Shown here in pieces: positions 1 through 64,000 of a stretch of DNA of 64,000 bases; positions within the stretch are counted from its first letter, which is position 1; each line of letters opens with the position of its first letter. This DNA comes from Alphaproteobacteria bacterium (GTDB lineage Bacteria; Pseudomonadota; Alphaproteobacteria; Reyranellales; Reyranellaceae): contig VGCH01000013.1 of assembly GCA_016870115.1 (NCBI GenBank), forward strand, positions 1 to 64,000, written 5' to 3'. The notes beneath the pieces were generated by a model that was not told where the DNA came from, searched no databases, and was given only the letters and a program-made list of their open reading frames with translations. The position numbers and the translations under genes are program-made.

Positions 1-55
1 CGGCTTGTCGGAGTCTCGAAACGATCTCTTCAGGCTTGTGCCTCTTCTTCGGCAT
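1..55 (-). CDS. IS3-family transposase OrfA, N-terminal fragment cut by the window edge
   Basis: The 18 visible residues, MPKKRHKPEEIVSRLRQA, match the start of the helix-turn-helix OrfA of IS3-family elements, which binds the terminal repeats and is normally joined to the OrfB integrase by a programmed frameshift. The ATG is preceded by AAGGAGG with a six-base spacer, which fixes the start. The gene runs off the left edge of the window, so it cannot be judged whether the transposase is intact. Confidence 0.8.
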   Translation of the reverse strand, partial: MPKKRHKPEEIVSRLRQA

Positions 56-118
56 TGCAGTCCTCCTTCTTGTCAAAAGACATAGTTCAGGGCGGACCAC
101 TTTTCAGGGGGAGGACCA
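1..118 (-). mobile_element. Terminal part of an IS3-family insertion sequence
   Basis: The window opens inside an insertion sequence. Read on the minus strand, the first 55 bases encode the start of an IS3-type OrfA, preceded by a clear ribosome binding site and then by a short non-coding end that reads TGGTCCTCCCCCTGAAAAG from position 118 inwards. IS3 elements begin with TG, and the plus-strand coding frame of a CoA-transferase resumes exactly at 119, so 118 is the likely outer base of the element. The rest of the element lies left of the window. The boundary is inferred from the coding frame and the TG end; the matching repeat at the other end cannot be seen. Confidence 0.75.
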
Positions 119-736
119 AAGCGCTGCGTCTCACTCGACCTGCGCGATCCGGCGGCGCTCGCCAGTCTGCGCGAGCTCGCCCGCACGGCCGATATCTTCA
201 CCCAGGGCTACCGGCCGGGCACGCTCGCGGCCCGTGGCTTCGCGCCCGAGGCGCTGGCGGCCGCGAGACCGGGCATCGTCTGCGTCACGCTCTGCGCCTA
301 TGGCTATGCCGGGCCATGGAAGGACCGCCGCGGCTTCGACTCGATCGTGCAGAACGTCTCGGGCCTCGCCGCGGGCGGCAGCTCGCTCGAGGCGCCGCGC
401 AACATGCCGGTGCAGGCGCTGGACTATGTTGCCGGCTATCTCGCGGCTCTGGGCGCGCTGGTCGGGCTCGCCCGGCGCGCCACCGAGGGCGGCTCCTGGC
501 ATGTGCGGGTGTCGCTGGTCCAGGTCGCGCACTGGCTCGCCGAATTGGGCACCGTCGATGCCGGCGCCGGCGCCGAGGATCTGCCCGAAGCGGAGGTCGC
601 CGCGCTCTCCCAGGAAACGCCGTCGGCCTTCGGCCGCCTGCGCCATCTGCGTCCGGCCGTGGGCCTCAGCGAAACCCCCGCCTTCTACGCCCGCCCACCC
701 GAACCGCTCGGCAGCTCACCTCCTGCTTGGCCCTGA
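119..736 (+). pseudogene. CaiB/BaiF (family III) CoA-transferase, C-terminal fragment disrupted by an IS element
   Basis: The frame from 119 to the TGA at 736 encodes about 205 residues typical of the second half of a family III CoA-transferase: KRCVSLDLRDP at the break point, then ADIFTQGYRPG, the PGIVCVTLCAYGYAGPW block and a GFDSIVQNVSGLA stretch. These enzymes move CoA between acyl groups. The first part, including the region holding the catalytic aspartate in this family, is absent, and there is no start codon or ribosome binding site at the break. The in-frame homology begins at the proposed end of the IS3 element, so the gene was broken by insertion. The 5' half should lie beyond the element, outside the window. 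Confidence 0.8.
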
Positions 737-897
737 CCACCGCCCGTGCATTCCCGTGGTCCTGAGCGAGAGCGAAGGACCTTTCCTTCCACCGCGCTCA
801 GGCCGGCGTGCGGTCGGCAGGTGGACCCGAGCGACACTCAGGTGCGCCCGAGGGAAATTGCCGCCGCTGCGCGGGCGCGCCGCGCTATAGTCGGGCC

Positions 898-1509
898 ATG
901 AGCATCGTCACCACCGAGGCCGAGCTTGCCGCGCTTTACGGCCAGCCCCTCGAAGCCGCGACCGCGAAGGAGATCGACCGGCTGGTGCCGGCCTACCGCG
1001 CCTATATCGAGGCGGCGCCCTTCGCCGTGCTGGCGACGGCCGGCCCCGAGGGCCTCGACGCCTCGCCGCGCGGCGATCGGCCGGGCTTCGTGCGGGTCGC
1101 CGACGAGCGCACGCTGCTGCTGCCCGATCGGCGCGGCAACAACCGGATCGACTCGTTGCGCAACATCGTGCGCGATCCGCGCGTGGCGCTCCTGTTCGTG
1201 ATCCCCGGCGTCGGCAACACGCTGCGCGTGAACGGCCGCGCCCATATCGACACCGACCCCGCGCTGCTCGCCTCCTTCGCCGTCGAGGAAAAGGCGCCGC
1301 GCAGTGTCGCGGTGATCGCGATCGAACGCGTCTACTTCCAGTGCGCCCGCGCGCTGGTGCGCTCCGAACTCTGGAACCCGGCGCGCCACCTCGACCCGAA
1401 GTCGCTGCCCAGCGCCGGGCAGATTCTCTCCGAACTGAGCCAGGGCCGCGTCGGCGGCGAAACCTACGACCGGGAATGGCCCGAGCGCGCCGCCCGAACC
1501 ATGTGGTGA
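898..1509 (+). CDS. Pyridoxamine 5'-phosphate oxidase-family (PPOX) FMN-binding protein
   Basis: A 203-residue protein with the split-barrel pattern of PPOX-class flavoproteins: PFAVLATAGPEGLDASPRGD, a conserved strand-turn segment, then DERTLLLPDRRGNNRIDSL and a VRVNGRA-like strand (LRVNGRAHID). Members of this group bind FMN or related cofactors and usually act as small oxidoreductases of unknown substrate; they are not the PdxH of vitamin B6 synthesis. The ATG at 898 gives the expected family length; the longer open frame upstream is GC-rich run-through. It ends five bases before the next gene, so the two are probably co-transcribed. Confidence 0.8.
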   Translation: MSIVTTEAELAALYGQPLEAATAKEIDRLVPAYRAYIEAAPFAVLATAGPEGLDASPRGDRPGFVRVADERTLLLPDRRGNNRIDSLRNIVRDPRVALLFVIPGVGNTLRVNGRAHIDTDPALLASFAVEEKAPRSVAVIAIERVYFQCARALVRSELWNPARHLDPKSLPSAGQILSELSQGRVGGETYDREWPERAARTMW

Positions 1510-1514
1510 CCCCA

Positions 1515-2663
1515 ATGCTTGCCTGCCAACGCGACGCCTTCGATCTGCCGCGCGACGTCTGTTACCTCAACGCCGCCGCCTGGGGTCCGCTGCCGCGCGC
1601 CGTGCAGGAGGCGGGCCGCGCCGCGGTCGCCCGCAAGGGCCAGCCCTGGACGCTGGCCGGCGATTTCCCGGCGAGCCAGCATGATCGCGCCCGACGCGCC
1701 GCTGCCGCCCTGATCGGCGCTGAGCCGCGCGACGTGGCGCTGATCTCGAGCGTCGGCTACGGCGTCGCGATCGCTGGCAAGGTGATGGCGATCCCGCGCG
1801 GCGCGCGGGTGCTGGTGCTGCAGAACGACCACACCTCGCCGGTGCTGGAGTGGATGGGCCGTGCCGAGGCGCAGGGCTTCACCCTGGACACCGTGGCGCA
1901 GCCCGCCGACCAGGATTGGACCACCGCGGTGCTGGCGGCGATCGCGCGACCCGGCGCGCCGCCACTCGCGCTCGCCTCCATCTCATCGGTGCACTGGTCC
2001 GACGGCGGCGCGCTCGATCTCGCCCGTATCGGCGCCGCGCTGAAGAAGGCGGGTGCCGCGTTCCTGATCGACGCCACCCACGATGTCGGCGTGCGCCACA
2101 TCGATGTCGCGACCCTCGATCCCGATTTCCTGATCTTCCCGACCTACAAGTGGGTGCTCGGCCCCTACGGTCGCGCCTTCGCCTATGTCGCGCGCCGCCG
2201 CCAGGACGGCGTGCCGCTGGAGCAGACGGCGTTCGCCCGCCGCGGCGTGTCGGCCGAGGACTCCGTCTACTTCCGCGACACGCGCTACCACGACGACGCA
2301 CGCCGCTACGACATGGGCGAGCGCGATCATTTCGTGTCGCTGGAGATGGCGGCGCTCGGCATGGAGATGATGGCATCCTGGGGCCAGCCCGAGATCGAGG
2401 CCCGGCTCGCCATGCTGACCGGACGGCTGGCCGAGGGGCTCGGCAATCTCGGCCTCGCCATCCCCGACGCGCGGCATCGCGCGCCGCATATCCTGAGCGT
2501 CGGGTTCCCGCGCAGTATGCCGGCGGATTTCCCGCAGCGGCTCGCCGCCGCCAAGGTCTACGCCGCGCCGCGACTCGGCCGACTGCGCATCAGTCCGCAT
2601 GTCTACAACGACGAGGCCGACATCGAGCGCTTCGTCGAGGTGTTCCGCGCGGCGCTTTCGTGA
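1515..2663 (+). CDS. Aminotransferase class V-fold PLP-dependent enzyme
   Basis: A 382-residue fold-type I PLP enzyme related to cysteine desulfurase, kynureninase and isopenicillin-N epimerase-like proteins. It begins YLNAAAWGPLPRAV, has the PLP-contacting segment FLIDATHDVGV, and the likely Schiff-base lysine in FPTYKWVLGPYG about half way along. The reaction cannot be assigned: this subgroup covers epimerases, lyases and desulfurases, and no substrate-defining neighbour is present. The ATG at 1515 lies six bases after the PPOX stop. The stop overlaps the GTG of the MFS gene that follows, so the three genes look like one operon, perhaps for uptake or export of the enzyme's substrate. Confidence 0.75.
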   Translation: MLACQRDAFDLPRDVCYLNAAAWGPLPRAVQEAGRAAVARKGQPWTLAGDFPASQHDRARRAAAALIGAEPRDVALISSVGYGVAIAGKVMAIPRGARVLVLQNDHTSPVLEWMGRAEAQGFTLDTVAQPADQDWTTAVLAAIARPGAPPLALASISSVHWSDGGALDLARIGAALKKAGAAFLIDATHDVGVRHIDVATLDPDFLIFPTYKWVLGPYGRAFAYVARRRQDGVPLEQTAFARRGVSAEDSVYFRDTRYHDDARRYDMGERDHFVSLEMAALGMEMMASWGQPEIEARLAMLTGRLAEGLGNLGLAIPDARHRAPHILSVGFPRSMPADFPQRLAAAKVYAAPRLGRLRISPHVYNDEADIERFVEVFRAALS

Positions 2664-3904
2664 GCGGAGCGGCGGCGCTCGACTCCGGCTACGCCTGGGC
2701 GCGGCTCGCGGCCTGTCTTGCCATCGGCACGCTGGGCGGTGCCGGCATGTGGTGCGTCGTCGTGGTGATCCCGGTCGTCCAGGCCGAGTTCGCCGCCAGC
2801 CGCGCCGACGTCGCTTCGGCCTATACCGCGCTGATGCTGGGCTTCTGCGCCGGCGGCATCGCGATGGGTCATGTCGTCGACACGAAGGGCGCGCCGGTCG
2901 CCATCGCCGCCAGTGCAGTTCTGCTGGGCGCCGGCTTCGCGCTCGCGGGGTCCGCGCCGACGCTCACGGTCTTCGCGCTGGCGCACGGTCTGCTGATCGG
3001 GCTGGGATCGGCCGCGACCTTCGCGCCGCTGGTCGCCGACATCTCGCACTGGTTCGTACGCCGTCGCGGCATCGCCATCGCGATCTGCGCCTCGGGCAAC
3101 TATCTCGCGGGCGCGATCTGGCCGCCCGCCGTCGAGCTGCTGATGCGCGACTGGGGCTGGCGCACCGCCTACATCACGATCGGCCTCGCGTGCGTCGCGG
3201 CCATGCTGCCGCTCGCGCTGGCGCTCCGCCGCAAGGCGCCGTCGGCGGCGGCGGCCGCGCAGGCCGCGGCCACCCAGAGCGGCTTCTACCGCCCGCCGCC
3301 ACTCGAGGCGCGACCGCTCGGGCTCTCACCCGGCGCGCTGATGGCGCTGCTGGCCGTGGCGGGGCTCGGCTGCTGCGTCGCCATGTCGACACCGCAGGTC
3401 CATATCGTGGCGCTGTGCGCGGATCTCGGCTTCGGCGTGGCGCGGGGCGCGGAGATGCTGTCCCTGATGCTGGGCTTCGGCATCGTGAGCCGCGTCGCGT
3501 CGGGCTGGATCGCCGATCGGGTGGGCGGCGTGAAGACGCTGCTGTTGGGCTCGACGCTGCAGGGCGTGGCGCTGGTGCTCTACGCCGTCTCGGACTCGCT
3601 CGTCTCGCTCTACATCGTCTCGGCGCTGTTCGGTCTCTTCCAGGGCGGCATCGTGCCCTCCTACGCGTTGATCGTGCGCGAGTACTTCCCGGCCGAGGGT
3701 TCGGCCACGCGCGTGTCGATCGCGGTCTCGGCCACGATCATCGGCATGGCGCTGGGCGGCTGGATGGGCGGCGTGATGTTCGACCTCACCGGCTCCTACA
3801 AGGCGGCCTTCGTGAACGGCATCGCCTGGAACGTACTGAACAGCGCCATCGCCTGGTGGCTGCTGATTCGCCAGTCCGGCCGCCTCACGCCGCGCGCGGC
3901 GTAG
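2660..3904 (+). CDS. Major facilitator superfamily transporter
   Basis: A 414-residue inner-membrane protein with about twelve hydrophobic segments in two halves, separated near residues 190-215 by a charged, alanine-rich loop. The segment after the second helix, GHVVDTKGAPVAIAASAVL, occupies the place of the MFS signature loop, and a second copy, ASGWIADRVGG, appears in the C-terminal half. It resembles oxalate/formate-antiporter-like and monocarboxylate-type MFS proteins, but the substrate is not known. The GTG start at 2660 overlaps the preceding TGA (GTGA), which indicates translational coupling to the PLP enzyme. Confidence 0.8.
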   Translation: MSGAAALDSGYAWARLAACLAIGTLGGAGMWCVVVVIPVVQAEFAASRADVASAYTALMLGFCAGGIAMGHVVDTKGAPVAIAASAVLLGAGFALAGSAPTLTVFALAHGLLIGLGSAATFAPLVADISHWFVRRRGIAIAICASGNYLAGAIWPPAVELLMRDWGWRTAYITIGLACVAAMLPLALALRRKAPSAAAAAQAAATQSGFYRPPPLEARPLGLSPGALMALLAVAGLGCCVAMSTPQVHIVALCADLGFGVARGAEMLSLMLGFGIVSRVASGWIADRVGGVKTLLLGSTLQGVALVLYAVSDSLVSLYIVSALFGLFQGGIVPSYALIVREYFPAEGSATRVSIAVSATIIGMALGGWMGGVMFDLTGSYKAAFVNGIAWNVLNSAIAWWLLIRQSGRLTPRAA

Positions 3905-3916
3905 CCACCCTTCGCC

Positions 3917-3935
3917 GTCCCGGCCAAACCGGGAC
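3917..3935. terminator. Hairpin between convergent genes, likely bidirectional terminator
   Basis: GTCCCGG-CCAAA-CCGGGAC forms a perfect 7-bp stem with a 5-base loop, flanked by further GCCG/CGGC complementarity. It sits in the 43-base gap between the convergent MFS and monooxygenase genes. There is no strong T run on either side, so termination is inferred from position and stem strength. Confidence 0.5.
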
Positions 3936-3947
3936 GACGGCGCCGCT

Positions 3948-5462
3948 TCACCCGTAGACGAAGGCGCGATCGTCGAGGTCGATCTTCGGGAAGACGTCCT
4001 TCTCGGTCCAGTAATCCTGGGTGTGCTGCCACTCCGGCTTCTCGCCGCGACGGGGCAGTACATGCTGGCCGCGCAGGATGTAGCCGGGATTGAAGTTCTC
4101 GTCGTCGATCCAGGGCAGGATCTTCATGTCGCGATCCTCTGGCCGGAGCGCCACCTCGACGCGCCGCGCCTGGCGACGTTCCATGTGGCCCAACAGGCGG
4201 CAGACGAAGTCCGCGACCAGATCGGCGCGCAGGGTCCAGCTCGCGCGGAAATAGCCGAACACCCAGACGAAATTGGGCAGTCCGGTGAACATCATACCGC
4301 GCCAGGTGACGGTGTCGGCCATCGCCACCCGCTTGCCGTCGACCGTGAGCGCGATGTCGCCATCGGGGCAGAGATCGAAGCCGGTCGCGGTCACGATCAC
4401 GTCGGCCTCCAGCACCGCGCCAGACTTGAGCTCGATCCCGTTGCCGACGAAGCGCGCGATCTCGTCGGTCACCACCGACGCCTTGCCCGCGCGGATGCCG
4501 CGGAACAGATCGCCATCGGGAACGAACGCGATGCGCTGCCGCCACGGCCGGTAGCTCGGCGAGAAATGCGGCTCGATCGGGTGATCCGGCCCGAGATAGG
4601 CGCGCACGCCCGCCAGCAGCTCCTCGCGCACCTTGTCGGGCTCGGCGAAGCAGCGCTTGGTGAATGCCGCCTGGTCGTGAAGGATGCGCTTGCGCACGAT
4701 CTCGTGGATCCAGCTTTCGTCGATCTGCAGCTGGCGCAGCTGGTCGGCGAGATCGTTGGCGTTGCGCGCCGGAATGAAATAGGTGGGCGAGCGCTGCAGC
4801 ATCGTGACGTGCGCGCAGCTGTCCGCGACCGCCGGCACCAGCGTCGCCGCCGTGGCGCCGGAGCCGATCACCACCACGCGCTTGCCGGCGAGATCGAGGT
4901 CCTGCGGCCAGGCCTGCGGATGCACGATGCGGCCCTTGAAGCTCGCCATCTCCGGCCATTCGGGCGTGTAGCCCGGCGCGTGGCGGTAGTAGCCCTGGCA
5001 CATATAGAGCAGGCCCGCCGAGAAGCGCCGCGTCTCGCCGTTCGCCAGATCGATCGCCTCGACCGTCCAGCGATTCTCGACCGAGGACCAGGCCGCCGAC
5101 GAAATGCGATGGCGATAGCGGATATGGCGATCGAGCCCGTTCTCGGCGATCACCTCGCCCATGTAGGAGAGAATTTCCGCCGCCGTGGCGATCGGCTTGC
5201 CGGTCCACGGCTTGAAGCGATAGCCGAAGGTGTGCAGGTCGCTGTCCGAGCGGATGCCTGGATAGCGATGCGTGGTCCAGGTTCCGCCGAACGTGTCCTG
5301 CGCCTCCAGGACGACGTAGCGCGTGCCCGGCCGCTGCGTGGTGAGGTGATAGGCAGCGCCGACGCCGGAGATCCCGGCGCCCACGATCAAGACGTCGATG
5401 TTCTCGACCTCGGTGGCGGCGGTGGGTTGGGGCAGCACGGCTTCGGGCATCGCGGACTCCAC
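3948..5462 (-). CDS. Flavin-containing / Baeyer-Villiger-type monooxygenase
   Basis: A 504-residue cytosolic flavoprotein. The FAD-binding Rossmann motif VDVLIVGAGISGVGAAYHL-like segment lies near residues 22-40, the second dinucleotide (NADPH) motif VVVIGSGATAATLVPA is near residue 195, and between them is FKGRIVHPQAW, which fits the Baeyer-Villiger fingerprint FxGxxxHxxxW. These enzymes insert oxygen next to a ketone or oxidise N or S atoms using NADPH and O2; the substrate here is unknown. Two start codons are possible, at 5462 and four codons later. It is convergent with the MFS gene and has no clear partner. Confidence 0.85.
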   Translation of the reverse strand: MESAMPEAVLPQPTAATEVENIDVLIVGAGISGVGAAYHLTTQRPGTRYVVLEAQDTFGGTWTTHRYPGIRSDSDLHTFGYRFKPWTGKPIATAAEILSYMGEVIAENGLDRHIRYRHRISSAAWSSVENRWTVEAIDLANGETRRFSAGLLYMCQGYYRHAPGYTPEWPEMASFKGRIVHPQAWPQDLDLAGKRVVVIGSGATAATLVPAVADSCAHVTMLQRSPTYFIPARNANDLADQLRQLQIDESWIHEIVRKRILHDQAAFTKRCFAEPDKVREELLAGVRAYLGPDHPIEPHFSPSYRPWRQRIAFVPDGDLFRGIRAGKASVVTDEIARFVGNGIELKSGAVLEADVIVTATGFDLCPDGDIALTVDGKRVAMADTVTWRGMMFTGLPNFVWVFGYFRASWTLRADLVADFVCRLLGHMERRQARRVEVALRPEDRDMKILPWIDDENFNPGYILRGQHVLPRRGEKPEWQHTQDYWTEKDVFPKIDLDDRAFVYG

Positions 5463-5716
5463 GCGAACGGGACGGTCGGGATAGCAGGTTCGCGCGGCCG
5501 GCGGCAGGGTGCGTTGAGCGGGATCAAAGCCCCGAGGGAACGTCCGGGTTCGACCTGCGAGACGCCCCGGTCCGACCGACCGGCTCGACGGCCGAACGCA
5601 CCGTCATTCGCCGGACGACGCCCGCGCCGAGCGGCTTCATCGACACCTTCATTGGCTATCCCATCCCGAGTCCCGGGGAAACGCGCAACTTGTGGTACGA
5701 TGAACGGGGGACTTGG

Positions 5717-6793
5717 ATGAACCGACACATCGAAGACGATCTCCGTGCCGCAGTGGTCGCTGGCATCATCGACCAAGACGCCGCAACCAAGCTCACAGCG
5801 TTTCTCGACCAGCGCCGCACTGGAGAAGCCGCTGCTTCGTCCGTAACACCGAAGTTCGATGCGGCACACCTTCTCTGGTATGCCGGCGCACTGATCGTGA
5901 TCGGCGCCATGGGCCTGTTTTCGACGCTTGCATTCTCGCGGATGGGCGGGATCGCGTTGGTTCTCACGGCCATCGCTTATGCTGCGGTGTTCACCGCTGT
6001 CGGAAGCCATCTCTGGCATCGCAAGAACCTTCGCGTGCCCGGGGGCCTGCTGATTGCGATTGCCGTCTCCATGGCTCCGCTCGCTGTTTACGGTGTTCAG
6101 GACATGCTGGACTGGCACGGACTTGGGAATAGAAAGGGTTCGGTTCGCGATTTTTATATCTGGATCCGGTCAAGCTGGATCTTCATGGAGATTGCCGCAC
6201 TTCTCGCGGCAGCGTTGGCCCTGCGCTTCTTTCGCTTCCCCTTCATCGTTTCGATTGTTGCCGTGGCACTCTGGTTCATGTCGATGGACCTGGCGCCCTG
6301 GATAGCAGGCACCGAGTACGCAGCATGGGAGTTGCGCCGCACGGTATCGCTGTGGTTCGGCCTTGGCGTCGTTGTGGCGGCTTGGATTGTTGACCAACGC
6401 AACCAGGGCGCCGATTTCGCTTTCTGGCTCCACTTGTTTGGTTTGCTTACTTTCTGGAGTGCCGTCACGGCGACGTACAACCCCGGCGAATGGTCAAAGG
6501 CGCTGTATTGCCTGCTGAACATCGGATTGCTCGTCTTGTCGGTAGTTCTGCAACGTCGCGTGTACGCCGTTTTCGGTGCGATTGGCGTCGCCATCTATCT
6601 CGGGCACCTTGCCGAACGGGTATTCAGGGACTCGCTCCTGTTCCCATTCGCTCTCTCGCTCATCGGCGTCGCCGTGATTGCCGCCGGACTTCTCTATCAC
6701 CGCAAGCAGGAGAGCATTGCGAGCTGGCTGGCCGCGCATTTGCCCAACAGCATTTTGCGCCTGCGTCCAGCCCATGCGCGCAAGCGAACGTGA
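5717..6793 (+). CDS. DUF2157-like multi-pass membrane protein
   Basis: A 358-residue protein with a short soluble N-terminus (MNRHIEDDLRAAVVAGIID...), which resembles the helical start of DUF2157 proteins, followed by about nine to ten hydrophobic segments that include LLWYAGALIVIGAMGLFS and LLIAIAVSMAPLAVYGV. Function is unknown for the family. The ATG at 5717 is chosen because GGGGGA lies six bases upstream; an in-frame ATG at 5690 has no such site. Base composition is visibly lower in GC than its neighbours, with many TTC/ATT/TTG codons, which suggests horizontal acquisition or a different history. It stands alone between divergent or unrelated genes. Confidence 0.7.
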   Translation: MNRHIEDDLRAAVVAGIIDQDAATKLTAFLDQRRTGEAAASSVTPKFDAAHLLWYAGALIVIGAMGLFSTLAFSRMGGIALVLTAIAYAAVFTAVGSHLWHRKNLRVPGGLLIAIAVSMAPLAVYGVQDMLDWHGLGNRKGSVRDFYIWIRSSWIFMEIAALLAAALALRFFRFPFIVSIVAVALWFMSMDLAPWIAGTEYAAWELRRTVSLWFGLGVVVAAWIVDQRNQGADFAFWLHLFGLLTFWSAVTATYNPGEWSKALYCLLNIGLLVLSVVLQRRVYAVFGAIGVAIYLGHLAERVFRDSLLFPFALSLIGVAVIAAGLLYHRKQESIASWLAAHLPNSILRLRPAHARKRT

Positions 6794-7100
6794 GGGGGAT
6801 CTTCCTCCAACCCCGATTCCCGCGAAGAGCCTGCGCACGATCGCGTCGATGGTTCCTCAATCCTTTCGCCCCCGCGCTCCGCTCGTCGTGCCCATCAACG
6901 GAGAGAGCCTGGGACGCGTTGACGGATGGAATCCTAGAGAAGGATCGAGCGATTGGAGCGTGGCCACTCTGGCCTTGCGCGGACTCACCAGAGCCGACGT
7001 TTCCGAGATAGGCGGCCCATCCGCCCCGATTGACGGCAGAAGAGCCCGGCTCCCACCGCCGGGCGGCATCTGACCCGTCAGCCTCCCCGTCCGCCGAGCG
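6794..7100. other. 307-bp stretch without a convincing gene
   Basis: No open frame here has a ribosome binding site and recognisable protein features. Composition is mixed, slightly lower in GC than the flanks, as in the preceding membrane-protein gene. The only structured element seen is the hairpin at 7044-7064 described separately. Confidence 0.5.
7044..7064 (-). terminator. Probable terminator of the amidohydrolase gene
   Basis: A perfect 7-bp stem GCCCGGC with a 7-base loop lies 36 bases beyond the stop codon of the minus-strand amidohydrolase. Read in that direction the stem is followed by TCTTCT, a partial T run, which fits a weak intrinsic terminator. Confidence 0.5.
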
Positions 7101-7916
7101 TCACACCTTGAAGATGCGCGCCGCGTTGCCGCCGAGGAAGAGATCGCGCGCCTCGTCATCGAGTCCGAGTTCGGTGAACCCTTCGAGCGCCTTCGCCGGC
7201 GTGATCATGGGGTAGTTCGTACCGAACAGGACTTTGCGACGGCCGCGCCCCTTCATGTAGGCGACCAGCTCGGGAGGGTAGCGCCGTGCGGTGTATGCCG
7301 AGGTATCGATGAAGACATTCTCGTGCTTGGTGGCGACGGCGATCATCTCCTGGGTCCAGGGATAGCCGATGTGCCCGCCGACGATGACCAGCTCGGGAAA
7401 CTCCAGGGCGACCTCGTCGATGTAGGGGATCGGTCGCCCCGTCTCCGATGGCCGCAACGGGCCGGTGTGTCCGACCTGCGTGCAGAACGGGATGCCGAGT
7501 TCGACACACTCGGCAAACAGCGGATAGTAGCGCCGATCGGTCGGCGGCAGATTCCAGAGCCACGGCACGATGCGCAGGGCCTTGAAGCCGAGCTGCCGGA
7601 CGGCGCGACGCAGCTCCCGCACCGCCTCCATGGGATGCGCCAAGTCGGCACTCGCCACGCCGACGACGCGCCCCGGATAGGCCGCCGACACGGCCGCGAC
7701 CTCGTCGTTGGAGATCATCCAGCCCTGCGGCCCACACCAGGCGGACGCCATGCTGATGGCCACGTTCGCCTGGTCCATGGCGGCGATCGTCATCTCCGGG
7801 GTGATGACCTCCGGACGGGGCGTCTTGGACGTCCAGCGCCGCAGCGACGCGAACATGGGATCGGCCGAATGGCGCGGCGTCGGATGCTGCATCCAGGCGT
7901 CGATGATGCGCGGCAC
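7101..7916 (-). CDS. Amidohydrolase-family (TIM-barrel) protein with altered N-terminal metal motif
   Basis: A 271-residue amidohydrolase-2-type protein. Recognisable blocks are KALRIVPWLWNLPPTDRRYY, CTQVGHTGPLRPSE with a likely metal-ligand histidine, VIVGGHIGYPW, and FGTNYPMI near the C-terminus. In the better-known decarboxylase/lactonase relatives the N-terminus has an HxH pair and the last block has a catalytic Asp; here the N-terminus reads IIDAWMQHP and the last block has Asn, so metal binding may differ. The GTG at 7916 is chosen: it is preceded by GGGAG and gives the usual family start (PRIIDAW). An ATG at 8036 in the same frame would add 40 unrelated residues. Substrate unknown. Confidence 0.7.
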   Translation of the reverse strand: MPRIIDAWMQHPTPRHSADPMFASLRRWTSKTPRPEVITPEMTIAAMDQANVAISMASAWCGPQGWMISNDEVAAVSAAYPGRVVGVASADLAHPMEAVRELRRAVRQLGFKALRIVPWLWNLPPTDRRYYPLFAECVELGIPFCTQVGHTGPLRPSETGRPIPYIDEVALEFPELVIVGGHIGYPWTQEMIAVATKHENVFIDTSAYTARRYPPELVAYMKGRGRRKVLFGTNYPMITPAKALEGFTELGLDDEARDLFLGGNAARIFKV

Positions 7917-8293
7917 GTTTTTCTCCCGGTCTGTATGGGCTGCTCTGGAGCGACACTCTACGAGCGCAGGCGCCGCCTGTCCCGTGCCGATGCAGGCTGC
8001 CGGCGTACCAGAGTTCACCACGGCGACTTCTTTCATGTGGGATTCCCTTCTATCCGGCTGGAAGCGGCGATCACCTCGCCCCTCTAGAAGAGAACCTTCG
8101 CCGCCGCGGCGATCGGCCTGGTGCGGTTCGTCTGAAGCCATGGGCGCGTCGGCACCCCGGCGTCCCATTGACTATGTCAGTTGCGACACTGAATGTGTTC
8201 CCACCTCGTCAATTCCAACGCGACAGCAGCCAGCTGATCTAGTTGCGCTCCCGCGTCGTAGACCGTTTTTCGCAAGCGAAACTGGAAGAATCG
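7917..8293. other. 377-bp divergent intergenic region
   Basis: This lies between the amidohydrolase (leftward) and the ABC permease (rightward) and should carry both promoters. A frame continuous with the amidohydrolase runs through part of it but has no family resemblance. The clearest structure is the overlapping dyad at 8175-8192, described separately. A TTG at 8243 could extend the permease by 17 codons, but it lacks a good ribosome binding site. Confidence 0.5.
8175..8192. promoter_or_regulatory. Overlapping inverted repeats, candidate operator of the ABC exporter operon
   Basis: TGTCAGTTGCGACACTGA contains two nested dyads: TGTC-N6-GACA and TCAGT-N6-ACTGA. It lies about 100 bases upstream of the permease start and directly after a TTGACT that could be a -35 box. 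Such compact dyads are typical of TetR- or MarR-type operators. No regulator gene is adjacent, so the assignment is inference. Confidence 0.4.
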
Positions 8294-9436
8294 ATGCTCG
8301 GCATCGCTCTCAAGATGCTATTCGGCGACCCGGTGAAGCTTGCCGGGCTCTTGCTGGGCATCGCCTTCTCCACCCTCCTGATGGCGCAGCAGGGCGGCTT
8401 CTTCATCGGCCTGATCTCGCGATCCGCGAACATCGTGATGGAAGCGCAAGACGTGGACGTCTGGGTCATGGATCCCAAGACCGAGACGGCGGAGGCCCCC
8501 ACGCCGATGCGGGACGTGGAGCTGTATCGGGTGCGCGGTGTCGAGGGCGTCGCGAGCGCCGCTCCATTCGTGCAGGCGACGGCGACCTTGCGGACGGCGG
8601 AGCGTCGCTCGGCCACGGCCGGGTTCCTCGGGATCGACGACGGCACGCTGCTCGGCATCAATCCGCGTTTCGTCGTCGGCACGCCCGAAGACTTGCGCCG
8701 CCCCGACGCGATCGCCATCGATCAGCTCGGCTTCGCGCGTCTGTGGCCCGGCGAACCGCTCAAGCCGGGCAAGGTGCTGGAGGTGAACGATCGCCGCGCC
8801 GTCGTGGTCGCGATCACGGAAGCCCTGCCCGGTTTCGCCGTGCCTGTCGTGGTCTACACGCGACTGAGTCAGGCGCTCGCCTACGCGCCGGGAGGTCGCA
8901 ACCGGCTTTCCTTCGTGCTGGTTCAGACCGCCCCAGGCGCCGATCCGGCCGAAGTCGCCCGGCGCATTTCGAGCCAAACAGGCCTTCAGGCCCACACCAG
9001 CCGCGCCCTGCAACGCAAGACGATCGACTATGTGATCGCCAACACCGGTATCGCGCCGTCCTTTGGCGTGGTCATCGCTCTCGGCGCCGTCGTCGGCGTG
9101 CTCGTGACGGGACTTACCTTCACGCTCTTCGTGAACGACAATCTTCGGCAGTTCGCCGTCCTGAAAGCCGTCGGCGTGTCAGGGTGGCGCATCCTCGGCA
9201 TGGTGATGACGCAGGCGATCGTCGTCGCGTTCATCGGCTACGCCTTCGGCCTTTGGGGCGCATCGGCGTTCTTCGATGCGGTCGACCGGCCGCTCTCGGA
9301 TTTGAAGGGGTTCTGGCTGCCCTGGCAGGTGGCCGCGCTGGTGGCCGGCGCGACAGTCGCGATCGTGCTCCTGGCAAGCGTCACGGCAATTCGCCGGGTG
9401 CTCGCGCTCGATCCAGCCGTTGTGTTCCGGAGCTGA
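8294..9436 (+). CDS. FtsX/MacB-like ABC transporter permease (DevC type)
   Basis: A 380-residue permease. It has one membrane helix near the N-terminus (KLAGLLLGIAFSTLLMAQQG), a large periplasmic domain of about 220 residues, and three more helices in the C-terminal 150 residues, including VVIALGAVVGVLVTGLTFTLF and AFIGYAFGLWGASAFF. This is the FtsX/MacB layout seen in DevC proteins. The NDNLRQFAVLKAVGVSGWRIL segment is the conserved cytoplasmic loop that contacts the ATPase. The ATG at 8294 has GGAAG eight bases upstream. With the next two genes it forms an ATPase-permease-adaptor set predicted to export a lipid, peptide or drug across the envelope; the cargo cannot be told from sequence. 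Confidence 0.85.
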   Translation: MLGIALKMLFGDPVKLAGLLLGIAFSTLLMAQQGGFFIGLISRSANIVMEAQDVDVWVMDPKTETAEAPTPMRDVELYRVRGVEGVASAAPFVQATATLRTAERRSATAGFLGIDDGTLLGINPRFVVGTPEDLRRPDAIAIDQLGFARLWPGEPLKPGKVLEVNDRRAVVVAITEALPGFAVPVVVYTRLSQALAYAPGGRNRLSFVLVQTAPGADPAEVARRISSQTGLQAHTSRALQRKTIDYVIANTGIAPSFGVVIALGAVVGVLVTGLTFTLFVNDNLRQFAVLKAVGVSGWRILGMVMTQAIVVAFIGYAFGLWGASAFFDAVDRPLSDLKGFWLPWQVAALVAGATVAIVLLASVTAIRRVLALDPAVVFRS

Positions 9437-9439
9437 CCG

Positions 9440-10150
9440 GTGAGCGCGGTCATGACTCGCGGCGTCATCAAGTCGTTCGGAACGGGCGATACGCGCGCCC
9501 AGGTTCTGCGCGGCGTCGAGTTCGATGCGCAAGCCGGCGAGATGACGTTCCTCGTCGGTCCGTCGGGCTGTGGGAAGACGACCCTGATCTCGATTCTCTC
9601 CGCCATGCTGACACCCGATGGCGGCGATGTGACCGTGTTCGGTGTGGAACCCGTTAAGCTGCGGGGAGCGAAGCTGACTGACTTCCGGATGCGGACCGTC
9701 GGGTTTGTCTTTCAGCAATTCAACCTGATGCCGGCGCTTGATGCCGCCGAGAACGCGGCGGTGCCGCTCATCGTCCAGGGCGTGGGGGCGGGTCGGGCGC
9801 GGAAACAGGCGGCCGCGCTCCTGGACCGGCTCGGACTGGGCGCACATCTGGACAAGTACCCGGCACAACTGTCTGCCGGCCAGCAGCAGCGCGTCGCGAT
9901 CGCCCGCGCCCTGATTCATGAGCCGCGGCTCGTGGTCTGCGACGAACCGACCGCCTCACTCGATGCGACGTCGGGTCGGGCGGTGATGGAGATCCTGAAG
10001 TCCATCGCCGTCCAAAAGAACCGCGCCGTGATCGTCGTGACGCATGACAACCGGATCTACTCGTTCGCCGACCGCATCACCTTCATGGCCGACGGTCGTG
10101 TGGTGCGGACGGCGCTACCCGCATCGCTCCAGGAATACGAGGTCGCCTGA
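9440..10150 (+). CDS. ABC transporter ATP-binding protein (LolD/MacB/DevA type)
   Basis: A 236-residue ATPase with all canonical motifs: Walker A GPSGCGKTT near residue 40, Q-loop FVFQQFNL, signature LSAGQQQRVAIARAL, Walker B LVVCDEPTASLD and the switch histidine in VVTHD. It is the energy-coupling subunit of the exporter formed with the permease before it and the membrane fusion protein after it. The GTG start is three bases after the permease stop, and its TGA overlaps the next ATG (TGATG), so the three genes are one transcription unit. Confidence 0.9.
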   Translation: MSAVMTRGVIKSFGTGDTRAQVLRGVEFDAQAGEMTFLVGPSGCGKTTLISILSAMLTPDGGDVTVFGVEPVKLRGAKLTDFRMRTVGFVFQQFNLMPALDAAENAAVPLIVQGVGAGRARKQAAALLDRLGLGAHLDKYPAQLSAGQQQRVAIARALIHEPRLVVCDEPTASLDATSGRAVMEILKSIAVQKNRAVIVVTHDNRIYSFADRITFMADGRVVRTALPASLQEYEVA

Positions 10151-11244
10151 TGGCCCGCCGCGCTCGAATCGCCATGGTCGTCGTGCCGTTGCTCGCTGCC
10201 GGTGCGCTCGGGCTCGCCGTCGCTTCCATCGCCCGATCGAATAGCCCGCCCGCGCCGGCCGCCAAACAGCCCCAGCGCGCCACCGCAAATGTGGTCGCAG
10301 GTTCAGGCGTCGTCGAGCCGGCGGGCCGCGAGGTTGCCGTGGCGACAGGCGTTCCGGGTGTTGTGCGCGACGTTCGCGTAAAGCCCGGTGACGCGGTGCA
10401 GACGGGCGATGTGCTGTTTGTTGTCGACGATGCCGTCGCGTCCGCCATCCTCGAACAGCGCCGCCAGGATTTGGCGGCTGCGGAGAGACGGTTGGAGCAA
10501 ACCATCGCCCGCTTGCCGCAATTGGCGGCAGAGGCGGCTGCGGCGCGCAGCGCGCTTGAGGCCGCGGAGGCCGATCGCGATGAAGCCGCCGATCAAGTCC
10601 GCACGGCCACCCCTCTGCTGGGGAGCGCGCTGTCGCAGCGCGAACTCTCCCGTCGCCGCAATCTTCTGCGCTCCGCCGAGAGCCGTGTCGCGGAAGCGCA
10701 AGCGCGTTTGGACGGAGCGCTCGCCACGATGCGCTTGAGCGATCCCGACCAGAAAGGCGCGGCCTATCTCGCCGATCAACAGGCGGTGACCCAGGCACAG
10801 TCCGCTCTTGCACTCGCCCAGACCGAGCACGATCGGCTCACCATCCGCAGCCCGCGCGCCGGGACGATCTTGGCCGTCAATGTGCGCGCCGGCGAATTCG
10901 CGGCCCAAGGCAGTCAAACCGTCCCGGTGATCCTGGGAGCTCTATCGCCACTGCATGTCCGCGTTGACGTCGATGAAGCGGACCTGCCGCGCCTGCAGCT
11001 CGGCGCGCCGGCAACGGCCGCGCGCCGTGGCGCGAGCGAAGATCGCATTCCGCTGGCGTTCGTCCGGGCCGAGCCGCTCGTGACCGCCAAGCGCAGCCTG
11101 ACTGGCGGATCGGACGAGAGGGTCGATACGCGCGTGTTGCAGCTCATCTATCAGGTTGGCGCGACGGCAATCGATCTTCGCCCTGGTCAGCTTCTCGATG
11201 TGACTGTCCAACCGGGCGGACAAGTGCCGCCTGCCCGACAATAG
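10150..11244 (+). CDS. HlyD/DevB-like periplasmic adaptor (membrane fusion protein)
   Basis: A 364-residue protein with an N-terminal membrane anchor (about residues 8-27). A biotinyl-lipoyl half (GSGVVEPAGREVAVATGVPG, GDAVQTGDVLFVVDD) is followed by a long alanine-, glutamate- and arginine-rich coiled coil of about 130 residues, and then by the second lipoyl half and barrel (LTIRSPRAGTILAVNVRAGEF). This is the normal adaptor that links an inner-membrane ABC exporter to an outer-membrane channel. No TolC-like gene is next to it, so the outer-membrane partner would be encoded elsewhere. Its ATG overlaps the ATPase stop. Confidence 0.88.
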   Translation: MARRARIAMVVVPLLAAGALGLAVASIARSNSPPAPAAKQPQRATANVVAGSGVVEPAGREVAVATGVPGVVRDVRVKPGDAVQTGDVLFVVDDAVASAILEQRRQDLAAAERRLEQTIARLPQLAAEAAAARSALEAAEADRDEAADQVRTATPLLGSALSQRELSRRRNLLRSAESRVAEAQARLDGALATMRLSDPDQKGAAYLADQQAVTQAQSALALAQTEHDRLTIRSPRAGTILAVNVRAGEFAAQGSQTVPVILGALSPLHVRVDVDEADLPRLQLGAPATAARRGASEDRIPLAFVRAEPLVTAKRSLTGGSDERVDTRVLQLIYQVGATAIDLRPGQLLDVTVQPGGQVPPARQ

Positions 11245-11354
11245 GCATCCGTGCCACGCCTGACGCTCGCCGTCCCGCCGCCGACTTCGCGTTGACTCCC
11301 ACCACGCCAACCGAAACACTCCCGACCCGTTCGCGATCCACCTCAGGAGCTTCC

Positions 11355-12428
11355 ATGACCGCCCTCGCCCGTTCTTTCGCTCCTGCCGCGTTCGGCGCGA
11401 CGCTCCTCGCCGCGCTGCTGGCATCGGCGCCCGCGATCGCCCAGCAGGAGGCCTGCTCCAACCGCGGCCAGCTCGACACGCTCTATTGCGACGAGAACAA
11501 GGACCTGGTCGCCGATCCGCCCAAGGACACCAAGCGCCACCGCGATCCCGCGACGCTCGTTTGGGCCTATACCCCGGTCGAGGACCCGGCGGTTTACGCC
11601 AACATCTTCAAGCCCTTCACCGACCATCTGGAAAAATGCGTCGGCAAGCGCACGGTCTATTACCCTGTGCAGTCCAACTCCGCCGAGATCGAGGCCATGC
11701 GCTCGGGTCGCCTGCACTTCGCGGGCTTCTCCACCGGACCGACCGGCTTCGCGGTCAATCTGGCGGGCGCCATTCCGTTCGCGGCCAAGGGCGTCGGCAC
11801 CGAGGTGCGCGGCTACAACCTGATCGCCATCGTCAAGGCGTCGAGCCCCTATCGCACGCTGGCCGACCTCAAGGGCAAGAAGGTCGCCCACACGTCGCCC
11901 TCGTCCAACTCGGGCAACCTCGCGCCGCGCGTGCTGTTCCCCGAACAGGGGCTCAAGGCCGACGAGGACTACCGGCCGCTGATGTCGGGCGGGCACGACA
12001 AGTCGGTGCTGGGCGTGAACTCCGGCGACTACGACATGGCCGCCGTCGCGTCCGATGTGTTCGACCGCATGGCGACGCGCGGCACGATCAAGCGCGAGGA
12101 TTTCCGCATCGTGTTCACCAGCCCGGTGTTCCCGACCTCGTCCTTCGCCCATGCCCACGACCTCAAGCCCGAGCTGGCCGCGAAGCTGCGCGAGTGCTTC
12201 TTCTCGTTTCGCTTCCCGCCGGCCATGCAGAAAGAGTTCAACGGCGACGACCGGTTCCTGCCGATCAGCTACGCCAAGGACTGGAAAGTCGTGCGCGAGG
12301 TCGCCGAGCGCTCGGGCACGCCCTACAACAAGGCGGCCTACGACGCCGAGAGCAAGCGCGAGGCCGACGCCGCGGCCAAGCGCGCCGCCGACCGCGCCAA
12401 GGCGCAGGAACAGAAGCCGAAGCAATGA
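11355..12428 (+). CDS. phnD: PhnD-type phosphate/phosphite/phosphonate ABC transporter substrate-binding protein (first copy)
   Basis: A 357-residue periplasmic binding protein. A signal peptide ends near ASAPAIAQQ (about residue 31). The mature N-terminus is [20 protein letters not shown], a Cys-flanked stretch with acidic residues spaced as D-x-N-x-D-x-x-x-D. PhnD-family landmarks follow: [40 protein letters not shown] and the GGHDKSVLGVNSGDYD block. The ATG at 11355 has CAGGAG just upstream. The C-terminal 25 residues are Lys/Ala/Arg-rich. Its stop overlaps the start of a second, closely similar binding protein. No C-P lyase genes are nearby, so the ligand (phosphonate, phosphite or another compound) is uncertain. 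Confidence 0.85.
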   Translation: MTALARSFAPAAFGATLLAALLASAPAIAQQEACSNRGQLDTLYCDENKDLVADPPKDTKRHRDPATLVWAYTPVEDPAVYANIFKPFTDHLEKCVGKRTVYYPVQSNSAEIEAMRSGRLHFAGFSTGPTGFAVNLAGAIPFAAKGVGTEVRGYNLIAIVKASSPYRTLADLKGKKVAHTSPSSNSGNLAPRVLFPEQGLKADEDYRPLMSGGHDKSVLGVNSGDYDMAAVASDVFDRMATRGTIKREDFRIVFTSPVFPTSSFAHAHDLKPELAAKLRECFFSFRFPPAMQKEFNGDDRFLPISYAKDWKVVREVAERSGTPYNKAAYDAESKREADAAAKRAADRAKAQEQKPKQ

Positions 12429-13471
12429 GCACCACCCATCGCCTCGCGGGCGCCACGCTCGCCCTCGCTCTCGCCGCGCTCGCCGCTCCGGCGGCGGCGC
12501 AAACCGCCGATGCCTGTCCCAACCGCGGCCAGCTCGACACGCTCTATTGCGACGCCAATGACGATCTGGTGGCCGACCCGCCGCGCGATCCGGCGCGCCA
12601 GAAGGATCCCTCGACGCTGATCTTCGCCTATTCGCCGACCGAGAACGCGGCGGTCTACAAGGCGATCTACGACGACATCATGGCCCATCTCGGGAGCTGC
12701 ACCGGCAAGCGCCTGGTGTTCTTCAACGTGCAGTCCAACTCGGCCCAGATCGAGGCCAAGCGGGCGGGCCGGCTGCACATCGCGCTCTACGCCACCGGCG
12801 CGGTCGGCTTTGCCGTCAACATGGCGGGCGCCGTGCCGATCGTGGCGCACGGCTCTGAGAAGGGCGTGGGCGGCTATCGCGTCTACGCCGTGGTGCGAGC
12901 CGACAGCCCCTACCGCTCGCTTGCCGACCTCAAGGGCAAGAAGGTGGCGCATGTTTCGCCGTCGTCAAATTCAGGCAACCTCGCATCCCGCGTCTTCTTC
13001 CCGGCCGAGGGGCTGAAGCCCGACGAGGACTACAAGCCGCTGATGTCGGGTGGGCACGACAAGTCGCTGATGGGCGTGCATCACGGCGACTACGACATGG
13101 CGGCCGTCGCCTCCGACATCTACGACCGCATGGTCGCGCGCGGCGAGGTGAAGGCCGAGACCTTCCGCATCGTCTGGCAGAGCGAGAATTTCCCGACCTC
13201 GGCCTACGCCATCGCGCACGACCTCAAGCCCGAGCTGCAGAAGAAGATCACCGACTGCATGCTGGGCTACCGCTTCAGTGAGGCGATGAAGAAGGAGTAC
13301 GCCGGCCAGGACCGTTTCGTGCCGATGACCTACAAGGACACCTGGCGGCCGATCCGCGAGGTCGCCGAGAAGTCGGGCACGCCCTACAACCGTGCGGCCT
13401 ACGATCGGCAGGTGCAGCGCGATGCCGAGGCCGAGGCGAAGCGCAAGGCCGCATCCCCGCCCAAGCAATGA
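12425..13471 (+). CDS. phnD: PhnD-type ABC transporter substrate-binding protein (second, tandem copy)
   Basis: A 348-residue paralogue of the preceding gene, coupled to it by an ATGA overlap. A signal peptide ends after AAPAAAQ (about residue 25), and the mature start [20 protein letters not shown] repeats the Cys-flanked acidic motif of the first copy. Shared blocks are [37 protein letters not shown] and [20 protein letters not shown]. The pair clearly arose by tandem duplication and then diverged, most visibly in the binding-cleft and C-terminal regions, so the two proteins may offer different ligands to one membrane complex. Its stop overlaps the ATG of the ATPase. Confidence 0.85.
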
Positions 13472-14241
13472 CGGCGGCGGCGGGCCGTGCGGTCCTCTCG
13501 ATCCGCAACCTGCGCAAAGAGTATCGCGCGGGCCAGCCGGTCCTGAAGGATATCAGCCTCGAGATCGACGGCAGCGGGCTCACCGCGATCATCGGGCCGT
13601 CCGGCACCGGCAAGTCGACGCTGATCCGCTGCATCAACCGGCTGGTCGACCCGACGGCGGGCGAGATCCTGTTCGAGGGCGGCGATCTCGCGCGCCTGTC
13701 GGGCGGCGCACTGCGTCAAGCGCGGCGGCGCATCGGCATGGTGTTCCAGGAGTACAATCTCGTGGAGCGGCTCAGCGTCATCGAGAACGTGCTGTCGGGT
13801 CGCCTCGGCTACCTCGCGCCCTGGCGGGCCTTCCTGCGGCGCTTCCCCGACGAGGACGTCGCACGGGCCTTCGATCTGATCGAGGCGGTCGGACTGGAGG
13901 AGAGCTTCGCCACCCGCCGCGCCGACGCGCTGTCGGGTGGCCAGCGCCAGCGCGTCGGGATCGCGCGGGCGCTGATGCAGGCGCCGGCGCTGATCCTCGC
14001 CGACGAGCCGACCTCCTCGCTCGACCCCAAGACCTCGGTCGAGATCATGGAGCTCTTGTCGGAGATGAGCGCGCGGCGGTCGATCCCGACCCTGGTCAAC
14101 ATCCACAATGTCGGGCTGGCGCGGCGTTACGCGGGCCGCATCATCGGCATGACCGGCGGCGCGGTGGTCTATGACGGCCCGCCCGCCGGTCTCTCCGACG
14201 CCGACCTGAAGACGATCTACGGCGGCGAGGATTTTCTGTGA
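13468..14241 (+). CDS. phnC: Phosphonate-type ABC transporter ATP-binding protein
   Basis: A 257-residue ATPase of the PhnC group: Walker [10 protein letters not shown] near residue 42, the Q-loop [14 protein letters not shown] typical of PhnC, signature [15 protein letters not shown], Walker [13 protein letters not shown] and the H-loop in [10 protein letters not shown]. It drives the two PhnE permeases that follow. It starts four bases inside the end of the second binding-protein gene (ATGA), and its own stop overlaps the next GTG, so expression should be tightly coupled through the whole D-D-C-E-E operon. Confidence 0.9.
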
Positions 14242-15038
14242 CGGCGGCCACGCTCGCGCGCAAACGCCCGCCGGCGTTTCCGGCCAGCTGGACGAGCCGC
14301 CTCGCGTGGAGCGGGCTTGCACTCTACGCGGTCTATGCCTCCTCGCTGATGGAGCTGACCTGGCCGCGTTTCCTCAAGGGCCTGGAGAACGGTGCGAAAT
14401 TCCTCGACCGCATGTTCCCGCCCAACTTCGAGGCCGACAAGTTGGAGCTGATCCGCGACGGCATGCTGGAGAGCCTGCAGATCGCCGTGCTGGCGACCTT
14501 CTTCGGCGTGCTGCTGTCGCTGCCGATGGGGCTCGCCGCCGCGCGCAATCTCGCGCCGCCCTGGCTGTCGTGGGGCGCGCGCGGCCTCATCGCGGTGTTG
14601 CGCTCGTTCCATCCGGTGATCGTGTCGATCCTGTTTGTGAAGGCGGTGGGCTTCGGCGCGCTGGCGGGCATTCTCGCGCTGATCGTCTCGACGGTCGGCT
14701 TCGTCTCCAAGCTGTTCGCCGAGGTGGTCGAGGAGATGAATCCCAAGCAGGTCGAGGCGGTGCGCGCGACCGGGGCGGGCTTTCTCAATGTGCTAGCGAT
14801 GGCGGTTTTCCCGCAGGTGATGGCGCGGTTCGTGGGCCTCGCGGTCTACCAGTTCGACTCGAACCTCCGGAACTCGACCATGGTGGGCATCGTCGGCGGT
14901 GGCGGCATCGGCGCGCCGCTCTTCACCGCCTACCAGCGCTTCGACTACGACGTCGTGCTTACCATCCTGCTGGTCATCATCGCGCTGATCCTGCTCTGCG
15001 AGCTGGTATCGGGCCGCATCCGTCGGGTGTTCCAGTGA
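14238..15038 (+). CDS. phnE: Phosphonate-type ABC transporter permease (first PhnE)
   Basis: A 266-residue inner-membrane permease with about six hydrophobic segments. The ATPase-contacting EAA loop reads [17 protein letters not shown], followed by the PhnE-typical [20 protein letters not shown] block. The start is a GTG that overlaps the ATPase stop. It forms the translocation channel with the second permease. Confidence 0.88.
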
Positions 15039-15841
15039 CCGCCGCGCCCGCATCGGTTCGGCGCTGGACCCGCTTCACGCCGGCCGAGCGGGTCGCGCGC
15101 TCGATGCTCTATGTCGTGGCGGCCGCCGCCGTGGTGTGGTCGCTGAAGGCGGTCGAGATCATCCCGGAGTTCCTCTACGACGCGCCGGAGCAGACCGCCG
15201 ATCTCTTCAAGCGCATGTGGCCGTTCGACTGGGGCTTCTATCCCAAAGGCGTCCATGACGTCCTGATCGAGACCTTTCACATCGCCACGCTCGGCACCAT
15301 TCTCGCGATCCTGCTGGCGGTGCCGCTGTCGTTCCTCGCGGCGCGCAACTTCACGCGCAATCCGCTCCTGAACTTCGTCGCCCAGTTCGTGTTCGTGTCG
15401 TCGCGCTCGGTGAATTCGCTGATCTGGGCGCTCCTGTTCGTGGCGATCTTCGGGCCGGGGGCGCTCGCCGGCGTGCTGTCGATCGCCTTCCGCTCCATCG
15501 GCTTCGTGGGCAAGCTGTTCGGCGAGGCGCTGGAGGAGGCGCAACGCGGACCGATCGAGGCGCTGACGGCCGTGGGTGCCCCGCGGATCACCATTCTCGG
15601 CAAGGGCTACTGGCCGCAGGTCGAACCCGCGTTTTGGTCTGTGGCGCTCCTGCGCTGGGACATCAATATCCGCGAGTCTGCGGTACTTGGACTGGTCGGG
15701 GCCGGCGGCATCGGCGTGGCGCTGGATGCGGCGCTGAACAATCTCTACTGGGACCAGGTCGGGCTGATCCTGGCGGTGATCTTCGCGGTCGTGATCGCGA
15801 CCGAGATCGTCACCTCGGCGATCCGCAGCCGGATCCTCTGA
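15035..15841 (+). CDS. phnE: Phosphonate-type ABC transporter permease (second PhnE)
   Basis: A 268-residue permease of the same family as the preceding gene but clearly divergent, consistent with a heterodimeric channel. The EAA loop is EEAQRGPIEALTAVGAP and the C-terminal block is WDINIRESAVLGLVGAGGIG. The GTG start at 15035 overlaps the previous TGA. It is the last gene of the importer operon; the next gene on the right is convergent and unrelated. Some systems with this layout take up phosphonate, phosphite or hypophosphite, and no catabolic gene here decides between them. Confidence 0.88.
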   Translation: MTAAPASVRRWTRFTPAERVARSMLYVVAAAAVVWSLKAVEIIPEFLYDAPEQTADLFKRMWPFDWGFYPKGVHDVLIETFHIATLGTILAILLAVPLSFLAARNFTRNPLLNFVAQFVFVSSRSVNSLIWALLFVAIFGPGALAGVLSIAFRSIGFVGKLFGEALEEAQRGPIEALTAVGAPRITILGKGYWPQVEPAFWSVALLRWDINIRESAVLGLVGAGGIGVALDAALNNLYWDQVGLILAVIFAVVIATEIVTSAIRSRIL

Positions 15842-15858
15842 CGCAGCCGATGGCGCGC

Positions 15859-16314
15859 TCAGCGCCGCGCGCGGAAGAAGTCGCGCAGCAACGCCGCCGC
15901 CGCGCCCTCGCCGACCCCGGGATAGAGTTCGGGCCGGTGGTGGCAGGTCGGCTGGCTGAAGATACGCGCGCCATGCTCGACGCCGCCGCCTTTGGGATCG
16001 GCTGCGCCCCAGGTGAGCCGGCGGATCCGGGCATGGGCGATCGCCTGGGCGCACATGGCGCAGGGCTCCAGCGTCACAAAGAGATCGCAGCCCTCCAGTC
16101 GCGGCGTACCCAGCGCCCGCGCCGCCGCGCGGATCGCCAGCATCTCGGCATGCGCGGTGGGGTCGTTCAGCTCCTCGACGCGATTGCCTTTGGCGGCGAG
16201 CACCGTTCCATCCGGGCCGATCACGACGGCGCCCACCGGCACCTCGCCGCGCGACGCCGCCGCCCGCGCCTCGGCGAGAGCCAGATCCATCGGCGTGGGC
16301 GGGGGGGAAGCCAT
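15859..16314 (-). CDS. tadA: tRNA-specific adenosine deaminase (TadA-like nucleoside deaminase)
   Basis: A 151-residue cytidine/deoxycytidylate deaminase-fold protein. The zinc and catalytic motifs are complete: HAE at residues 55-57 and PCAMC at 84-88, with the GNRVEELNDPTAHAE context characteristic of TadA. TadA converts A34 to inosine in tRNA-Arg(ACG) and is normally essential. The ATG at 16314 is used; an internal ATG eight codons later is also possible. It is convergent with the permease gene and divergent from the amidotransferase gene, with 48 bases between the two starts. Confidence 0.9.
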   Translation of the reverse strand: MASPPPTPMDLALAEARAAASRGEVPVGAVVIGPDGTVLAAKGNRVEELNDPTAHAEMLAIRAAARALGTPRLEGCDLFVTLEPCAMCAQAIAHARIRRLTWGAADPKGGGVEHGARIFSQPTCHHRPELYPGVGEGAAAALLRDFFRARR

Positions 16315-16362
16315 GCGGGCCGGACTATAGCGCGGGCCGGCGGCGACGCGTATCTTGGCCCC

Positions 16363-17079
16363 ATGCCTCGTCCCCTGATCGGCGTGACCCTCGACGCCGA
16401 AGCGCCCGGCGGCTACTCGAAGTTCCCCTGGTATGCGCTGCGCCAGAATTACTGCGCGGCGATCGAGGCTGCCGGCGGCCTGCCGGTGGCCTTGCCGCAT
16501 GCGCCCGACCGCGCGGCCGAGTATCTCGACCGGCTCGACGCGCTGGTGGTGACCGGCGGCGCCTTCGATGTCGATCCCGCGATCTATGGCGGCGGCGCGC
16601 GGCACGCGACCGTGGTCACCAAGGACCAGCGCACCGAGTTCGAGTTGGCCGTCACGCGCGGCGCCGTCGAGCGCGACCTGCCGGTGCTGGGCATCTGCGG
16701 CGGCCAGCAGCTCCTGCATGTCGTGCTGGGTGGCACGCTGATCCAGCACATTCCGGACGCGGTACCGGGCGCGCTGGCCCACGAGCAGCCCAACCCGCGC
16801 GACCAGGCCGGGCACAGCGTGCGGCTCGAGGCCGGCACGCGGCTGCGCGACATCGTGGGCGCCGACGAACTGCACGTGAACAGTGCGCACCACCAGGCCG
16901 CCGCCGACGCGCCGGCCGGCATCGTCGTCAACGCCCGCGCGCCCGACGGCGTGATCGAGGGCATCGAGGCGCCGGGCCGGCGGTTCTGCATCGGCGTGCA
17001 GTGGCACCCGGAGTTCCATATCTCGGAGGGCGACCGGCGCCTGTTCGCGGCCCTGCTCGACGCCGCGCGCGGCCGATGA
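16363..17079 (+). CDS. Gamma-glutamyl-gamma-aminobutyrate hydrolase-family (peptidase C26) protein
   Basis: A 238-residue class I glutamine amidotransferase-like hydrolase. The nucleophile cysteine lies in VLGICGGQQLLHV and the catalytic His/Glu in GVQWHPEFH. The N-terminus RPLIGVTLDAE and the LVVTGGAFDVDPAIYG segment place it in the PuuD/C26 group, which cleaves gamma-glutamyl amides such as gamma-glutamyl-GABA in putrescine breakdown. No other Puu genes are present here, so the substrate is uncertain. Its stop overlaps the ATG of the pseudouridine synthase. Confidence 0.82.
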   Translation: MPRPLIGVTLDAEAPGGYSKFPWYALRQNYCAAIEAAGGLPVALPHAPDRAAEYLDRLDALVVTGGAFDVDPAIYGGGARHATVVTKDQRTEFELAVTRGAVERDLPVLGICGGQQLLHVVLGGTLIQHIPDAVPGALAHEQPNPRDQAGHSVRLEAGTRLRDIVGADELHVNSAHHQAAADAPAGIVVNARAPDGVIEGIEAPGRRFCIGVQWHPEFHISEGDRRLFAALLDAARGR

Positions 17080-17864
17080 GCGCGCCGGAACGGATCGCCA
17101 AGCGCCTCGCCCGCGCCGGCCTCTGCTCGCGCCGCGACGCCGAGCGCTGGATCGCCGATGGCCGGGTGAAGGTCGATGGCCGCGTGCTGGACACGCCCGC
17201 CTGCGTGGTGACCGGCGCGAGCCGCATCGAGGTCGACGGCAAGCCGCTGCCACAGACCGAGCGGGCGCGCCTGTGGCGCTACCACAAGCGGGTGGGCGAG
17301 ATGGTGACGGCGCGCGACCCGCAGGGCCGGCCCACCGTGTTCCAGTCGCTGCCGGCCAACATGCCGCGCACCGTGTCCGTCGGCCGGCTCGACTTTTTCT
17401 CGGAGGGGCTCCTGCTCCTCACCAACGACGGCGCGCTCGCCCGCCAACTTGAGCTGCCAGCCAACGGCTACCGGCGCCGCTATCGCGCCCGAGTCCATGG
17501 CGCGGTCGATCCGGCGCGGCTGGCGGGCCTTGCCCGCGGCATCGAGGTCGAGGGCGTGCGCTACGGTCCGATCCGCGCCGCGCTCGATCGCCAGCAGCGC
17601 ACCAACGCGTGGCTGTCGCTGGAGCTCGCCGAGGGCAAGAACCGCGAGGTGCGGCGCGTGCTGGCCCATCTCGATCTCCCGGTGATGCGGCTGATCCGTA
17701 CCGGCTTCGGGCCGTTCGAGCTTGATGAGCTGCCCGAGGGCGCGGTCGAGGAAGTGCCGGCGCGCCAGCTCGCGGCCCTGCTGGGCGAGCCCGCCGCGGC
17801 CCGACCCGAAGGCTGGGCTCGCGCGCGCGCGTCGCGCGAGGCGCCCCGTCGGGGCCGGCGCTGA
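17076..17864 (+). CDS. rRNA pseudouridine synthase, RsuA/RluB/RluE family
   Basis: A 262-residue RNA modification enzyme. An S4 RNA-binding domain occupies about residues 4-60 (RIAKRLARAGLCSRRDAERW). The family signature GRLDFFSEGLLLLTNDG follows, with the catalytic aspartate at residue 106, and then GKNREVRRVLAHL near residue 190. It turns a specific uridine of rRNA into pseudouridine. The position (RluB on 23S or RsuA on 16S) cannot be settled by eye; the fusion of S4 with an RluB-like core favours RluB. The last 25 residues are an Arg/Ala-rich tail. It overlaps both neighbours by a few bases and is followed by rsmD, also an rRNA modifier. Confidence 0.88.
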   Translation: MSAPERIAKRLARAGLCSRRDAERWIADGRVKVDGRVLDTPACVVTGASRIEVDGKPLPQTERARLWRYHKRVGEMVTARDPQGRPTVFQSLPANMPRTVSVGRLDFFSEGLLLLTNDGALARQLELPANGYRRRYRARVHGAVDPARLAGLARGIEVEGVRYGPIRAALDRQQRTNAWLSLELAEGKNREVRRVLAHLDLPVMRLIRTGFGPFELDELPEGAVEEVPARQLAALLGEPAAARPEGWARARASREAPRRGRR

Positions 17865-18430
17865 TGCTGCGCATCGTGGGCGGCAAGCATCGCGGCCGCG
17901 CGCTGCTCGCGCCGGAGGGTCAGGCGGTGCGGCCGACCGCAAGCCGCGCGCGCGAGGCGCTGTTCAACATCCTGGCCCACGCCCCTTGGGCGCCCGAAGG
18001 CGGGCTGCCGCAAGGGGCGCGGGTGCTCGACGCCTTCGCGGGTTCCGGCGCGCTCGGGCTGGAGGCGCTGTCGCGCGGCGCCGTCCATGCGACCTTCCTC
18101 GAGAGCGACGCGGGCATGGTGAAGCTGATCGGCCAGAACCTTGCCAAGCTCGGTGAGGCGGCGGCGGGCCGTGCGATCCGCGCCGACGCCACCCGCCCAC
18201 CCCGGGCCAGCGCGCCCTGCGCGCTGTGGCTGCTCGATCCGCCCTATCGCTCCGGTCTCGGCGTCGCCGCGCTGTCTGCTCTCGCCGAAGCGGGCTGGGG
18301 CCAGCCCGGTACGATTGCGGTGCTGGAGATCGCGCTCAACGAGGACGCCGCGCCGCCGTCGGGCTTCGAGGCGCTGGACGAGCGGCGCTATGGCGCCGCC
18401 AAGCTCGTCCTCCTGCGCCAAACGGGCTAG
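17864..18430 (+). CDS. rsmD: 16S rRNA (guanine(966)-N(2))-methyltransferase
   Basis: A 188-residue SAM-dependent methyltransferase of the RsmD family. It opens with MLRIVGGKHRGRAL and VRPTASRAREALFN, both typical of RsmD, then has SAM-binding motif I VLDAFAGSGALGLEA (about residues 54-68) and catalytic DPPY at 125-128. It methylates the exocyclic amine of G966 in 16S rRNA during small-subunit assembly. The ATG overlaps the pseudouridine synthase stop (TGATG), so two rRNA-modifying enzymes are translated in tandem. Confidence 0.92.
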   Translation: MLRIVGGKHRGRALLAPEGQAVRPTASRAREALFNILAHAPWAPEGGLPQGARVLDAFAGSGALGLEALSRGAVHATFLESDAGMVKLIGQNLAKLGEAAAGRAIRADATRPPRASAPCALWLLDPPYRSGLGVAALSALAEAGWGQPGTIAVLEIALNEDAAPPSGFEALDERRYGAAKLVLLRQTG

Positions 18431-18432
18431 CG

Positions 18433-19032
18433 ATGCCGCCCCTCTTCCTGCTGCGCCACGGCGAGACCGAGTGGAACCTCCAGCGCCGCATGCAGGGCAC
18501 GCTTGACTCGCCGCTGACGGACCGCGGCCGCGCACAGGCGCAGGCGATGGGCCGCGCGCTCGCCACCGCCCTCGCCGACGCGCCGATGGAAACGCGCTTT
18601 CTCTGCAGCCCGCTCGGGCGGGCCCGCGAGACAGCCGCGCTTGTAGGCGTGGCCCTCGGGCTCGATCCCGCGCGCTGGGTCGAAGACGCCCGGCTCGCGG
18701 AACTCTCCTACGGACGTTGGGAGGGCCTCACCATCGCCGATATCGACCGCGAACGCCCCGACGCGATGGCGACGTGGCGCGCCGATCCCGAGGGCTTCGT
18801 GCCGCCGGGCGGCGAGACCCATTTCGAGCTGCGCCGCCGGGCCCGCTCGTTCCTCGACGAGATGCGCGATGGTCAGGTCCGCGTGGTGGCGGTCGGCCAT
18901 GGCGTGAGTGGCGCAGTGGTGCGCGGTCTGCATCTGGGGCTCGATGCCCGCGCCATGTTCGTTCTGGAGAAGCCGCAGGACGCCTTCTTCCGGCTGGACG
19001 CAGGTGGCGAGACCCGCATCGAGGCGATGTGA
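18433..19032 (+). CDS. Histidine phosphatase family protein
   Basis: A 199-residue protein with the RHGET phosphatase motif at residues 8-12 (catalytic His9). It also has LTDRGRAQAQAMGRAL, the second arginine in FLCSPLGRARETA, and the partner histidine in VVAVGHGVSGAVVRG. The family includes phosphoglycerate mutases, alpha-ribazole phosphatase and many broad phosphatases; no cobalamin genes are nearby to support CobC. It starts two bases after rsmD and is probably co-transcribed with it. Confidence 0.85.
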   Translation: MPPLFLLRHGETEWNLQRRMQGTLDSPLTDRGRAQAQAMGRALATALADAPMETRFLCSPLGRARETAALVGVALGLDPARWVEDARLAELSYGRWEGLTIADIDRERPDAMATWRADPEGFVPPGGETHFELRRRARSFLDEMRDGQVRVVAVGHGVSGAVVRGLHLGLDARAMFVLEKPQDAFFRLDAGGETRIEAM

Positions 19033-19038
19033 GGCAGC

Positions 19039-19500
19039 TCAGCCGCGGGTGAGCCGCGCCGTGCGGCCGCAGCCGCCGCCTTCACTCAGGATCAGCGCGT
19101 CACCCTCGCGATGCACCGTGACCCGGGTATCCTGCCGCACCTGCCCCCGGGTGGAGGCCGCGGCGAGCAGGGTGAAACTCGTGGCGGTGCCGGCGAGTCC
19201 ATGCAACTGCCACAGCGCGGCGGTCGGCTCCGGCGGCGGCGCCTTGCGCTGGTTCGGCTCGGGCCCGCGCGCGCTGGCATCGCTCGCGGTGCCATCGACG
19301 AAGCCGTACTCGATCGAGAGCCGAACCTCGAGCGGCGCATTGCACGCACCGCCATCGCTGGTGCCGCGCCACTGACCGTCATGCGGCGACGACGGCGCCG
19401 GCTGCAACACCGGCGGCGGTGTGGGCCGCGCGGTCTGCGCCAGCACCGGCGCGGACGCGACGCAAGCGAGCGCGACTAGAACGGAACGAAGGTGCCTCAT
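19039..19500 (-). CDS. Hypothetical secreted protein
   Basis: A 153-residue protein of unknown function. A clear signal peptide ([22 protein letters not shown], cleavage near residue 22) is followed by a proline-rich linker and a small domain with a [21 protein letters not shown] segment and a near-terminal [13 protein letters not shown]. The two cysteines could form a disulfide in the periplasm. It starts with an ATG that overlaps the mutL stop (ATGA), so it is the last gene of the minus-strand run. Confidence 0.6.
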
Positions 19501-21320
19501 CGCCGGCCGAACAACCGTTCGATGTCGGCGAGCTTCAGCTCGACATAGGTCGGTCGGCCGTGATTGCACTGGCCGGAGTGCGGCGTCGCCTCCATCTGGC
19601 GCAACAGCGCGTTCATCTCCTCGACGGTGAGTCGCCGACCGGCGCGCACGCTGGTGTGACAGGCCATGGTGCCGCAAACCTCCTCGATCCGCTCTTTCAG
19701 CGACAGATGATCGCCCAATTCGGCCAGCTCCTCGGCGAGATCGCGCACCAGACCCTGCACATCGACCTCGCCCAGCAGCGCCGGCGTCTCGCGCACCGCT
19801 ACCGCGCCAGCGCCGAACGGCTCCAGCGTGAGCCCCAGGTTGCCCAGTTCATCGGCCCGCGCCACCAGCCGGCGGACCGCATCCTCGGGGAGTTCGACGA
19901 TCTCGGGGATGAGCAGCGTCTGGCGCCGCACACCCTCGCGCTCAAGCTGGTCCTTCAGCCGCTCATGCAGCAGCCGCTCATGCGCGGCGTGCTGGTCCAC
20001 GATCACCACGCCCTTGCCGGTCTGCGCCACGATATAGGTCTCGTGCAATTGCGCGCGCGCGACGCCCAACGGCCACGACGCATCGCCGGGCGCCGCCGCC
20101 TCGACCCGCGCCGACGGCTCGGCGAGCGGCGCGGTCGCAGCCCCCAGCGGCGCCTGAAAGATGGCGGCGGTTTCCGACAAGCCCGGCGCGCGCCAGGCAC
20201 CGCCCGTCCAACCTGCGCCCCCCCGTGCCATGGGCAGCCCGCCGGGCCGCGCCGCGCCCAGCGCCGCCTCGGCGACGGTGGTGCTGGCGCGATGGCCCGC
20301 GGCGGCGAGCGCGGTGCGGAGCGCGCCCACGATCAGCCCGCGCACCAAACCGGCCTCGCGGAAGCGCACCTCGGTCTTGGCGGGATGGACATTGACATCG
20401 ACCTGCCCCGCTGGCGCGTCGAGGAACAGCGCCACCATCGGGTGACGGTCGTTTGCGAGGAAGTCGCGATAGGCGCCACGCACCGCGCCGGCCAGCAACT
20501 TGTCGCGCACCGGCCGGCCGTTCACGAACAGATACTGCTCACGCGCCGTCGGCCGGTTGAGCGTCGGCAAACCGGCAAAGCCGCTCAGCCGGAAGCCCTC
20601 GCGGTTGGCGTCGATGGCGAGCGCATTGTCGGCGAAGGAACGGCCCATGATTGCGGCGAGCCGCTCAAGACGCGCTGCCGCTGGGCCGGCCACAAGATCG
20701 CCGCTCGTCGCCGCGAGATCGAGCACGACACGGCCCTCATCCTCCAGCCGGAAGGCGATCGCGGGATGCGCCATGGCGAGCCGCCGGAGCGTGTCGGCGA
20801 CATGGCCCGCCTCGGTGCGCGGCTCCTTCAGGAACTTCAGCCGCGCCGGCGTCGCGAAGAAGAGATCGCGCACCTCGACCCGCGTGCCCGGCGGATGGGC
20901 AGCGGGCCGCACCGGCTCGACGCGCCCGCCGTCGATGGAGAGACTCCAGGCGGTGTCGGCATCGGCTGGCCGCGACACCAGCGTGAAGCGGCTGACCGAC
21001 GCGATGGAGGGCAGCGCCTCGCCGCGAAAGCCGAGCGTGCGGATATCGAGCAGGTTCTCATCGGGCAGCTTGGACGTGCAGTGCCGCTCGACCGCGAGCG
21101 CCATCTCCTGCGGGGTCATGCCGACGCCGTCATCGACCACGGCGATCAGCCCGCGCCCGCCCTCGGTCAGGGTGACAGAGACCCGCCGAGCACCGGCATC
21201 GATCGCGTTCTCGACCAGTTCCTTCACCGCACTCGCCGGCCGCTCAACCACCTCGCCGGCGGCGATGCGGTTTACGAGCGTCGCGGGCAAGCGACGCAGG
21301 CTGGGACGGGCGGCGGTCAT
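19497..21320 (-). CDS. mutL: DNA mismatch repair protein MutL
   Basis: A 607-residue MutL. The N-terminal GHKL ATPase has ENAIDAGA (37-44), DDGVGM (63-68) and [11 protein letters not shown] variable linker follows, then the C-terminal dimerisation domain. The C-terminal endonuclease motifs are present: [12 protein letters not shown] at 442-453 (DQHAx2Ex4E), ACHTSVR near 553-559, CNHGRP at 585-590 and a terminal FGRR. This is therefore a nicking-type MutL, as in bacteria without Dam/MutH-directed repair. It lies 192 bases downstream of pgi on the same strand and may have its own promoter there. Confidence 0.95.
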
Positions 21321-21512
21321 CGCCTCAGTCTAAAGCACATCCCGCCCGCCCGCGCGATTGCGCCGCTGTGGACGCCGCTTCGCGGTCGCGACCTGCCGTC
21401 GCCGGCGGGACCGGTAGGCCTGGCATTCTCCGATCGCCGTCGCGCTCTTGAAGAACCCGAAACGACCAGCGCCGGTATCTGGCCCGCCATGTCGCCTTCG
21501 GTGCGGGCGCCG

Positions 21513-22814
21513 TCAGCGTCGCGCGCGGGCGGCGAGGTATTGGCGGGTCAGCACCTTGCCCTCCTCGACGGCCGGCTGGTCGAAGGCGTCGACCCCCAAC
21601 AGGTGCGCCGCAAAGATCGTCTCCAGCATGAAGTGCATCATGAGCGCGCCCATCACACGCTCGTCCAGCGCCTCGAAACGTATGACGCGCGTGGGCCGAC
21701 CGTTGCGCTGCAGGGTGGCGGCCGTCGCATCGGCTTCCGCGAGCAGCAGGTCGCCCAGCGACTGGCCGCCCATCCAGGAGAGCGCCGCGTCGCCGCCCAG
21801 TGCGGCCGGCGACACGGGCGCGCCGACGCCTGCGGTGTCGCCGATCAGCACGGTGAACATCTTGTCGGCGGGGCCACCGAGATAGAGCTGGACCTGGCTG
21901 TGCTGATCGACCGTGCCCATGGCGCGCACCGGCGTGGTGCCCTGCCCGCCCTTGCCGAGACTCTCGGCCCAGAGCTGGCGGAACCAGAGGCCGAAGTAGC
22001 CCAGCCCGTCGCAGTAGGGCATCAGCACCGTGGTGCCGATGCCGCGATCGCGCGCGAGCCCGACCGACAGAGCGGCGCCCACGGCGGCGGGCACCTGGCC
22101 CGCGTCGCGCGCGGCCAGCGCGGGATCGAGCACGCTGGCGGCGCCCTCGCGCACCGCCACGGCATCCACACCCGCGATCATCGCGGGCAGGAGACCGACC
22201 AGCGACAGCACCGAGAAGCGTCCACCCACCAAAGGGTCGTGATCGAGGATCGGACAGCCAACGCGAACGGCGTAGCGGCGGAGCGGGTTGTCGCGGTTCT
22301 CGGTGATCACAATCAGCCGCTCGGCGAGCGGCGCGCCCTTGGCCTGCAGCGCCGCCGCGACGGTGAACAGCTGGGTCAGCGTCTCGGCCGTGGTGCCCGA
22401 TTTGGAAATCGCGATCCAGCCTGTCTCGGCCGCCGGCAGCCGCGCCAGCAGCTCGGCGAAGGTCGCGGGATCGACATTGTCCATGAACCACAGCTTGGGC
22501 CGACCGGGCGTGGGGCCGAAGCCCTGATCGCGCAGCGCCACCAGCGCCTGACCGCCCAGGCTCGAGCCGCCGGTGCCCAGCACCACGACATGCCGGAAGC
22601 GGCCGAAACGAGCGGCGTGACCCGCGAGAGCCTGCAGATCGTCGCGCCGCGCGGGCAGGCGCAGGAGCGGCAGACTGCCGTCGGCGTGCCAAGCGCGCAG
22701 CTGGTCCAGCGCGCCCCGCGCCTTGACCAGCTCGCGGTCCAGCGCGGTGCGCGCGAGGCCGCGGGCGCCCACCGAGGCGTCCAGCGCATCGTCAATCGAT
22801 TGGCGGTAGTGCAT
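21513..22814 (-). CDS. pgi: Glucose-6-phosphate isomerase
   Basis: A 433-residue phosphoglucose isomerase, close in size to the shorter bacterial form. Landmarks are VVLGTGGSSLGGQAL (sugar-phosphate loop), ISKSGTTAET near residue 150, GGRFSVLSLVGLLP, and the C-terminal MMHFMLETIFAAHLLGVDAFDQPAVEEGK. It interconverts glucose-6-phosphate and fructose-6-phosphate. The ATG is nine bases after the stop of the M16 gene, so it is read from the same minus-strand run. Downstream to mutL are 192 bases without a recognisable gene. Confidence 0.93.
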   Translation of the reverse strand: MHYRQSIDDALDASVGARGLARTALDRELVKARGALDQLRAWHADGSLPLLRLPARRDDLQALAGHAARFGRFRHVVVLGTGGSSLGGQALVALRDQGFGPTPGRPKLWFMDNVDPATFAELLARLPAAETGWIAISKSGTTAETLTQLFTVAAALQAKGAPLAERLIVITENRDNPLRRYAVRVGCPILDHDPLVGGRFSVLSLVGLLPAMIAGVDAVAVREGAASVLDPALAARDAGQVPAAVGAALSVGLARDRGIGTTVLMPYCDGLGYFGLWFRQLWAESLGKGGQGTTPVRAMGTVDQHSQVQLYLGGPADKMFTVLIGDTAGVGAPVSPAALGGDAALSWMGGQSLGDLLLAEADATAATLQRNGRPTRVIRFEALDERVMGALMMHFMLETIFAAHLLGVDAFDQPAVEEGKVLTRQYLAARARR

Positions 22815-22823
22815 CGAAACTCC

Positions 22824-24152
22824 TCAGTCGCCGGTGGCGACGCCCTGCGGACGTCCCACGACCACGGTCAGAAGCGCCTCGTCGCGCAGGATGCGGCGAG
22901 CGGCGCGTTGGACATCCTCGGCACGCACGGCGGCGATCAGCTCGGCGCGCCGACGCAGATGGTCGGGCGGCAACCCGTCGATCTGCATCGAATGGAGGAG
23001 GCTCGCGATCGACGAGGAGGATTCGAGCGACAACGCCAGCGAGCCGGTGAGGAAGGTGCGCGCGTCGGCGAGCTCGGCCGGGGTAATGCCGCCCTCCCGC
23101 AAGCGTGCGAACTCGCCCCGGATGGTGCGGATCGCTTCGCTCACACGCTCGTTGGCCGAGGCGGTGGTGGTCACGAACAGCGCGGCCTTGCGGTAGTTGC
23201 GCAGCGAGCTCGACACACCGTAGGCGAGCCCCCGCTTCTCGCGCACCTCGGTGAAGAGCCGGCTCTGCATGCCGCCGCCGCCCAGCACATGGTTCATCAT
23301 GAAGGCGGGATACCAGTCGGGATCGTCGCGCGGCACGCCGGGCAGCGCCATCGCGACGACGCTCTGCGGCACCCCGCGCTCGACGACCATCGTGCGGCCG
23401 CGCGGCGGCGGCGTCCAATCCGGTGGTGGCGGGCGCAGGCCGCCCGCCGGCAGCGGACCGAAGGCGCGATCGAGCTGGCGCGCGAGCTCGGCCGCGTCGA
23501 TGTCGCCCACCGCCGAGACGATCAGGCCGGTGCGGCCGAGCATCGCCTGGGCGCGGCGCTTCAGGTCCTCGGGCTGGACCGCCTCGAGATCGGCGCGCAC
23601 TCCGTCGGGGTCGCCGCCATAGGGATGGCCCGCGAACATGGTGGCCATCATGGTGCGCGCGGCGACCGAGGCCGGGCGTTGCTCGGCCTGGTTCAGCGCC
23701 GCGACGACGCGCGCGCGCTCGCGCCGCAACGACTCCGCCTCCAGTCGCGGCTGCGTCATGGCAAGCCGCAACAAGTCGAAAGCCTCGTCGCGATTGGCCG
23801 ACAGGAAGCGCGCCGAGCCGCTCACGCGGTCGAACGAGGCACCGAAACTGACCGAGGTCGCGGCGTCCTCTAGCCGGCGCTTGAAGGCTTGCTCGGCGAA
23901 CGATCCAGCGCCGTCGGTCAGCAGGCGCGCCGTCAGCGCGGTGATGCCGCGCCGCCCGTCCGGATCGGCCGTCGTGCCGCCGGCGAACGAGAAGGAGAGC
24001 GCGACCACGGGCGTGCTGCGGTCCTCGACAAGCCAGGCGCGGATGCCGAGCGGTGTGACGACCTCGCCGATGTCGATCGCCTGAGCTGCGGGCGCCCCGA
24101 GCGCGGGCAGCGCCAACATGGCGAGCAGCCAATAACGCAATCGCGCGATCAT
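22824..24152 (-). CDS. M16-family peptidase homologue lacking the zinc motif (partner subunit)
   Basis: A 442-residue protein with a signal peptide (MIARLRYWLLAMLALPALGAPAAQA) and the two-domain M16 fold. The place where M16 enzymes have HxxEH reads GITALTARLLTDGAG, so it cannot bind zinc. It keeps the C-terminal GGGMQSRLFTEVREKRGLAYG block with the Arg/Tyr pair that orients substrate. It overlaps the upstream catalytic M16 gene by ATGA. Such pairs form heterodimers in which one chain supplies the metal and the other the Arg/Tyr pair. Predicted location is the periplasm. Confidence 0.85.
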   Translation of the reverse strand: MIARLRYWLLAMLALPALGAPAAQAIDIGEVVTPLGIRAWLVEDRSTPVVALSFSFAGGTTADPDGRRGITALTARLLTDGAGSFAEQAFKRRLEDAATSVSFGASFDRVSGSARFLSANRDEAFDLLRLAMTQPRLEAESLRRERARVVAALNQAEQRPASVAARTMMATMFAGHPYGGDPDGVRADLEAVQPEDLKRRAQAMLGRTGLIVSAVGDIDAAELARQLDRAFGPLPAGGLRPPPPDWTPPPRGRTMVVERGVPQSVVAMALPGVPRDDPDWYPAFMMNHVLGGGGMQSRLFTEVREKRGLAYGVSSSLRNYRKAALFVTTTASANERVSEAIRTIRGEFARLREGGITPAELADARTFLTGSLALSLESSSSIASLLHSMQIDGLPPDHLRRRAELIAAVRAEDVQRAARRILRDEALLTVVVGRPQGVATGD

Positions 24153-25522
24153 CGGCCGACGCCTGCCGGCTGAAGCAGCGAGATCACCGATCGGTCCGCC
24201 CGGAAGACGTGGCGCGCCGCGTCGAGCACCTGGGCCGGCGTCACCGCCGCGATGCGGGTCGGCCAGCCCTCGATCTCGGCGATCGAGGTGCCGCCGGCCA
24301 GCGCCGAGCCATAAATGCGCGGGCCGCTGGAGAAGGAGTCCTGGGCGAAGATCGCCTGGGCAAGCAACCGGTTCTGCGCGCGCTCCAGCTCGGATGCCGT
24401 GACGCCGCCATCGAGCAGGCGCTTCAGCTCGGCATCGACAGCAGTCTCGACATCCGCGATGGCGACGCGCGGCGCAGGCTGGACATCGACGCCGAACGAG
24501 CTGAGACCGAGCGGCAGGGCGCTGTAACCGGCGGACGTGGCAAGGGCGAGCCGCTTGTCGAGCACCAGCGCGCTCCACAGCCGGCTGGTCTCGCCGCCAC
24601 CAAGCAGCGTACCGAGCACGGTGAGAGCGTCGGCATGGCGGGTCTCGCCGGCGCGCCGCGAGGGCGCGATCCAGTCACGCGCCCAACGCGGCTCGGCGAC
24701 GCGCGGATCGGCGTGGGTGAGACGCTGTGGCAGGCCGGAGCCGGGCTCGGCGGGCCGCCTCCGCGGCTCGACGCGGCGCGGCGGGATCGGGCCATAGTAG
24801 CGATCGGCGAGCTTGCGCACGGCGTCGGCCGTGGTGTCGCCCGCGATCACCAGCACGGCGTTGTTGGGAGCGTAGTTCCGGCGATAGAAGGCCTCCAACT
24901 CAGGCACGTTGGTCCGGCGGATCTCGTCGGGCAGGCCTGACAGCGGCACGCCGTAGGGCCGGCCGCGGCCATACAGGGCCTCGCGGACTTGCTCCTGCAG
25001 GATTGCAGCGGGGACGTTGTCGACTCGGGTACGACGTTCTTCCAGCACGACCTCGCGCTCGGTGGTCACCTCTTTCTCGACGATGCGCAGATTGGCCATG
25101 CGGTCGGCCTCCATGCGCATCACCAGCTCCAGCCGGTCCGAGGCGATGGTCTGGTGATAGCCGGTGGCATCGAAACTGGTAAAGGCGTTGTCGCGCCCGC
25201 CATGCCGCGCCACGGTGCGCGAGAATTCGCCCGCTGCGACTTGCGGCGTGCCCTTGAACATCATGTGCTCGAGGAAATGGGCGATGCCCGACAGGCCCGG
25301 CGTGTCGTCGGCGCCGCCGACGCGATAGACCAGATACTGCGCGACCAGCGGCGCGCGGCGCGACGGCAGGACGGCGACCTGCAGGCCGTTGGCAAGAGTG
25401 AAGGTCTCGGCGGGACGCGGTGCCACCACACGCAGCTGCGCGCGCGCGATGGCCGGGGCGACGAGGGTCGCGGCGAGGCCGCCCAGAACGGCGCGGCGCG
25501 CAGGCCCGCGACGGGCGCTCAG
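24149..25522 (-). CDS. M16-family zinc metallopeptidase, catalytic subunit, apparent CTG start
   Basis: A 457-residue M16B peptidase. The inverted zinc motif HFLEH is at residues 82-86, with the distal glutamate in TTEREVVLEE about 75 residues later. The N-terminus ARRAVLGGLAATLVAPAIARA is an Arg-led, probably cleaved signal, so the enzyme should act in the periplasm with the partner encoded next. The frame has no ATG, GTG or TTG between the preceding gene's stop and this signal. A CTG at 25522 overlaps that stop (CTGA) and is preceded by GGAAGG at a six-base spacing, so it is proposed as the start. The C-terminal part lacks the partner's GGGMQSRLF block in canonical form. Confidence 0.85.
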   Translation of the reverse strand: MSARRGPARRAVLGGLAATLVAPAIARAQLRVVAPRPAETFTLANGLQVAVLPSRRAPLVAQYLVYRVGGADDTPGLSGIAHFLEHMMFKGTPQVAAGEFSRTVARHGGRDNAFTSFDATGYHQTIASDRLELVMRMEADRMANLRIVEKEVTTEREVVLEERRTRVDNVPAAILQEQVREALYGRGRPYGVPLSGLPDEIRRTNVPELEAFYRRNYAPNNAVLVIAGDTTADAVRKLADRYYGPIPPRRVEPRRRPAEPGSGLPQRLTHADPRVAEPRWARDWIAPSRRAGETRHADALTVLGTLLGGGETSRLWSALVLDKRLALATSAGYSALPLGLSSFGVDVQPAPRVAIADVETAVDAELKRLLDGGVTASELERAQNRLLAQAIFAQDSFSSGPRIYGSALAGGTSIAEIEGWPTRIAAVTPAQVLDAARHVFRADRSVISLLQPAGVGR

Positions 25523-26064
25523 AAGATGCCTTCCAGCAGACCGCGCTTGCGGCGCTCGATGGTGGGCGTCGGCCCGCTCGCGGGCTGACCCGAAGCCTGG
25601 GCCTCGCGCAGCCGGCGCTGCTCGGCCGTTGCGTCGATCACCGTGCCCGGCGGCTGGCGCACCTGCCAGAAGATGAGGTCGTCCAGCAGGCCCTTGTCGC
25701 TGTCGGCCAGCACGCGGCTGTCCTGATTCACGCGGGTGCGGATATTGGGATCGGCGGCGCCCTGGGTGGCGCGCTGGACGAGCGCCTGCTCGCCGCTCGC
25801 CGGCGCCCGCGGCGCAGTCCGGCCGCGGGCCTGCGGCGCGATCGCCTCGCGCGCCTGGTCGGTGGGAGACGATTCCTGAGGCCGCGCCTCGCCCGGACGT
25901 GGCGGGCGCAGCTCGGCGTTGGGCGGCATGGTAAGCGGCGCATGGGTCACGATCCGGAACTCGTCCGGCGAGACCTTCTTGCGGCCGCCCAGATTGTCGA
26001 GCACGCCGCAGCCCGAGAGCGCGAGAGCCGCGACGGATAGCGCGATCGGTCCGATCATCCGCAT
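25519..26064 (-). CDS. DUF3035-like lipoprotein
   Basis: A protein of about 181 residues with a textbook lipoprotein signal: MRMIGPIALSVAALALSGCG, lipobox LSGC. The mature part, with KKVSPDEFRIVTHAPLTMPP near its start, matches DUF3035 proteins, which in alphaproteobacteria commonly sit between lspA and M16 peptidases. Function is unknown. The ATG at 26064 gives the best signal peptide. An in-frame ATG at 26112 overlaps the lspA stop (ATGA) and would add 16 residues, so the true start may be there. Processing by the adjacent LspA is expected. Confidence 0.75.
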   Translation of the reverse strand: MRMIGPIALSVAALALSGCGVLDNLGGRKKVSPDEFRIVTHAPLTMPPNAELRPPRPGEARPQESSPTDQAREAIAPQARGRTAPRAPASGEQALVQRATQGAADPNIRTRVNQDSRVLADSDKGLLDDLIFWQVRQPPGTVIDATAEQRRLREAQASGQPASGPTPTIERRKRGLLEGIF

Positions 26065-26108
26065 AGTGGGTACCCCGGTCTCCATTCCAGTCTTCAATTC
26101 CGGCCTTA

Positions 26109-26594
26109 TCATGGCGCGGCCGCACGGTCGCTCCGCGCCGAATCCATCAGCAGGAGCCCGACCCCGACAACGATCGCGGCGTCGGCGACGTTGAAGGCGG
26201 GCCAGTGCCAGGAGCCGACGTAGAAATCGGCGAAATCGAACACCGCGCCCCAGCGGGCGCGGTCAACAACATTGCCGATGGCACCGCCCATGACAAGACC
26301 GATGCCCCAGGCGACCCAGGCGCGGTCGTTGCGCCGTAGCCAGACGAAGAGCCCAACGCAGACGCCGATGGCGATGCCCGACAGGATCCAGGGCGGCAGC
26401 GCCCCCTCGCCGCCCAGCATGCCGAAGCTGACGCCGCGATTGAACACCATGACCAGCCGGAAAAAGCCGTCGATCACCGGCACCGCGGCCCCCGGAACGG
26501 TCTGCAGCCAGCCCATGATCAGGATCTTGGAAATCTGGTCGACGACCAGAACAAGCCCACACAGAAGCATCGCCTGGCGGTCGATCGGCCTCAC
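26109..26594 (-). CDS. lspA: Lipoprotein signal peptidase II
   Basis: A 161-residue inner-membrane aspartic protease with four hydrophobic segments. Conserved blocks are LVVDQISKILI near the N-terminus, FNRGVSFGML, and the catalytic region GNVVDRARWGAVFDF...FNVADAAI, which contains the two active-site aspartates. It removes the signal peptide from prolipoproteins after lipidation. The GTG start at 26594 overlaps the ileS stop (GTGA); the upstream open frame inside ileS is not used. ileS-lspA pairing is common in bacteria. Confidence 0.93.
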   Translation of the reverse strand: MRPIDRQAMLLCGLVLVVDQISKILIMGWLQTVPGAAVPVIDGFFRLVMVFNRGVSFGMLGGEGALPPWILSGIAIGVCVGLFVWLRRNDRAWVAWGIGLVMGGAIGNVVDRARWGAVFDFADFYVGSWHWPAFNVADAAIVVGVGLLLMDSARSDRAAAP

Positions 26595-29449
26595 GCCGCC
26601 ACTCCTCCGATCGCGTCCTCGCAGCGCCCGCAAAGTTCCGGATGGGCCGCCGAGCGACCGACCTCCGGCAATACCTGCCAGCAACGCGCGCACTTGTGGC
26701 CGTCTGCGAGCGCCGGCACGACGCCCACTCCCTCGACGTCAGCCAGGGTGAAGGCCCCGGCTGGCACCGGCCCTGCGACCAGAGTAGCGTCGGAGGCGAT
26801 GCAGATCTCCGCAAGATCGAGGCCCGCCAGCGCCGCGACATGGGCCGGCGACGCATGGACCACGGGCGCGGCCTGGAGGCTCGACCCGATACGCTTCTCC
26901 GCCCGTTCGAGTTCCAGCGCGCCGGTGACGACGCGGCGGACCGCGCGCACCGTCTTCCATTTCTCGCCCAGCGCGGCATCGAGCCAGCCACGCGGGATCG
27001 CGGGGAAGAGCCGCAGGTGAACGCTCTCGGCTGCGCCGTCTGGTACATCGCGCGGACGGGCGAGCCAAGCCTCCTCGGCGGTGAAGCAGGCGATCGGCGC
27101 GAGCCAGGCCGTCAGGAACGAGAACAGCTCGGCCATCACCGTGCGCGCCGCGCGCCGCCGCGCGCCGGAGGGCGCGTCGCAATAGATCGCGTCCTTGCGG
27201 ATGTCGAAATAGAAGGCCGAGAGATCGGTGGCGCAGAAATTGTGCAGCGCCGTGCCGATGGCGTGGAAGTCGTAGTCGTCGACGGCGCGACGGAACTCGC
27301 CATCCAGCTCGGCGAGTCGATGCAGCACCCAGCGCTCCAGCTCGGGCATCTCCGCGGCCGGTACACGCTCGGCTGCGGTGAACCCGTCGAGACTGCCCAG
27401 CAGGTAGCGCAGCGTATTGCGCAGCCGGCGATAGGCCTCGGCCTGGTGCTTCACGATCTCGGGACCGATGCGCTGGTCCTCGGTGTAGTCGGTGCTGACG
27501 ACCCACAGTCGCAGGATGTCGGCGCCGTACTGGTCGCAGACCGCCTGGGGCGCCACGATGTTGCCCAGCGACTTCGACATCTTGCGGCCCTGCTCGTCGA
27601 GCGTGAAGCCGTGCGTCAGGACACCGTCGTAAGGCGCGCGACCCCTGGTGCCGCAGCTCTCGAGCAGCGAGGACTGGAACCAGCCGCGATGCTGGTCGGA
27701 ACCCTCGAGATAGAGATCGGCCGGCCACTTGAGATCGGGATTGCCCTCGAGCGTGAAGGCATGGGTCGAGCCGGAGTCGAACCAGACATCGAGGATGTCG
27801 CGCACCTGCTCGTAGTTCGACGGATCGTAGTCCGGGCCGAGGAACCGCGCCGGTGGGCTGTCGAACCAGGCGTCGGCCCCTTCGGTCCGGAAGGCCTCGA
27901 CGACCCGGCCCATCACTTCGGGATCGCGCAATGGCTCACCGGTGCGCTTGTCGACGAACACCGCGATCGGCACGCCCCAGGCGCGCTGACGCGAGACGCA
28001 CCAGTCGGGCCGCGTCTCGATCATGGAGCGCAGCCGTGTATGTCCGGCGCGCGGCACAAACCGCGTGGCGTCGATCGCCGCCAATGCCTTCTCGCGCAGG
28101 GTTCCGCCGATCGCCTCCACGCGCTTGTCCATGGCGATGAACCATTGCGGGGCGTTACGGAAAATCACCGGCGCCTTGGAGCGCCAGGAATGCGGATAGG
28201 AGTGGGTGATCCGACCCGTCGCAAGCAGACGCCCGGCCTCGGCGAGGGCGGCGATCACCGCCTTGTTGGCATCACCCTTCATGCCGACCGAGGTATAGAC
28301 CTGCTTGCCCGCGAACAGCGGTACATGCGGATAGTAGCTGCCATCCTCGGCAACGGTGTCGGGCACTTCCACACCGTTGGCGACGCCGAGATCATAGTCG
28401 TCGGCGCCATGGCCCGGCGCGATATGCACGAAGCCGGTGCCGGCGTCGGATGTCACGAACTCGGCCGGCAACAGGCGGACGTCGAACTCGAAACCGCGTC
28501 CGGCGAGCGGGTGGGCGGCGACCAGACCTTCGAGATCTTCCGTCGCGACGTCGGCCAGCGCGCGCGTCTTGAAGCGACCGGCCTCCTCGGTGGCGCCGAC
28601 CAGCGCGCGGGCGAGCACGAGCCGCGTGCCCGGCTTGAGCTGAGCCGCCTCGCTCGCCTCGGCGACCTCGACCAGCACATAGTCGAGGGTGGGTCCGAAG
28701 GCGAGCGCGCGGTTGCCCGGGATGGTCCAGGGCGTCGTCGTCCAGATCGCGATCGCGGCGCCCTCGAGTTTCGCCGTCGGCGCGCGCCGCACGGGGAAGA
28801 CGACGTGGATCGTGTCGGAGGTGTGGTCGTGATACTCGATCTCGGCCTCGGCGAGCGCGGTCTTCTCGACCACCGACCAGAGCACCGCCTTGGACCCCTT
28901 GTAGAGCAGGCCGTTCATCAGGAACTTGCCCAGCTCGCCCGCGATGGTCGCCTCGGACTCGAACTTCATGGTCGAGTAGTAGTTGTCCCAGTCGCCATCG
29001 ACGCCCAGCCGCTTGAACTCCTCGCGCTGCACGCCGATCCAGTGATCGGCGAATGCGCGGCACTGGCGGCGGAACTCCGACACCGGCACCTGGTCCTTGT
29101 CCTGGTTGCGCTCGCGGTACTGCTCCTCGATCTTCCACTCGATCGGCAGGCCGTGGCAGTCCCACCCGGGGACATAGTGGCTGTCCTTGCCGGCCATCTG
29201 CTGGGTGCGGCTGACCAGATCCTTCAGCACCTTGTTCAGCGCGTGGCCGATATGGAGGTTGCCGTTGGCGTAGGGCGGACCGTCATGCAGCACGAATTTG
29301 GGCCGACCCTTGCTGTCGGCGCGCAGACGCTCGAAGAGCTTCATGTCCTGCCAGCGCTTCAGGAGCTCGGGCTCCTTCTTCGGCAGGCCGCCGCGCATGG
29401 GAAAGTCGGTGCGCGGCAGGAATACGGTGTTCTTGTAGTCGGCGGTCAC
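26591..29449 (-). CDS. ileS: Isoleucine--tRNA ligase
   Basis: A 952-residue class I aminoacyl-tRNA synthetase. HIGH is at residues 66-69 (NLHIGHALNK) and KMSKS at 623-627. The large editing domain between them begins near residue 190, and a C-terminal zinc finger has Cys920, Cys923, Cys940 and Cys943. This is the long bacterial form with the zinc module, complete at both ends. It charges tRNA-Ile and edits valine. A candidate promoter lies upstream, overlapping the end of ribF, so it may be transcribed both with ribF and alone. Confidence 0.96.
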   Translation of the reverse strand: MTADYKNTVFLPRTDFPMRGGLPKKEPELLKRWQDMKLFERLRADSKGRPKFVLHDGPPYANGNLHIGHALNKVLKDLVSRTQQMAGKDSHYVPGWDCHGLPIEWKIEEQYRERNQDKDQVPVSEFRRQCRAFADHWIGVQREEFKRLGVDGDWDNYYSTMKFESEATIAGELGKFLMNGLLYKGSKAVLWSVVEKTALAEAEIEYHDHTSDTIHVVFPVRRAPTAKLEGAAIAIWTTTPWTIPGNRALAFGPTLDYVLVEVAEASEAAQLKPGTRLVLARALVGATEEAGRFKTRALADVATEDLEGLVAAHPLAGRGFEFDVRLLPAEFVTSDAGTGFVHIAPGHGADDYDLGVANGVEVPDTVAEDGSYYPHVPLFAGKQVYTSVGMKGDANKAVIAALAEAGRLLATGRITHSYPHSWRSKAPVIFRNAPQWFIAMDKRVEAIGGTLREKALAAIDATRFVPRAGHTRLRSMIETRPDWCVSRQRAWGVPIAVFVDKRTGEPLRDPEVMGRVVEAFRTEGADAWFDSPPARFLGPDYDPSNYEQVRDILDVWFDSGSTHAFTLEGNPDLKWPADLYLEGSDQHRGWFQSSLLESCGTRGRAPYDGVLTHGFTLDEQGRKMSKSLGNIVAPQAVCDQYGADILRLWVVSTDYTEDQRIGPEIVKHQAEAYRRLRNTLRYLLGSLDGFTAAERVPAAEMPELERWVLHRLAELDGEFRRAVDDYDFHAIGTALHNFCATDLSAFYFDIRKDAIYCDAPSGARRRAARTVMAELFSFLTAWLAPIACFTAEEAWLARPRDVPDGAAESVHLRLFPAIPRGWLDAALGEKWKTVRAVRRVVTGALELERAEKRIGSSLQAAPVVHASPAHVAALAGLDLAEICIASDATLVAGPVPAGAFTLADVEGVGVVPALADGHKCARCWQVLPEVGRSAAHPELCGRCEDAIGGVAA

Positions 29450-29583
29450 GGTGGGCTCACGGAACGGAGGAGGCCCCGGCGGGATGGTCCCGGAGGCGCG
29501 AAGAAAGCACGGCAGACCCGGCCGCTGTCAGCGGACCGGGCGGCTAATTCGCTCCCGAAAGGCCCCGTTTTTCATGGCCGCGC

Positions 29584-29612
29584 AATCTATTGAGGGGGGT
29601 TCGGGGGGTCAA
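29584..29612 (-). promoter_or_regulatory. Candidate sigma-70-type promoter for ileS
   Basis: On the minus strand TTGACC and TAGATT are separated by exactly 17 bases, and the -35 box overlaps the ribF stop codon. About 130 bases of leader remain before the ileS ATG. That leader contains a GC-rich dyad (CCCGG.CCGCTG near 29517-29540) that could affect mRNA structure. Confidence 0.45.
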
Positions 29613-30556
29613 GCCGCCGGGCCACCAGCTAGGATCGCCCGCGCCGCCTCGCCGTCGGAAGCGATCCGGGCCTTGAGCGCGTCGAGGCCGGTGAATTTCA
29701 TCTCCGGCCGCAGGAACTCGACCAGCTCGACATCGAGAGTGCGGCCATAGAGATCGCCGGCGAAGTCGAACAGGTGAACCTCGAAGTTCTCAACGAGCTT
29801 GCCGACCGTCGGCCGCTTTCCGAGGTTGGCGACGCCGGCCAGCGACCGGCCATCGCCGCCCGCGATCCGGGCGCGCACGGCATAGACGCCGAAACGGGGC
29901 CGCAAGTGCTCGCCCAAGGCGACATTGGCGGTGGGGAAGCCGATGGTGCGGCCGCGCTTGTCACCCTCCTCCACCCGGCCCTCGATGCTCCAGTCGTGTC
30001 CCAGCATCTGGGCGGCCTCGCGCACCCGACCGGCGCGCAGCGCCTCGCGGATGCGGGTCGAGGAATAGACCTCGCCCTCGTGAGTCACCGGCTCCAGCAC
30101 ATCGACGCCGAGCCCGTGCCGCGCACCGAGCTCGCGCAGCCGCTCGACATTGCCGGTGCGCCGCGCGCCGAAGGTGAAATCGTAACCGCAAACGACATGC
30201 GCCGCGCCGAGGCCCCGAACCAGCACCTCGGACACAAACTCATCGGCCGAGAGGGCGGCAAAGCCGGCGTCGAAGCGCTGCGCCAGCGTGGCCTCCACGC
30301 CATGACGCGCGAGCAGGCGCTGCTTGGCCGGCGGCAGCGTGAGCCGGAAAGGTGCGGTGTCGGCGACGAAGAAGGCGCGCGGATGCGGCTCGAAGGTGAG
30401 TGCGACGGTCCGCACCCCGCGCGGCCGCGCGATCGCGCGGGCCTGCGCCAGCAGCGCCTGATGGCCCCGGTGGACGCCGTCGAAATTGCCGAGCGCAACC
30501 GCGCCGCCGCGCCACTCCGCCGGCACCGCACGCCAATCCTCGACGACCGGCGGCAT
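29609..30556 (-). CDS. ribF: Bifunctional riboflavin kinase / FAD synthetase
   Basis: A 315-residue RibF. The N-terminal adenylyltransferase half has VALGNFDGVHRGHQALL near residue 20 and TFEPHPRAFF. The FVSEVLVRGLGAAHVVCGYDF region and SSTRIREALRAGRVREA complete it. The C-terminal kinase half has the GRTIGFPTANV flavin-binding motif. It makes FMN and then FAD from riboflavin. It begins seven bases after the MaoC-like gene and precedes ileS. Confidence 0.94.
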   Translation of the reverse strand: MPPVVEDWRAVPAEWRGGAVALGNFDGVHRGHQALLAQARAIARPRGVRTVALTFEPHPRAFFVADTAPFRLTLPPAKQRLLARHGVEATLAQRFDAGFAALSADEFVSEVLVRGLGAAHVVCGYDFTFGARRTGNVERLRELGARHGLGVDVLEPVTHEGEVYSSTRIREALRAGRVREAAQMLGHDWSIEGRVEEGDKRGRTIGFPTANVALGEHLRPRFGVYAVRARIAGGDGRSLAGVANLGKRPTVGKLVENFEVHLFDFAGDLYGRTLDVELVEFLRPEMKFTGLDALKARIASDGEAARAILAGGPAA

Positions 30557-30563
30557 CGCGTCC

Positions 30564-30986
30564 TCAGGCCGGCCGACGCGGCACCAGGATCACCGCCTCA
30601 CCATCGAGCACGACGGTCGTGCCGACGCGGCACTCGGTGGCAAGCCGCACGCGCCGCTTCGCGGCGTCGATATCGACGATGGTGCAGACCGCGGTGACGG
30701 TGTCGCCGATCTTGACCGGCGCCTTGAAGTTGAGGCTCTGCGAAATGTAGATCGAGCCCGGCCCCGGCAGCTTGGTCCCGACCACGGTCGAGATGAAGCT
30801 GGCGCTCAGCATGCCATGCGCGATGCGCTGCCCGAAGCGGCTGGTGGCCGCGAAGCCCTGATGCAGGTGGATCGGGTTGGTGTCGCCTGAGACGCCGGCG
30901 AAAGCCTGGATGTCGGCCTCGCCCACGGTCTTGCCGAACTGCGCGCTCATGCCGGTCTTCAGGTCTTCGAGATAGAGGCCGTGCAT
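30564..30986 (-). CDS. MaoC/R-hydratase-like hot-dog-fold protein
   Basis: A 140-residue protein with the R-specific enoyl-CoA hydratase signature: FAGVSGDTNPIHLH (catalytic Asp and His) followed by AHGMLSASFISTVVGTKLPG. Such enzymes hydrate trans-2-enoyl-CoA in beta-oxidation or PHA precursor supply. The ATG at 30986 is used; a GTG seven codons upstream has a GGAG-like site and is possible. It is divergent from the phosphotransferase gene and lies directly upstream of ribF, probably heading that transcription unit. Confidence 0.82.
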   Translation of the reverse strand: MHGLYLEDLKTGMSAQFGKTVGEADIQAFAGVSGDTNPIHLHQGFAATSRFGQRIAHGMLSASFISTVVGTKLPGPGSIYISQSLNFKAPVKIGDTVTAVCTIVDIDAAKRRVRLATECRVGTTVVLDGEAVILVPRRPA

Positions 30987-31096
30987 GGCCCGGAAGTCTT
31001 CGGTCACCGGCGCGCTCCGTATCGCAGCCGCCGCGCGGAAGGCGCGGACGGGCGGCCCTCTTACCACGCGCATGGGCCTGTGCCACAGTCCGGTAA

Positions 31097-32128
31097 ATGG
31101 ACGTTCACACGCCGTCCGCCTCGTCGCACGACACCGTCGCCACTGCGCTCGCGCGGGCGGCCGCGCGGCACTTCGGCGGCCCCGCACGCATCGACGGTCT
31201 CAGCCGTCAGTCGGGCGGCGCATCGCGCCAGACCTGGCGGTTCGACGCACTGGTGGGCGACCGCCGCCACGAGCTGATCCTGCGACGCGATCCGCCCGGC
31301 GCGCCCAAGGGCGAGCGCGAGCGCAGCGTGGCGATCGACCGGGCGACTGAGTATCGCGTGATCGACGCGGCCCATCGTGCGGGCGTGCTGGCGCCCGCCG
31401 TAAGCTTCGAGCTGCGACCCGAGGATGGGTTGGGCGAGGCCTATGCGATGGAGCGGCGGCCCGGCACCGCGATCGCCCGCAAGCTCCTGCGTGACGCGGA
31501 GTACAGCGGCGCACGACCTCGCATCGCCGGGCAGCTCGGCGCGATCCTGGCACGCTTGCATGGCGTCGACGTCACGACCCTTCCACCGCTGCCGCGCCGC
31601 GAGGCGGCCGACCACATCGCCGGGCTTCGCGGCTCGCTCGATTTGCTGGGCGCGCCGCAGCCGGTGTTCGAACTTGCGCTCACCTGGCTCGACCGGCGAA
31701 AGCCCGCGCCACTGGCGCGCCCGGTGCTGGTGCATGGCGACTATCGCACCGGCAATTATCTCGCCGACGCGAACGGCGTGACAGCGATCCTCGACTGGGA
31801 GCTCGCGCATCTTGGCGACCCGATGGAGGATCTCGGCTGGCTGTGCGTGAAGAGCTGGCGCTTCGGCGCGGTCGACCGCCCAGCCGGCGGGTTCGGCGCG
31901 CGCGAGACGCTGTGGGCGGCGTACGAGGCAGCCGGCGGCGCGCGGGTCGATCCGGCGCGCGCGCATTGGTGGGAAGTTTTCGGGACGGCCCACTGGGGCA
32001 TCATCTGCCTCAACCAGGCCTGGAAGCACCTGTCGGGCGCGCTGAAGTCGATGGAGCACGCCTCGATCGGCCGTCGCGCCGTCGAGACCGAGGTCGATCT
32101 CCTGCAATTGCTGCGCGGAGCCGCGTGA
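31097..32128 (+). CDS. Phosphotransferase family protein (aminoglycoside phosphotransferase-like)
   Basis: A 343-residue protein with the APH/ChoK-type kinase fold. It shows LSRQSGGASRQTWRFDA (nucleotide loop), the Brenner-type catalytic segment VLVHGDYRTGNYLAD and the metal-binding ILDWELAHLGDPMEDLGW. Close relatives of this type usually sit beside acyl-CoA dehydrogenases and are thought to act in fatty-acid or CoA-ester metabolism rather than in antibiotic resistance. Its stop overlaps the next ATG (TGATG). Confidence 0.8.
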   Translation: MDVHTPSASSHDTVATALARAAARHFGGPARIDGLSRQSGGASRQTWRFDALVGDRRHELILRRDPPGAPKGERERSVAIDRATEYRVIDAAHRAGVLAPAVSFELRPEDGLGEAYAMERRPGTAIARKLLRDAEYSGARPRIAGQLGAILARLHGVDVTTLPPLPRREAADHIAGLRGSLDLLGAPQPVFELALTWLDRRKPAPLARPVLVHGDYRTGNYLADANGVTAILDWELAHLGDPMEDLGWLCVKSWRFGAVDRPAGGFGARETLWAAYEAAGGARVDPARAHWWEVFGTAHWGIICLNQAWKHLSGALKSMEHASIGRRAVETEVDLLQLLRGAA

Positions 32129-32487
32129 TGGCACAGGACCGTCCCACCGCCTCGGAGCTGTTCGCGGCCATCATCGACTTTCTGCGCGAGGAGGCGACGC
32201 CGGCGCTGGATCGCGCCGATCCGCGGCTCGGTTTTCAGATGCGGGTGGCGGTGAACTCGCTCGGCATCCTGGAGCGTGAAGGACGGCTCGGTCCCGACGC
32301 CGATGCCCGCGAACGGAGCCGGCTGATCGCGCTCCTCGGTCGCGACGGCGCGCTCGCCGAGCTGAACGCCGCACTCGCTGCCGAGCTGCGGGCGGGACGG
32401 CGCGACGAGCGTGACGCGGCGCTGATGGCGCATCTTGAAGCGACCATTGCCGACAAGATCGCGATCGCCAATCCCAAATGGAAGTGA
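32128..32487 (+). CDS. DUF6285-like small helical protein
   Basis: A 119-residue, mostly helical acidic/basic protein, coupled to the phosphotransferase gene by a TGATG overlap. It shows TASELFAAIIDFLREEATPAL, FQMRVAVNSLGILERE and a C-terminal EATIADKIAIANPKW. This pattern is that of the DUF6285 proteins regularly found downstream of such phosphotransferases. No enzymatic motif is visible. A partner or regulatory role for the kinase-like neighbour is inferred from the conserved pairing only. Confidence 0.65.
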   Translation: MAQDRPTASELFAAIIDFLREEATPALDRADPRLGFQMRVAVNSLGILEREGRLGPDADARERSRLIALLGRDGALAELNAALAAELRAGRRDERDAALMAHLEATIADKIAIANPKWK

Positions 32488-32497
32488 GCCCGACGGC

Positions 32498-33241
32498 ATG
32501 AACGTCCTGATAGTCTATGCCCACCAGGAACCGACCAGCTTCAACGGCGCGCTACGCGACGCCGCAATCGAGGCGCTCGGAGCCGCGGGCCACAACGTCG
32601 TCGTCTCCGACCTCTACGCCCAGGAATTCGACGCCGCTCTGACCCGGCGCGACTTCGCCTCGGTCGCCGACAGCGCGCGCTTCGATGCCCAGAAAGAACA
32701 GAGCCACGCCTATCGCGGTGGCGGTTTCGCGCCCGACGTGGCGCGCGAGATGGCGCGGCTTGAGGCCTGCGATCTCCTGATCTTCCAGTTCCCGATCGAC
32801 TGGTTTTCGGTGCCGGCGATCCTGAAGGGCTGGATTGATCGCGTGCTGGCCTATCGCTTCGCCTATGGCGGGGGGCGCTGGTTCGAGACCGGCGCCTTCG
32901 CGGGCAAGCGCGCGATGATCGCGGTCACCACCGGCGCGCCGGCCGGCGGCTTCGGCGCCGACGGCCGCTACGGTTCGATCGACATGCTGATGTGGCCCGT
33001 ACAGTGGGGCACGCTGCGCTTCTGCGGCTTCGACGTGCTGGCGCCGCAGTACTTCCACGGCGTCGGCAATCCCGATGGCCAGGCGGCGCGCGCCACCCAG
33101 CTCGCGGCGTGGCGGGCGCGGTTGAGCGGTCTGTTCGACGAGAAACCGCTCGCGATGCCGGCGATCGCCGATTTCGGTCCCGACGGCCGCGTGCTGGCCG
33201 GTCGCGCCTACCGACATCCCGGACCGCCGCGCCTCGATTGA
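32498..33241 (+). CDS. NAD(P)H-dependent oxidoreductase / quinone reductase (flavodoxin-like fold)
   Basis: A 247-residue flavoprotein of the NQO/KefF/MdaB-like family. It opens with MNVLIVYAHQEPTSFNGAL (FMN/FAD phosphate loop) and has the signature LLIFQFPIDWFSVPAILKGW followed by DRVLAYRFAYGGG. These enzymes carry out two-electron reduction of quinones or related electrophiles and limit oxidative stress. A perfect dyad starts at the stop codon, and an ArsR regulator follows on the same strand, so control by that regulator is plausible. Confidence 0.85.
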   Translation: MNVLIVYAHQEPTSFNGALRDAAIEALGAAGHNVVVSDLYAQEFDAALTRRDFASVADSARFDAQKEQSHAYRGGGFAPDVAREMARLEACDLLIFQFPIDWFSVPAILKGWIDRVLAYRFAYGGGRWFETGAFAGKRAMIAVTTGAPAGGFGADGRYGSIDMLMWPVQWGTLRFCGFDVLAPQYFHGVGNPDGQAARATQLAAWRARLSGLFDEKPLAMPAIADFGPDGRVLAGRAYRHPGPPRLD

Positions 33242-33264
33242 CACTTCGGCGTAGGCCGAAGTGT
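33241..33264. promoter_or_regulatory. Perfect inverted repeat, candidate ArsR operator
   Basis: ACACTTCGGC-GTAG-GCCGAAGTGT is a perfect 10-bp dyad with a 4-base centre, beginning at the last base of the oxidoreductase stop codon and 41 bases before the ArsR start. It has no T run, so an operator for autoregulation is favoured over a terminator, though it could also form a stem in RNA. Confidence 0.6.
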
Positions 33265-33305
33265 TGGCTCTGGCTCGCCGCAACAGGGGCGCCTAGAGTC
33301 GTACC

Positions 33306-34004
33306 ATGAGCACGGTGAACTCCCTGGCCGCGACGGCCGCCCTGATCGGCGATCCGGCGCGCGCCGCGATGCTGCTGGCCCTGTTGGACGGGCGCGCGCA
33401 CTCCGCCTCCGACCTCGCGGCCATCGCCGGCATCGCCGCCCCCACCGCCAGCGGCCATCTCGTCCGACTGGGTGCCGGCGGGTTGGTCGAAATGCGCGCG
33501 CAGGGCCGGCATCGCTTCTATCGCCTCGCCGGTCGCGACGTCGCCGCCGCGATCGAGGAGCTGATGTCGCTGTCGGGCGCGCGCGCGGCGCCAGCCAGCG
33601 CGACCGCGGCCTGGCGGCGTGATCCCGATCTTCGCTTCTGCCGCACCTGCTACGACCACCTGGCGGGCCAGGTCGGAATGGCGGTAACCGACTCGCTCAC
33701 CCGGGCGGGACATATCGAACCGCGGGGCGCGAAGGACTGGCGCCTGACGTCGTCCGGACGGCTGTTCTGCGAAAAGCTGGGCGTCGATCTCGAAGGCGCC
33801 GCGGCACGACCGGGCCGTCACTTCGCCCGCCGCTGCCTCGATTGGAGCGAACGCCGGCCTCATATCGCGGGCGCGCTGGGGGCGGCCATCGCCGACACGT
33901 TCTTCGCGCGCGGCTGGACCGAGCGGCTGCGCCGCGGCCGAACCGTGCGGCTCACCGATGCCGGCCGCCGCGCGCTCGCCCGGCACTTCGACGCGGTGGC
34001 CTAA
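33306..34004 (+). CDS. ArsR-family transcriptional regulator
   Basis: A 232-residue regulator. The N-terminal winged helix-turn-helix runs over residues 10-75 (IGDPARAAMLLALLDGRAHS, then ASDLAAIAGIAAPTASGHLV). The C-terminal part of about 130 residues contains RFCRTCYDHLAGQVGMAV with a CxxC pair and then FCEKLGVDL. This long ArsR type is often found beside oxidoreductases and not in metal resistance, but the CxxC could sense thiol-reactive compounds or metal. The dyad upstream is its likely operator. Confidence 0.82.
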   Translation: MSTVNSLAATAALIGDPARAAMLLALLDGRAHSASDLAAIAGIAAPTASGHLVRLGAGGLVEMRAQGRHRFYRLAGRDVAAAIEELMSLSGARAAPASATAAWRRDPDLRFCRTCYDHLAGQVGMAVTDSLTRAGHIEPRGAKDWRLTSSGRLFCEKLGVDLEGAAARPGRHFARRCLDWSERRPHIAGALGAAIADTFFARGWTERLRRGRTVRLTDAGRRALARHFDAVA

Positions 34005-34016
34005 CGTCTTTCCGCA

Positions 34017-34034
34017 CCGGCTGGATTCAGCCGG
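34017..34034. terminator. Hairpin between ArsR and convergent thioesterase genes
   Basis: CCGGCTG-GATT-CAGCCGG is a perfect 7-bp stem with a tetraloop, 13 bases after the ArsR stop. There is no clear T run. A shared terminator role is inferred from its place between convergent genes. Confidence 0.4.
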
Positions 34035-34081
34035 CTCGTGAAGCCGACGAGCGAGGCGTCGCCAACGCCGCGTTCACAAAC

Positions 34082-34609
34082 TCACTCGGGTCGATCGACC
34101 AGCTTCGCCTTGCCGAAGGACGGGCCATCGCCCGAGGGGATCTTGCAGATCGCGGAGGCGCGGAGAATCTTTTCCGCGCCAACCGTCAGATAGATGTGGC
34201 TGAACAGGAGCGAGCGGGTCGCGCGCACCACCTCGCAGCGGCCCTCGACCCAGTCCCCCGCCCGCGCCGGCGCCACGAAGTCGAACGTCATGCTGACGGT
34301 CGGCAGGAATTTCCGGATGCCCGCAAGCGTGCCCGCGCCCATGCCGCCGATCAGATCGGCCATGGTCATCATCATGCCGCCATGCAGCGTGCCCGCCGGA
34401 TTGCAGTGCTTGTCACGCACCCGCAGGCCCATCACGAACTCGTCCGCCGTGCCCTTCTCCCCGCGCTTGGCCCAGAGGTTGCCGATATGGGTGTTGAATG
34501 TGACCTCCACGCGATCGCGGCGGAAATCGATCAGCCGGAAGCCAGGCGGGGCCGCATCGTCTTCGACGGCAGGTACGGTCGGGGAATGAGCGTTGTCCAT
34601 GGTTGTCAT
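34082..34609 (-). CDS. PaaI-family hot-dog thioesterase
   Basis: A 175-residue acyl-CoA thioesterase-like protein. The core AGTLHGGMMMTMADLIGGMG is the HGG motif of PaaI-type hot-dog enzymes, and TVSMTFDFVAPARAGDWVEG is the following strand. It has a longer N-terminus than its neighbour. It overlaps that neighbour by ATGA, so two related thioesterases are translated together, possibly as a mixed oligomer or with different acyl-CoA preference. Confidence 0.8.
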   Translation of the reverse strand: MTTMDNAHSPTVPAVEDDAAPPGFRLIDFRRDRVEVTFNTHIGNLWAKRGEKGTADEFVMGLRVRDKHCNPAGTLHGGMMMTMADLIGGMGAGTLAGIRKFLPTVSMTFDFVAPARAGDWVEGRCEVVRATRSLLFSHIYLTVGAEKILRASAICKIPSGDGPSFGKAKLVDRPE

Positions 34610-35034
34610 CTCGCCTGGCCCGCGCGTGGCGGGCGATCGGGTTTCAGAAGAGCGAAGTTGCCGGCGGCGGTCAGCACCTCGTGCCGCGGACCGCGAAGCC
34701 GGCCGCGCGCTTGCGCAAGCGTGCCGTCAGAGGCCACGACCTCGGCCGTGGCCTCGATCCAGTCGCCGACCCGCACCGGCAGGAGATAGTCGAACGTGAG
34801 GCGCAGCGACACCGAACGCCGGCCGAGCCCGCGCCACACGGCCATCCCCATCGCCGAGTCGAGAAACGCCGCCAGCATGCCGCCATGCACGATGCCGAGC
34901 GTGTTGGCATGCCGCGCTTCGGCGCGAAATCCGCGCACCATCACGTCATCGCGCTCGCGCTCGTACCAGGGACCGTTGGCGAGCGCGAAGCCGCTCAGCC
35001 CGGCCACCTCCACAAATCCGTCGGGAACCGCCAC
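34606..35034 (-). CDS. PaaI-family hot-dog thioesterase (second of a pair)
   Basis: A 142-residue protein with LGIVHGGMLAAFLDSAMGMA, the PaaI HGG motif with an aspartate, and SLRLTFDYLLPVRVGDWIE. The GTG start at 35034 lies ten bases after the TSUP gene's stop, so TSUP and both thioesterases may be one unit. Substrate unknown. Confidence 0.8.
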   Translation of the reverse strand: MAVPDGFVEVAGLSGFALANGPWYERERDDVMVRGFRAEARHANTLGIVHGGMLAAFLDSAMGMAVWRGLGRRSVSLRLTFDYLLPVRVGDWIEATAEVVASDGTLAQARGRLRGPRHEVLTAAGNFALLKPDRPPRAGQAR

Positions 35035-35043
35035 GCCGCGAGT

Positions 35044-35790
35044 CTAGAGGACCCCGCTCAGAAGCGCCACGCCATGGCCGACGTACCAGAGGCCGAGCGC
35101 CGCAATGATCCGTTCCGCCCAGCGGCGGAACTGCGCTTCGGTCAGCTTCTCGAGCAACAGCTTGCCGAGCGTGGTGCCCAGCATCGAGGCCGCCACCGCG
35201 AGCGCCAGGACCCAGAGCTCGACCCGCCCGGCATCGGCCACCAGACCGCCGAAATAGAGCAGCTTGAAGCTGTGGCCGAACACCTGGCACGAGGCCTTGG
35301 TCGCCACGATGGTGCGCCGCTCAAGTCCGGACCAGAGAAAGAGCTGGTCAAGCAACGGACCCGTCACGCCGGTCACCAGCGTCAGCATCATGCAAGCGAC
35401 GCCGCCGCCCGCGGCGTGCCGCCAGGTCATGGCGCGCGGCAGGATCCGGTCCGGCAGCGCACGCACGATGAAGGGTGAGAGCCCCAGCACCAGGAGCGCC
35501 ACGCCCTTGTCGGGCACCCACAGCACGATCGACCACAAACCGAGCGCCACCACGCAGCCCGCGACATAGGCCGCCGTGGTCGCCCAGGCGATGTGGCGCC
35601 ACCACAGGACCGCACGCCAGGCGTTGGAGGCCATTTGCGTCACCGCGTGCAGCACCATCGCGGCGGGCACCGGCAGTGCCACCAGCAGCACGCCGATCAG
35701 GATCATGCCGCCGGCCATCCCGAACACACCCGATAGGGTGGCGGTGGCGACCATCAGGAGCGCGAGCAGGCCGGCGGCGATCGGTGTCAT
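35044..35790 (-). CDS. TSUP (TauE/SafE) family anion exporter
   Basis: A 248-residue inner-membrane protein with about seven to eight hydrophobic segments. It opens with TATLSGVFGMAGGMILIGVLL, the TSUP N-terminal repeat, and has a second repeat near GGGVACMMLTLVTGVTGPLLDQ. Family members move sulfite, sulfoacetate or other small organic anions. The ATG at 35790 is preferred, because upstream extensions run into the divergent promoter region. It is divergent from a LysR regulator with dyads in the gap and is the likely regulated gene. Confidence 0.78.
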   Translation of the reverse strand: MTPIAAGLLALLMVATATLSGVFGMAGGMILIGVLLVALPVPAAMVLHAVTQMASNAWRAVLWWRHIAWATTAAYVAGCVVALGLWSIVLWVPDKGVALLVLGLSPFIVRALPDRILPRAMTWRHAAGGGVACMMLTLVTGVTGPLLDQLFLWSGLERRTIVATKASCQVFGHSFKLLYFGGLVADAGRVELWVLALAVAASMLGTTLGKLLLEKLTEAQFRRWAERIIAALGLWYVGHGVALLSGVL

Positions 35791-35842
35791 GGGTTCTCTG
35801 CGAAATGCCGGCCCAGACTGCGTGCGGGGAGTCACACCTTCA

Positions 35843-35880
35843 AGTACATGCTACTATTCCTTTTCATACTTCCTAGGTAT
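35843..35880. promoter_or_regulatory. Two dyads in the TSUP/LysR gap, candidate LysR operators
   Basis: ATAC-N7-GTAT at 35866-35880 fits the LysR-type T-N11-A rule and is the form recognised by BenM/CatM-like regulators. It ends two bases before the LysR ATG. A second dyad, AGTA-CATGC-TACT, lies at 35843-35855. The two centres are about 24 bases apart, close to two helical turns. This would suit autorepression of lysR with control of the divergent exporter. Confidence 0.55.
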
Positions 35881-35882
35881 TC

Positions 35883-36782
35883 ATGGAACTTCGTCACCTG
35901 CGCTACTTCGCGACCGTCGCGCGCGAGGGTCACATCACGCGCGCGGCCGAGCGGCTCGGCATCGCCCAGCCGCCCCTCAGCCGGCAGATCGGCGCACTCG
36001 AGGCCGAAGTCGGTGTGCGACTGCTGCGCCGTCACGCCCGCGGCGTCACACCGACCGAGGCCGGTCGTGCCTTCCTCGCCGATGCCGAGGCGGTGCTGGC
36101 GGCGGCCGAACGGGCGGCACTGCACGCCCGGCGCGCCGGCCGTGGCGAGACGGGCCGCATCGCGGTGGGCTTCACGACATCCGCGCCGTTTCACCCGCTG
36201 GTCGCCCGCGCGATCCGCCAGTTCCGCCAGAGCCGGCCGAACGTCGCCTTCACCCTCGACGAGACAGGCTCGGCCCAGCTGCTCGCTGGCCTGCGCGAGG
36301 ATCGGCTCGATTGCGCCTTTATCCGTTCGCCGCCGACGGATCGCGCGGGCCTGGAGCTGCACGCGCTGCTCAGTGAGCCGATGGTGGCGGCACTGCCGCC
36401 GGGCCATGGTTTGCGCGCGCGCAAGTCGCTGCGATTGGCGGACCTCGCGGGCGAGACCTTCATCCTCTATCGCCGGCCCGACGGGCGGGGCCTGCACGAC
36501 GCGATCCTCGCGGCCTGCGCGATCGCGGGCTTCGCCCCGCAGGTCGGTCAGGAAGCGCCGCGCATCGTGAGTACGCTCAATCTGGTGGCCGCCGGCCTCG
36601 GCATCACGCTGGTGCCGGCTTCGCTCGCGCGTTTGCCGATGGAAGGCGTCGCCTATCGTCCGCTGTCAGGCCGGCCTGCGCTCGCCGTGCCGCTGGTCCT
36701 GGCCTGTCGCCGCGGTGAGGGGTCGGTCGCCGTCCGCGCCTTCGTCGACCTCACCCGCCGGCTGGCGCGGCAGGCCGGGTAG
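35883..36782 (+). CDS. LysR-family transcriptional regulator
   Basis: A 299-residue regulator. The N-terminal helix-turn-helix is standard (MELRHLRYFATVAREGHITR, AERLGIAQPPLSRQIGALEA), and the effector domain from about residue 90 has GFTTSAPFHPLVARAIRQF and AAGLGITLVPASLARL. It resembles CatM/BenM-like members, which respond to small aromatic-catabolism acids. The divergent TSUP anion exporter is the obvious target; the effector is unknown. Confidence 0.88.
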   Translation: MELRHLRYFATVAREGHITRAAERLGIAQPPLSRQIGALEAEVGVRLLRRHARGVTPTEAGRAFLADAEAVLAAAERAALHARRAGRGETGRIAVGFTTSAPFHPLVARAIRQFRQSRPNVAFTLDETGSAQLLAGLREDRLDCAFIRSPPTDRAGLELHALLSEPMVAALPPGHGLRARKSLRLADLAGETFILYRRPDGRGLHDAILAACAIAGFAPQVGQEAPRIVSTLNLVAAGLGITLVPASLARLPMEGVAYRPLSGRPALAVPLVLACRRGEGSVAVRAFVDLTRRLARQAG

Positions 36783-36882
36783 AGTCCTTCAGAGCTGGCT
36801 GGCAACAGCTGGATCGGAAAGCCTACGCGCGAGGCAGCGCGGGTGGCGTGGCTCTCTCCGAGCCGAAGAACCAGCAACGCGC

Positions 36883-36957
36883 TGGCTGGGGCGCCAGGAT
36901 TCGAACCTGGGAATGGTGGAATCAAAATCCACTGCCTTACCACTTGGCGACGCCCCA
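36883..36957 (-). tRNA. tRNA-Gln (anticodon TTG), CCA encoded
   Basis: Read on the minus strand the molecule begins TGGGGCG and ends CGCCCCA-G-CCA, so the 7-bp acceptor stem closes and CCA is encoded. The anticodon arm is GTGGA-TTTTGAT-TCCAC with anticodon TTG, and the T arm is CCAGG-TTCGAAT-CCTGG. U at position 1 and a weak first pair region are usual for glutamine tRNA. It lies about 80 bases downstream of argE on the same strand. Confidence 0.95.
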
Positions 36958-37040
36958 TCCGCGCGGCGCGGGACCATAGAGGCAATCGATGCAGCAGGAA
37001 AGCGGGCAAGCGCGCGGCAGCGCCGACGGCGGGCGACGCG

Positions 37041-38207
37041 TCAGTTCCGGCAGCACCATTCCTGCAGACGCGCCATGAAGGACGCGCCCGCGTCGAGTTG
37101 CGACGCCAGCAAGAATTCATTGGGCTGGTGCGCCTGGGCGATGTCGCCGGGACCGCACACCACGGTCGGCACGTCCAGGATCTTGCGGAAGATGCCGGCC
37201 TCGGTGGCGTAAACCACGCTGCTTACCGTGTTGGAACCCGACCAGGACGCGGCCAGTGCCTTGGCTTCCTCGTTGCCGTCCGGAGAGAAGGCGGGCGTCG
37301 AGGAGCGCAGCTCGGTCTCGATACGCGCGGCGGGATGCTTGGCCTTCATGCGCGGCAACAGCACGTCGGTGAGCCAAGCCTTGGTGCGGTCGCCAAGCTC
37401 ATCGATGGGATCGGTCGGCAGCGCGCGGTATCCCCACAGCACCGTGCATTCGCGGGCCAGGATGTTGCCCGCCGTGCCGCCCGAAATCGTGCCGACATTG
37501 AAGGTGGCGGCGGGTGGCATGAACTCGCTGTCGCGCGGCGCGTTGCGCTCAAGTTCGTCCTGCACCTCGTTCAGATAGTGGATGAACTCGCCGGCGAAAT
37601 GGATGGCGCTCACCCCGAGATGGGTCATCGACGAGTGCGCTTCGAAGCCCGTGAAGGTGGTGACGTAGATCTGCGTGCCCTTGTGGGCATGAACCACCGT
37701 CATCATGGTCGGCTCGCCGATGATGATGGCGCGCGGCCGCGGCACTTCCGCCGCCATGCGCTGGGCGAGCGCGTGCGCGCCGAAGCAGCCGACTTCCTCG
37801 TCGTAGGACAGAGCGAGGTGTATGGGCTTCTTCAACGGCGCCGCGACGAACGCCGGCACGCGGGCGAGCGCCAGCGCCAGAAAGCCCTTCATGTCGCAGG
37901 AGCCGCGCGCGAAGTATTTCCCGTCCTTGAGTGTCAGAGTCCAGGGATCGGTGTCCCAGGGCTGGCCGTCGACCGGCACGACATCAGTGTGCCCCGACAG
38001 CACCACACCGCCCGGCACCGACGGCCCGACGGTGGCGAAGAGATTGGCCTTGGCGCCGTCGTCGCTATGGACCAGCGTCGAGGCGACGCCATGGCTCGCG
38101 AGGTACCCGCGCACATAGTCGATCAGCGCGAGGTTGGAGTTGCGCGACGTGGTATCGAACGCCACCAGGCGGCGGAGCATCTCGGCCGGTTCCATGATCT
38201 CTCCCAT
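37041..38207 (-). CDS. argE: Acetylornithine deacetylase
   Basis: A 388-residue M20-family metallohydrolase. Metal-binding motifs are VVLSGHTDVVPVDG near residue 70, the ARGSCDMKGF aspartate and the LSYDEEVGCFGA glutamates, all intact. The lid domain (about 180-290) begins HAHKGTQIYVTTFTGFEAHS. It removes acetate from N-acetylornithine, fitting the argF and argD genes about 4 kb away on the same strand. An M20 peptidase with another acyl-amino-acid substrate cannot be fully excluded. It lies ten bases after folE. Confidence 0.87.
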   Translation of the reverse strand: MGEIMEPAEMLRRLVAFDTTSRNSNLALIDYVRGYLASHGVASTLVHSDDGAKANLFATVGPSVPGGVVLSGHTDVVPVDGQPWDTDPWTLTLKDGKYFARGSCDMKGFLALALARVPAFVAAPLKKPIHLALSYDEEVGCFGAHALAQRMAAEVPRPRAIIIGEPTMMTVVHAHKGTQIYVTTFTGFEAHSSMTHLGVSAIHFAGEFIHYLNEVQDELERNAPRDSEFMPPAATFNVGTISGGTAGNILARECTVLWGYRALPTDPIDELGDRTKAWLTDVLLPRMKAKHPAARIETELRSSTPAFSPDGNEEAKALAASWSGSNTVSSVVYATEAGIFRKILDVPTVVCGPGDIAQAHQPNEFLLASQLDAGASFMARLQEWCCRN

Positions 38208-38217
38208 CGTCCGACCC

Positions 38218-38835
38218 TCAGAGCGCTGGCCGGCCGATCATGCTCAGAAACTCGCGCCGCGTCTCGCCATTGTCGCGAAACGCGCCCAGCATGCGGCTGG
38301 TCACCATCGTGACGCCCGCCTTATGGACGCCGCGGGTGGTCATGCACTGGTGCGCCGCCTCGATCACGACGGCGACGCCGCGCGGCTGGAGCACCTCTTC
38401 CACCGCATTGGCGATCTGGGCGGTGAGCTTCTCCTGGATCTGCAGGCGCTTGGCGTAGACATCGACCACGCGCGCGAGCTTGCTGATCCCGACCACGCGG
38501 CGGGCCGGCAGGTAGGCGACATGCGCCTTGCCGATGATCGGCACCATATGGTGCTCGCAGTGCGACTCGATGCGGATGTCACGCAGGACCACGATCTCGT
38601 CGTAGCCCTCGACGTCCTCGAAGGTCCGCCGCAAGATCTCGCGCGGGTCCTCGCCGTAGCCCGCGAAGAACTCCTCGTAGGCCCGCACCACGCGGTCAGG
38701 CGTGCCGATGAGACCCTCGCGGTCGGGATCGTCGCCCGCCCACCGGATCAGCGTACGCACCGCCTGCTCCGCCTCGGTGCGCGAGGGCCGCGCCGCGCCG
38801 TCGGCGAGTTCGTGCTTGGCCACGGGCTTGTTCAT
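38218..38835 (-). CDS. folE: GTP cyclohydrolase I
   Basis: A 205-residue FolE. The zinc and active-site block [20 protein letters not shown] is near residue 90, [20 protein letters not shown] follows, and [15 protein letters not shown] near residue 160 holds the second zinc cysteine. It makes dihydroneopterin triphosphate, the first step to tetrahydrofolate and queuosine-type precursors. It is complete in length and lies between apaG and argE. Confidence 0.95.
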
Positions 38836-38862
38836 CGTCGTCTCTCCAGGCCCGCCGGGCCG

Positions 38863-39255
38863 TCAGTTGAGCGAACGCTGGGTGGCGGGAAGGTCCAGCG
38901 AGAAGGTCGGGATCTCGATGTCAAAGCCGTCACCGGCCTGCGAGACCATCTGGTAGGTGCCGCCCATGATGCCGGATGACGTCGAGAGCGGGGTGCCGGA
39001 AGTGTACTCGAAGACTTCGCCCGGCCGCAGCACCGGAGTCTGGCCGACGACGCCGGGCCCGCGCACTTCCTGGAGGCGGCCAAGCGCATCGGTGATCTTC
39101 CAGTGTCGCGACCGCAGGCGCACCGTGTCGTCCCCGCGATTCTCGATGCGGACGTGATAGGCCCAGACGAAGCGCAGCTCTGAGGGATCTGACTCATCGG
39201 GCAGATATTGCGGTCGGACGGTGACCCGTATGGCACGGGTTGTGGCGGTGTACAT
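38863..39255 (-). CDS. apaG: ApaG-domain protein
   Basis: A 130-residue fibronectin-III-like ApaG protein. The typical blocks are VTVRPQYLPDESDP, FVWAYHVRIENRGDDTVRLR, HWKITDALG and GIMGGTYQMVSQAGDGFDIEIP. The molecular role is uncertain; mutants in other bacteria affect Co2+/Mg2+ efflux and diadenosine tetraphosphate levels. It precedes folE by 27 bases and is probably co-transcribed with it. Confidence 0.92.
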   Translation of the reverse strand: MYTATTRAIRVTVRPQYLPDESDPSELRFVWAYHVRIENRGDDTVRLRSRHWKITDALGRLQEVRGPGVVGQTPVLRPGEVFEYTSGTPLSTSSGIMGGTYQMVSQAGDGFDIEIPTFSLDLPATQRSLN

Positions 39256-39305
39256 GGACGCGGGCGCTCCCTCAGCCCCTCAGATGGGGAGCGTCCCGGC
39301 CGGCG

Positions 39306-39776
39306 TCAAATCGGGAAGATGAGGCAGGTGGTGCTGCCATGCGCCAGCAGCTTGCCCTGGGCGTCCAAGATCCGGCCTTCGGCGGTCCCGATGCGGGCGC
39401 CGACATGCACGATCTTTCCCTCGCAGCGCACCGGACCGGTCTTGTCGGTCATTGGCCGCACGAAATTCACCTTGAGCTCGACCGAGGTGTAGCCGATGCC
39501 CGGTTTCAGCGTGGAGTGAACGGCGCAGCCCATCGCCGAATCGAGCAGCGTCGCGGCGAACCCGCCATGCACGGTTCCCAGCGGATTGTAGTGTCGCGCC
39601 TCAGGGGTGCCGAGGAAGACGACGCGGCCCTCCTCGACCTCGACCAGCGCGAAGCCGAGCGTCTGGCCGATCGGCGGCGCCGGGAACCGGCCCTCGCTCC
39701 AGCCTCGCAGCAGCGCGAGCCCGCTCATCGAACGGGCCTGCTCCAGCGGGACGACGCCATAGGTCGGTTCTGCCAT
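39306..39776 (-). CDS. PaaI-family hot-dog thioesterase (third in window)
   Basis: A 156-residue acyl-CoA thioesterase-like protein with YNPLGTVHGGFAATLLDSAM (HGG motif) and SVELKVNFVRPMTDKTGP. The ATG at 39776 has GGAGG upstream, which overrules the longer open frame that runs into the divergent MarR gene. The MarR-type regulator starts 72 bases away on the other strand and may control it. Confidence 0.82.
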   Translation of the reverse strand: MAEPTYGVVPLEQARSMSGLALLRGWSEGRFPAPPIGQTLGFALVEVEEGRVVFLGTPEARHYNPLGTVHGGFAATLLDSAMGCAVHSTLKPGIGYTSVELKVNFVRPMTDKTGPVRCEGKIVHVGARIGTAEGRILDAQGKLLAHGSTTCLIFPI

Positions 39777-39848
39777 CTCACGCCTCCGGTTGGGTGCGTA
39801 TACACATTCGTCCCTTGCCCCGCCACGCGCCGCCGTTACCCTGAGGCC

Positions 39849-40313
39849 ATGCCCGCGTCCCGCCTCGTTCCGACCGACTGCACCTGCCTGCGCGCGCGCA
39901 GCGCGGCGCGACGGATCAGCCAAGTCTACGACCGGCATCTCGCGTCGGTCGATCTGCGCATCACGCAGTTCTCGCTGCTGAGCCATGTCGCGGCGGCGGG
40001 TCCGATCGCCGTGGGGAGACTTGCCGAGCTTCTGAACGCCGACCGCACGACACTCTCACGCGCGCTCGGACCCTTGCTGGCGGGGGGCGCATTGGTCGAG
40101 GTGGCGGCGGGCGATCGGCGTCGGCGCGAGCTCGCCGTGGGCACCGAGGGACGGGCGCTGCTGCGCCGCGCGCGCCCGCTCTGGGAGGCGGCGGAGCGGG
40201 AAGTGCGCGCGACCCTCGGCCCGGCATTGACCTGCGACCTGCATGCCGCGCTTGAGGGCGCGGTCGAGCGGCTGCGTCCGCCTGGAGATCCTCAGTCCGC
40301 TGGATCGGCGTAA
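39849..40313 (+). CDS. MarR-family transcriptional regulator
   Basis: A 154-residue winged-helix regulator. It begins VPTDCTCLRARSAARRISQ, continues DLRITQFSLLSHVAAAGPIA, and its recognition helix is LAELLNADRTTLSRALGPL. The DRRRRELAVGTEGRALLRRA segment is the wing. The N-terminal CTC cysteines could make it redox-responsive, as in some MarR proteins. It is divergent from the thioesterase. Its last 22 bases overlap the end of hslO on the opposite strand. Confidence 0.85.
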   Translation: MPASRLVPTDCTCLRARSAARRISQVYDRHLASVDLRITQFSLLSHVAAAGPIAVGRLAELLNADRTTLSRALGPLLAGGALVEVAAGDRRRRELAVGTEGRALLRRARPLWEAAEREVRATLGPALTCDLHAALEGAVERLRPPGDPQSAGSA

Positions 40314-41242
40314 AGCCGCGCGATCGCCGCGTCGTCGTAGTCGTAGACGCGCGAACAGAACTCGCAGTTGACGGAGATCAGGCCGCGCTCGTCACGCAGC
40401 GACTGAAGTTGCTCGCGACCGAGCGTGCGCAGCACCCGATCGATCCGGTCGGTCGTGCAGCGGCAGCGCGCCTCGATCGGACGGGACTCAAAGCCGCGCG
40501 GGCGATCCTCGTGGAATAGCCGATGCACGAGCGCCGCGTCGGTGGGCACGGGACCGAGCAGCTCGGCCTCGCGCGCCGACGCCATCATGATCACAGCACG
40601 CCGCCAATCATCCTCACGCTGATCAAGGTCGACCTCGCGCCGGCCGGCATCGAGTGCCGGCATCTGCTGCAGCAACAGCACGGCGGCGCGCCAGCCGGAG
40701 GCACCACGCTCGACAGCGAGCTTCAGCCCGGTGGGAAGCTGCTCGGACTGGCGGAAATAGAGATGGGCGCAGTCGGCGAGCGTGGCACCTTCCAGCGGCA
40801 CGACGCCCTGGTAGCGCTCCACGCCCTGGTCCTGGTCGACCGTGAAGGCGAGCGTGCCGGCGCCGAACAGGCGCGGCACATAGGAGGCCGGCGCGTCAGC
40901 GGACGCATCGCCACCCAATGCAGCGGCGAGACGGTGCTTGTCCCACGACGCGTAGCCGCGCAGCGCACCCTGCGAGGTGACGTCGGCGGTGATCACGCGC
41001 ACGGGACCCTCGCCCGCGATCTGCAGGGTGAAGATGCCGTCGTACTTAAGCGCCGAAGCGAGCGCGACGCAGAGCGTCATCGCCTCGATCAGCGCGCGGG
41101 CGACCGCCGGCGGATAGCCGTGGCGCACGACGATGGCATCGAGCGCGGGCCCGAGCCGGACCAATCGGCCCCGCACACCGCTTTGATCGAGCTGGAAGGG
41201 GAAGATCCGGTCGGCGGCCGTAACGCCGGCCGCCGCCGTCAC
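40292..41242 (-). CDS. hslO: 33 kDa chaperonin Hsp33
   Basis: A 316-residue redox-regulated chaperone. The N-terminal domain has [16 protein letters not shown] and [15 protein letters not shown]-like spacing. The C-terminal zinc switch keeps all four cysteines, CRC in [15 protein letters not shown] and CxxC in [12 protein letters not shown]. Oxidation of these releases zinc and activates holdase function. A GTG at 41242 overlaps the argF stop (GTGA) and fits the coupling seen throughout this genome; a GTG three codons earlier is also open. argD-argF-hslO is a common alphaproteobacterial order. Confidence 0.92.
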
Positions 41243-42165
41243 GACAGGCACCAGGCGAGAATGCTCTTCTGGGCGTGCAGGCGGTTCTCAGCCTCGTCGA
41301 ACACGACCGACTGCGGGCCGTCGATCACCTCGGCCGTCACTTCCTCGCCGCGATGGGCGGGCAGGCAATGCATGAAGATGGCGTCGGGCTTGGCCGCCTT
41401 CATGAGGTGACGGTCGACCTGGTAGCCCCGAAGCAGATTGTGCCGGCGCGCCGCCGAGGGGCTTTGCGGATCCTCGTCGCCCATCGACACCCAGGTGTCG
41501 GTGACGACGCAATCGGCGCCGCGAACCGCGGCCTCGGGATCGTGCGCGATGGTCACGCGGCCCTTCGACTTCGCCGCCCACGCCACGACGTCGGCCGGCG
41601 GCGAAAGCTCCGCCGGGCAACCGATGCGCAGCTCGAAATCGAACTGCACGGCGGCGTGGATCCACGAGGTCGCCATGTTGTTGCCGTCGCCCGACCAGGC
41701 GATCGCCTTGCCGGTGATCGGTCCGCGATGTTCCTCGAACGTCATCACGTCAGCCATCAGCTGGCAGGGATGCGTCTTGTCGGTGAGACCGTTGATCACC
41801 GGAACAGTCGCGTACTTCGCCATCTCGAGGAGTTTCTCCTCGACGGTGGTGCGCAGCATGATGACGTCGACGTAGCGACTCAGCACGCGCGCGGTGTCGG
41901 CGATGGTCTCGCCGCGACCGAGCTGGGTGTCGCCGCGGCCGAGCATGATCGTCTCACCGCCGAGCTCGCGCATGCCGACGTCGAAGGAGACGCGGGTGCG
42001 GGTCGAAGGCTTCTCGAAGATCATGGCGAGCGTCTTGCCGGCGAGCGGCCGCTCGGCCGTCGCCGTGCCGCGCGCCTTCTTGTAGGACTTGCCGCGATCG
42101 AGGATGCCGCGCAGCGTCGCGGGATCGATCTGGTCGAGATCCAGGAAATGCCGGGGGCCGGCCAT
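41239..42165 (-). CDS. argF: Ornithine carbamoyltransferase
   Basis: A 308-residue OTCase. The carbamoyl-phosphate motif STRTR is at residues 54-58, THPCQLMAD is near residue 135, and the ornithine-binding [12 protein letters not shown] is near residue 265. It joins carbamoyl phosphate to ornithine, giving citrulline for arginine synthesis. It starts 11 bases after argD and is translationally coupled to hslO. Confidence 0.95.
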
Positions 42166-42176
42166 AGTACGGCTCC

Positions 42177-43358
42177 CTAGGCGGCCTTGGTCGCGAATGA
42201 GGCGGCGGCCTTGTCGAGGATCGCAAGACCCTCGTCGAGCGTCGCCTTGTCAGCAATGAGCGGCGGGAAGACGCGGATGACATTCTCGCCCGCGCCCACC
42301 ACCAACATGCCAAGCGACATCAGCCGGTCAACCATCTCGCCCGACGGCACCACACAGCGCAGCCCCTGCAAGAAGCCGCGCCCGCGCACCTCATCGAACG
42401 CATGACGGTGCTTAGCCACCAGCGCCTCGAGCCCGCGGGTGAGATAGAGCCCGCGCTCGTGCACGCCGTCGACGAAGCCCGGCTGGAGGATCACGTCCAG
42501 GACGGCATTGGCAACACCGGTCGCCAACGGATTGCCGCCATAGGTCGAGCCATGGGTACCCGGCACCATGCCCTTGGCGGCCGCCTCGGTCGCCATGAAC
42601 GCGCCGACCGGGAAGCCACTCCCCATGCCCTTGGCGATCGCCGCGACATCGGGCTTCACGCCCGACCATTCGTAGCCCCACAGCTTGCCGGTGCGGCCGA
42701 AGCCGGTGTGGATCTCGTCGAAGAACAGCAGCAGGCCGAACTCGTCGCAGATCGCGCGCAGCGTCCGCAGGAATTCGGGCGTTGCCGAACGGATGCCGCC
42801 CTCGCCCTGGATCGGCTCCACCAGGATGCCGGCGACCTCGTCGTCGATCATGTCGCGCACGACGTTGGCGTTGTTGAGCGGCGCGTGCTTGTAGCCCGGA
42901 TTGGCCGGACCGAAGCCCTCCAGGTACTTCTCGTTGCCGGTGGCCGCGAGCGCGTTCAGCGAGCGGCCGTGGAAGGCCGCACTGAAGCAGATCAGCTTGT
43001 AGCGCTTGGGCTTGCCGTTCACGTACTGGTACTTGCGGATCAGCTTGATGCCGCCCTCGATCGCCTCGGCGCCCGAGTTGCAGAAGAACAACGTGTCGGC
43101 GAACGAGTTGGCGACCAACCGTTCGGCCAGACGCTCGCCGTTGCCGATGCGGAACAGGTTCGAGGTGTGCCACAGCTTGGCGCCCTGCTCGGCCAGCGCC
43201 TTCACGAGGTACGGGTGGCAGTGGCCCAGCGCGTTCACGGCGATGCCCGAGGTAAAGTCGAGAAAACGTCGCCCGTCCGCCGCGTAGAGATGACAACCCT
43301 CTCCGCGTTCGAACACGACGTCCTTGCGACCGTACGTCGGCATCACAGCCGTAATCAC
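42177..43358 (-). CDS. argD: Acetylornithine / aspartate-family aminotransferase
   Basis: A 393-residue class III aminotransferase. The PLP-binding lysine is Lys243 in [15 protein letters not shown], and [20 protein letters not shown] and the N-terminal [16 protein letters not shown] match ArgD. It makes N-acetylornithine and may also serve in lysine synthesis. The GTG at 43358 is chosen because AAGGAGG sits seven bases upstream. It heads the argD-argF-hslO operon, with a strong promoter and structured leader described separately. Confidence 0.93.
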
Positions 43359-43440
43359 GACAGCACCTCCTTGAAATGAAAGCCCTCGCCCAACCAGAGG
43401 GCTCCCGTATGGAAACTTCCAGTTTTGGCGAGGGGCGCGC
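43359..43440 (-). promoter_or_regulatory. argD leader with alternative, mutually exclusive hairpins
   Basis: In the transcript three short segments compete. The 5'-end segment CCCTCGCC (43434-43427) can pair with GGCGAGGG just before the ribosome binding site (43390-43383). An inner segment AGCCCTC (43403-43397) can pair with GAGGGCT (43387-43381), using the same downstream strand. The second hairpin is followed by TTCATTT. The AAGGAGG site is at 43372-43366. This layout suits attenuation or RNA-structure control, but no leader peptide was found. Confidence 0.45.
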
Positions 43441-43469
43441 ACTATCGGACCCGCTCCCGGCTGTGTCAA
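43441..43469 (-). promoter_or_regulatory. Strong sigma-70-type promoter for argD
   Basis: TTGACA (consensus -35) and GATAGT (-10) are separated by exactly 17 bases on the minus strand. The predicted first transcribed base falls near 43434, so the leader begins with the CCCTCGCC segment. This is the best sigma-70-like promoter seen in the window. Confidence 0.7.
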
Positions 43470-43521
43470 CTTGGCACGGCCCGGCCTTGAGCGCTCCGAA
43501 TCGCTCTGGTAGGAGCCGCGC

Positions 43522-45276
43522 TTGACCTCCGAACCGCTTCCCACGCGCAGCCGCGAGCTGCCCTTCCGACGCGCCGACTTCTCTTCAGTCTGCGAGGCGC
43601 TGGACTATGCCGCGCGCGGCGAGACCGGCGCCAATTTCTACGCCGGCAAGGGCGAGCTGGTGGCGACGCTGGCCTGGCACGAAGTACGCGCGCGCGCGCA
43701 GGTGCTGGCCCGCAAGCTGATCGGCGCGGGCTTCGCGCGTGGCGAGCGGCTTCTCATCACCGCCGACACCTGGCCGGGCTTCTTCGACGCGTTCTTTGGC
43801 GCCCAGTATGCCGGACTGCTGCCTGTGCCCGTGTCTATTCCGGTCGGTATCGGCGGCAAGGAAGCCTACGTCGAACAGCTGCGTCGCCAGCTCGCGGCCT
43901 CGGGCGCCGTGGCGGCCGTTGGCATCGACGATCTCGCGGGCTTCCTCGCCGAGGCCGCGCGCGATCTGCCGGCGGTGCGCCTCCATGGCGGGATGAACGT
44001 TCTCGACTCGCTGCCCGACTCGTCCGCCGAGCTTCGACCGCTCGGCCCCGACGAGCTCTGCTACATCCAGTTCTCTTCCGGCAGCACGCGCCATCCGCAC
44101 GGTGTCGAGATCACCCAGAAGGCGCTGATGGCCAATCTCGCCGGCATCTGCGGCCCGGCCGGCCTCGATCTGGTGCCGGCCGACCGCGCGGTGAGCTGGT
44201 TGCCGCTCTATCACGACATGGGGTTGGTTGGCTTCCTGATGGCGCCGATGTCGAGCCAGCTCACGATCGACTACCTCACCCCGCGCGACTTCGCCCGCCG
44301 GCCGACGCAGTGGCTGGGACTGATCTCGCGCAACCGCGGGAGCGTCGCCTACAGCCCGAGCTTCGGCTACGACCTCGCGACGCGCCGCGGCGCGAGCCAG
44401 ATCCCGCCCGACCTCGACCTCAGCACGTGGCGCCACGCCGGCATCGGCGGCGACATGGTGCGAGCCGACGTGCTGGAACGCTTCGCCGAGGCCTTCGCAC
44501 CGTCGGGCTTCAATCCGAACGCCTTCATCCCGAGCTACGGCATGGCCGAGGTCTGCCTCGCCATCACCTTCTGTCCGCACGGCACCGGGGTGCGGACCGA
44601 CACGATCGATCGTGCGGCGTTGGCGGAGCGGCAACATGCGACGCCCGCCCCCGATGCCGCGGACGAACGCGCCGCGCGGCGGTTCGTGATCTGCGGCCGG
44701 GTGATGCCCGGGCATCGGTTGGAAGTCCGGGACGGCCAGGGTCGCCCTCTCACAGATCGCGCGGTCGGCCGCATCTTCATCCAAGGGCCAAGCGTCATGC
44801 CGGGTTACTTCGGCGCGCCCGAGTCCAGCGCCGAAGTTCTGTCGGCCGATGGCTGGCTCGACACCGGCGACCTCGGCTACCTGCTCGACGGCGAGATCGT
44901 GGTCACGGGTCGCGCCAAGGACCTGATCATCGTGAACGGCCGCAACATCTGGCCGCAAGACATCGAATGGGCCGTCGAGGGTTCGACCTCGGTGAAGCGC
45001 GGCGATGCCGCCGCCTTCTCCTACGAGGCGCCGTCCGGCGAGCGCGTCGCGGTGGCCGTTCTGGCCCGCGTCGCGAACGCCGAAGCGCGCGCGGCGCTCG
45101 CTCGCGAGGTCGCCGGCGCCGTGCGCGAGGCGATCGCTTGCGACTGCGAAGTGATCCTGGTGCCACCGGCGATGGGCCTGCCCATGACCTCGTCGGGCAA
45201 GCTCAGCCGCGCGCGGGTGAAGGCGAACTATCTCGCCGGCACCTACGCCGCGCCGGCTGAGACCGTTCCGGCGTGA
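43522..45276 (+). CDS. Fatty acyl-AMP ligase / acyl-ACP synthetase of the ceramide cluster (AasR-like)
   Basis: A 584-residue adenylate-forming enzyme. The P-loop-like motif is CYIQFSSGSTRHPHGV (180-195), followed by SWLPLYHDMGLVGFLM, which is typical of fatty acyl-AMP ligases, IPSYGMAEVCLAI, and the late GDLGYLLDGEIVVTGRAKDLI with the catalytic lysine in SSGKLSRARVK. It should activate a fatty acid as acyl-AMP and load it onto the carrier protein encoded downstream. The start is a TTG with AGGAG upstream. It is the first gene of the ceramide set and divergent from argD. Confidence 0.85.
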   Translation: MTSEPLPTRSRELPFRRADFSSVCEALDYAARGETGANFYAGKGELVATLAWHEVRARAQVLARKLIGAGFARGERLLITADTWPGFFDAFFGAQYAGLLPVPVSIPVGIGGKEAYVEQLRRQLAASGAVAAVGIDDLAGFLAEAARDLPAVRLHGGMNVLDSLPDSSAELRPLGPDELCYIQFSSGSTRHPHGVEITQKALMANLAGICGPAGLDLVPADRAVSWLPLYHDMGLVGFLMAPMSSQLTIDYLTPRDFARRPTQWLGLISRNRGSVAYSPSFGYDLATRRGASQIPPDLDLSTWRHAGIGGDMVRADVLERFAEAFAPSGFNPNAFIPSYGMAEVCLAITFCPHGTGVRTDTIDRAALAERQHATPAPDAADERAARRFVICGRVMPGHRLEVRDGQGRPLTDRAVGRIFIQGPSVMPGYFGAPESSAEVLSADGWLDTGDLGYLLDGEIVVTGRAKDLIIVNGRNIWPQDIEWAVEGSTSVKRGDAAAFSYEAPSGERVAVAVLARVANAEARAALAREVAGAVREAIACDCEVILVPPAMGLPMTSSGKLSRARVKANYLAGTYAAPAETVPA

Positions 45277-45284
45277 GCTGACGC

Positions 45285-46232
45285 ATGGCGAAGCTGGTCG
45301 CCGTCACCGGCGCGACCGGCTTTGTCGGTCCCCATCTCGTTCGGGCGCTGGCGGCGCGCGGTTACCGGCTGCGCCTGCTGGTGCGACGCTGGTCGCCACT
45401 CCCCTCGCTGGCGGGCATCGAACTCGAGCTGGTCCTGGGCGACCTTGAGGATCGCGCGGCGCTTGGCGCGCTCTGCGCTGGCGCCGACGCCGTGATCCAC
45501 GCGGCCGGCGCCATCAAGGCACGGACCACCGCGGACTTCATGCGGGCCAACCGCGACGGCACGGCGAACCTCTCCACCGCCGCCGGCGCGGCACGGCTGA
45601 TCCTTCTCTCGTCGCTCGTGGCGCGCGAGCCCGACCTGTCGCCCTATGCCGCAAGCAAACGGGCCGCCGAACGCGCGGTCGCCGATCGGTCGGGGCCCTG
45701 GCTCGCCGTTCGGGCGCCCGCGGTCTATGGGCCGGGTGATCGCGAGACCCTCGCCTATTTCGCCGGGGTCGCGCGTGGCCTCGCCCTCGCGCCGCGCGCC
45801 GACGGGGCGCGGGTCTCGATGATTCATGTCGAGGACCTGGCCCAGGCGCTCGCCGGCTGCGTCGCGGTCGAACTGGACCGGGAAATCTGTGAAATCGACG
45901 ATGGCAAAGCCGAGGGCTACGGCTATCCAGACCTCGCCCAAGCCGCCGAAGCCGCGCTGGGACGGACGGCCCGGACGCTCCGTGTACCCCGGCCCGCAAT
46001 GGCGGCACTCGGTCGCATCAATGCCGGGCTCAACCGGTTGGGTGCCCCAGTGCAGATCCTGACCCACGGAAAAGTGCGGGAGATCTTCCATCCCGACTGG
46101 GTCGTTCGCGACCGCAAACTTGCAGCAGTGCTGGCGTTTTCGCCGCGCTACGGCCTGATGGAAGGGTTTCGCGACACGGTGCTGTGGTATCGCCGCAACA
46201 ATTGGCTGCGTCAGACGAGAAACACTGTGTAA
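45285..46232 (+). CDS. NAD-dependent epimerase/dehydratase, probable ceramide-pathway reductase (CerR-like)
   Basis: A 315-residue extended short-chain dehydrogenase. The dinucleotide motif VAVTGATGFVGPHLVRAL is at the N-terminus, the ADAVIHAAGAIKA block follows, and the active-site Tyr/Lys lie in LSPYAASKRAAERAV. In Caulobacter the gene in this position (CerR) reduces the 3-keto group of the N-acylated intermediate. The neighbours match here, so the same role is likely. It starts eight bases after the acyl-AMP ligase. Confidence 0.82.
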   Translation: MAKLVAVTGATGFVGPHLVRALAARGYRLRLLVRRWSPLPSLAGIELELVLGDLEDRAALGALCAGADAVIHAAGAIKARTTADFMRANRDGTANLSTAAGAARLILLSSLVAREPDLSPYAASKRAAERAVADRSGPWLAVRAPAVYGPGDRETLAYFAGVARGLALAPRADGARVSMIHVEDLAQALAGCVAVELDREICEIDDGKAEGYGYPDLAQAAEAALGRTARTLRVPRPAMAALGRINAGLNRLGAPVQILTHGKVREIFHPDWVVRDRKLAAVLAFSPRYGLMEGFRDTVLWYRRNNWLRQTRNTV

Positions 46233-46308
46233 CAAAATGTCATTTCACATGAATCCGGCCTTTGGGTCACATGCCGCCGACCCAAAACCCGGGACAAGGG
46301 GACTAATT
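46233..46308 (+). promoter_or_regulatory. Low-GC leader with a perfect 8-bp dyad upstream of the carrier-protein gene
   Basis: TTTGGGTC-N10-GACCCAAA at 46261-46286 forms a perfect stem. A smaller dyad, ATGT-N6-ACAT, lies at 46237-46250. Composition drops sharply from the coding flanks. The region may hold an internal promoter or a processing stem that raises carrier-protein and serine palmitoyltransferase output. An ATG at 46237 would translate through it, which looks unlikely. Confidence 0.4.
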
Positions 46309-46623
46309 TTGCGCACTGCACACAATCTGGCGATCGACACCGCGACTCTCGCGCAGGTCGATGCCGAGCAGACCTCCCGGGGCGAGGTCATGGCCGAGAT
46401 CGTCCGTCACCTGACGCCATTCAACACCTCCGATGTCCGCATCACGGGCGCGACGGTCATTTCCAAGGACCTGTCGATCGATTCGCTCGCCATCATGGAC
46501 ATGATGCTGGACCTCGAGGACAGCTACGACATCTCGATTCCGCTGAATGTCGTCGCCGAGATCCACACCGTCGACGAGCTCGCCGACACGATCCTCAGGC
46601 TGCGCGCCGAACGGCAAGGCTGA
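46309..46623 (+). CDS. Acyl carrier protein of the ceramide cluster (AcpR-like)
   Basis: A small acidic carrier protein. The phosphopantetheine serine is in LSIDSLAIMDMMLDLED (Ser59 if the TTG start is used), and the helix after it and IHTVDELADTILRL match ACPs. It is the expected dedicated carrier delivering acyl chains to serine palmitoyltransferase. Three starts are open: ATG 46237 (no ribosome site), TTG 46309 (AGGGGA six bases upstream, chosen) and ATG 46390 (a minimal 77-residue ACP). Its stop overlaps the next ATG. Confidence 0.82.
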   Translation: MRTAHNLAIDTATLAQVDAEQTSRGEVMAEIVRHLTPFNTSDVRITGATVISKDLSIDSLAIMDMMLDLEDSYDISIPLNVVAEIHTVDELADTILRLRAERQG

Positions 46624-47852
46624 TGGGTCTTTTCGACCGGCATGCCGGCATCGTCGAGGCTTACCGCGATGTCCGCACCACCGGTGCCGACCCCTTCCAG
46701 ATCCGGATGGACCGGGTGCTCTCGCCGACCGAGGCGATCATCGACGGCCGCCGCACGCTCCTGGTCGGTACCAACAACTATTTCGGCCTGACCTACGACC
46801 CGGCCTGCATGGAGGCCGCGATCGAGGCGATCCGCGCCGAAGGCACGGGCACCACGGGCTCGCGCATCGCCAACGGCAGCTACGGCCAGCACGTCGCACT
46901 CGAACAGGAAATCGCGGCGTTCTACGGCAAGAAGCACTGCATGGTGTTCACCACCGGCTACCAGGCCAATCTTGGCGTGATCTCCACGCTCGTGGGCCAG
47001 GGCGACCTGCTGCTGATCGACGCCGACAGCCACGCCTCGATCTATGACGCGTGCAAGCAGACCCAGGCCGAAGTGGTGCGCTTCAAGCACAACGACCCGG
47101 CCAGCCTCGATGCGCGCCTTCGGCGTCTCGCCGACCGGCCGGGCAATCGGCTGGTGGTGCTGGAGGGCATCTATTCGATGCTGGGCGACAGCGCGCCGCT
47201 CAAGGAATTCATCGACGTCTGCAAGAAGTACGGCGCGTATGTGCTGGTCGACGAGGCCCACTCGCTGGGGGCGCTCGGCGCCAACGGGCGCGGGCTCGCC
47301 GAGGAAGCGGGCGTTCTGGACGATGTGCACTTCGTCGTCGGCACCTTCTCCAAGACGCTGGGCGCGATCGGCGGCTATTGCGTCTCCAACGACCCCGATT
47401 TCGACGTGCTGCGCGTGGTCACCCGCGCCTACATGTTCACGGCCTCGCTGCCGACCTCGATCGTCGCCTCGGTGCGCGCGGCACTCAAGGTCGTGCAGGC
47501 CCGGCCCGAACTTCGCACACGCCTCTGGGACAATGTGCGCACGCTCTACGACGGTCTGGCGGCGCAGGGCTTCACGCTCGGCCCGATGCCCGGCCCCGTG
47601 GTCGGCGTCCACCTGCCCGACCGCGCAACGACCATCGGCTTCTGGCGCGCCATGCTCGATGCCGGGGTCTACGTGAATGTGGCGGTGCCGCCGGCGACGC
47701 CCAACGGAGTCTCGCTGTTGCGCTGCTCGCTCTCGGCCGCGCACACGCCCGAGCAACTCACGCACATGATCGACGTCATGACCGGTATCGGCCGCCAGAT
47801 GGGCGTCCTGCCGGCGGGGCCCCGACTCAAGGTCGTCGCCCAGCACGGCTGA
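46623..47852 (+). CDS. spt: Serine palmitoyltransferase
   Basis: A 409-residue alpha-oxoamine synthase. PLP contacts are DSHAS (His137), LVDEAHSLGALG (Asp210/His213) and Lys244 in GTFSKTLGAIGGY, with an N-terminal GTNNYFGLTYDP as in bacterial Spt. It condenses serine with an acyl thioester to 3-ketosphinganine, the first committed step of sphingolipids. The gene is coupled to the ACP by TGATG, which supports acyl-ACP as donor. AONS and KBL relatives are less likely given the carrier protein and ceramide synthase neighbours. Confidence 0.88.
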   Translation: MGLFDRHAGIVEAYRDVRTTGADPFQIRMDRVLSPTEAIIDGRRTLLVGTNNYFGLTYDPACMEAAIEAIRAEGTGTTGSRIANGSYGQHVALEQEIAAFYGKKHCMVFTTGYQANLGVISTLVGQGDLLLIDADSHASIYDACKQTQAEVVRFKHNDPASLDARLRRLADRPGNRLVVLEGIYSMLGDSAPLKEFIDVCKKYGAYVLVDEAHSLGALGANGRGLAEEAGVLDDVHFVVGTFSKTLGAIGGYCVSNDPDFDVLRVVTRAYMFTASLPTSIVASVRAALKVVQARPELRTRLWDNVRTLYDGLAAQGFTLGPMPGPVVGVHLPDRATTIGFWRAMLDAGVYVNVAVPPATPNGVSLLRCSLSAAHTPEQLTHMIDVMTGIGRQMGVLPAGPRLKVVAQHG

Positions 47853-47862
47853 CGGCCGGCGC

Positions 47863-48759
47863 GTGTTCCGGCTCGCGCATCTCTCCGACCCGCATCTGCC
47901 GATGCCGCAGGCGCGGCCGTCGGAACTGCTTGGCAAGCGCCTGTCGGGCTACGCCAACTGGTGGCGCCACCGCGTCCACCTCCACCGGCCCGAGGCGCTG
48001 GCGGCCATCGTGCGCGACATTTCCGACGCCCGGCCCGACCACATCGCGCTGACCGGCGATGTGGTGAATGTCTCGCTGGAAGAGGAGTTCCGCCGGGCCG
48101 CGCGCTGGCTGGCCGAGCTGGCGCCAGCCGATCGGCTGAGCCTCGTTCCCGGCAATCACGACGCCTATGTGCCGCAACGCTGGGACCGCGCGCTGGGCGG
48201 CTGGGCCGCCTGGATGGCGGGCGACGGCGGCGCGCCGCCGCGCGGCCCCGGCGACTTTCCCTTCCTGCGCCGGCGCGGGCCGATCGCGCTCGTGGGGCTC
48301 ACGACCGCGCTCCCGACGCCGACCTTCTTCGCCACGGGGCGACTGGGCGGCGCCCAGATCGAGCGGTGCGAGGAAATGCTGCGCCGGCTTGGCGCCAACG
48401 GCCTCTATCGCGTGGTGCTGATCCATCATCCGCCTCTGGCGGTCGGCTCGCGGCACAAGCGGCTCTCCGACGTTCTCGCCTTCCAGGCCATGCTGCGTCG
48501 CGTGGGGTGTGAGCTGATCCTGCACGGCCACACCCACCGGAGCGAAGTGGCGCGGCTCGACGGGCCGGCCGGGCCGGTGCCCGTTCTCGGCGTCACCTCG
48601 GCCTCGGCGGCGGTCGAAAGCCGCTACGGTCGCGCGCGCTGGCACCTGATCGAGATCGAGCGCGCGGGCGCGGGCTGGCAGACCCGCGTCGCGGTTCGCG
48701 CCGCCCGCGCCGACGGCGCGTGCGAGGACGATGGCCGGTACAGCTTCCGCACCGCTTGA
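47863..48759 (+). CDS. Metallophosphoesterase in the ceramide cluster
   Basis: A 298-residue calcineurin-like phosphoesterase with all metal-binding motifs: LSDPH at residues 8-12, ALTGDVVN, VPGNHDAY, LIHHPPL and LHGHTHR. The start is a GTG ten bases after spt. Substrate is unknown. Its place between serine palmitoyltransferase and ceramide synthase suggests a phosphorylated lipid or headgroup, for example removal of phosphate in ceramide-phosphate lipid turnover, but that is inference from position only. Confidence 0.78.
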   Translation: MFRLAHLSDPHLPMPQARPSELLGKRLSGYANWWRHRVHLHRPEALAAIVRDISDARPDHIALTGDVVNVSLEEEFRRAARWLAELAPADRLSLVPGNHDAYVPQRWDRALGGWAAWMAGDGGAPPRGPGDFPFLRRRGPIALVGLTTALPTPTFFATGRLGGAQIERCEEMLRRLGANGLYRVVLIHHPPLAVGSRHKRLSDVLAFQAMLRRVGCELILHGHTHRSEVARLDGPAGPVPVLGVTSASAAVESRYGRARWHLIEIERAGAGWQTRVAVRAARADGACEDDGRYSFRTA

Positions 48760-48776
48760 GATAGAGTGCGCCGATC

Positions 48777-49925
48777 ATGGCAGCAGGCGACATCGTCATC
48801 ACGCCGGTCGAAACCAAAACCGACCTCAACGCATTCATCCAGCTGCCCAAGCGGCTCTATGCCGGGCATACCGGGTTCGTGCCGCACCTCGATGTCGAGC
48901 GGCAGGAGGCGCTGTCGCCGGCCAAGAACCCGGTCTTCAGCCACCTCGAGGCGCGCTTCTTCCTCGCCCGGCGTGGCGGTGAGGTGGTCGGGCGGATTTC
49001 CGCGCAGATCGACCGGGCGCATCTTGAGCACCACAAGGATGACACCGGCTTCTTCGGCCTGCTGGCCGCCGAGGACGACGGCGCGATCTTCGCGGCGCTG
49101 CTGGGCGCCGCCGAGGCGTGGGTCCGCGAGCGCGGCATGAAGCGCATCGCCGGCCCCTTCAGCCTTTCGATCAACGAGGAAGTCGGCCTGATGGTGGAGG
49201 GCTTCGAGGCCCCGTCGTTCCTGATGGTGCCCTACGATCCGCCGTGGGCGGGGGGCCGCGTCGAGGCCTGCGGCTACACCAAGCTGAAGGACGTGTTCTC
49301 CTATGCCTACGCGCCGCAGACCGCGCCGGTCACGATCGGCGCCAAGCTGATCGAGCGGGCGGGTCTCGGCGGCCGCATGAAGGTGCGCACGCTCAACACC
49401 CGGATGTTCGACGCCGAGGTCCGCACGCTCGTCAGCATCTTCAACGATGCCTGGAGCGACAATTGGGGCTTCGTGCCCTTCACCCAGGCCGAGATCGACC
49501 ATGCCGCAAAGGCGCTGCGGCCGGTGATCGTGCCGGAAATGGCGGTGTTCATCGATCTCGACGACGAGACCGTGGCCTTCATCCTGGCGCTCACCAACCT
49601 CAACGAGGCGATCGCGGATTTCAACGGCAAGCTGAACGTCTTCACCCTGCCCAAGCTCCTGTGGCGGCTGAAGATCGCAGGCGTTCCCTCGTCGCGCGTG
49701 CCGCTGATGGGGGTGAAGTCGCGCTTCCGCAACCACCCGACCCTGGGCGCCGGCCTCGCGATGGTGGCGATCGATGCCATCCGCAGCAACGGCGTGCGGC
49801 GCGGCCTCAAGAACGTCGAACTGGGCTGGATCCTCGAGGACAACAAGGCGACCAACCACATCATCCGCAATGTCGGCGGCCGCGTGCACAAGGTGCATCG
49901 CATCTACGAACGGCCGCTCGGATGA
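48777..49925 (+). CDS. Bacterial ceramide synthase (GNAT-like N-acyltransferase, bCerS type)
   Basis: A 382-residue protein with an extended N-terminus (FIQLPKRLYAGHTGFVPHLD) and a C-terminal GNAT-like half (SRVPLMGVKSRFRNHPTLGA, then KNVELGWILEDNKATNHIIR). This is the pattern of the proteins shown in Caulobacter to N-acylate the long-chain base, not related to eukaryotic ceramide synthases. Such proteins are often listed as hypothetical or N-acetyltransferase. It lies 17 bases after the phosphoesterase and overlaps the MFS gene. Confidence 0.8.
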   Translation: MAAGDIVITPVETKTDLNAFIQLPKRLYAGHTGFVPHLDVERQEALSPAKNPVFSHLEARFFLARRGGEVVGRISAQIDRAHLEHHKDDTGFFGLLAAEDDGAIFAALLGAAEAWVRERGMKRIAGPFSLSINEEVGLMVEGFEAPSFLMVPYDPPWAGGRVEACGYTKLKDVFSYAYAPQTAPVTIGAKLIERAGLGGRMKVRTLNTRMFDAEVRTLVSIFNDAWSDNWGFVPFTQAEIDHAAKALRPVIVPEMAVFIDLDDETVAFILALTNLNEAIADFNGKLNVFTLPKLLWRLKIAGVPSSRVPLMGVKSRFRNHPTLGAGLAMVAIDAIRSNGVRRGLKNVELGWILEDNKATNHIIRNVGGRVHKVHRIYERPLG

Positions 49926-51166
49926 CCGCGCCGCCCGGCGGCGGCGAGCCGCGCTCCGCCTGGGCCCCCTTCGCCAACCGCAGCTTCCTGACACTATGGG
50001 TCGCCAACGTCGCCTCCGATATCGGCGGCTGGATGCAGACCACGGGCGCCGCCTGGGAGATGACCAGCTTCACCAGCGATCCGCTGTTCGTGGCGCTGCT
50101 GTCGGTCTGCAGCACGCTCCCGCTCTTGCTGTTCAGTCCGATCGCGGGCGTGCTGGCCGACCGCTTCGACCGTCGCCGGTTCTTCATCCTGTGGCAGATC
50201 TGGACCATGGCGGCCGCGGCGTTCCTCGCGCTGCTGGCGTGGAGCGGTCGGCTCGATCCCTGGTGGTTGCTCGGTCTCACTTTCTGCATGGGCATCGGCC
50301 ACGCCATGAAGGGCCCGGCGTGGCACGCCATGGTGCCGGAGGTCGTGCCGGGCGCGATCCTGCGCCAGGCGATCGCACTCAATAGTGCTGGCTTCAATCT
50401 CGCCCGCACGCTGGGTCCGATGTTTGGCCAGTTCCTGCTGGGTTTCGCGGGCGTGGCGCTCCTGTTCGCGATCAACGCCGTTACCTATGTCGGCACGATC
50501 ATGGCCATGCTGTCCTGGCGGCGCCCGGCCGAGGCGCGAGCCGATCAACGGCGCGAAGGGTTCATGGAATCCTTCGCCGCCGGCCTGCGCTTCGTGCGCG
50601 GTTCGGTCGAATTGAAAGCCATCTTCACCCGGGGCCTGTGCTTTTTCGTACCCGGCATCGCCTTTGGTACGCTCCTGCCGGTGATCGGCCGCTTCGAGCT
50701 CGGCCTGGACGCCTTCCGCTTCGGCGTCCTCTACGGCGTGTTCGGCGCGGGCGCGGTCGCAGGTGCTGCGCTGATGCCGACCATCAACCGCCTGCTGGGG
50801 CCGGACCGCGCCAACATCTGGGCGATGGGGCTGCATGCCGCGGTGAATCTGGTGGCCGCGCTGGAGATGAACATCTGGACCGTGGGCGCGGCGGTGACCA
50901 TCAACGGGGCCTGCTGGATCACCGTCATCGCCAACAACAACATGGCGACGCAATCGGTCCTGCCCAACTACATGCGGGCGCGCGGCATGGCGGTGAACCA
51001 GATGGTGTTCTTCGGCGCCATGGTGGGCGGCTCCCTGCTCTGGGGGCAGATCGCAGCCTGGTTCGGGCCGCAGACCGCGATCGTCGCCTCCTGCGCGGCG
51101 CTGGTGCCGCTCACCGTCTTCGCCGCCACCATCCGCCTTCCGGGCGCCGCCTTGCCCCGCGCCTGA
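49922..51166 (+). CDS. MFS transporter (enterobactin-exporter-like) coupled to ceramide synthase
   Basis: A 414-residue MFS protein with about eleven to twelve helices. The signature loop is GVLADRFDRRRFF near residue 80, and NSAGFNLARTLGPMFGQFLLG is typical of the EntS/DUF894-like group. Its ATG overlaps the ceramide synthase stop (ATGA), so the two are translationally coupled. A role in moving a sphingolipid intermediate or headgroup is suggested by position; the family usually exports small molecules, and no substrate can be read from the sequence. Confidence 0.78.
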   Translation: MTAPPGGGEPRSAWAPFANRSFLTLWVANVASDIGGWMQTTGAAWEMTSFTSDPLFVALLSVCSTLPLLLFSPIAGVLADRFDRRRFFILWQIWTMAAAAFLALLAWSGRLDPWWLLGLTFCMGIGHAMKGPAWHAMVPEVVPGAILRQAIALNSAGFNLARTLGPMFGQFLLGFAGVALLFAINAVTYVGTIMAMLSWRRPAEARADQRREGFMESFAAGLRFVRGSVELKAIFTRGLCFFVPGIAFGTLLPVIGRFELGLDAFRFGVLYGVFGAGAVAGAALMPTINRLLGPDRANIWAMGLHAAVNLVAALEMNIWTVGAAVTINGACWITVIANNNMATQSVLPNYMRARGMAVNQMVFFGAMVGGSLLWGQIAAWFGPQTAIVASCAALVPLTVFAATIRLPGAALPRA

Positions 51167-51179
51167 GCGCCAAAGTGTG

Positions 51180-51575
51180 ATCGCACGAACACAAGTCAGT
51201 GGAAAAAAACCCTTGTGGGCCAGAATCTTCTTGAGTCCAGATCAATTGATTGTAGATACCGAAGCACGACGCCCACGCACGTGCCGCTGGCCCAAAGTGG
51301 TTATGCAACGACGGAAAGCGTCCTTTTTGGCAGTGCCGGTTTCAAGCCGGGTCCGGGAAGGAGCTTCTGAGATGGTTGCTTTCAGTGCGGGGCGCGCTCC
51401 CCGCTATCGTGTGCACGGCCTGGCGGCCACCCGCCGGGCCACCTACGCCGCCCTCATCGGCCGGAAGTTTCCTCGGTCCAGTATCGCCTGACGCGCCGCG
51501 CCCCGCAGGGGGTGTCCGGTTGCGTCGCGTTGTCCACCGACTGAGCTTCCTTTTGTCCAGGGGATCCCCCCAGCG
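51180..51575 (+). promoter_or_regulatory. Long structured leader of ornithine decarboxylase (speF-leader-like)
   Basis: A 409-base gap precedes the decarboxylase gene. It is much longer than any other spacer here and lower in GC in its first 200 bases. It contains a 39-codon upstream ORF (51372-51491), stems inside that ORF (GCGGGG-N6-CCCCGC at 51387-51404 and GGCC/GGCC-based pairing near 51417-51440), CCCCGCAGGGG at 51501-51511, and the palindrome GGGGATCCCC over the decarboxylase ribosome site. Alphaproteobacteria are known to carry a conserved RNA leader of about 400 nt upstream of speF, and this fits in place and length. I could not run a covariance search. Confidence 0.65.
51372..51491 (+). 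CDS. Arginine-rich 39-residue upstream ORF, candidate regulatory leader peptide
   Basis: ATG at 51372 is preceded by AAGGAG with an eight-base spacer, the best ribosome site in the leader. The peptide starts MVAFSAGRAPRYRVHG and has seven arginines in 39 residues, including an RR pair, and it ends 84 bases before the decarboxylase ATG. Arginine-rich leader peptides that sense ornithine or arginine are known upstream of speF in enterobacteria; similarity of logic, not of sequence, is claimed here. It overlaps two strong stems, so translation would change the RNA fold. Confidence 0.55.
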   Translation: MVAFSAGRAPRYRVHGLAATRRATYAALIGRKFPRSSIA

Positions 51576-52706
51576 ATGACCGAGCGTATTTTCCGATATC
51601 TCCGCGAGCAACAGCCCGAGACGCCGTGCCTGGTGATCGACCTCGACATGGTCGAGCACAACTTTCGGCGGATGCGCGAGCTCCTGCCGGCGGCGCACAT
51701 CTTCTACGCCATGAAGGCCAACCCGGCGGCGCCGATCCTGACGCGCCTGGCCGGTCTCGGCTCGCGCTTCGACACGGCGAGCCGCGGCGAGATCGAGATC
51801 GCGATGGCGACCGGCGTGTCGGCGGACCGCATCTCGTTCGGCAACACGATCAAGAAGGAACGCGACATCGCCTGGGCCTACCAGCAGGGCGTGCGGCTGT
51901 TCGCCTTCGACAGCGAGGCGGAGCTGCAGAAGCTCGCCCGCGTGGCGCCGGGCGCGCGCGTCTTCTGCCGCGTGCTGGTCGATTGTGGCGGCGCCGAGTG
52001 GCCGCTCAGCCGCAAGTTCGGCTGCTCGCCCGAGATGGCGAAGGACCTGCTGCGCAAGGCCAAGGCGCAGGGGCTCGACGCCTATGGCGTGTCCTTCCAT
52101 GTCGGCAGCCAGCAGACCGATCTCGAGCAGTGGGACAAGGCGCTGGGCCAGATCTCGCAGATGTTCTTCGCCCTGGTTGAGGAGGGCGTCGACGTTCGCA
52201 TGGTCAATCTGGGCGGCGGCTTCCCGGCGCAGTATCGCGCCGAGGTACGCGGCATCGAGGCCTACTGCGAGGCGGTGACGCGCGCGCTGGTCCGCCATTT
52301 CGGCAACCGCATGCCCGAGGTCATCATCGAGCCCGGCCGCTCGATGGTGGGCGACGCCGGCGTGCTGCAGACGGAGGTCGTGCTGATCTCGCGCAAGTCG
52401 GCGAACGACCGCAAGCGCTGGGTCTATCTCGACGTCGGCAAGTTCGGCGGGCTCGCCGAGACGATGGACGAGAGCATCAAGTACCGGCTGCGCACGCCGC
52501 GCGACGGCACGCGCACCGGCCCGGTGATCGTCGCGGGGCCGACCTGCGACTCCGCCGACATCCTCTACGAAAAGACCGACTACCGGTTGCCGCTCTCGCT
52601 GAAGGTCGGCGATCGCATCGACATCCTGTCGACCGGCGCCTACACGACGACCTACTCGTCGGTGGCGTTCAACGGCTTCCAGCCGCTGAAGTCGGTCTGC
52701 ATCTGA
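51576..52706 (+). CDS. Ornithine decarboxylase (alanine racemase-fold, type III)
   Basis: A 376-residue PLP enzyme of the eukaryotic-like ODC/diaminopimelate decarboxylase family. The PLP lysine is Lys47 in FYAMKANP, the phosphate-binding glycine run is VNLGGGFPAQ, and the active-site cysteine is Cys324 in GPTCDSADILYE. CDSAD is typical of ornithine (or lysine/ornithine) decarboxylases. It makes putrescine in the cytosol, which the next gene can use for homospermidine. Its expression is probably controlled by the leader upstream. Confidence 0.9.
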   Translation: MTERIFRYLREQQPETPCLVIDLDMVEHNFRRMRELLPAAHIFYAMKANPAAPILTRLAGLGSRFDTASRGEIEIAMATGVSADRISFGNTIKKERDIAWAYQQGVRLFAFDSEAELQKLARVAPGARVFCRVLVDCGGAEWPLSRKFGCSPEMAKDLLRKAKAQGLDAYGVSFHVGSQQTDLEQWDKALGQISQMFFALVEEGVDVRMVNLGGGFPAQYRAEVRGIEAYCEAVTRALVRHFGNRMPEVIIEPGRSMVGDAGVLQTEVVLISRKSANDRKRWVYLDVGKFGGLAETMDESIKYRLRTPRDGTRTGPVIVAGPTCDSADILYEKTDYRLPLSLKVGDRIDILSTGAYTTTYSSVAFNGFQPLKSVCI

Positions 52707-52732
52707 CCCCGGGTTATCCACCCGGCTGACGA

Positions 52733-52762
52733 CCGACGGGGCCTTGGCGTGGGCCCCGTCGG
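52733..52762 (+). terminator. Strong hairpin between the decarboxylase and homospermidine synthase genes
   Basis: CCGACGGGGCC and GGCCCCGTCGG form a perfect 11-bp stem with an 8-base loop, followed by CGTTTA. It lies 27 bases after the decarboxylase stop. The T run is short, so it may be a partial terminator or an mRNA-stabilising stem. Confidence 0.6.
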
Positions 52763-52800
52763 CGTTTATCGACCCCACTGTTTCCACTCGGAGAGACCCC

Positions 52801-54237
52801 ATGGCCGCCAGGAAAGCCGCGCGCGCGACCAAGCTCACAACCTTCAAGGGCCGTCTGGTCATGGTCGGCTTCGGCTCGATCGGCCAGGGCGTGCTGCCCC
52901 TCATCCTGCGGCACATCGGCATCAAGCCGGCGCAGATCACGATCATCTCGGCTGAGGATCGCGGCGGCCTGCCCGAGGTCGCGCGCTATGGCGTCACCTT
53001 CATCGAAAAGCGCCTGACCAGAGCCAACTACGCCAAGACGCTGCTGCCGCTGCTGGGCAAGGGCGACTTCCTCGTGAACCTCTCGGTCGAGGTCGCCTCG
53101 ACCGCGCTGGTCGAGCTCTGCCAGAAGCAGGGGGCGTTCTACATCGATACCTGCATCGAACCCTGGCCCGGCGGCTACACGGATAGCTCGCTGTCGGTGT
53201 CGCGCCGCTCCAACTACGCGCTGCGCGACGCGATGCTCCGGCTGAAGCCGCGCTTCCGAGGCGGTCCCACGGCGGTCGTGGCGCATGGCGCCAACCCGGG
53301 TCTGGTGTCGCACTTCGTGAAGCAGGCCCTGCTCAACATCGCCCGCGACACCGGCGTGAAGGCCGCCGTTCCCAAGGACCGCGAGGGCTGGGGGCGGCTC
53401 GCCCGCCGGCTCGGCATCAAGACGATCCATATCGCCGAGCGCGACACCCAGGTCTCGAACCATCCCAAGGAAGTGGGCGAATTCGTGAACACCTGGTCGA
53501 TCGACGGCTTCGTGTCGGAAGGCACCCAGCCCGCCGAGATGGGCTGGGGCACCCACGAGAAGGCACTGCCGCCCGACGGGCGGCGCCATGCCTTCGGCTG
53601 CGACGCGGCGATCTACCTCAATCGGCCGGGCCTGCTCACGCGGGTGCGGACCTGGACGCCGCTCGAGGGCCCGTTCCACGGCTTCATCATCACCCACAAC
53701 GAGTCGATCTCGATCGCCGACTACTTCACGCTGCGCGAGGGCAAGCGGGCGGTCTACCGGCCGACCGTGCACTACGCCTATCACCCCTGCGATCAGGCGA
53801 TCATGTCTATGCACGAGATCGCCGGAAAGAACCTCCGCCAGCAGAAGCGCCAGCGCCTGATCGTCGATGAGATCGTGTCGGGCCGCGACGAGCTGGGCGT
53901 GCTGCTGATGGGCCACAAGAAGGGCGCCTACTGGTACGGCAGCCAGCTCGACATCCATGAGACGCGCAAGCTCACGCCCTACAACAACGCGACCTCGATC
54001 CAGGTCTGCGCGCCGGTTCTGTCGGGCATCATCTGGGCGCTGGAGAACCCCGACCGTGGCATCGTCGAGGCCGACGAGATGGATTTCGCCCGCAACCTCG
54101 AGATCTGCATGCCGTATCTCGGCCCGGTCGTCGGCAAGTACAGCGACTGGACCCCGCTCAAGGACCGCGGCGGCCTCTTTCCGGAGGACCTCGACCGCTC
54201 CGATCCCTGGCAGTTCAGGAACTTCCGGGTGGGGTAG
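52801..54237 (+). CDS. hss: Homospermidine synthase
   Basis: A 478-residue bacterial homospermidine synthase. The NAD-binding start is LVMVGFGSIGQGVLPLILRH, with DTCIEPWPGGYTD, VAHGANPGLVSHFVKQAL and GCDAAIYLNRPG as family blocks and NHPKEVGEFVNTWS near residue 220. It joins two putrescine (or putrescine and spermidine) moieties into homospermidine with NAD as recycled cofactor. The ATG at 52801 has GGAGA upstream. With the preceding decarboxylase it gives a two-step route from ornithine. Its 3' end overlaps the convergent TRAP gene by 23 bases. Confidence 0.93.
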   Translation: MAARKAARATKLTTFKGRLVMVGFGSIGQGVLPLILRHIGIKPAQITIISAEDRGGLPEVARYGVTFIEKRLTRANYAKTLLPLLGKGDFLVNLSVEVASTALVELCQKQGAFYIDTCIEPWPGGYTDSSLSVSRRSNYALRDAMLRLKPRFRGGPTAVVAHGANPGLVSHFVKQALLNIARDTGVKAAVPKDREGWGRLARRLGIKTIHIAERDTQVSNHPKEVGEFVNTWSIDGFVSEGTQPAEMGWGTHEKALPPDGRRHAFGCDAAIYLNRPGLLTRVRTWTPLEGPFHGFIITHNESISIADYFTLREGKRAVYRPTVHYAYHPCDQAIMSMHEIAGKNLRQQKRQRLIVDEIVSGRDELGVLLMGHKKGAYWYGSQLDIHETRKLTPYNNATSIQVCAPVLSGIIWALENPDRGIVEADEMDFARNLEICMPYLGPVVGKYSDWTPLKDRGGLFPEDLDRSDPWQFRNFRVG

Positions 54238-56071
54238 TCGACCCACGCCGCAGCAACAGCTGCGAGGCGACGACCACCGCGAGCAACCCGATCCCGCCGA
54301 GGTCCGTGGCGAGGCCCGGTTTGATCAGCAACAGGGCGGCGGCGAACAGCGCCAGCCGCTCCCACCACGACGCCGGTCGCAGCAGATAGCCATGCAGCGA
54401 GGCGGCGAGGCAGATCACGCCGACCGTAGCGGTGCAGGCGGCCAGCAGGACCTCGTGCCAGGGCCCGATCAGCATCAGCGCCGGCGCGAAGACGAACATG
54501 AAGGGCACGATGTAGCCGGTGGCGCCCAGCTTCACCGAATCGAGACCCGTGCTCCACAGGCCGCCGCCGGCAAGCCCTGACGCCGCGAAGACGGCGATGG
54601 CCACCGGCGGCGTGATCGCCGAGAGGATGGCGAAGTAGAAGATGAAGAGGTGCGCGGCTTCGAGGGCCACGCCAAGCTTCACCAGCGCGGGCACGAGGAG
54701 CGCCACCTGGATGATATAGGCCGGCGTCGTGGGCAGCCCCATTCCGAGCACGATCCCGGCCAGCGCGGTCAGGATCAGGGCGATCAGCAGGGAGTCCTGC
54801 GACAGCCGGACCACCAAGCCGGTGAACTCGATGCCGACGCCGGTGAGCGAGATGATGCCGATCACCACACCCGCCGTCGCGCAGGCCATCGCCACCGGCA
54901 GGGTCTGGCGCGCCCCGTCCTCGAGCGCGCCGAGAATATTGGCGATCGTCACCGTATCGCGCGTGGTCTTGCGCATGGCGGCGACCGGAAATGCCGACGC
55001 GATGCCGCACAGGGCGGCATAGGGCGCGCTGTAGCCCGACATCAGGACGCCCACGATGACGATCAGCGGGATGAACTGGTGGCCACGCTCGCGCAGCACC
55101 GCGCCAGCGCGCGGCAGGTCGGCGCGGGGCAGTCCCTCCATGCCGGTGCGCTTGGCCTCGAAATGGACCGCGAAGAACACCGCGACGTAATACAGGACCG
55201 CCGGCAGGAACGCCCAGATCGCGACGCTGAGGTAGCCGACGTTCAGGAACTCCGCCATCACGAAGGCGGCGGCGCCCATGATCGGCGGCATGATCTGGCC
55301 GCCGGTCGAGGCGACCGCCTCCACCGCGCCCGCGAAAGACGGCCGGTAGCCGATGCGCTTCATCATCGGGATGGTGAAGACGCCGGTGGTCATGACGTTG
55401 GAGACGGCGCTGCCCGAAATCGTGCCGAAAAGGCCGCTGGTCACCACCGCGACCTTGGCCGGTCCGCCGGGCGCCCACCCGGTCAGGGCCAGCGAGATGT
55501 CCATGAACAGCTTGCCCGTGCCGGTACGCTCGACGAAGGCGCCGAACAGGACGAACAGGATGATATAGCTGGCGCAGACCGCGAGCGGGATGCCGAAAAT
55601 GCCCTCGGTCGTCATGTAGGTCTGGTCGAGCAGCATCTGCACGTCGGTGCGCGTGAAGACGAGCGCGTAGGCCACGAAGGCGAGCGCCGTGATCGGCAGC
55701 GCGTTGCCGAGTGTGCGCCGCGTCGCCTCGAAGATCAGCGCCACCGCGAGCAGGCCGAAGACCCAGTCCAGCGGACGCAGATCGTCCACGGTCGCGAAGC
55801 GGGTGATGAAATACTCGTACTCGACGAAAATGTACCCGACCGAGGCCAGCGCGCCAGCCACGAGGACGAGATCGGCGACGCCCGGCGTCGCGCCGGTCCT
55901 GCCCGCGACGCCGGTATAGACCGCGAAGATCAGTCCAAGCGCGAAGATCAGATGGATGGCACGAAAGGTCAGCGGCTCGGGAACGCCGACCACCGCCACC
56001 CACAGGTGGTAGCAGGAAAACGCGATGGCGACCGCCGAGGTCGTCCAGGCGATCGCACGCGTATAGGTCAT
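54215..56071 (-). CDS. TRAP transporter fused permease (DctQ-DctM type, TAXI system)
   Basis: A 618-residue inner-membrane protein with many hydrophobic segments: about four to five in the N-terminal DctQ-like part and twelve in the DctM-like part. DctM-like landmarks are SGLFGTISGSAVSNVMTTGV and GLPTTPAYIIQVALLVPALV. Fused permeases of this kind pair with TAXI binding proteins, and the next gene upstream is exactly that. The system is a secondary, ion-coupled importer of small organic acids such as dicarboxylates or glutamate-like solutes. Confidence 0.9.
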   Translation of the reverse strand: MTYTRAIAWTTSAVAIAFSCYHLWVAVVGVPEPLTFRAIHLIFALGLIFAVYTGVAGRTGATPGVADLVLVAGALASVGYIFVEYEYFITRFATVDDLRPLDWVFGLLAVALIFEATRRTLGNALPITALAFVAYALVFTRTDVQMLLDQTYMTTEGIFGIPLAVCASYIILFVLFGAFVERTGTGKLFMDISLALTGWAPGGPAKVAVVTSGLFGTISGSAVSNVMTTGVFTIPMMKRIGYRPSFAGAVEAVASTGGQIMPPIMGAAAFVMAEFLNVGYLSVAIWAFLPAVLYYVAVFFAVHFEAKRTGMEGLPRADLPRAGAVLRERGHQFIPLIVIVGVLMSGYSAPYAALCGIASAFPVAAMRKTTRDTVTIANILGALEDGARQTLPVAMACATAGVVIGIISLTGVGIEFTGLVVRLSQDSLLIALILTALAGIVLGMGLPTTPAYIIQVALLVPALVKLGVALEAAHLFIFYFAILSAITPPVAIAVFAASGLAGGGLWSTGLDSVKLGATGYIVPFMFVFAPALMLIGPWHEVLLAACTATVGVICLAASLHGYLLRPASWWERLALFAAALLLIKPGLATDLGGIGLLAVVVASQLLLRRGSTTPPGSS

Positions 56072-56102
56072 TCGATCATCGTCCGGTCGGCCGCGAGGCG
56101 GC

Positions 56103-57041
56103 TCAGAGGACGCCCTTCTCCTTGAAGTAGCGCTCGGCGCCGGGGTGGAACGGTACAGCGGTGCGGGTCCCCATCATCTTGACGTCGACGCCGCGGAAGG
56201 CCGCGTTGACCTGCTGCAGCGTCGGCAGCCCTTCCACGAGCGCGGCCGTCATCTTGTGCACGAGATCGGCCGGCGTCTTGCAGCTCACGATCAAATGCGC
56301 GGGAAACTGCACCGTGCGGGTGTCGCCCGTCGACGCCGGATACATCGCCTGCGGAATGGCGTAGCGCAGGAACCCGCCGTTTTTCTTGCGCATCTCCTCG
56401 AACACGTTGTCGGGGATCTCCAGCAGCTTCATGGGCCGGGAGTTGGCCATGTCCATGTAGGCGCCCGACGGCGCCGTCGTGATGTTGAACGCCGCGTCGA
56501 TCTGGCCATCCTTGAACATGTTGGTCTGGTCGGCGATGCTGCCGTAGGCCATCTTGGACACACCCTTGGAGCCGATTCCCGCGATATCGAGGATCATCTG
56601 TGCCACCACTTCCGTGGTGTTGCCGCGCGGCAGCGTGCCCACCGCCTTGCCCTTGAGGTCGGCCAGCGAATTGATGCCCTTGTCCGCGCGTACGCCGATG
56701 TGCTGGACCTGCGCGTAGAGGTTGGCGATGTGACAGACGTTCTTGTAGGGCTGGGTGATTCCTTGACCGATGCCCTGAAGGGCATCGACGGTCGAGATCA
56801 GGTTGCCCATGCCAAGGTCGGCCTTGCCTTCCTCGATGGCCTTGAGGTTGATTAGGCCGGCGCCCGGCCGATTCTCGATCTTGGAACCCGGGATCGCCTT
56901 CTCAAACAGGCCCGTGATGGCGCCGGAAATCGGCACCCAGGACCCGCCTGTCGGGCCGGTGAAATAGGTGAGCTGCTGGGCCGAAACCGGCGACACCGCG
57001 AGCGCCGCCACGAGGGCGAGCGCGATCGTTGACTTTCGCAT
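56103..57041 (-). CDS. TAXI-family TRAP transporter solute-binding protein
   Basis: A 312-residue periplasmic protein. The signal peptide ends near AVSPVSAQQ (residue 22), and the mature start LTYFTGPTGGSWVPISGAI is the TAXI signature. Further blocks are GKADLGMGNLISTVDAL and AVGTLPRGNTTEVVAQMIL. It should deliver a small organic acid to the fused permease whose gene begins 31 bases downstream. The ATG at 57041 has GGAGGAG upstream. Confidence 0.9.
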   Translation of the reverse strand: MRKSTIALALVAALAVSPVSAQQLTYFTGPTGGSWVPISGAITGLFEKAIPGSKIENRPGAGLINLKAIEEGKADLGMGNLISTVDALQGIGQGITQPYKNVCHIANLYAQVQHIGVRADKGINSLADLKGKAVGTLPRGNTTEVVAQMILDIAGIGSKGVSKMAYGSIADQTNMFKDGQIDAAFNITTAPSGAYMDMANSRPMKLLEIPDNVFEEMRKKNGGFLRYAIPQAMYPASTGDTRTVQFPAHLIVSCKTPADLVHKMTAALVEGLPTLQQVNAAFRGVDVKMMGTRTAVPFHPGAERYFKEKGVL

Positions 57042-57109
57042 GGCTGAACTCCTCCTCCGTTGGCGGCATCTTGGCGCCGCTCGATCCCGTACTGTGGGGC
57101 AGCGTGGCA

Positions 57110-57124
57110 CCGCTTGGCAAGCGG
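57110..57124. other. 15-bp palindrome between the NhaD-like and TAXI genes
   Basis: CCGCTTG-G-CAAGCGG is a perfect 7-bp dyad with one central base, eight bases past the NhaD-like stop and about 70 bases before the TAXI gene. It could be an operator for the TRAP operon or the core of a short terminator stem. Confidence 0.35.
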
Positions 57125-57131
57125 CGGCGTG

Positions 57132-58556
57132 TCAGACGAAGAACAGGAACGTCAGCAGCACAAAGAGCGGGATCAGGAAGATGCCGGACCACACCATATA
57201 GCCGAAGAAGCTCGGCATGCGGATGCCGGCGTCCTCGACCACGGCCTTGACCATGAAGTTGGGGGCGTTGCCGATATAGGTGTTGGCGCCCATGAACACC
57301 GCGCCGCAGGAGATCGCCGCCAGCGTCGAGGCCATCGTGCCCATCAGCAGCTGCGGATCGCCGCCGGCCAGATTGAAGAACACCAGATAGGTCGGCGCGT
57401 TGTCGAGGAAGCTCGAGAGAATGCCCGAGAGCCAGAAATACCAGACATCGATCGGCTGACCGTCGGGCCCGGTGACCAGCGCCACGAGCGGCGCCAGCGC
57501 CCCGTCGCGACCGACCCGCAGGATCGCCAGCACCGGCGCGATGGTGATGAAGATGCCGGCGAAAAGTTTCGCCACCTCCGCCATCGGCGCCCAGCTGTAG
57601 GCGTTGTCGGTCCGGACCTTGCGCGGCGTGAGCCGCATCGAGAGCGCGCAGATGCCGAGCAGCAGCACGTCGCGCACGATGTTCTGCAGCTCCACCGTCA
57701 CATGGAAGAGCGTGATCGAGACGCCGGGTTTCCAGGTGCCGCTCATCAGCACGACGGCGACGATCGCCATCAGCAGCACGATATTGACGCCGCCCTCGAT
57801 GCGGATCGGCGAGTCCGGCGTCGGATCGCGCGGGAGGTGGCCTTCCTTCGCGTACCAGTAGCTGTCGAGCGCGTAGAAGACGCCCAGCAGGAAAATCGCG
57901 CAGACCACCATCTCGGAGAAGAGATGCTGCGTCGTCCAGAAGAAGCTGACGCCTTTCAGGAAGCCGAGGAACAGTGGCGGGTCGCCGAGCGGCGTCAGCG
58001 CGCCGCCGACGTTCGACACCAGAAAGATGAAGAAGACGAAGACGTGGATCTTGTGCTTGCGGTCGTCGTTGGCGCGGATGATCGGCCGGATCAGCAGCAT
58101 CGAGGCGCCGGTCGTGCCCATCCAGCCCGCCAGCACGGTGCCGATCGCCAGAATCGCGGTGTTCATCGAAGGCGAGCCGTGCAGGTTGCCCTTGATGTGG
58201 ATACCGCCCGTCACCGTGAACAGCGCCAGCAGCAGGATGATGAAGGGGATGTAGTCGGCCAGCGCCAGATGGACGAGCTCATAGCCCGCCGTCGGCACGC
58301 CGAAGAGGACGGCCATCGGCACGAGGACCAGCGCGGCCCAGGCCGCCGCCACCTTGCCGAAATGGTGATGCCAGAAGGACGGGACCACCAGCGGCATGAT
58401 CGCGATCGAGAGCAGGATGCCCGCGAAAGGCAACGCCCAAAGGAGACCGAGCTTGCGGCCATCCAGCGCCGGTGCGTCGGCTGAAGCGGCCAGCGCGAGC
58501 GCGGGAAGGGAGAACAGAAGGGCGGCGAGCGCGGCGGCGCGGAGCGGGCGTTTCAT
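57132..58556 (-). CDS. NhaD-like sodium:proton antiporter
   Basis: A 474-residue membrane protein with an N-terminal signal-like helix (MKRPLRAAALAALLFSLPAL) and about twelve hydrophobic segments. GNLHGSPSMNTAILAIGTVLAGWMG, LVSNVGGALTPLGDPPLFLG and NAPTYLVFFNLAGGDPQ are typical of the NhaD/ArsB (ion transporter) superfamily. It is expected to exchange Na+ for H+ across the inner membrane, which could also support ion-coupled uptake by the TRAP system encoded next. The ATG at 58556 is chosen; an open frame continues upstream without a ribosome site. Confidence 0.85.
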   Translation of the reverse strand: MKRPLRAAALAALLFSLPALALAASADAPALDGRKLGLLWALPFAGILLSIAIMPLVVPSFWHHHFGKVAAAWAALVLVPMAVLFGVPTAGYELVHLALADYIPFIILLLALFTVTGGIHIKGNLHGSPSMNTAILAIGTVLAGWMGTTGASMLLIRPIIRANDDRKHKIHVFVFFIFLVSNVGGALTPLGDPPLFLGFLKGVSFFWTTQHLFSEMVVCAIFLLGVFYALDSYWYAKEGHLPRDPTPDSPIRIEGGVNIVLLMAIVAVVLMSGTWKPGVSITLFHVTVELQNIVRDVLLLGICALSMRLTPRKVRTDNAYSWAPMAEVAKLFAGIFITIAPVLAILRVGRDGALAPLVALVTGPDGQPIDVWYFWLSGILSSFLDNAPTYLVFFNLAGGDPQLLMGTMASTLAAISCGAVFMGANTYIGNAPNFMVKAVVEDAGIRMPSFFGYMVWSGIFLIPLFVLLTFLFFV

Positions 58557-58629
58557 CGCGCGAAGCCTAGTGGGATTCCGCCGTCGGGGGAACCGGCGCG
58601 ACCGCTTGCCTCGCCCCGGCTCCGCGTCT

Positions 58630-59385
58630 ATGCCGCCCGCCATGCCTCTCCTTACCTTGCCTTCTGTCGTTGGCCATCGTGGCGCCGCCAGCTACTCGCC
58701 CGAGAATACGCTCGCCTCGCTGACGGAGGCCAAGACACGCGGCGCGACCTGGGTCGAGTTCGACGTCAAGCTGTCGGGCGACGGTGTGCCGGTCCTGATG
58801 CACGACGCCTCGCTCAAGCGCACGGCCGGTCTCGACCGGGCGGCGGCCGCGACCTCGTGGGCGGAGATCGCCACGCTCGACGCCGGTGGCTGGTTCGCGC
58901 CGCGCTTCGCGGGCGAGCGGGTCCCCTCCTTCGAGCAAACGATCCGCCACCTCGCGGTGCTGGGTCTCGGCGCCAATGTCGAGATCAAGCCCTGCCCGGG
59001 GCGTGAGGCCGAGACCGCGATCGCCACCGTGCGCATGCTGCAGCGGCTGTGGCCCGCCGCGCTGCCGACGCCGGTGCTGTCGAGCTTCGCCGATTCCGCC
59101 CTCGCCGCCGCCCGCGACACGGCGCCCGAGCTGTCGCGCGCGCTGCTGTTCGGCGCGACCGGCGACGATTGGGCGGCGCGCGCGTCCGCCGTCGGCGCGG
59201 TCGGCATCAACGTCGCCGCCCGGCGCCTGACACCGGAACGCGCTGCCGACATCCGCGCCGCCGGCTACTTGCTCTCAGTCTATACCGTGAACGAACCCGA
59301 GGCCGCGCGTCGCCTGATGGTCATGGGGGCCCACTCCATCATCTCCGACGCTCCCGACCTCGTGATCGCGGCGCTTGCGCGCTGA
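58630..59385 (+). CDS. ugpQ: Glycerophosphodiester phosphodiesterase
   Basis: A protein of about 251 residues with the GDPD catalytic set: VVGHRGAASYSPENTLAS, WVEFDVKLSGDGVPVLMHD and GANVEIKPCPGR, containing the conserved His, Glu, Asp, His and Glu. No signal peptide is seen, so it acts in the cytosol, like UgpQ, on glycerophosphodiesters imported by the Ugp transporter. ATG 58630 or 58642 may be used. It precedes ugpB by about 130 bases on the same strand. Confidence 0.87.
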   Translation: MPPAMPLLTLPSVVGHRGAASYSPENTLASLTEAKTRGATWVEFDVKLSGDGVPVLMHDASLKRTAGLDRAAAATSWAEIATLDAGGWFAPRFAGERVPSFEQTIRHLAVLGLGANVEIKPCPGREAETAIATVRMLQRLWPAALPTPVLSSFADSALAAARDTAPELSRALLFGATGDDWAARASAVGAVGINVAARRLTPERAADIRAAGYLLSVYTVNEPEAARRLMVMGAHSIISDAPDLVIAALAR

Positions 59386-59513
59386 CCACGCATAGGGGTT
59401 GCAATCCGGCCCCGGGATTGGTGGAGTGTCGCGAGACGGAAACAGAAACGTCACACGGCCGTCGTGGCGACCCCCTAATCGGGACCGTCCGCACCAACAG
59501 GGAGAGGGACATC

Positions 59514-60830
59514 ATGAAACGCAGGCTTTTGGCATCCGTCGCGACGGTCGCGACGCTCGTCGGCATGGGCAGCGCCCAGGCGCAGGTCGAGCTCCAGTTC
59601 TGGCACGCCATGGGTGGCAACCTGGGCGAGGCCGTGAACGCCCAGGTCGAGGGCTTCAACAAGGCCCAGTCGGCCTACAAGGTCGTGCCGGTCTACAAAG
59701 GCTCCTACACCGAGACCCTGACGGCCGCGATCGCGGCCTTCCGCGCCCGCCAGGCGCCGCACATGGTGCAGGTCTTCGAGGTCGGCACCGCCAACATGAT
59801 GGCGGCCAAGGGCGCGGTGTATCCGGTGCATCAGCTGATGGCCGACGCCAAAGAGCCGTTCGATCCGAATGCCTTCGTGTCGCCGGTCACCGGCTACTAT
59901 TCGACAGCCGACGGCAAGCTTCTGTCGATGCCGTTCAACTCCTCCACGCCGGTGCTCTACTGGAACAAGGAGCTGCTGCAGAAGGCCGGACTCGATCCGG
60001 CGAAGGGTCCGACCACCTGGCCGGAGCTGGGCGAGATGGCCAAGAAGGCCGTGGCCGCCGGCGCCAAGTGCGGGTTCACGCCGCAGTGGCAGACCTGGAC
60101 GATGATCGAGAATTTCGGCGCCTACCACAATCTGCCCTTCGCCACGAAGTCGAACGGCTTCGGCGGCACCGACATCGAGCTGCGCTTCAACGACGCCGCA
60201 CGCGTCAAGCACATCGCGACGCTCGCCGAATGGAGCAAGGATCGCACCTTCGTCTACAACGGCCGCGAGGGCCGCTCGACGGCGCAGTTCAACGCCGGCG
60301 ATTGCGCGTTCCACATCGCTTCTTCGGCCTCGGCCTCGGCGATTGAGCGGGCACTGACCAAGGAAAAGGTCGGGATGGGCATGATGCCGTTCTGGCCTGA
60401 TGTCATCGCCAAGCCGCAGAACTCGATCATCGGCGGCGCAACGGTGTGGGTGCTGCAGGGCCGTCCGCAAGCCGAGTATGTCGGTGTGGCGAAGTTCCTG
60501 AGCCACATCTCGAGCGGCCCCATCCAGGCCAAGTGGCACCAGGAGACGGGCTACGTGCCGGTCTCCAAGGCCGCCGCCGAGATCACCGAGAAGTCGGGCT
60601 TCTACAAGGACAATCCCGGTCGCGATCTGGCGGTGAAGCAGCTGCTGCTCAACCCGCCGACCGAAAACTCGCGCGGCCTGCGCATCGGCAACTTCGTGCA
60701 GATCCGCGACGTGGTCGACAGCGAGCTGGAAGCCGTGTGGTCGGGCAAGAAGGACGCCAAGACCGCGCTCGACGACGCCGTGAAGGCGGGCAACGAGCTA
60801 CTGCGCCGGTTCGAAGCCGCGAACCGATAG
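59514..60830 (+). CDS. ugpB: sn-Glycerol-3-phosphate ABC transporter substrate-binding protein
   Basis: A 438-residue periplasmic protein. The signal peptide ends near GMGSAQAQ (residue 23), followed by VELQFWHAMGGNLGEAVN, YKGSYTETLTAAIAAFR, VQVFEVGTANMMAAKG and MPFNSSTPVLYWNKELL, which run parallel to enterobacterial UgpB in order and spacing. It binds glycerol-3-phosphate or glycerophosphodiesters. AGGGAGAGGGA lies just upstream of the ATG. A strong hairpin separates it from ugpA, which may keep the binding protein in excess. Confidence 0.9.
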   Translation: MKRRLLASVATVATLVGMGSAQAQVELQFWHAMGGNLGEAVNAQVEGFNKAQSAYKVVPVYKGSYTETLTAAIAAFRARQAPHMVQVFEVGTANMMAAKGAVYPVHQLMADAKEPFDPNAFVSPVTGYYSTADGKLLSMPFNSSTPVLYWNKELLQKAGLDPAKGPTTWPELGEMAKKAVAAGAKCGFTPQWQTWTMIENFGAYHNLPFATKSNGFGGTDIELRFNDAARVKHIATLAEWSKDRTFVYNGREGRSTAQFNAGDCAFHIASSASASAIERALTKEKVGMGMMPFWPDVIAKPQNSIIGGATVWVLQGRPQAEYVGVAKFLSHISSGPIQAKWHQETGYVPVSKAAAEITEKSGFYKDNPGRDLAVKQLLLNPPTENSRGLRIGNFVQIRDVVDSELEAVWSGKKDAKTALDDAVKAGNELLRRFEAANR

Positions 60831-60854
60831 ACCACGGTCCCGATACCGCGATCC

Positions 60855-60882
60855 GCCTCCTCCCCTTCCTTGGGGAGGAGGC
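60855..60882 (+). repeat. Perfect 11-bp stem-loop between ugpB and ugpA
   Basis: GCCTCCTCCCC and GGGGAGGAGGC enclose a 6-base loop. There is no T run. Stems in this place often protect the 3' end of the binding-protein mRNA or partly stop transcription. The motif also looks like a dispersed palindromic unit of high-GC genomes; only one copy was noticed in this window. Confidence 0.65.
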
Positions 60883-60901
60883 CGGACACCGCGATTGACC
60901 C

Positions 60902-61783
60902 ATGGAAAAGCGCGTCGCCTTCAACGAACGTTGGCTGCCCTATCTGCTGGTGTCCCCGCAGATCCTGATCACGCTCGTGTTCTTCTTCTGGCCGTCGGGC
61001 CAGGCGATCTGGCAGTCGGTGCTGCTGGAGGATGCGTTCGGCGGCAACTCGCGCTTCGTCTTCCTCGACAACTTCACCCATCTTCTGTCCGACAAGGACT
61101 ACTACGCCTCCGCCCGCCTCACGCTGGTGTTCAGCGCGCTGGTGGCGAGCGTCGGACTTGGCGTGTCGCTCCTGCTCGCGGTCATGGCCGACCGCATCAT
61201 CCGGGGCGCCACCGCCTACAAGGCGTTCCTGGTGTGGCCCTATGCCGTGGCCCCGGCGGTCGCGGGCGTTCTCTGGGGCTTCCTGTTCAACCCCTCCGTC
61301 GGCATCGTCGCCTGGTCGCTCGCCGCGATCGGCATCGAGTTCAACTACGTCATCAACGGCAACCAGGCGCTGGCGCTGGTGGTGATCGCCGCCGTCTGGA
61401 ACCAGGTCAGCTACAATTTCCTGTTCTTTCTCGCGGGCCTCCAGGCCATTCCGAAGTCGCTGATCGAGGCGGCCGCGATCGACGGTGCCGGCCCGGGCCG
61501 GCGCTTCTGGGACATCGTCTTCCCGCTGCTCTCCCCCACCGGCTTCTTCCTACTGGTGGTTAACATCATCTACGCCTTCTTCGGCACGTTCGGCGTCGTG
61601 GACTCGCTCACCAAGGGCGGCCCCGCCAAGGCGACCGAAATCCTGGTGTTCAAGGTCTACAATGACGGCTTCCGCGGGCAGGATCTCGGCGGGTCGGCGG
61701 CGCAATCGGTGATCCTGATGATCGTCGTGATCGCGCTCACCGTCGTGCAGTTCCGCTTCATCGAGCGTCGGGTGCATTACTGA
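60902..61783 (+). CDS. ugpA: sn-Glycerol-3-phosphate ABC transporter permease UgpA
   Basis: A 293-residue inner-membrane permease with six hydrophobic segments, starting [20 protein letters not shown] as in UgpA. The ATPase-docking EAA loop is [20 protein letters not shown]. The stop overlaps the ugpE start (TGATG). Confidence 0.9.
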
Positions 61784-62688
61784 TGGTCGAGAACCGCCCC
61801 TGGCTCACCGTGCTCAGTCACGCCGTGGTGCTGATCGGCCTGGTGATCATCGCCTTTCCGGTGTGGATGACGTTCGTCGCCTCGACCCACGACCAGCAGA
61901 CCATGCTGCGCTCGCCGATCCCGCTCTTGCCGGGGCCGCACATGGTCGACAACTACGTGCAGATCCTGACCGAAGGATATGGCGGTCGCTTCGGCAGCTC
62001 CAAGCACACGCTCGAGCTGGGCTGGGGCCCCGCCAAGATCTCGATCACGATGAGCACGATCGCCATGACCATGATCAACAGTATGATCATGGCGCTCGGG
62101 ATCACCATCGGAAAGATCGCGATCTCGATCATCGCGGCCTTTGCCATCGTCTACTTCCGGTTCCCGTTCCGGATGTGGTTCTTCTGGGCGATCTTCATCA
62201 CGCTGATGCTGCCGGTCGAGGTGCGGATCGTGCCGACCTACGGGGTCGTCGCCAGTCTGGGGATGCTCGATTCCTACAGCGGCCTGATCATCCCGCTGAT
62301 CGCATCCGCGACCGCGACCTTCCTGTTCCGGCAGTTCTTCATGAGCGTGCCCGACGAACTCACCGAGGCCGCACGCGTGGATGGCGCGGGCCCGATGCGG
62401 TTCTTCTGGGACATCCTCTTGCCGATGAGCCGCACCACCATCGCGGCGCTGTTCGTGATCCAGTTCATCTACGGCTGGAACCAGTATCTCTGGCCGCTGC
62501 TGATCACCACCAAGGAGAGCTTCTACACGGTGGTGATGGCGGTCTCGCGCCAGGCGAACGTGGTGGATTCGGTGCCAAGCTGGAACCTGCTGATGACCAT
62601 GGCGATGCTCGCCATGCTGCCGCCGGTGCTGGTCGTGGTCTTCATGCAGCGCCAGTTCGTGCGCGGCCTGGTCGAAACGGAGAAGTGA
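61783..62688 (+). CDS. ugpE: sn-Glycerol-3-phosphate ABC transporter permease UgpE
   Basis: A 301-residue permease with six hydrophobic segments. The EAA loop is TEAARVDGAGPMRFFWDILL and the C-terminal helix-loop YGWNQYLWPLLITT is typical of UgpE. An insert of roughly 30 residues (about 50-85, GGRFGSSKHTLELGWGPAKI) in the first periplasmic loop is slightly longer than I would expect. It pairs with UgpA to form the channel. Confidence 0.9.
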   Translation: MVENRPWLTVLSHAVVLIGLVIIAFPVWMTFVASTHDQQTMLRSPIPLLPGPHMVDNYVQILTEGYGGRFGSSKHTLELGWGPAKISITMSTIAMTMINSMIMALGITIGKIAISIIAAFAIVYFRFPFRMWFFWAIFITLMLPVEVRIVPTYGVVASLGMLDSYSGLIIPLIASATATFLFRQFFMSVPDELTEAARVDGAGPMRFFWDILLPMSRTTIAALFVIQFIYGWNQYLWPLLITTKESFYTVVMAVSRQANVVDSVPSWNLLMTMAMLAMLPPVLVVVFMQRQFVRGLVETEK

Positions 62689-62691
62689 TCC

Positions 62692-63783
<1,092 letters not shown>

Positions 63784-63784
63784 C

Positions 63785-64000
63785 ATGATCCTCGCCACCT
63801 ACAACATCCATTTCGGCCTCGGCGCCGACGGCAAGTACGATGTCGCCCGCATCGCCGACACCGTGGCGCAGGCTGACATCATCTGCGTCCAGGAGGCCGT
63901 CGCGGGCTGGAGCCTGAATGGCTACGCCGACCAGACAGCCGAGATCGCGGCGCGCCTGAACCGCTACTGCTGGTATCACGGCGCGATGGAAGCCGACTCA
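63785..64000 (+). CDS. Endonuclease/exonuclease/phosphatase (EEP) family protein, cut by the window edge
   Basis: The first 72 residues are visible. ILATYNIHFGLGADGKYDV has the EEP Asn, and IADTVAQADIICVQEAVAGW has the metal-binding Glu of the family. Members cleave phosphodiesters in lipids or nucleic acids. Starting one base after the ugpC stop, next to a GDPD-Ugp set, it is more likely a lipid or headgroup phosphodiesterase than a DNA enzyme, but the active-site His pair lies beyond the window. Confidence 0.75.
   Translation, partial: MILATYNIHFGLGADGKYDVARIADTVAQADIICVQEAVAGWSLNGYADQTAEIAARLNRYCWYHGAMEADS

Follow-up and report, generated by a model that had tools for sequence, protein, structure and literature searches.

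An upstream reading frame ending in Ser-Ser(AGU) and a speF-like RNA element precede ornithine decarboxylase in Reyranellaceae and other alphaproteobacteria

The window, the whole 64,000-nucleotide stretch of alphaproteobacterial DNA that we analyzed, carries an ornithine decarboxylase gene (odc) followed by a homospermidine synthase gene (hss) (Table 1). The decarboxylase also matches lysine/ornithine decarboxylase structures (E 5e-64) and is 79 to 88% identical to the enzymes of named Reyranella, Vineibacter, and relatives. Records titled Enhydrobacter aerosaccus (L144, L164, L168, and L171) hold Reyranella-type decarboxylases and leaders. The leader contains an upstream ORF (uORF) that runs from an ATG at 51372 to a TGA at 51491 and encodes a peptide of 39 residues, MVAFSAGRAPRYRVHGLAATRRATYAALIGRKFPRSSIA, seven of which are arginines. 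The gap between its stop codon and the decarboxylase ATG at 51576 is 84 nt, and the ribosome site of the decarboxylase sits within GGGGATCCCC (51560 to 51569). An earlier note on this DNA had described the 39-codon ORF, its ribosome site, the GC-rich stems, and the 84-nt gap, and all are present in the sequence and its predicted fold. The leader is more stable than shuffled sequences (z of -2.4; 1 of 100 shuffles equally good). A consensus promoter scan of the leader found no promoter, and there is no plus-strand terminator in 51100 to 51650 of the kind that would mark an amino acid attenuator.

Table 1. Features of the decarboxylase leader and the adjoining genes, in window coordinates
Feature	Position	Strand	Basis or remark
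Candidate promoter TTGAGT-16 nt-TAGATA, just 5' of the RNA element	51231..51258	+	by eye; weak
speF-like RNA element (model R1), ends at the uORF start codon	51264..51374	+	cmsearch 105 bits, E 6.7e-22; the window belongs to the R1 training set
RNA element, P1 arms	51268-51272 / 51318-51322	+	alignment, consensus fold
RNA element, invariant GCAACGACG	51305-51313	+	alignment, consensus fold
U-rich tract, predicted partner of the uORF Shine-Dalgarno sequence	51323..51329	+	RNAalifold consensus, 35 leaders
uORF Shine-Dalgarno sequence AAGGAG	51358..51363	+	sequence; conserved
uORF, 39 codons	51372..51491	+	61 distinct Reyranellaceae sequences have it, as do many other families
Hairpin GCGGGG-CGCGCT-CCCCGC over uORF codons 6-11 (AGRxPR)	51387..51404	+	sequence and fold; kept in Reyranellaceae
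Ser-Ser codons TCC AGT	51477..51482	+	AGT invariant
Hairpin beginning inside the uORF stop codon	51490..51526	+	fold; covariation
Decarboxylase ribosome site region GGGGATCCCCCCAGCG	51560..51575	+	sequence; near-invariant in Reyranella
Ornithine decarboxylase (PLP fold III)	51576..52706	+	Pfam Orn_Arg_deC_N E 8e-58
Homospermidine synthase, next gene after the decarboxylase	52801..54237	+	PDB homospermidine synthase E 1.6e-172

The uORF is conserved. All 61 distinct Reyranellaceae uORFs keep the start codon, the Shine-Dalgarno sequence (SD), the frame, and the end motif, at lengths of 32 to 45 codons. Nearly all have an N-terminal AGRxPR, and the C terminus reads S-S-I/M, usually preceded by P. 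Across families, an open frame of 15 to 62 codons begins at the uORF start in 49 of 50 leaders, compared with 23.4 expected. The earlier note had named synonymous bias as a check on the ORF. In Reyranellaceae, synonymous changes were not significantly more frequent than expected, either over the uORF as a whole (0.185, against a null value of 0.197) or in its parts. Because this test was negative, the body of the peptide is probably nearly free or weakly constrained. The arginines, on which the earlier note had placed its emphasis, do not hold up as the conserved feature: they are kept at few positions and in Reyranellaceae only, and two of them lie inside the GC hairpin. The AGRxPR codons coincide with that hairpin, and their conservation may be at the RNA level.

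Between families, the peptide is otherwise unrelated and similar ends recur, namely GRKNPLSSM, DPSSLS, EPSSQI, KTSI, and MTSI. An (S/T)S(AGT) motif lies within the last nine codons in 32 of the 50 leaders (not all independent, several being from the same family), compared with 0.29 expected from dinucleotide shuffles; its count in the +1 and +2 frames is zero. Among 70 uORFs chosen for Ser-Ser near the end, the second Ser codon is AGT in 69, whereas AGT accounts for 24 of the 2,847 Ser codons (0.84%) in 134 decarboxylase genes. This difference argues that the codon is constrained in addition to the residue. As judged by sequence comparison, the conserved feature appears to be a C-terminal (S/T)-S with AGT as the second codon, rather than arginine. 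An invariant AGU is unusual, because leader ORFs are normally conserved in peptide and not in one synonymous codon.

It is conceivable that selection keeps the AGU and the GC hairpins for RNA structure or for protein binding and that the open frame is a by-product. The position of AGRxPR over a hairpin and the lack of synonymous bias would fit. However, the start codon, SD, and frame are kept while the length changes in steps of three, and the only thing in common between families is an AGU whose motif never occurs out of frame. We consider this explanation highly improbable.

A second alternative is a nascent-peptide sensor like SpeFL, in which ornithine, arginine, or a polyamine binds to the ribosome that carries the completed peptide and arrests it. 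The conservation of a C-terminal P(x)SS or GRKNPLSSM in several families is consistent with such a sensor. So is the use of all six Ser codons for the first Ser across families, although these uORFs were chosen for Ser-Ser, so this is a measure of codon variety and not independent proof. However, the invariant AGU suggests decoding as much as peptide, the distance from motif to stop ranges from 1 to 8 codons, and the arginines are lost beyond Reyranellaceae. Four uORF peptides had no match to any Pfam family at E<=0.1; therefore, we see no sign in them of the SpeFL domain (DUF2618, HIRRT core), and the earlier note was right that the sequences differ from enterobacterial speFL. We regard a SpeFL-like sensor as unlikely, and sensing of ornithine or arginine by the nascent peptide, for which motif conservation is the basis, is not supported so far.

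The earlier note had also assigned the leader to the speF RNA motif. The Rfam speF model (RF00518) misses the window even at E<=10, and none of 61 relatives reaches its gathering score (37 bits). A single weak RF00518 match in one relative was set aside, as it lies on a different contig from the decarboxylase of that genome. Leaders of orthologous decarboxylases class-wide have in common CACGTGCC, TGGCCC, the invariant block of Table 1, and a T-rich block, all at fixed spacing. The consensus fold of 35 aligned leaders contains a closing helix, GACGC/GCGUC, and an inner helix with near-invariant pairs, and RNAalifold pairs the U-rich block with the SD of the first ORF. In this pairing, 93.8% of cells are paired and changes are mostly one-sided. 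The RNA core is nearly invariant and so offers modest covariation; one relative (L036) has a compensating U-A to C-G change in the element.

We built a covariance model, R1, from the 35-leader alignment, leaving out the RF00518 loci. Of the 14 RF00518 loci, R1 recovered nine at E<0.005 (best E 2e-5) and a further two with weaker matches (E 0.007 and 0.05), in the corresponding place of the leader. Leaders of both types stand 5' of orthologous decarboxylases (57 to 62% identical). Because R1 recognizes genuine RF00518 loci at the same position, we place the window leader in the speF RNA family, on a branch that has diverged. Therefore, the speF assignment survives as a remote relationship, reached through R1 and not through the Rfam model. 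R1 occurs in 61 of 372 alphaproteobacterial genomes and RF00518 in 14 of 385; among 200 sampled genomes of the phylum, R1 matches fell in alphaproteobacteria only. RF00518 leaders fall in one clade of the decarboxylase tree (support 100/100). The Rfam model covers just one branch of a much broader family.

The earlier note held that a frame missing where the RNA is conserved would count against its proposal. This is the case in part of the family, because RF00518 leaders proper have no such uORF. Where other leaders have SD...ATG, these leaders (L043 to L056) have a conserved AAGAGG...TTGCC. A GCGCCTCCA-CGC block is conserved in them too, and its CUCC is a possible pairing partner for the decarboxylase GGGAG.

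Several families have no separate uORF: the ATG that follows the RNA element is the start codon of an N-terminally extended decarboxylase. This architecture involved at least three separate changes on the decarboxylase tree. In one leader (L080), the uORF stop overlaps the decarboxylase start; in others, the spacer between uORF and decarboxylase is about 80 to 240 nt. The element probably acts on the first start codon, because in some lineages its ATG starts the decarboxylase. If the element gates the first ORF, a separate uORF should therefore relay the same sign. The R1 element is also found 5' of hss, paralogous decarboxylases, and AdoMet decarboxylase, usually with an ORF of 8 to 51 codons between, and it fronts a polyamine regulon.

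Individual copies of the element differ in their ORFs. The copy before AdoMet decarboxylase (L249, 49 bits) is followed by an 8-codon ORF, MSGSSLRG, in which the two serines are encoded by TCC AGT. Copies before homospermidine synthase (L245 to L247 and L268) have 14-codon ORFs, several with a proline-rich APxPR. Others precede a second PLP decarboxylase, about 30% identical (L232 to L250, L258, L259, and L266), with very short ORFs such as MIASCTTGG and MLDIGQKALVP. A strong match (88 bits, L251) precedes a glutamine-amidotransferase-like gene; the genome that carries it has no close decarboxylase match.

The earlier note had placed a stem at the end of the uORF, and a covarying hairpin does start at the stop codon. 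In 54 Reyranella leaders, 84.9% of its cells pair, and 38 cells carry double changes, a count that none of 500 shuffles equaled. A ribosome paused 1 to 8 codons before the stop would cover the 5' arm of this hairpin. In partition function calculations, a simulated ribosome at SS(AGU), at the stop, or at the start did not change the accessibility of the decarboxylase start (0.351 with the ribosome masked at SS(AGU) versus 0.351 without). This result also goes against the suggestion of the earlier note that CCCC runs mask that start. In Reyranella, the CCCCG arm of the uORF is complementary to the decarboxylase CGGGGA. We did not adopt this pairing because GGGG is missing from Vineibacter-type start regions. 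A frameshift from the uORF into odc was dropped because the spacing between them differs among relatives.

We also considered a Rho site in the spacer before odc. Spacers are C-rich in many relatives (C minus G of at least 8 in 25 of 61, compared with 6% of random segments), but C minus G is -1 in the window. C-rich spacers would suit a uORF that is a translated passenger, such that the RNA element regulates, translation shields the mRNA from Rho or RNases, and neither the peptide nor the AGU matters. The absence of synonymous bias and the 9- to 16-codon uORFs of unrelated sequence before other genes point in the same direction. Against it stand the SS(AGT) enrichment, about 100-fold over shuffles, and the spacer of the window, which is not C-rich. 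We doubt that the uORF is such a passenger and rate this as improbable.

We lean toward a two-stage translational relay, in which the RNA element gates the uORF and ribosomes pause near the uORF end. Comparison of leaders supplies its components, namely the RNA family, the uORF, the SS(AGU) motif, and the post-stop hairpin. In the first stage, the extended-speF element, reaching from near the transcript start to the uORF start, would control uORF initiation by pairing its U-rich tract with the uORF SD. It presumably responds to a polyamine end product, a signal that the gene set suggests. In the second stage, ribosomes on the uORF would pause near its end at Ser-Ser(AGU) and hold the post-stop hairpin open. 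The open hairpin would then permit odc-hss expression via Rho, mRNA decay, or decarboxylase initiation. We infer the pause, the signal, the sign (uORF translation activates odc), and this output step. Our proposal that uORF translation promotes odc-hss expression and that Ser-Ser(AGU) is the pause follows the example of Salmonella orf34. Translation of that uORF is needed for speF, keeps Rho from terminating transcription, and governs a hairpin downstream of the stop (PMC6386406).

Several results weigh against the relay. Folding lends no support to a direct unmasking of the decarboxylase start, synonymous changes are not in excess, the uORFs of several lineages are very short and lack SS(AGU), and covariation in the RNA core is modest. 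In addition, when the Agrobacterium tumefaciens speF RNA, of a family described in 2005, was examined by in-line probing, none of six compounds bound (ornithine, lysine, diaminopimelate, putrescine, cadaverine, and spermidine; PMC1273637). Homospermidine was absent from the compounds tried (PMC1273637), and a review restates that speF has no known ligand (PMC11477304). More tentatively, RF00518 could be one branch of a class of polyamine-sensing alphaproteobacterial RNAs whose ligand lies outside the compounds tried, with homospermidine as the prime candidate, and whose targets are odc, hss, and speD; in many lineages, the output would pass through a relay ORF with a codon-specific Ser-Ser(AGU) pause. 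We regard this wider proposal as possible and rather doubtful.

Our literature search of open-licence papers found the 2005 description of speF, the failed ligand tests, and the unrelated enterobacterial leader, and no alphaproteobacterial leader uORF; earlier reports may exist. The speF RNA, an orphan since 2005, now extends to many families and to a regulon that includes hss and AdoMet decarboxylase. Leader-ORF control appears to be joined here to an orphan RNA family that is much enlarged. A conserved ORF was found where no structure could be assigned. Taken together, these results name candidates for both the ligand and the pause codon. The RNA element and the conserved small frame ending in Ser-Ser with one invariant rare codon suggest that ribosome traffic on this frame controls polyamine synthesis.

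The window leader resembles RF00518 leaders in the orthologous decarboxylase downstream, in the CACGTGCC, GCAACGACG, and TTTTTGG blocks, and in a CCGG hairpin, and differs in lacking the large insertion. Like SpeFL/ORF34 of Enterobacteria (DUF2618), it places a small ORF 5' of ornithine decarboxylase and a hairpin past the stop of that ORF. However, the conserved part of the window uORF is Ser-Ser(AGU) and that of SpeFL is HIRRT, and the window uORF is preceded by a structured RNA proposed to gate its start. The SpeFL-linked decarboxylase is of a different fold class from that of the window. Leaders of the mgtL type combine a riboswitch with a leader ORF (PMC6386406); they are like the window leader in uniting RNA structure and a short ORF in one leader, with unrelated sequences and genes.
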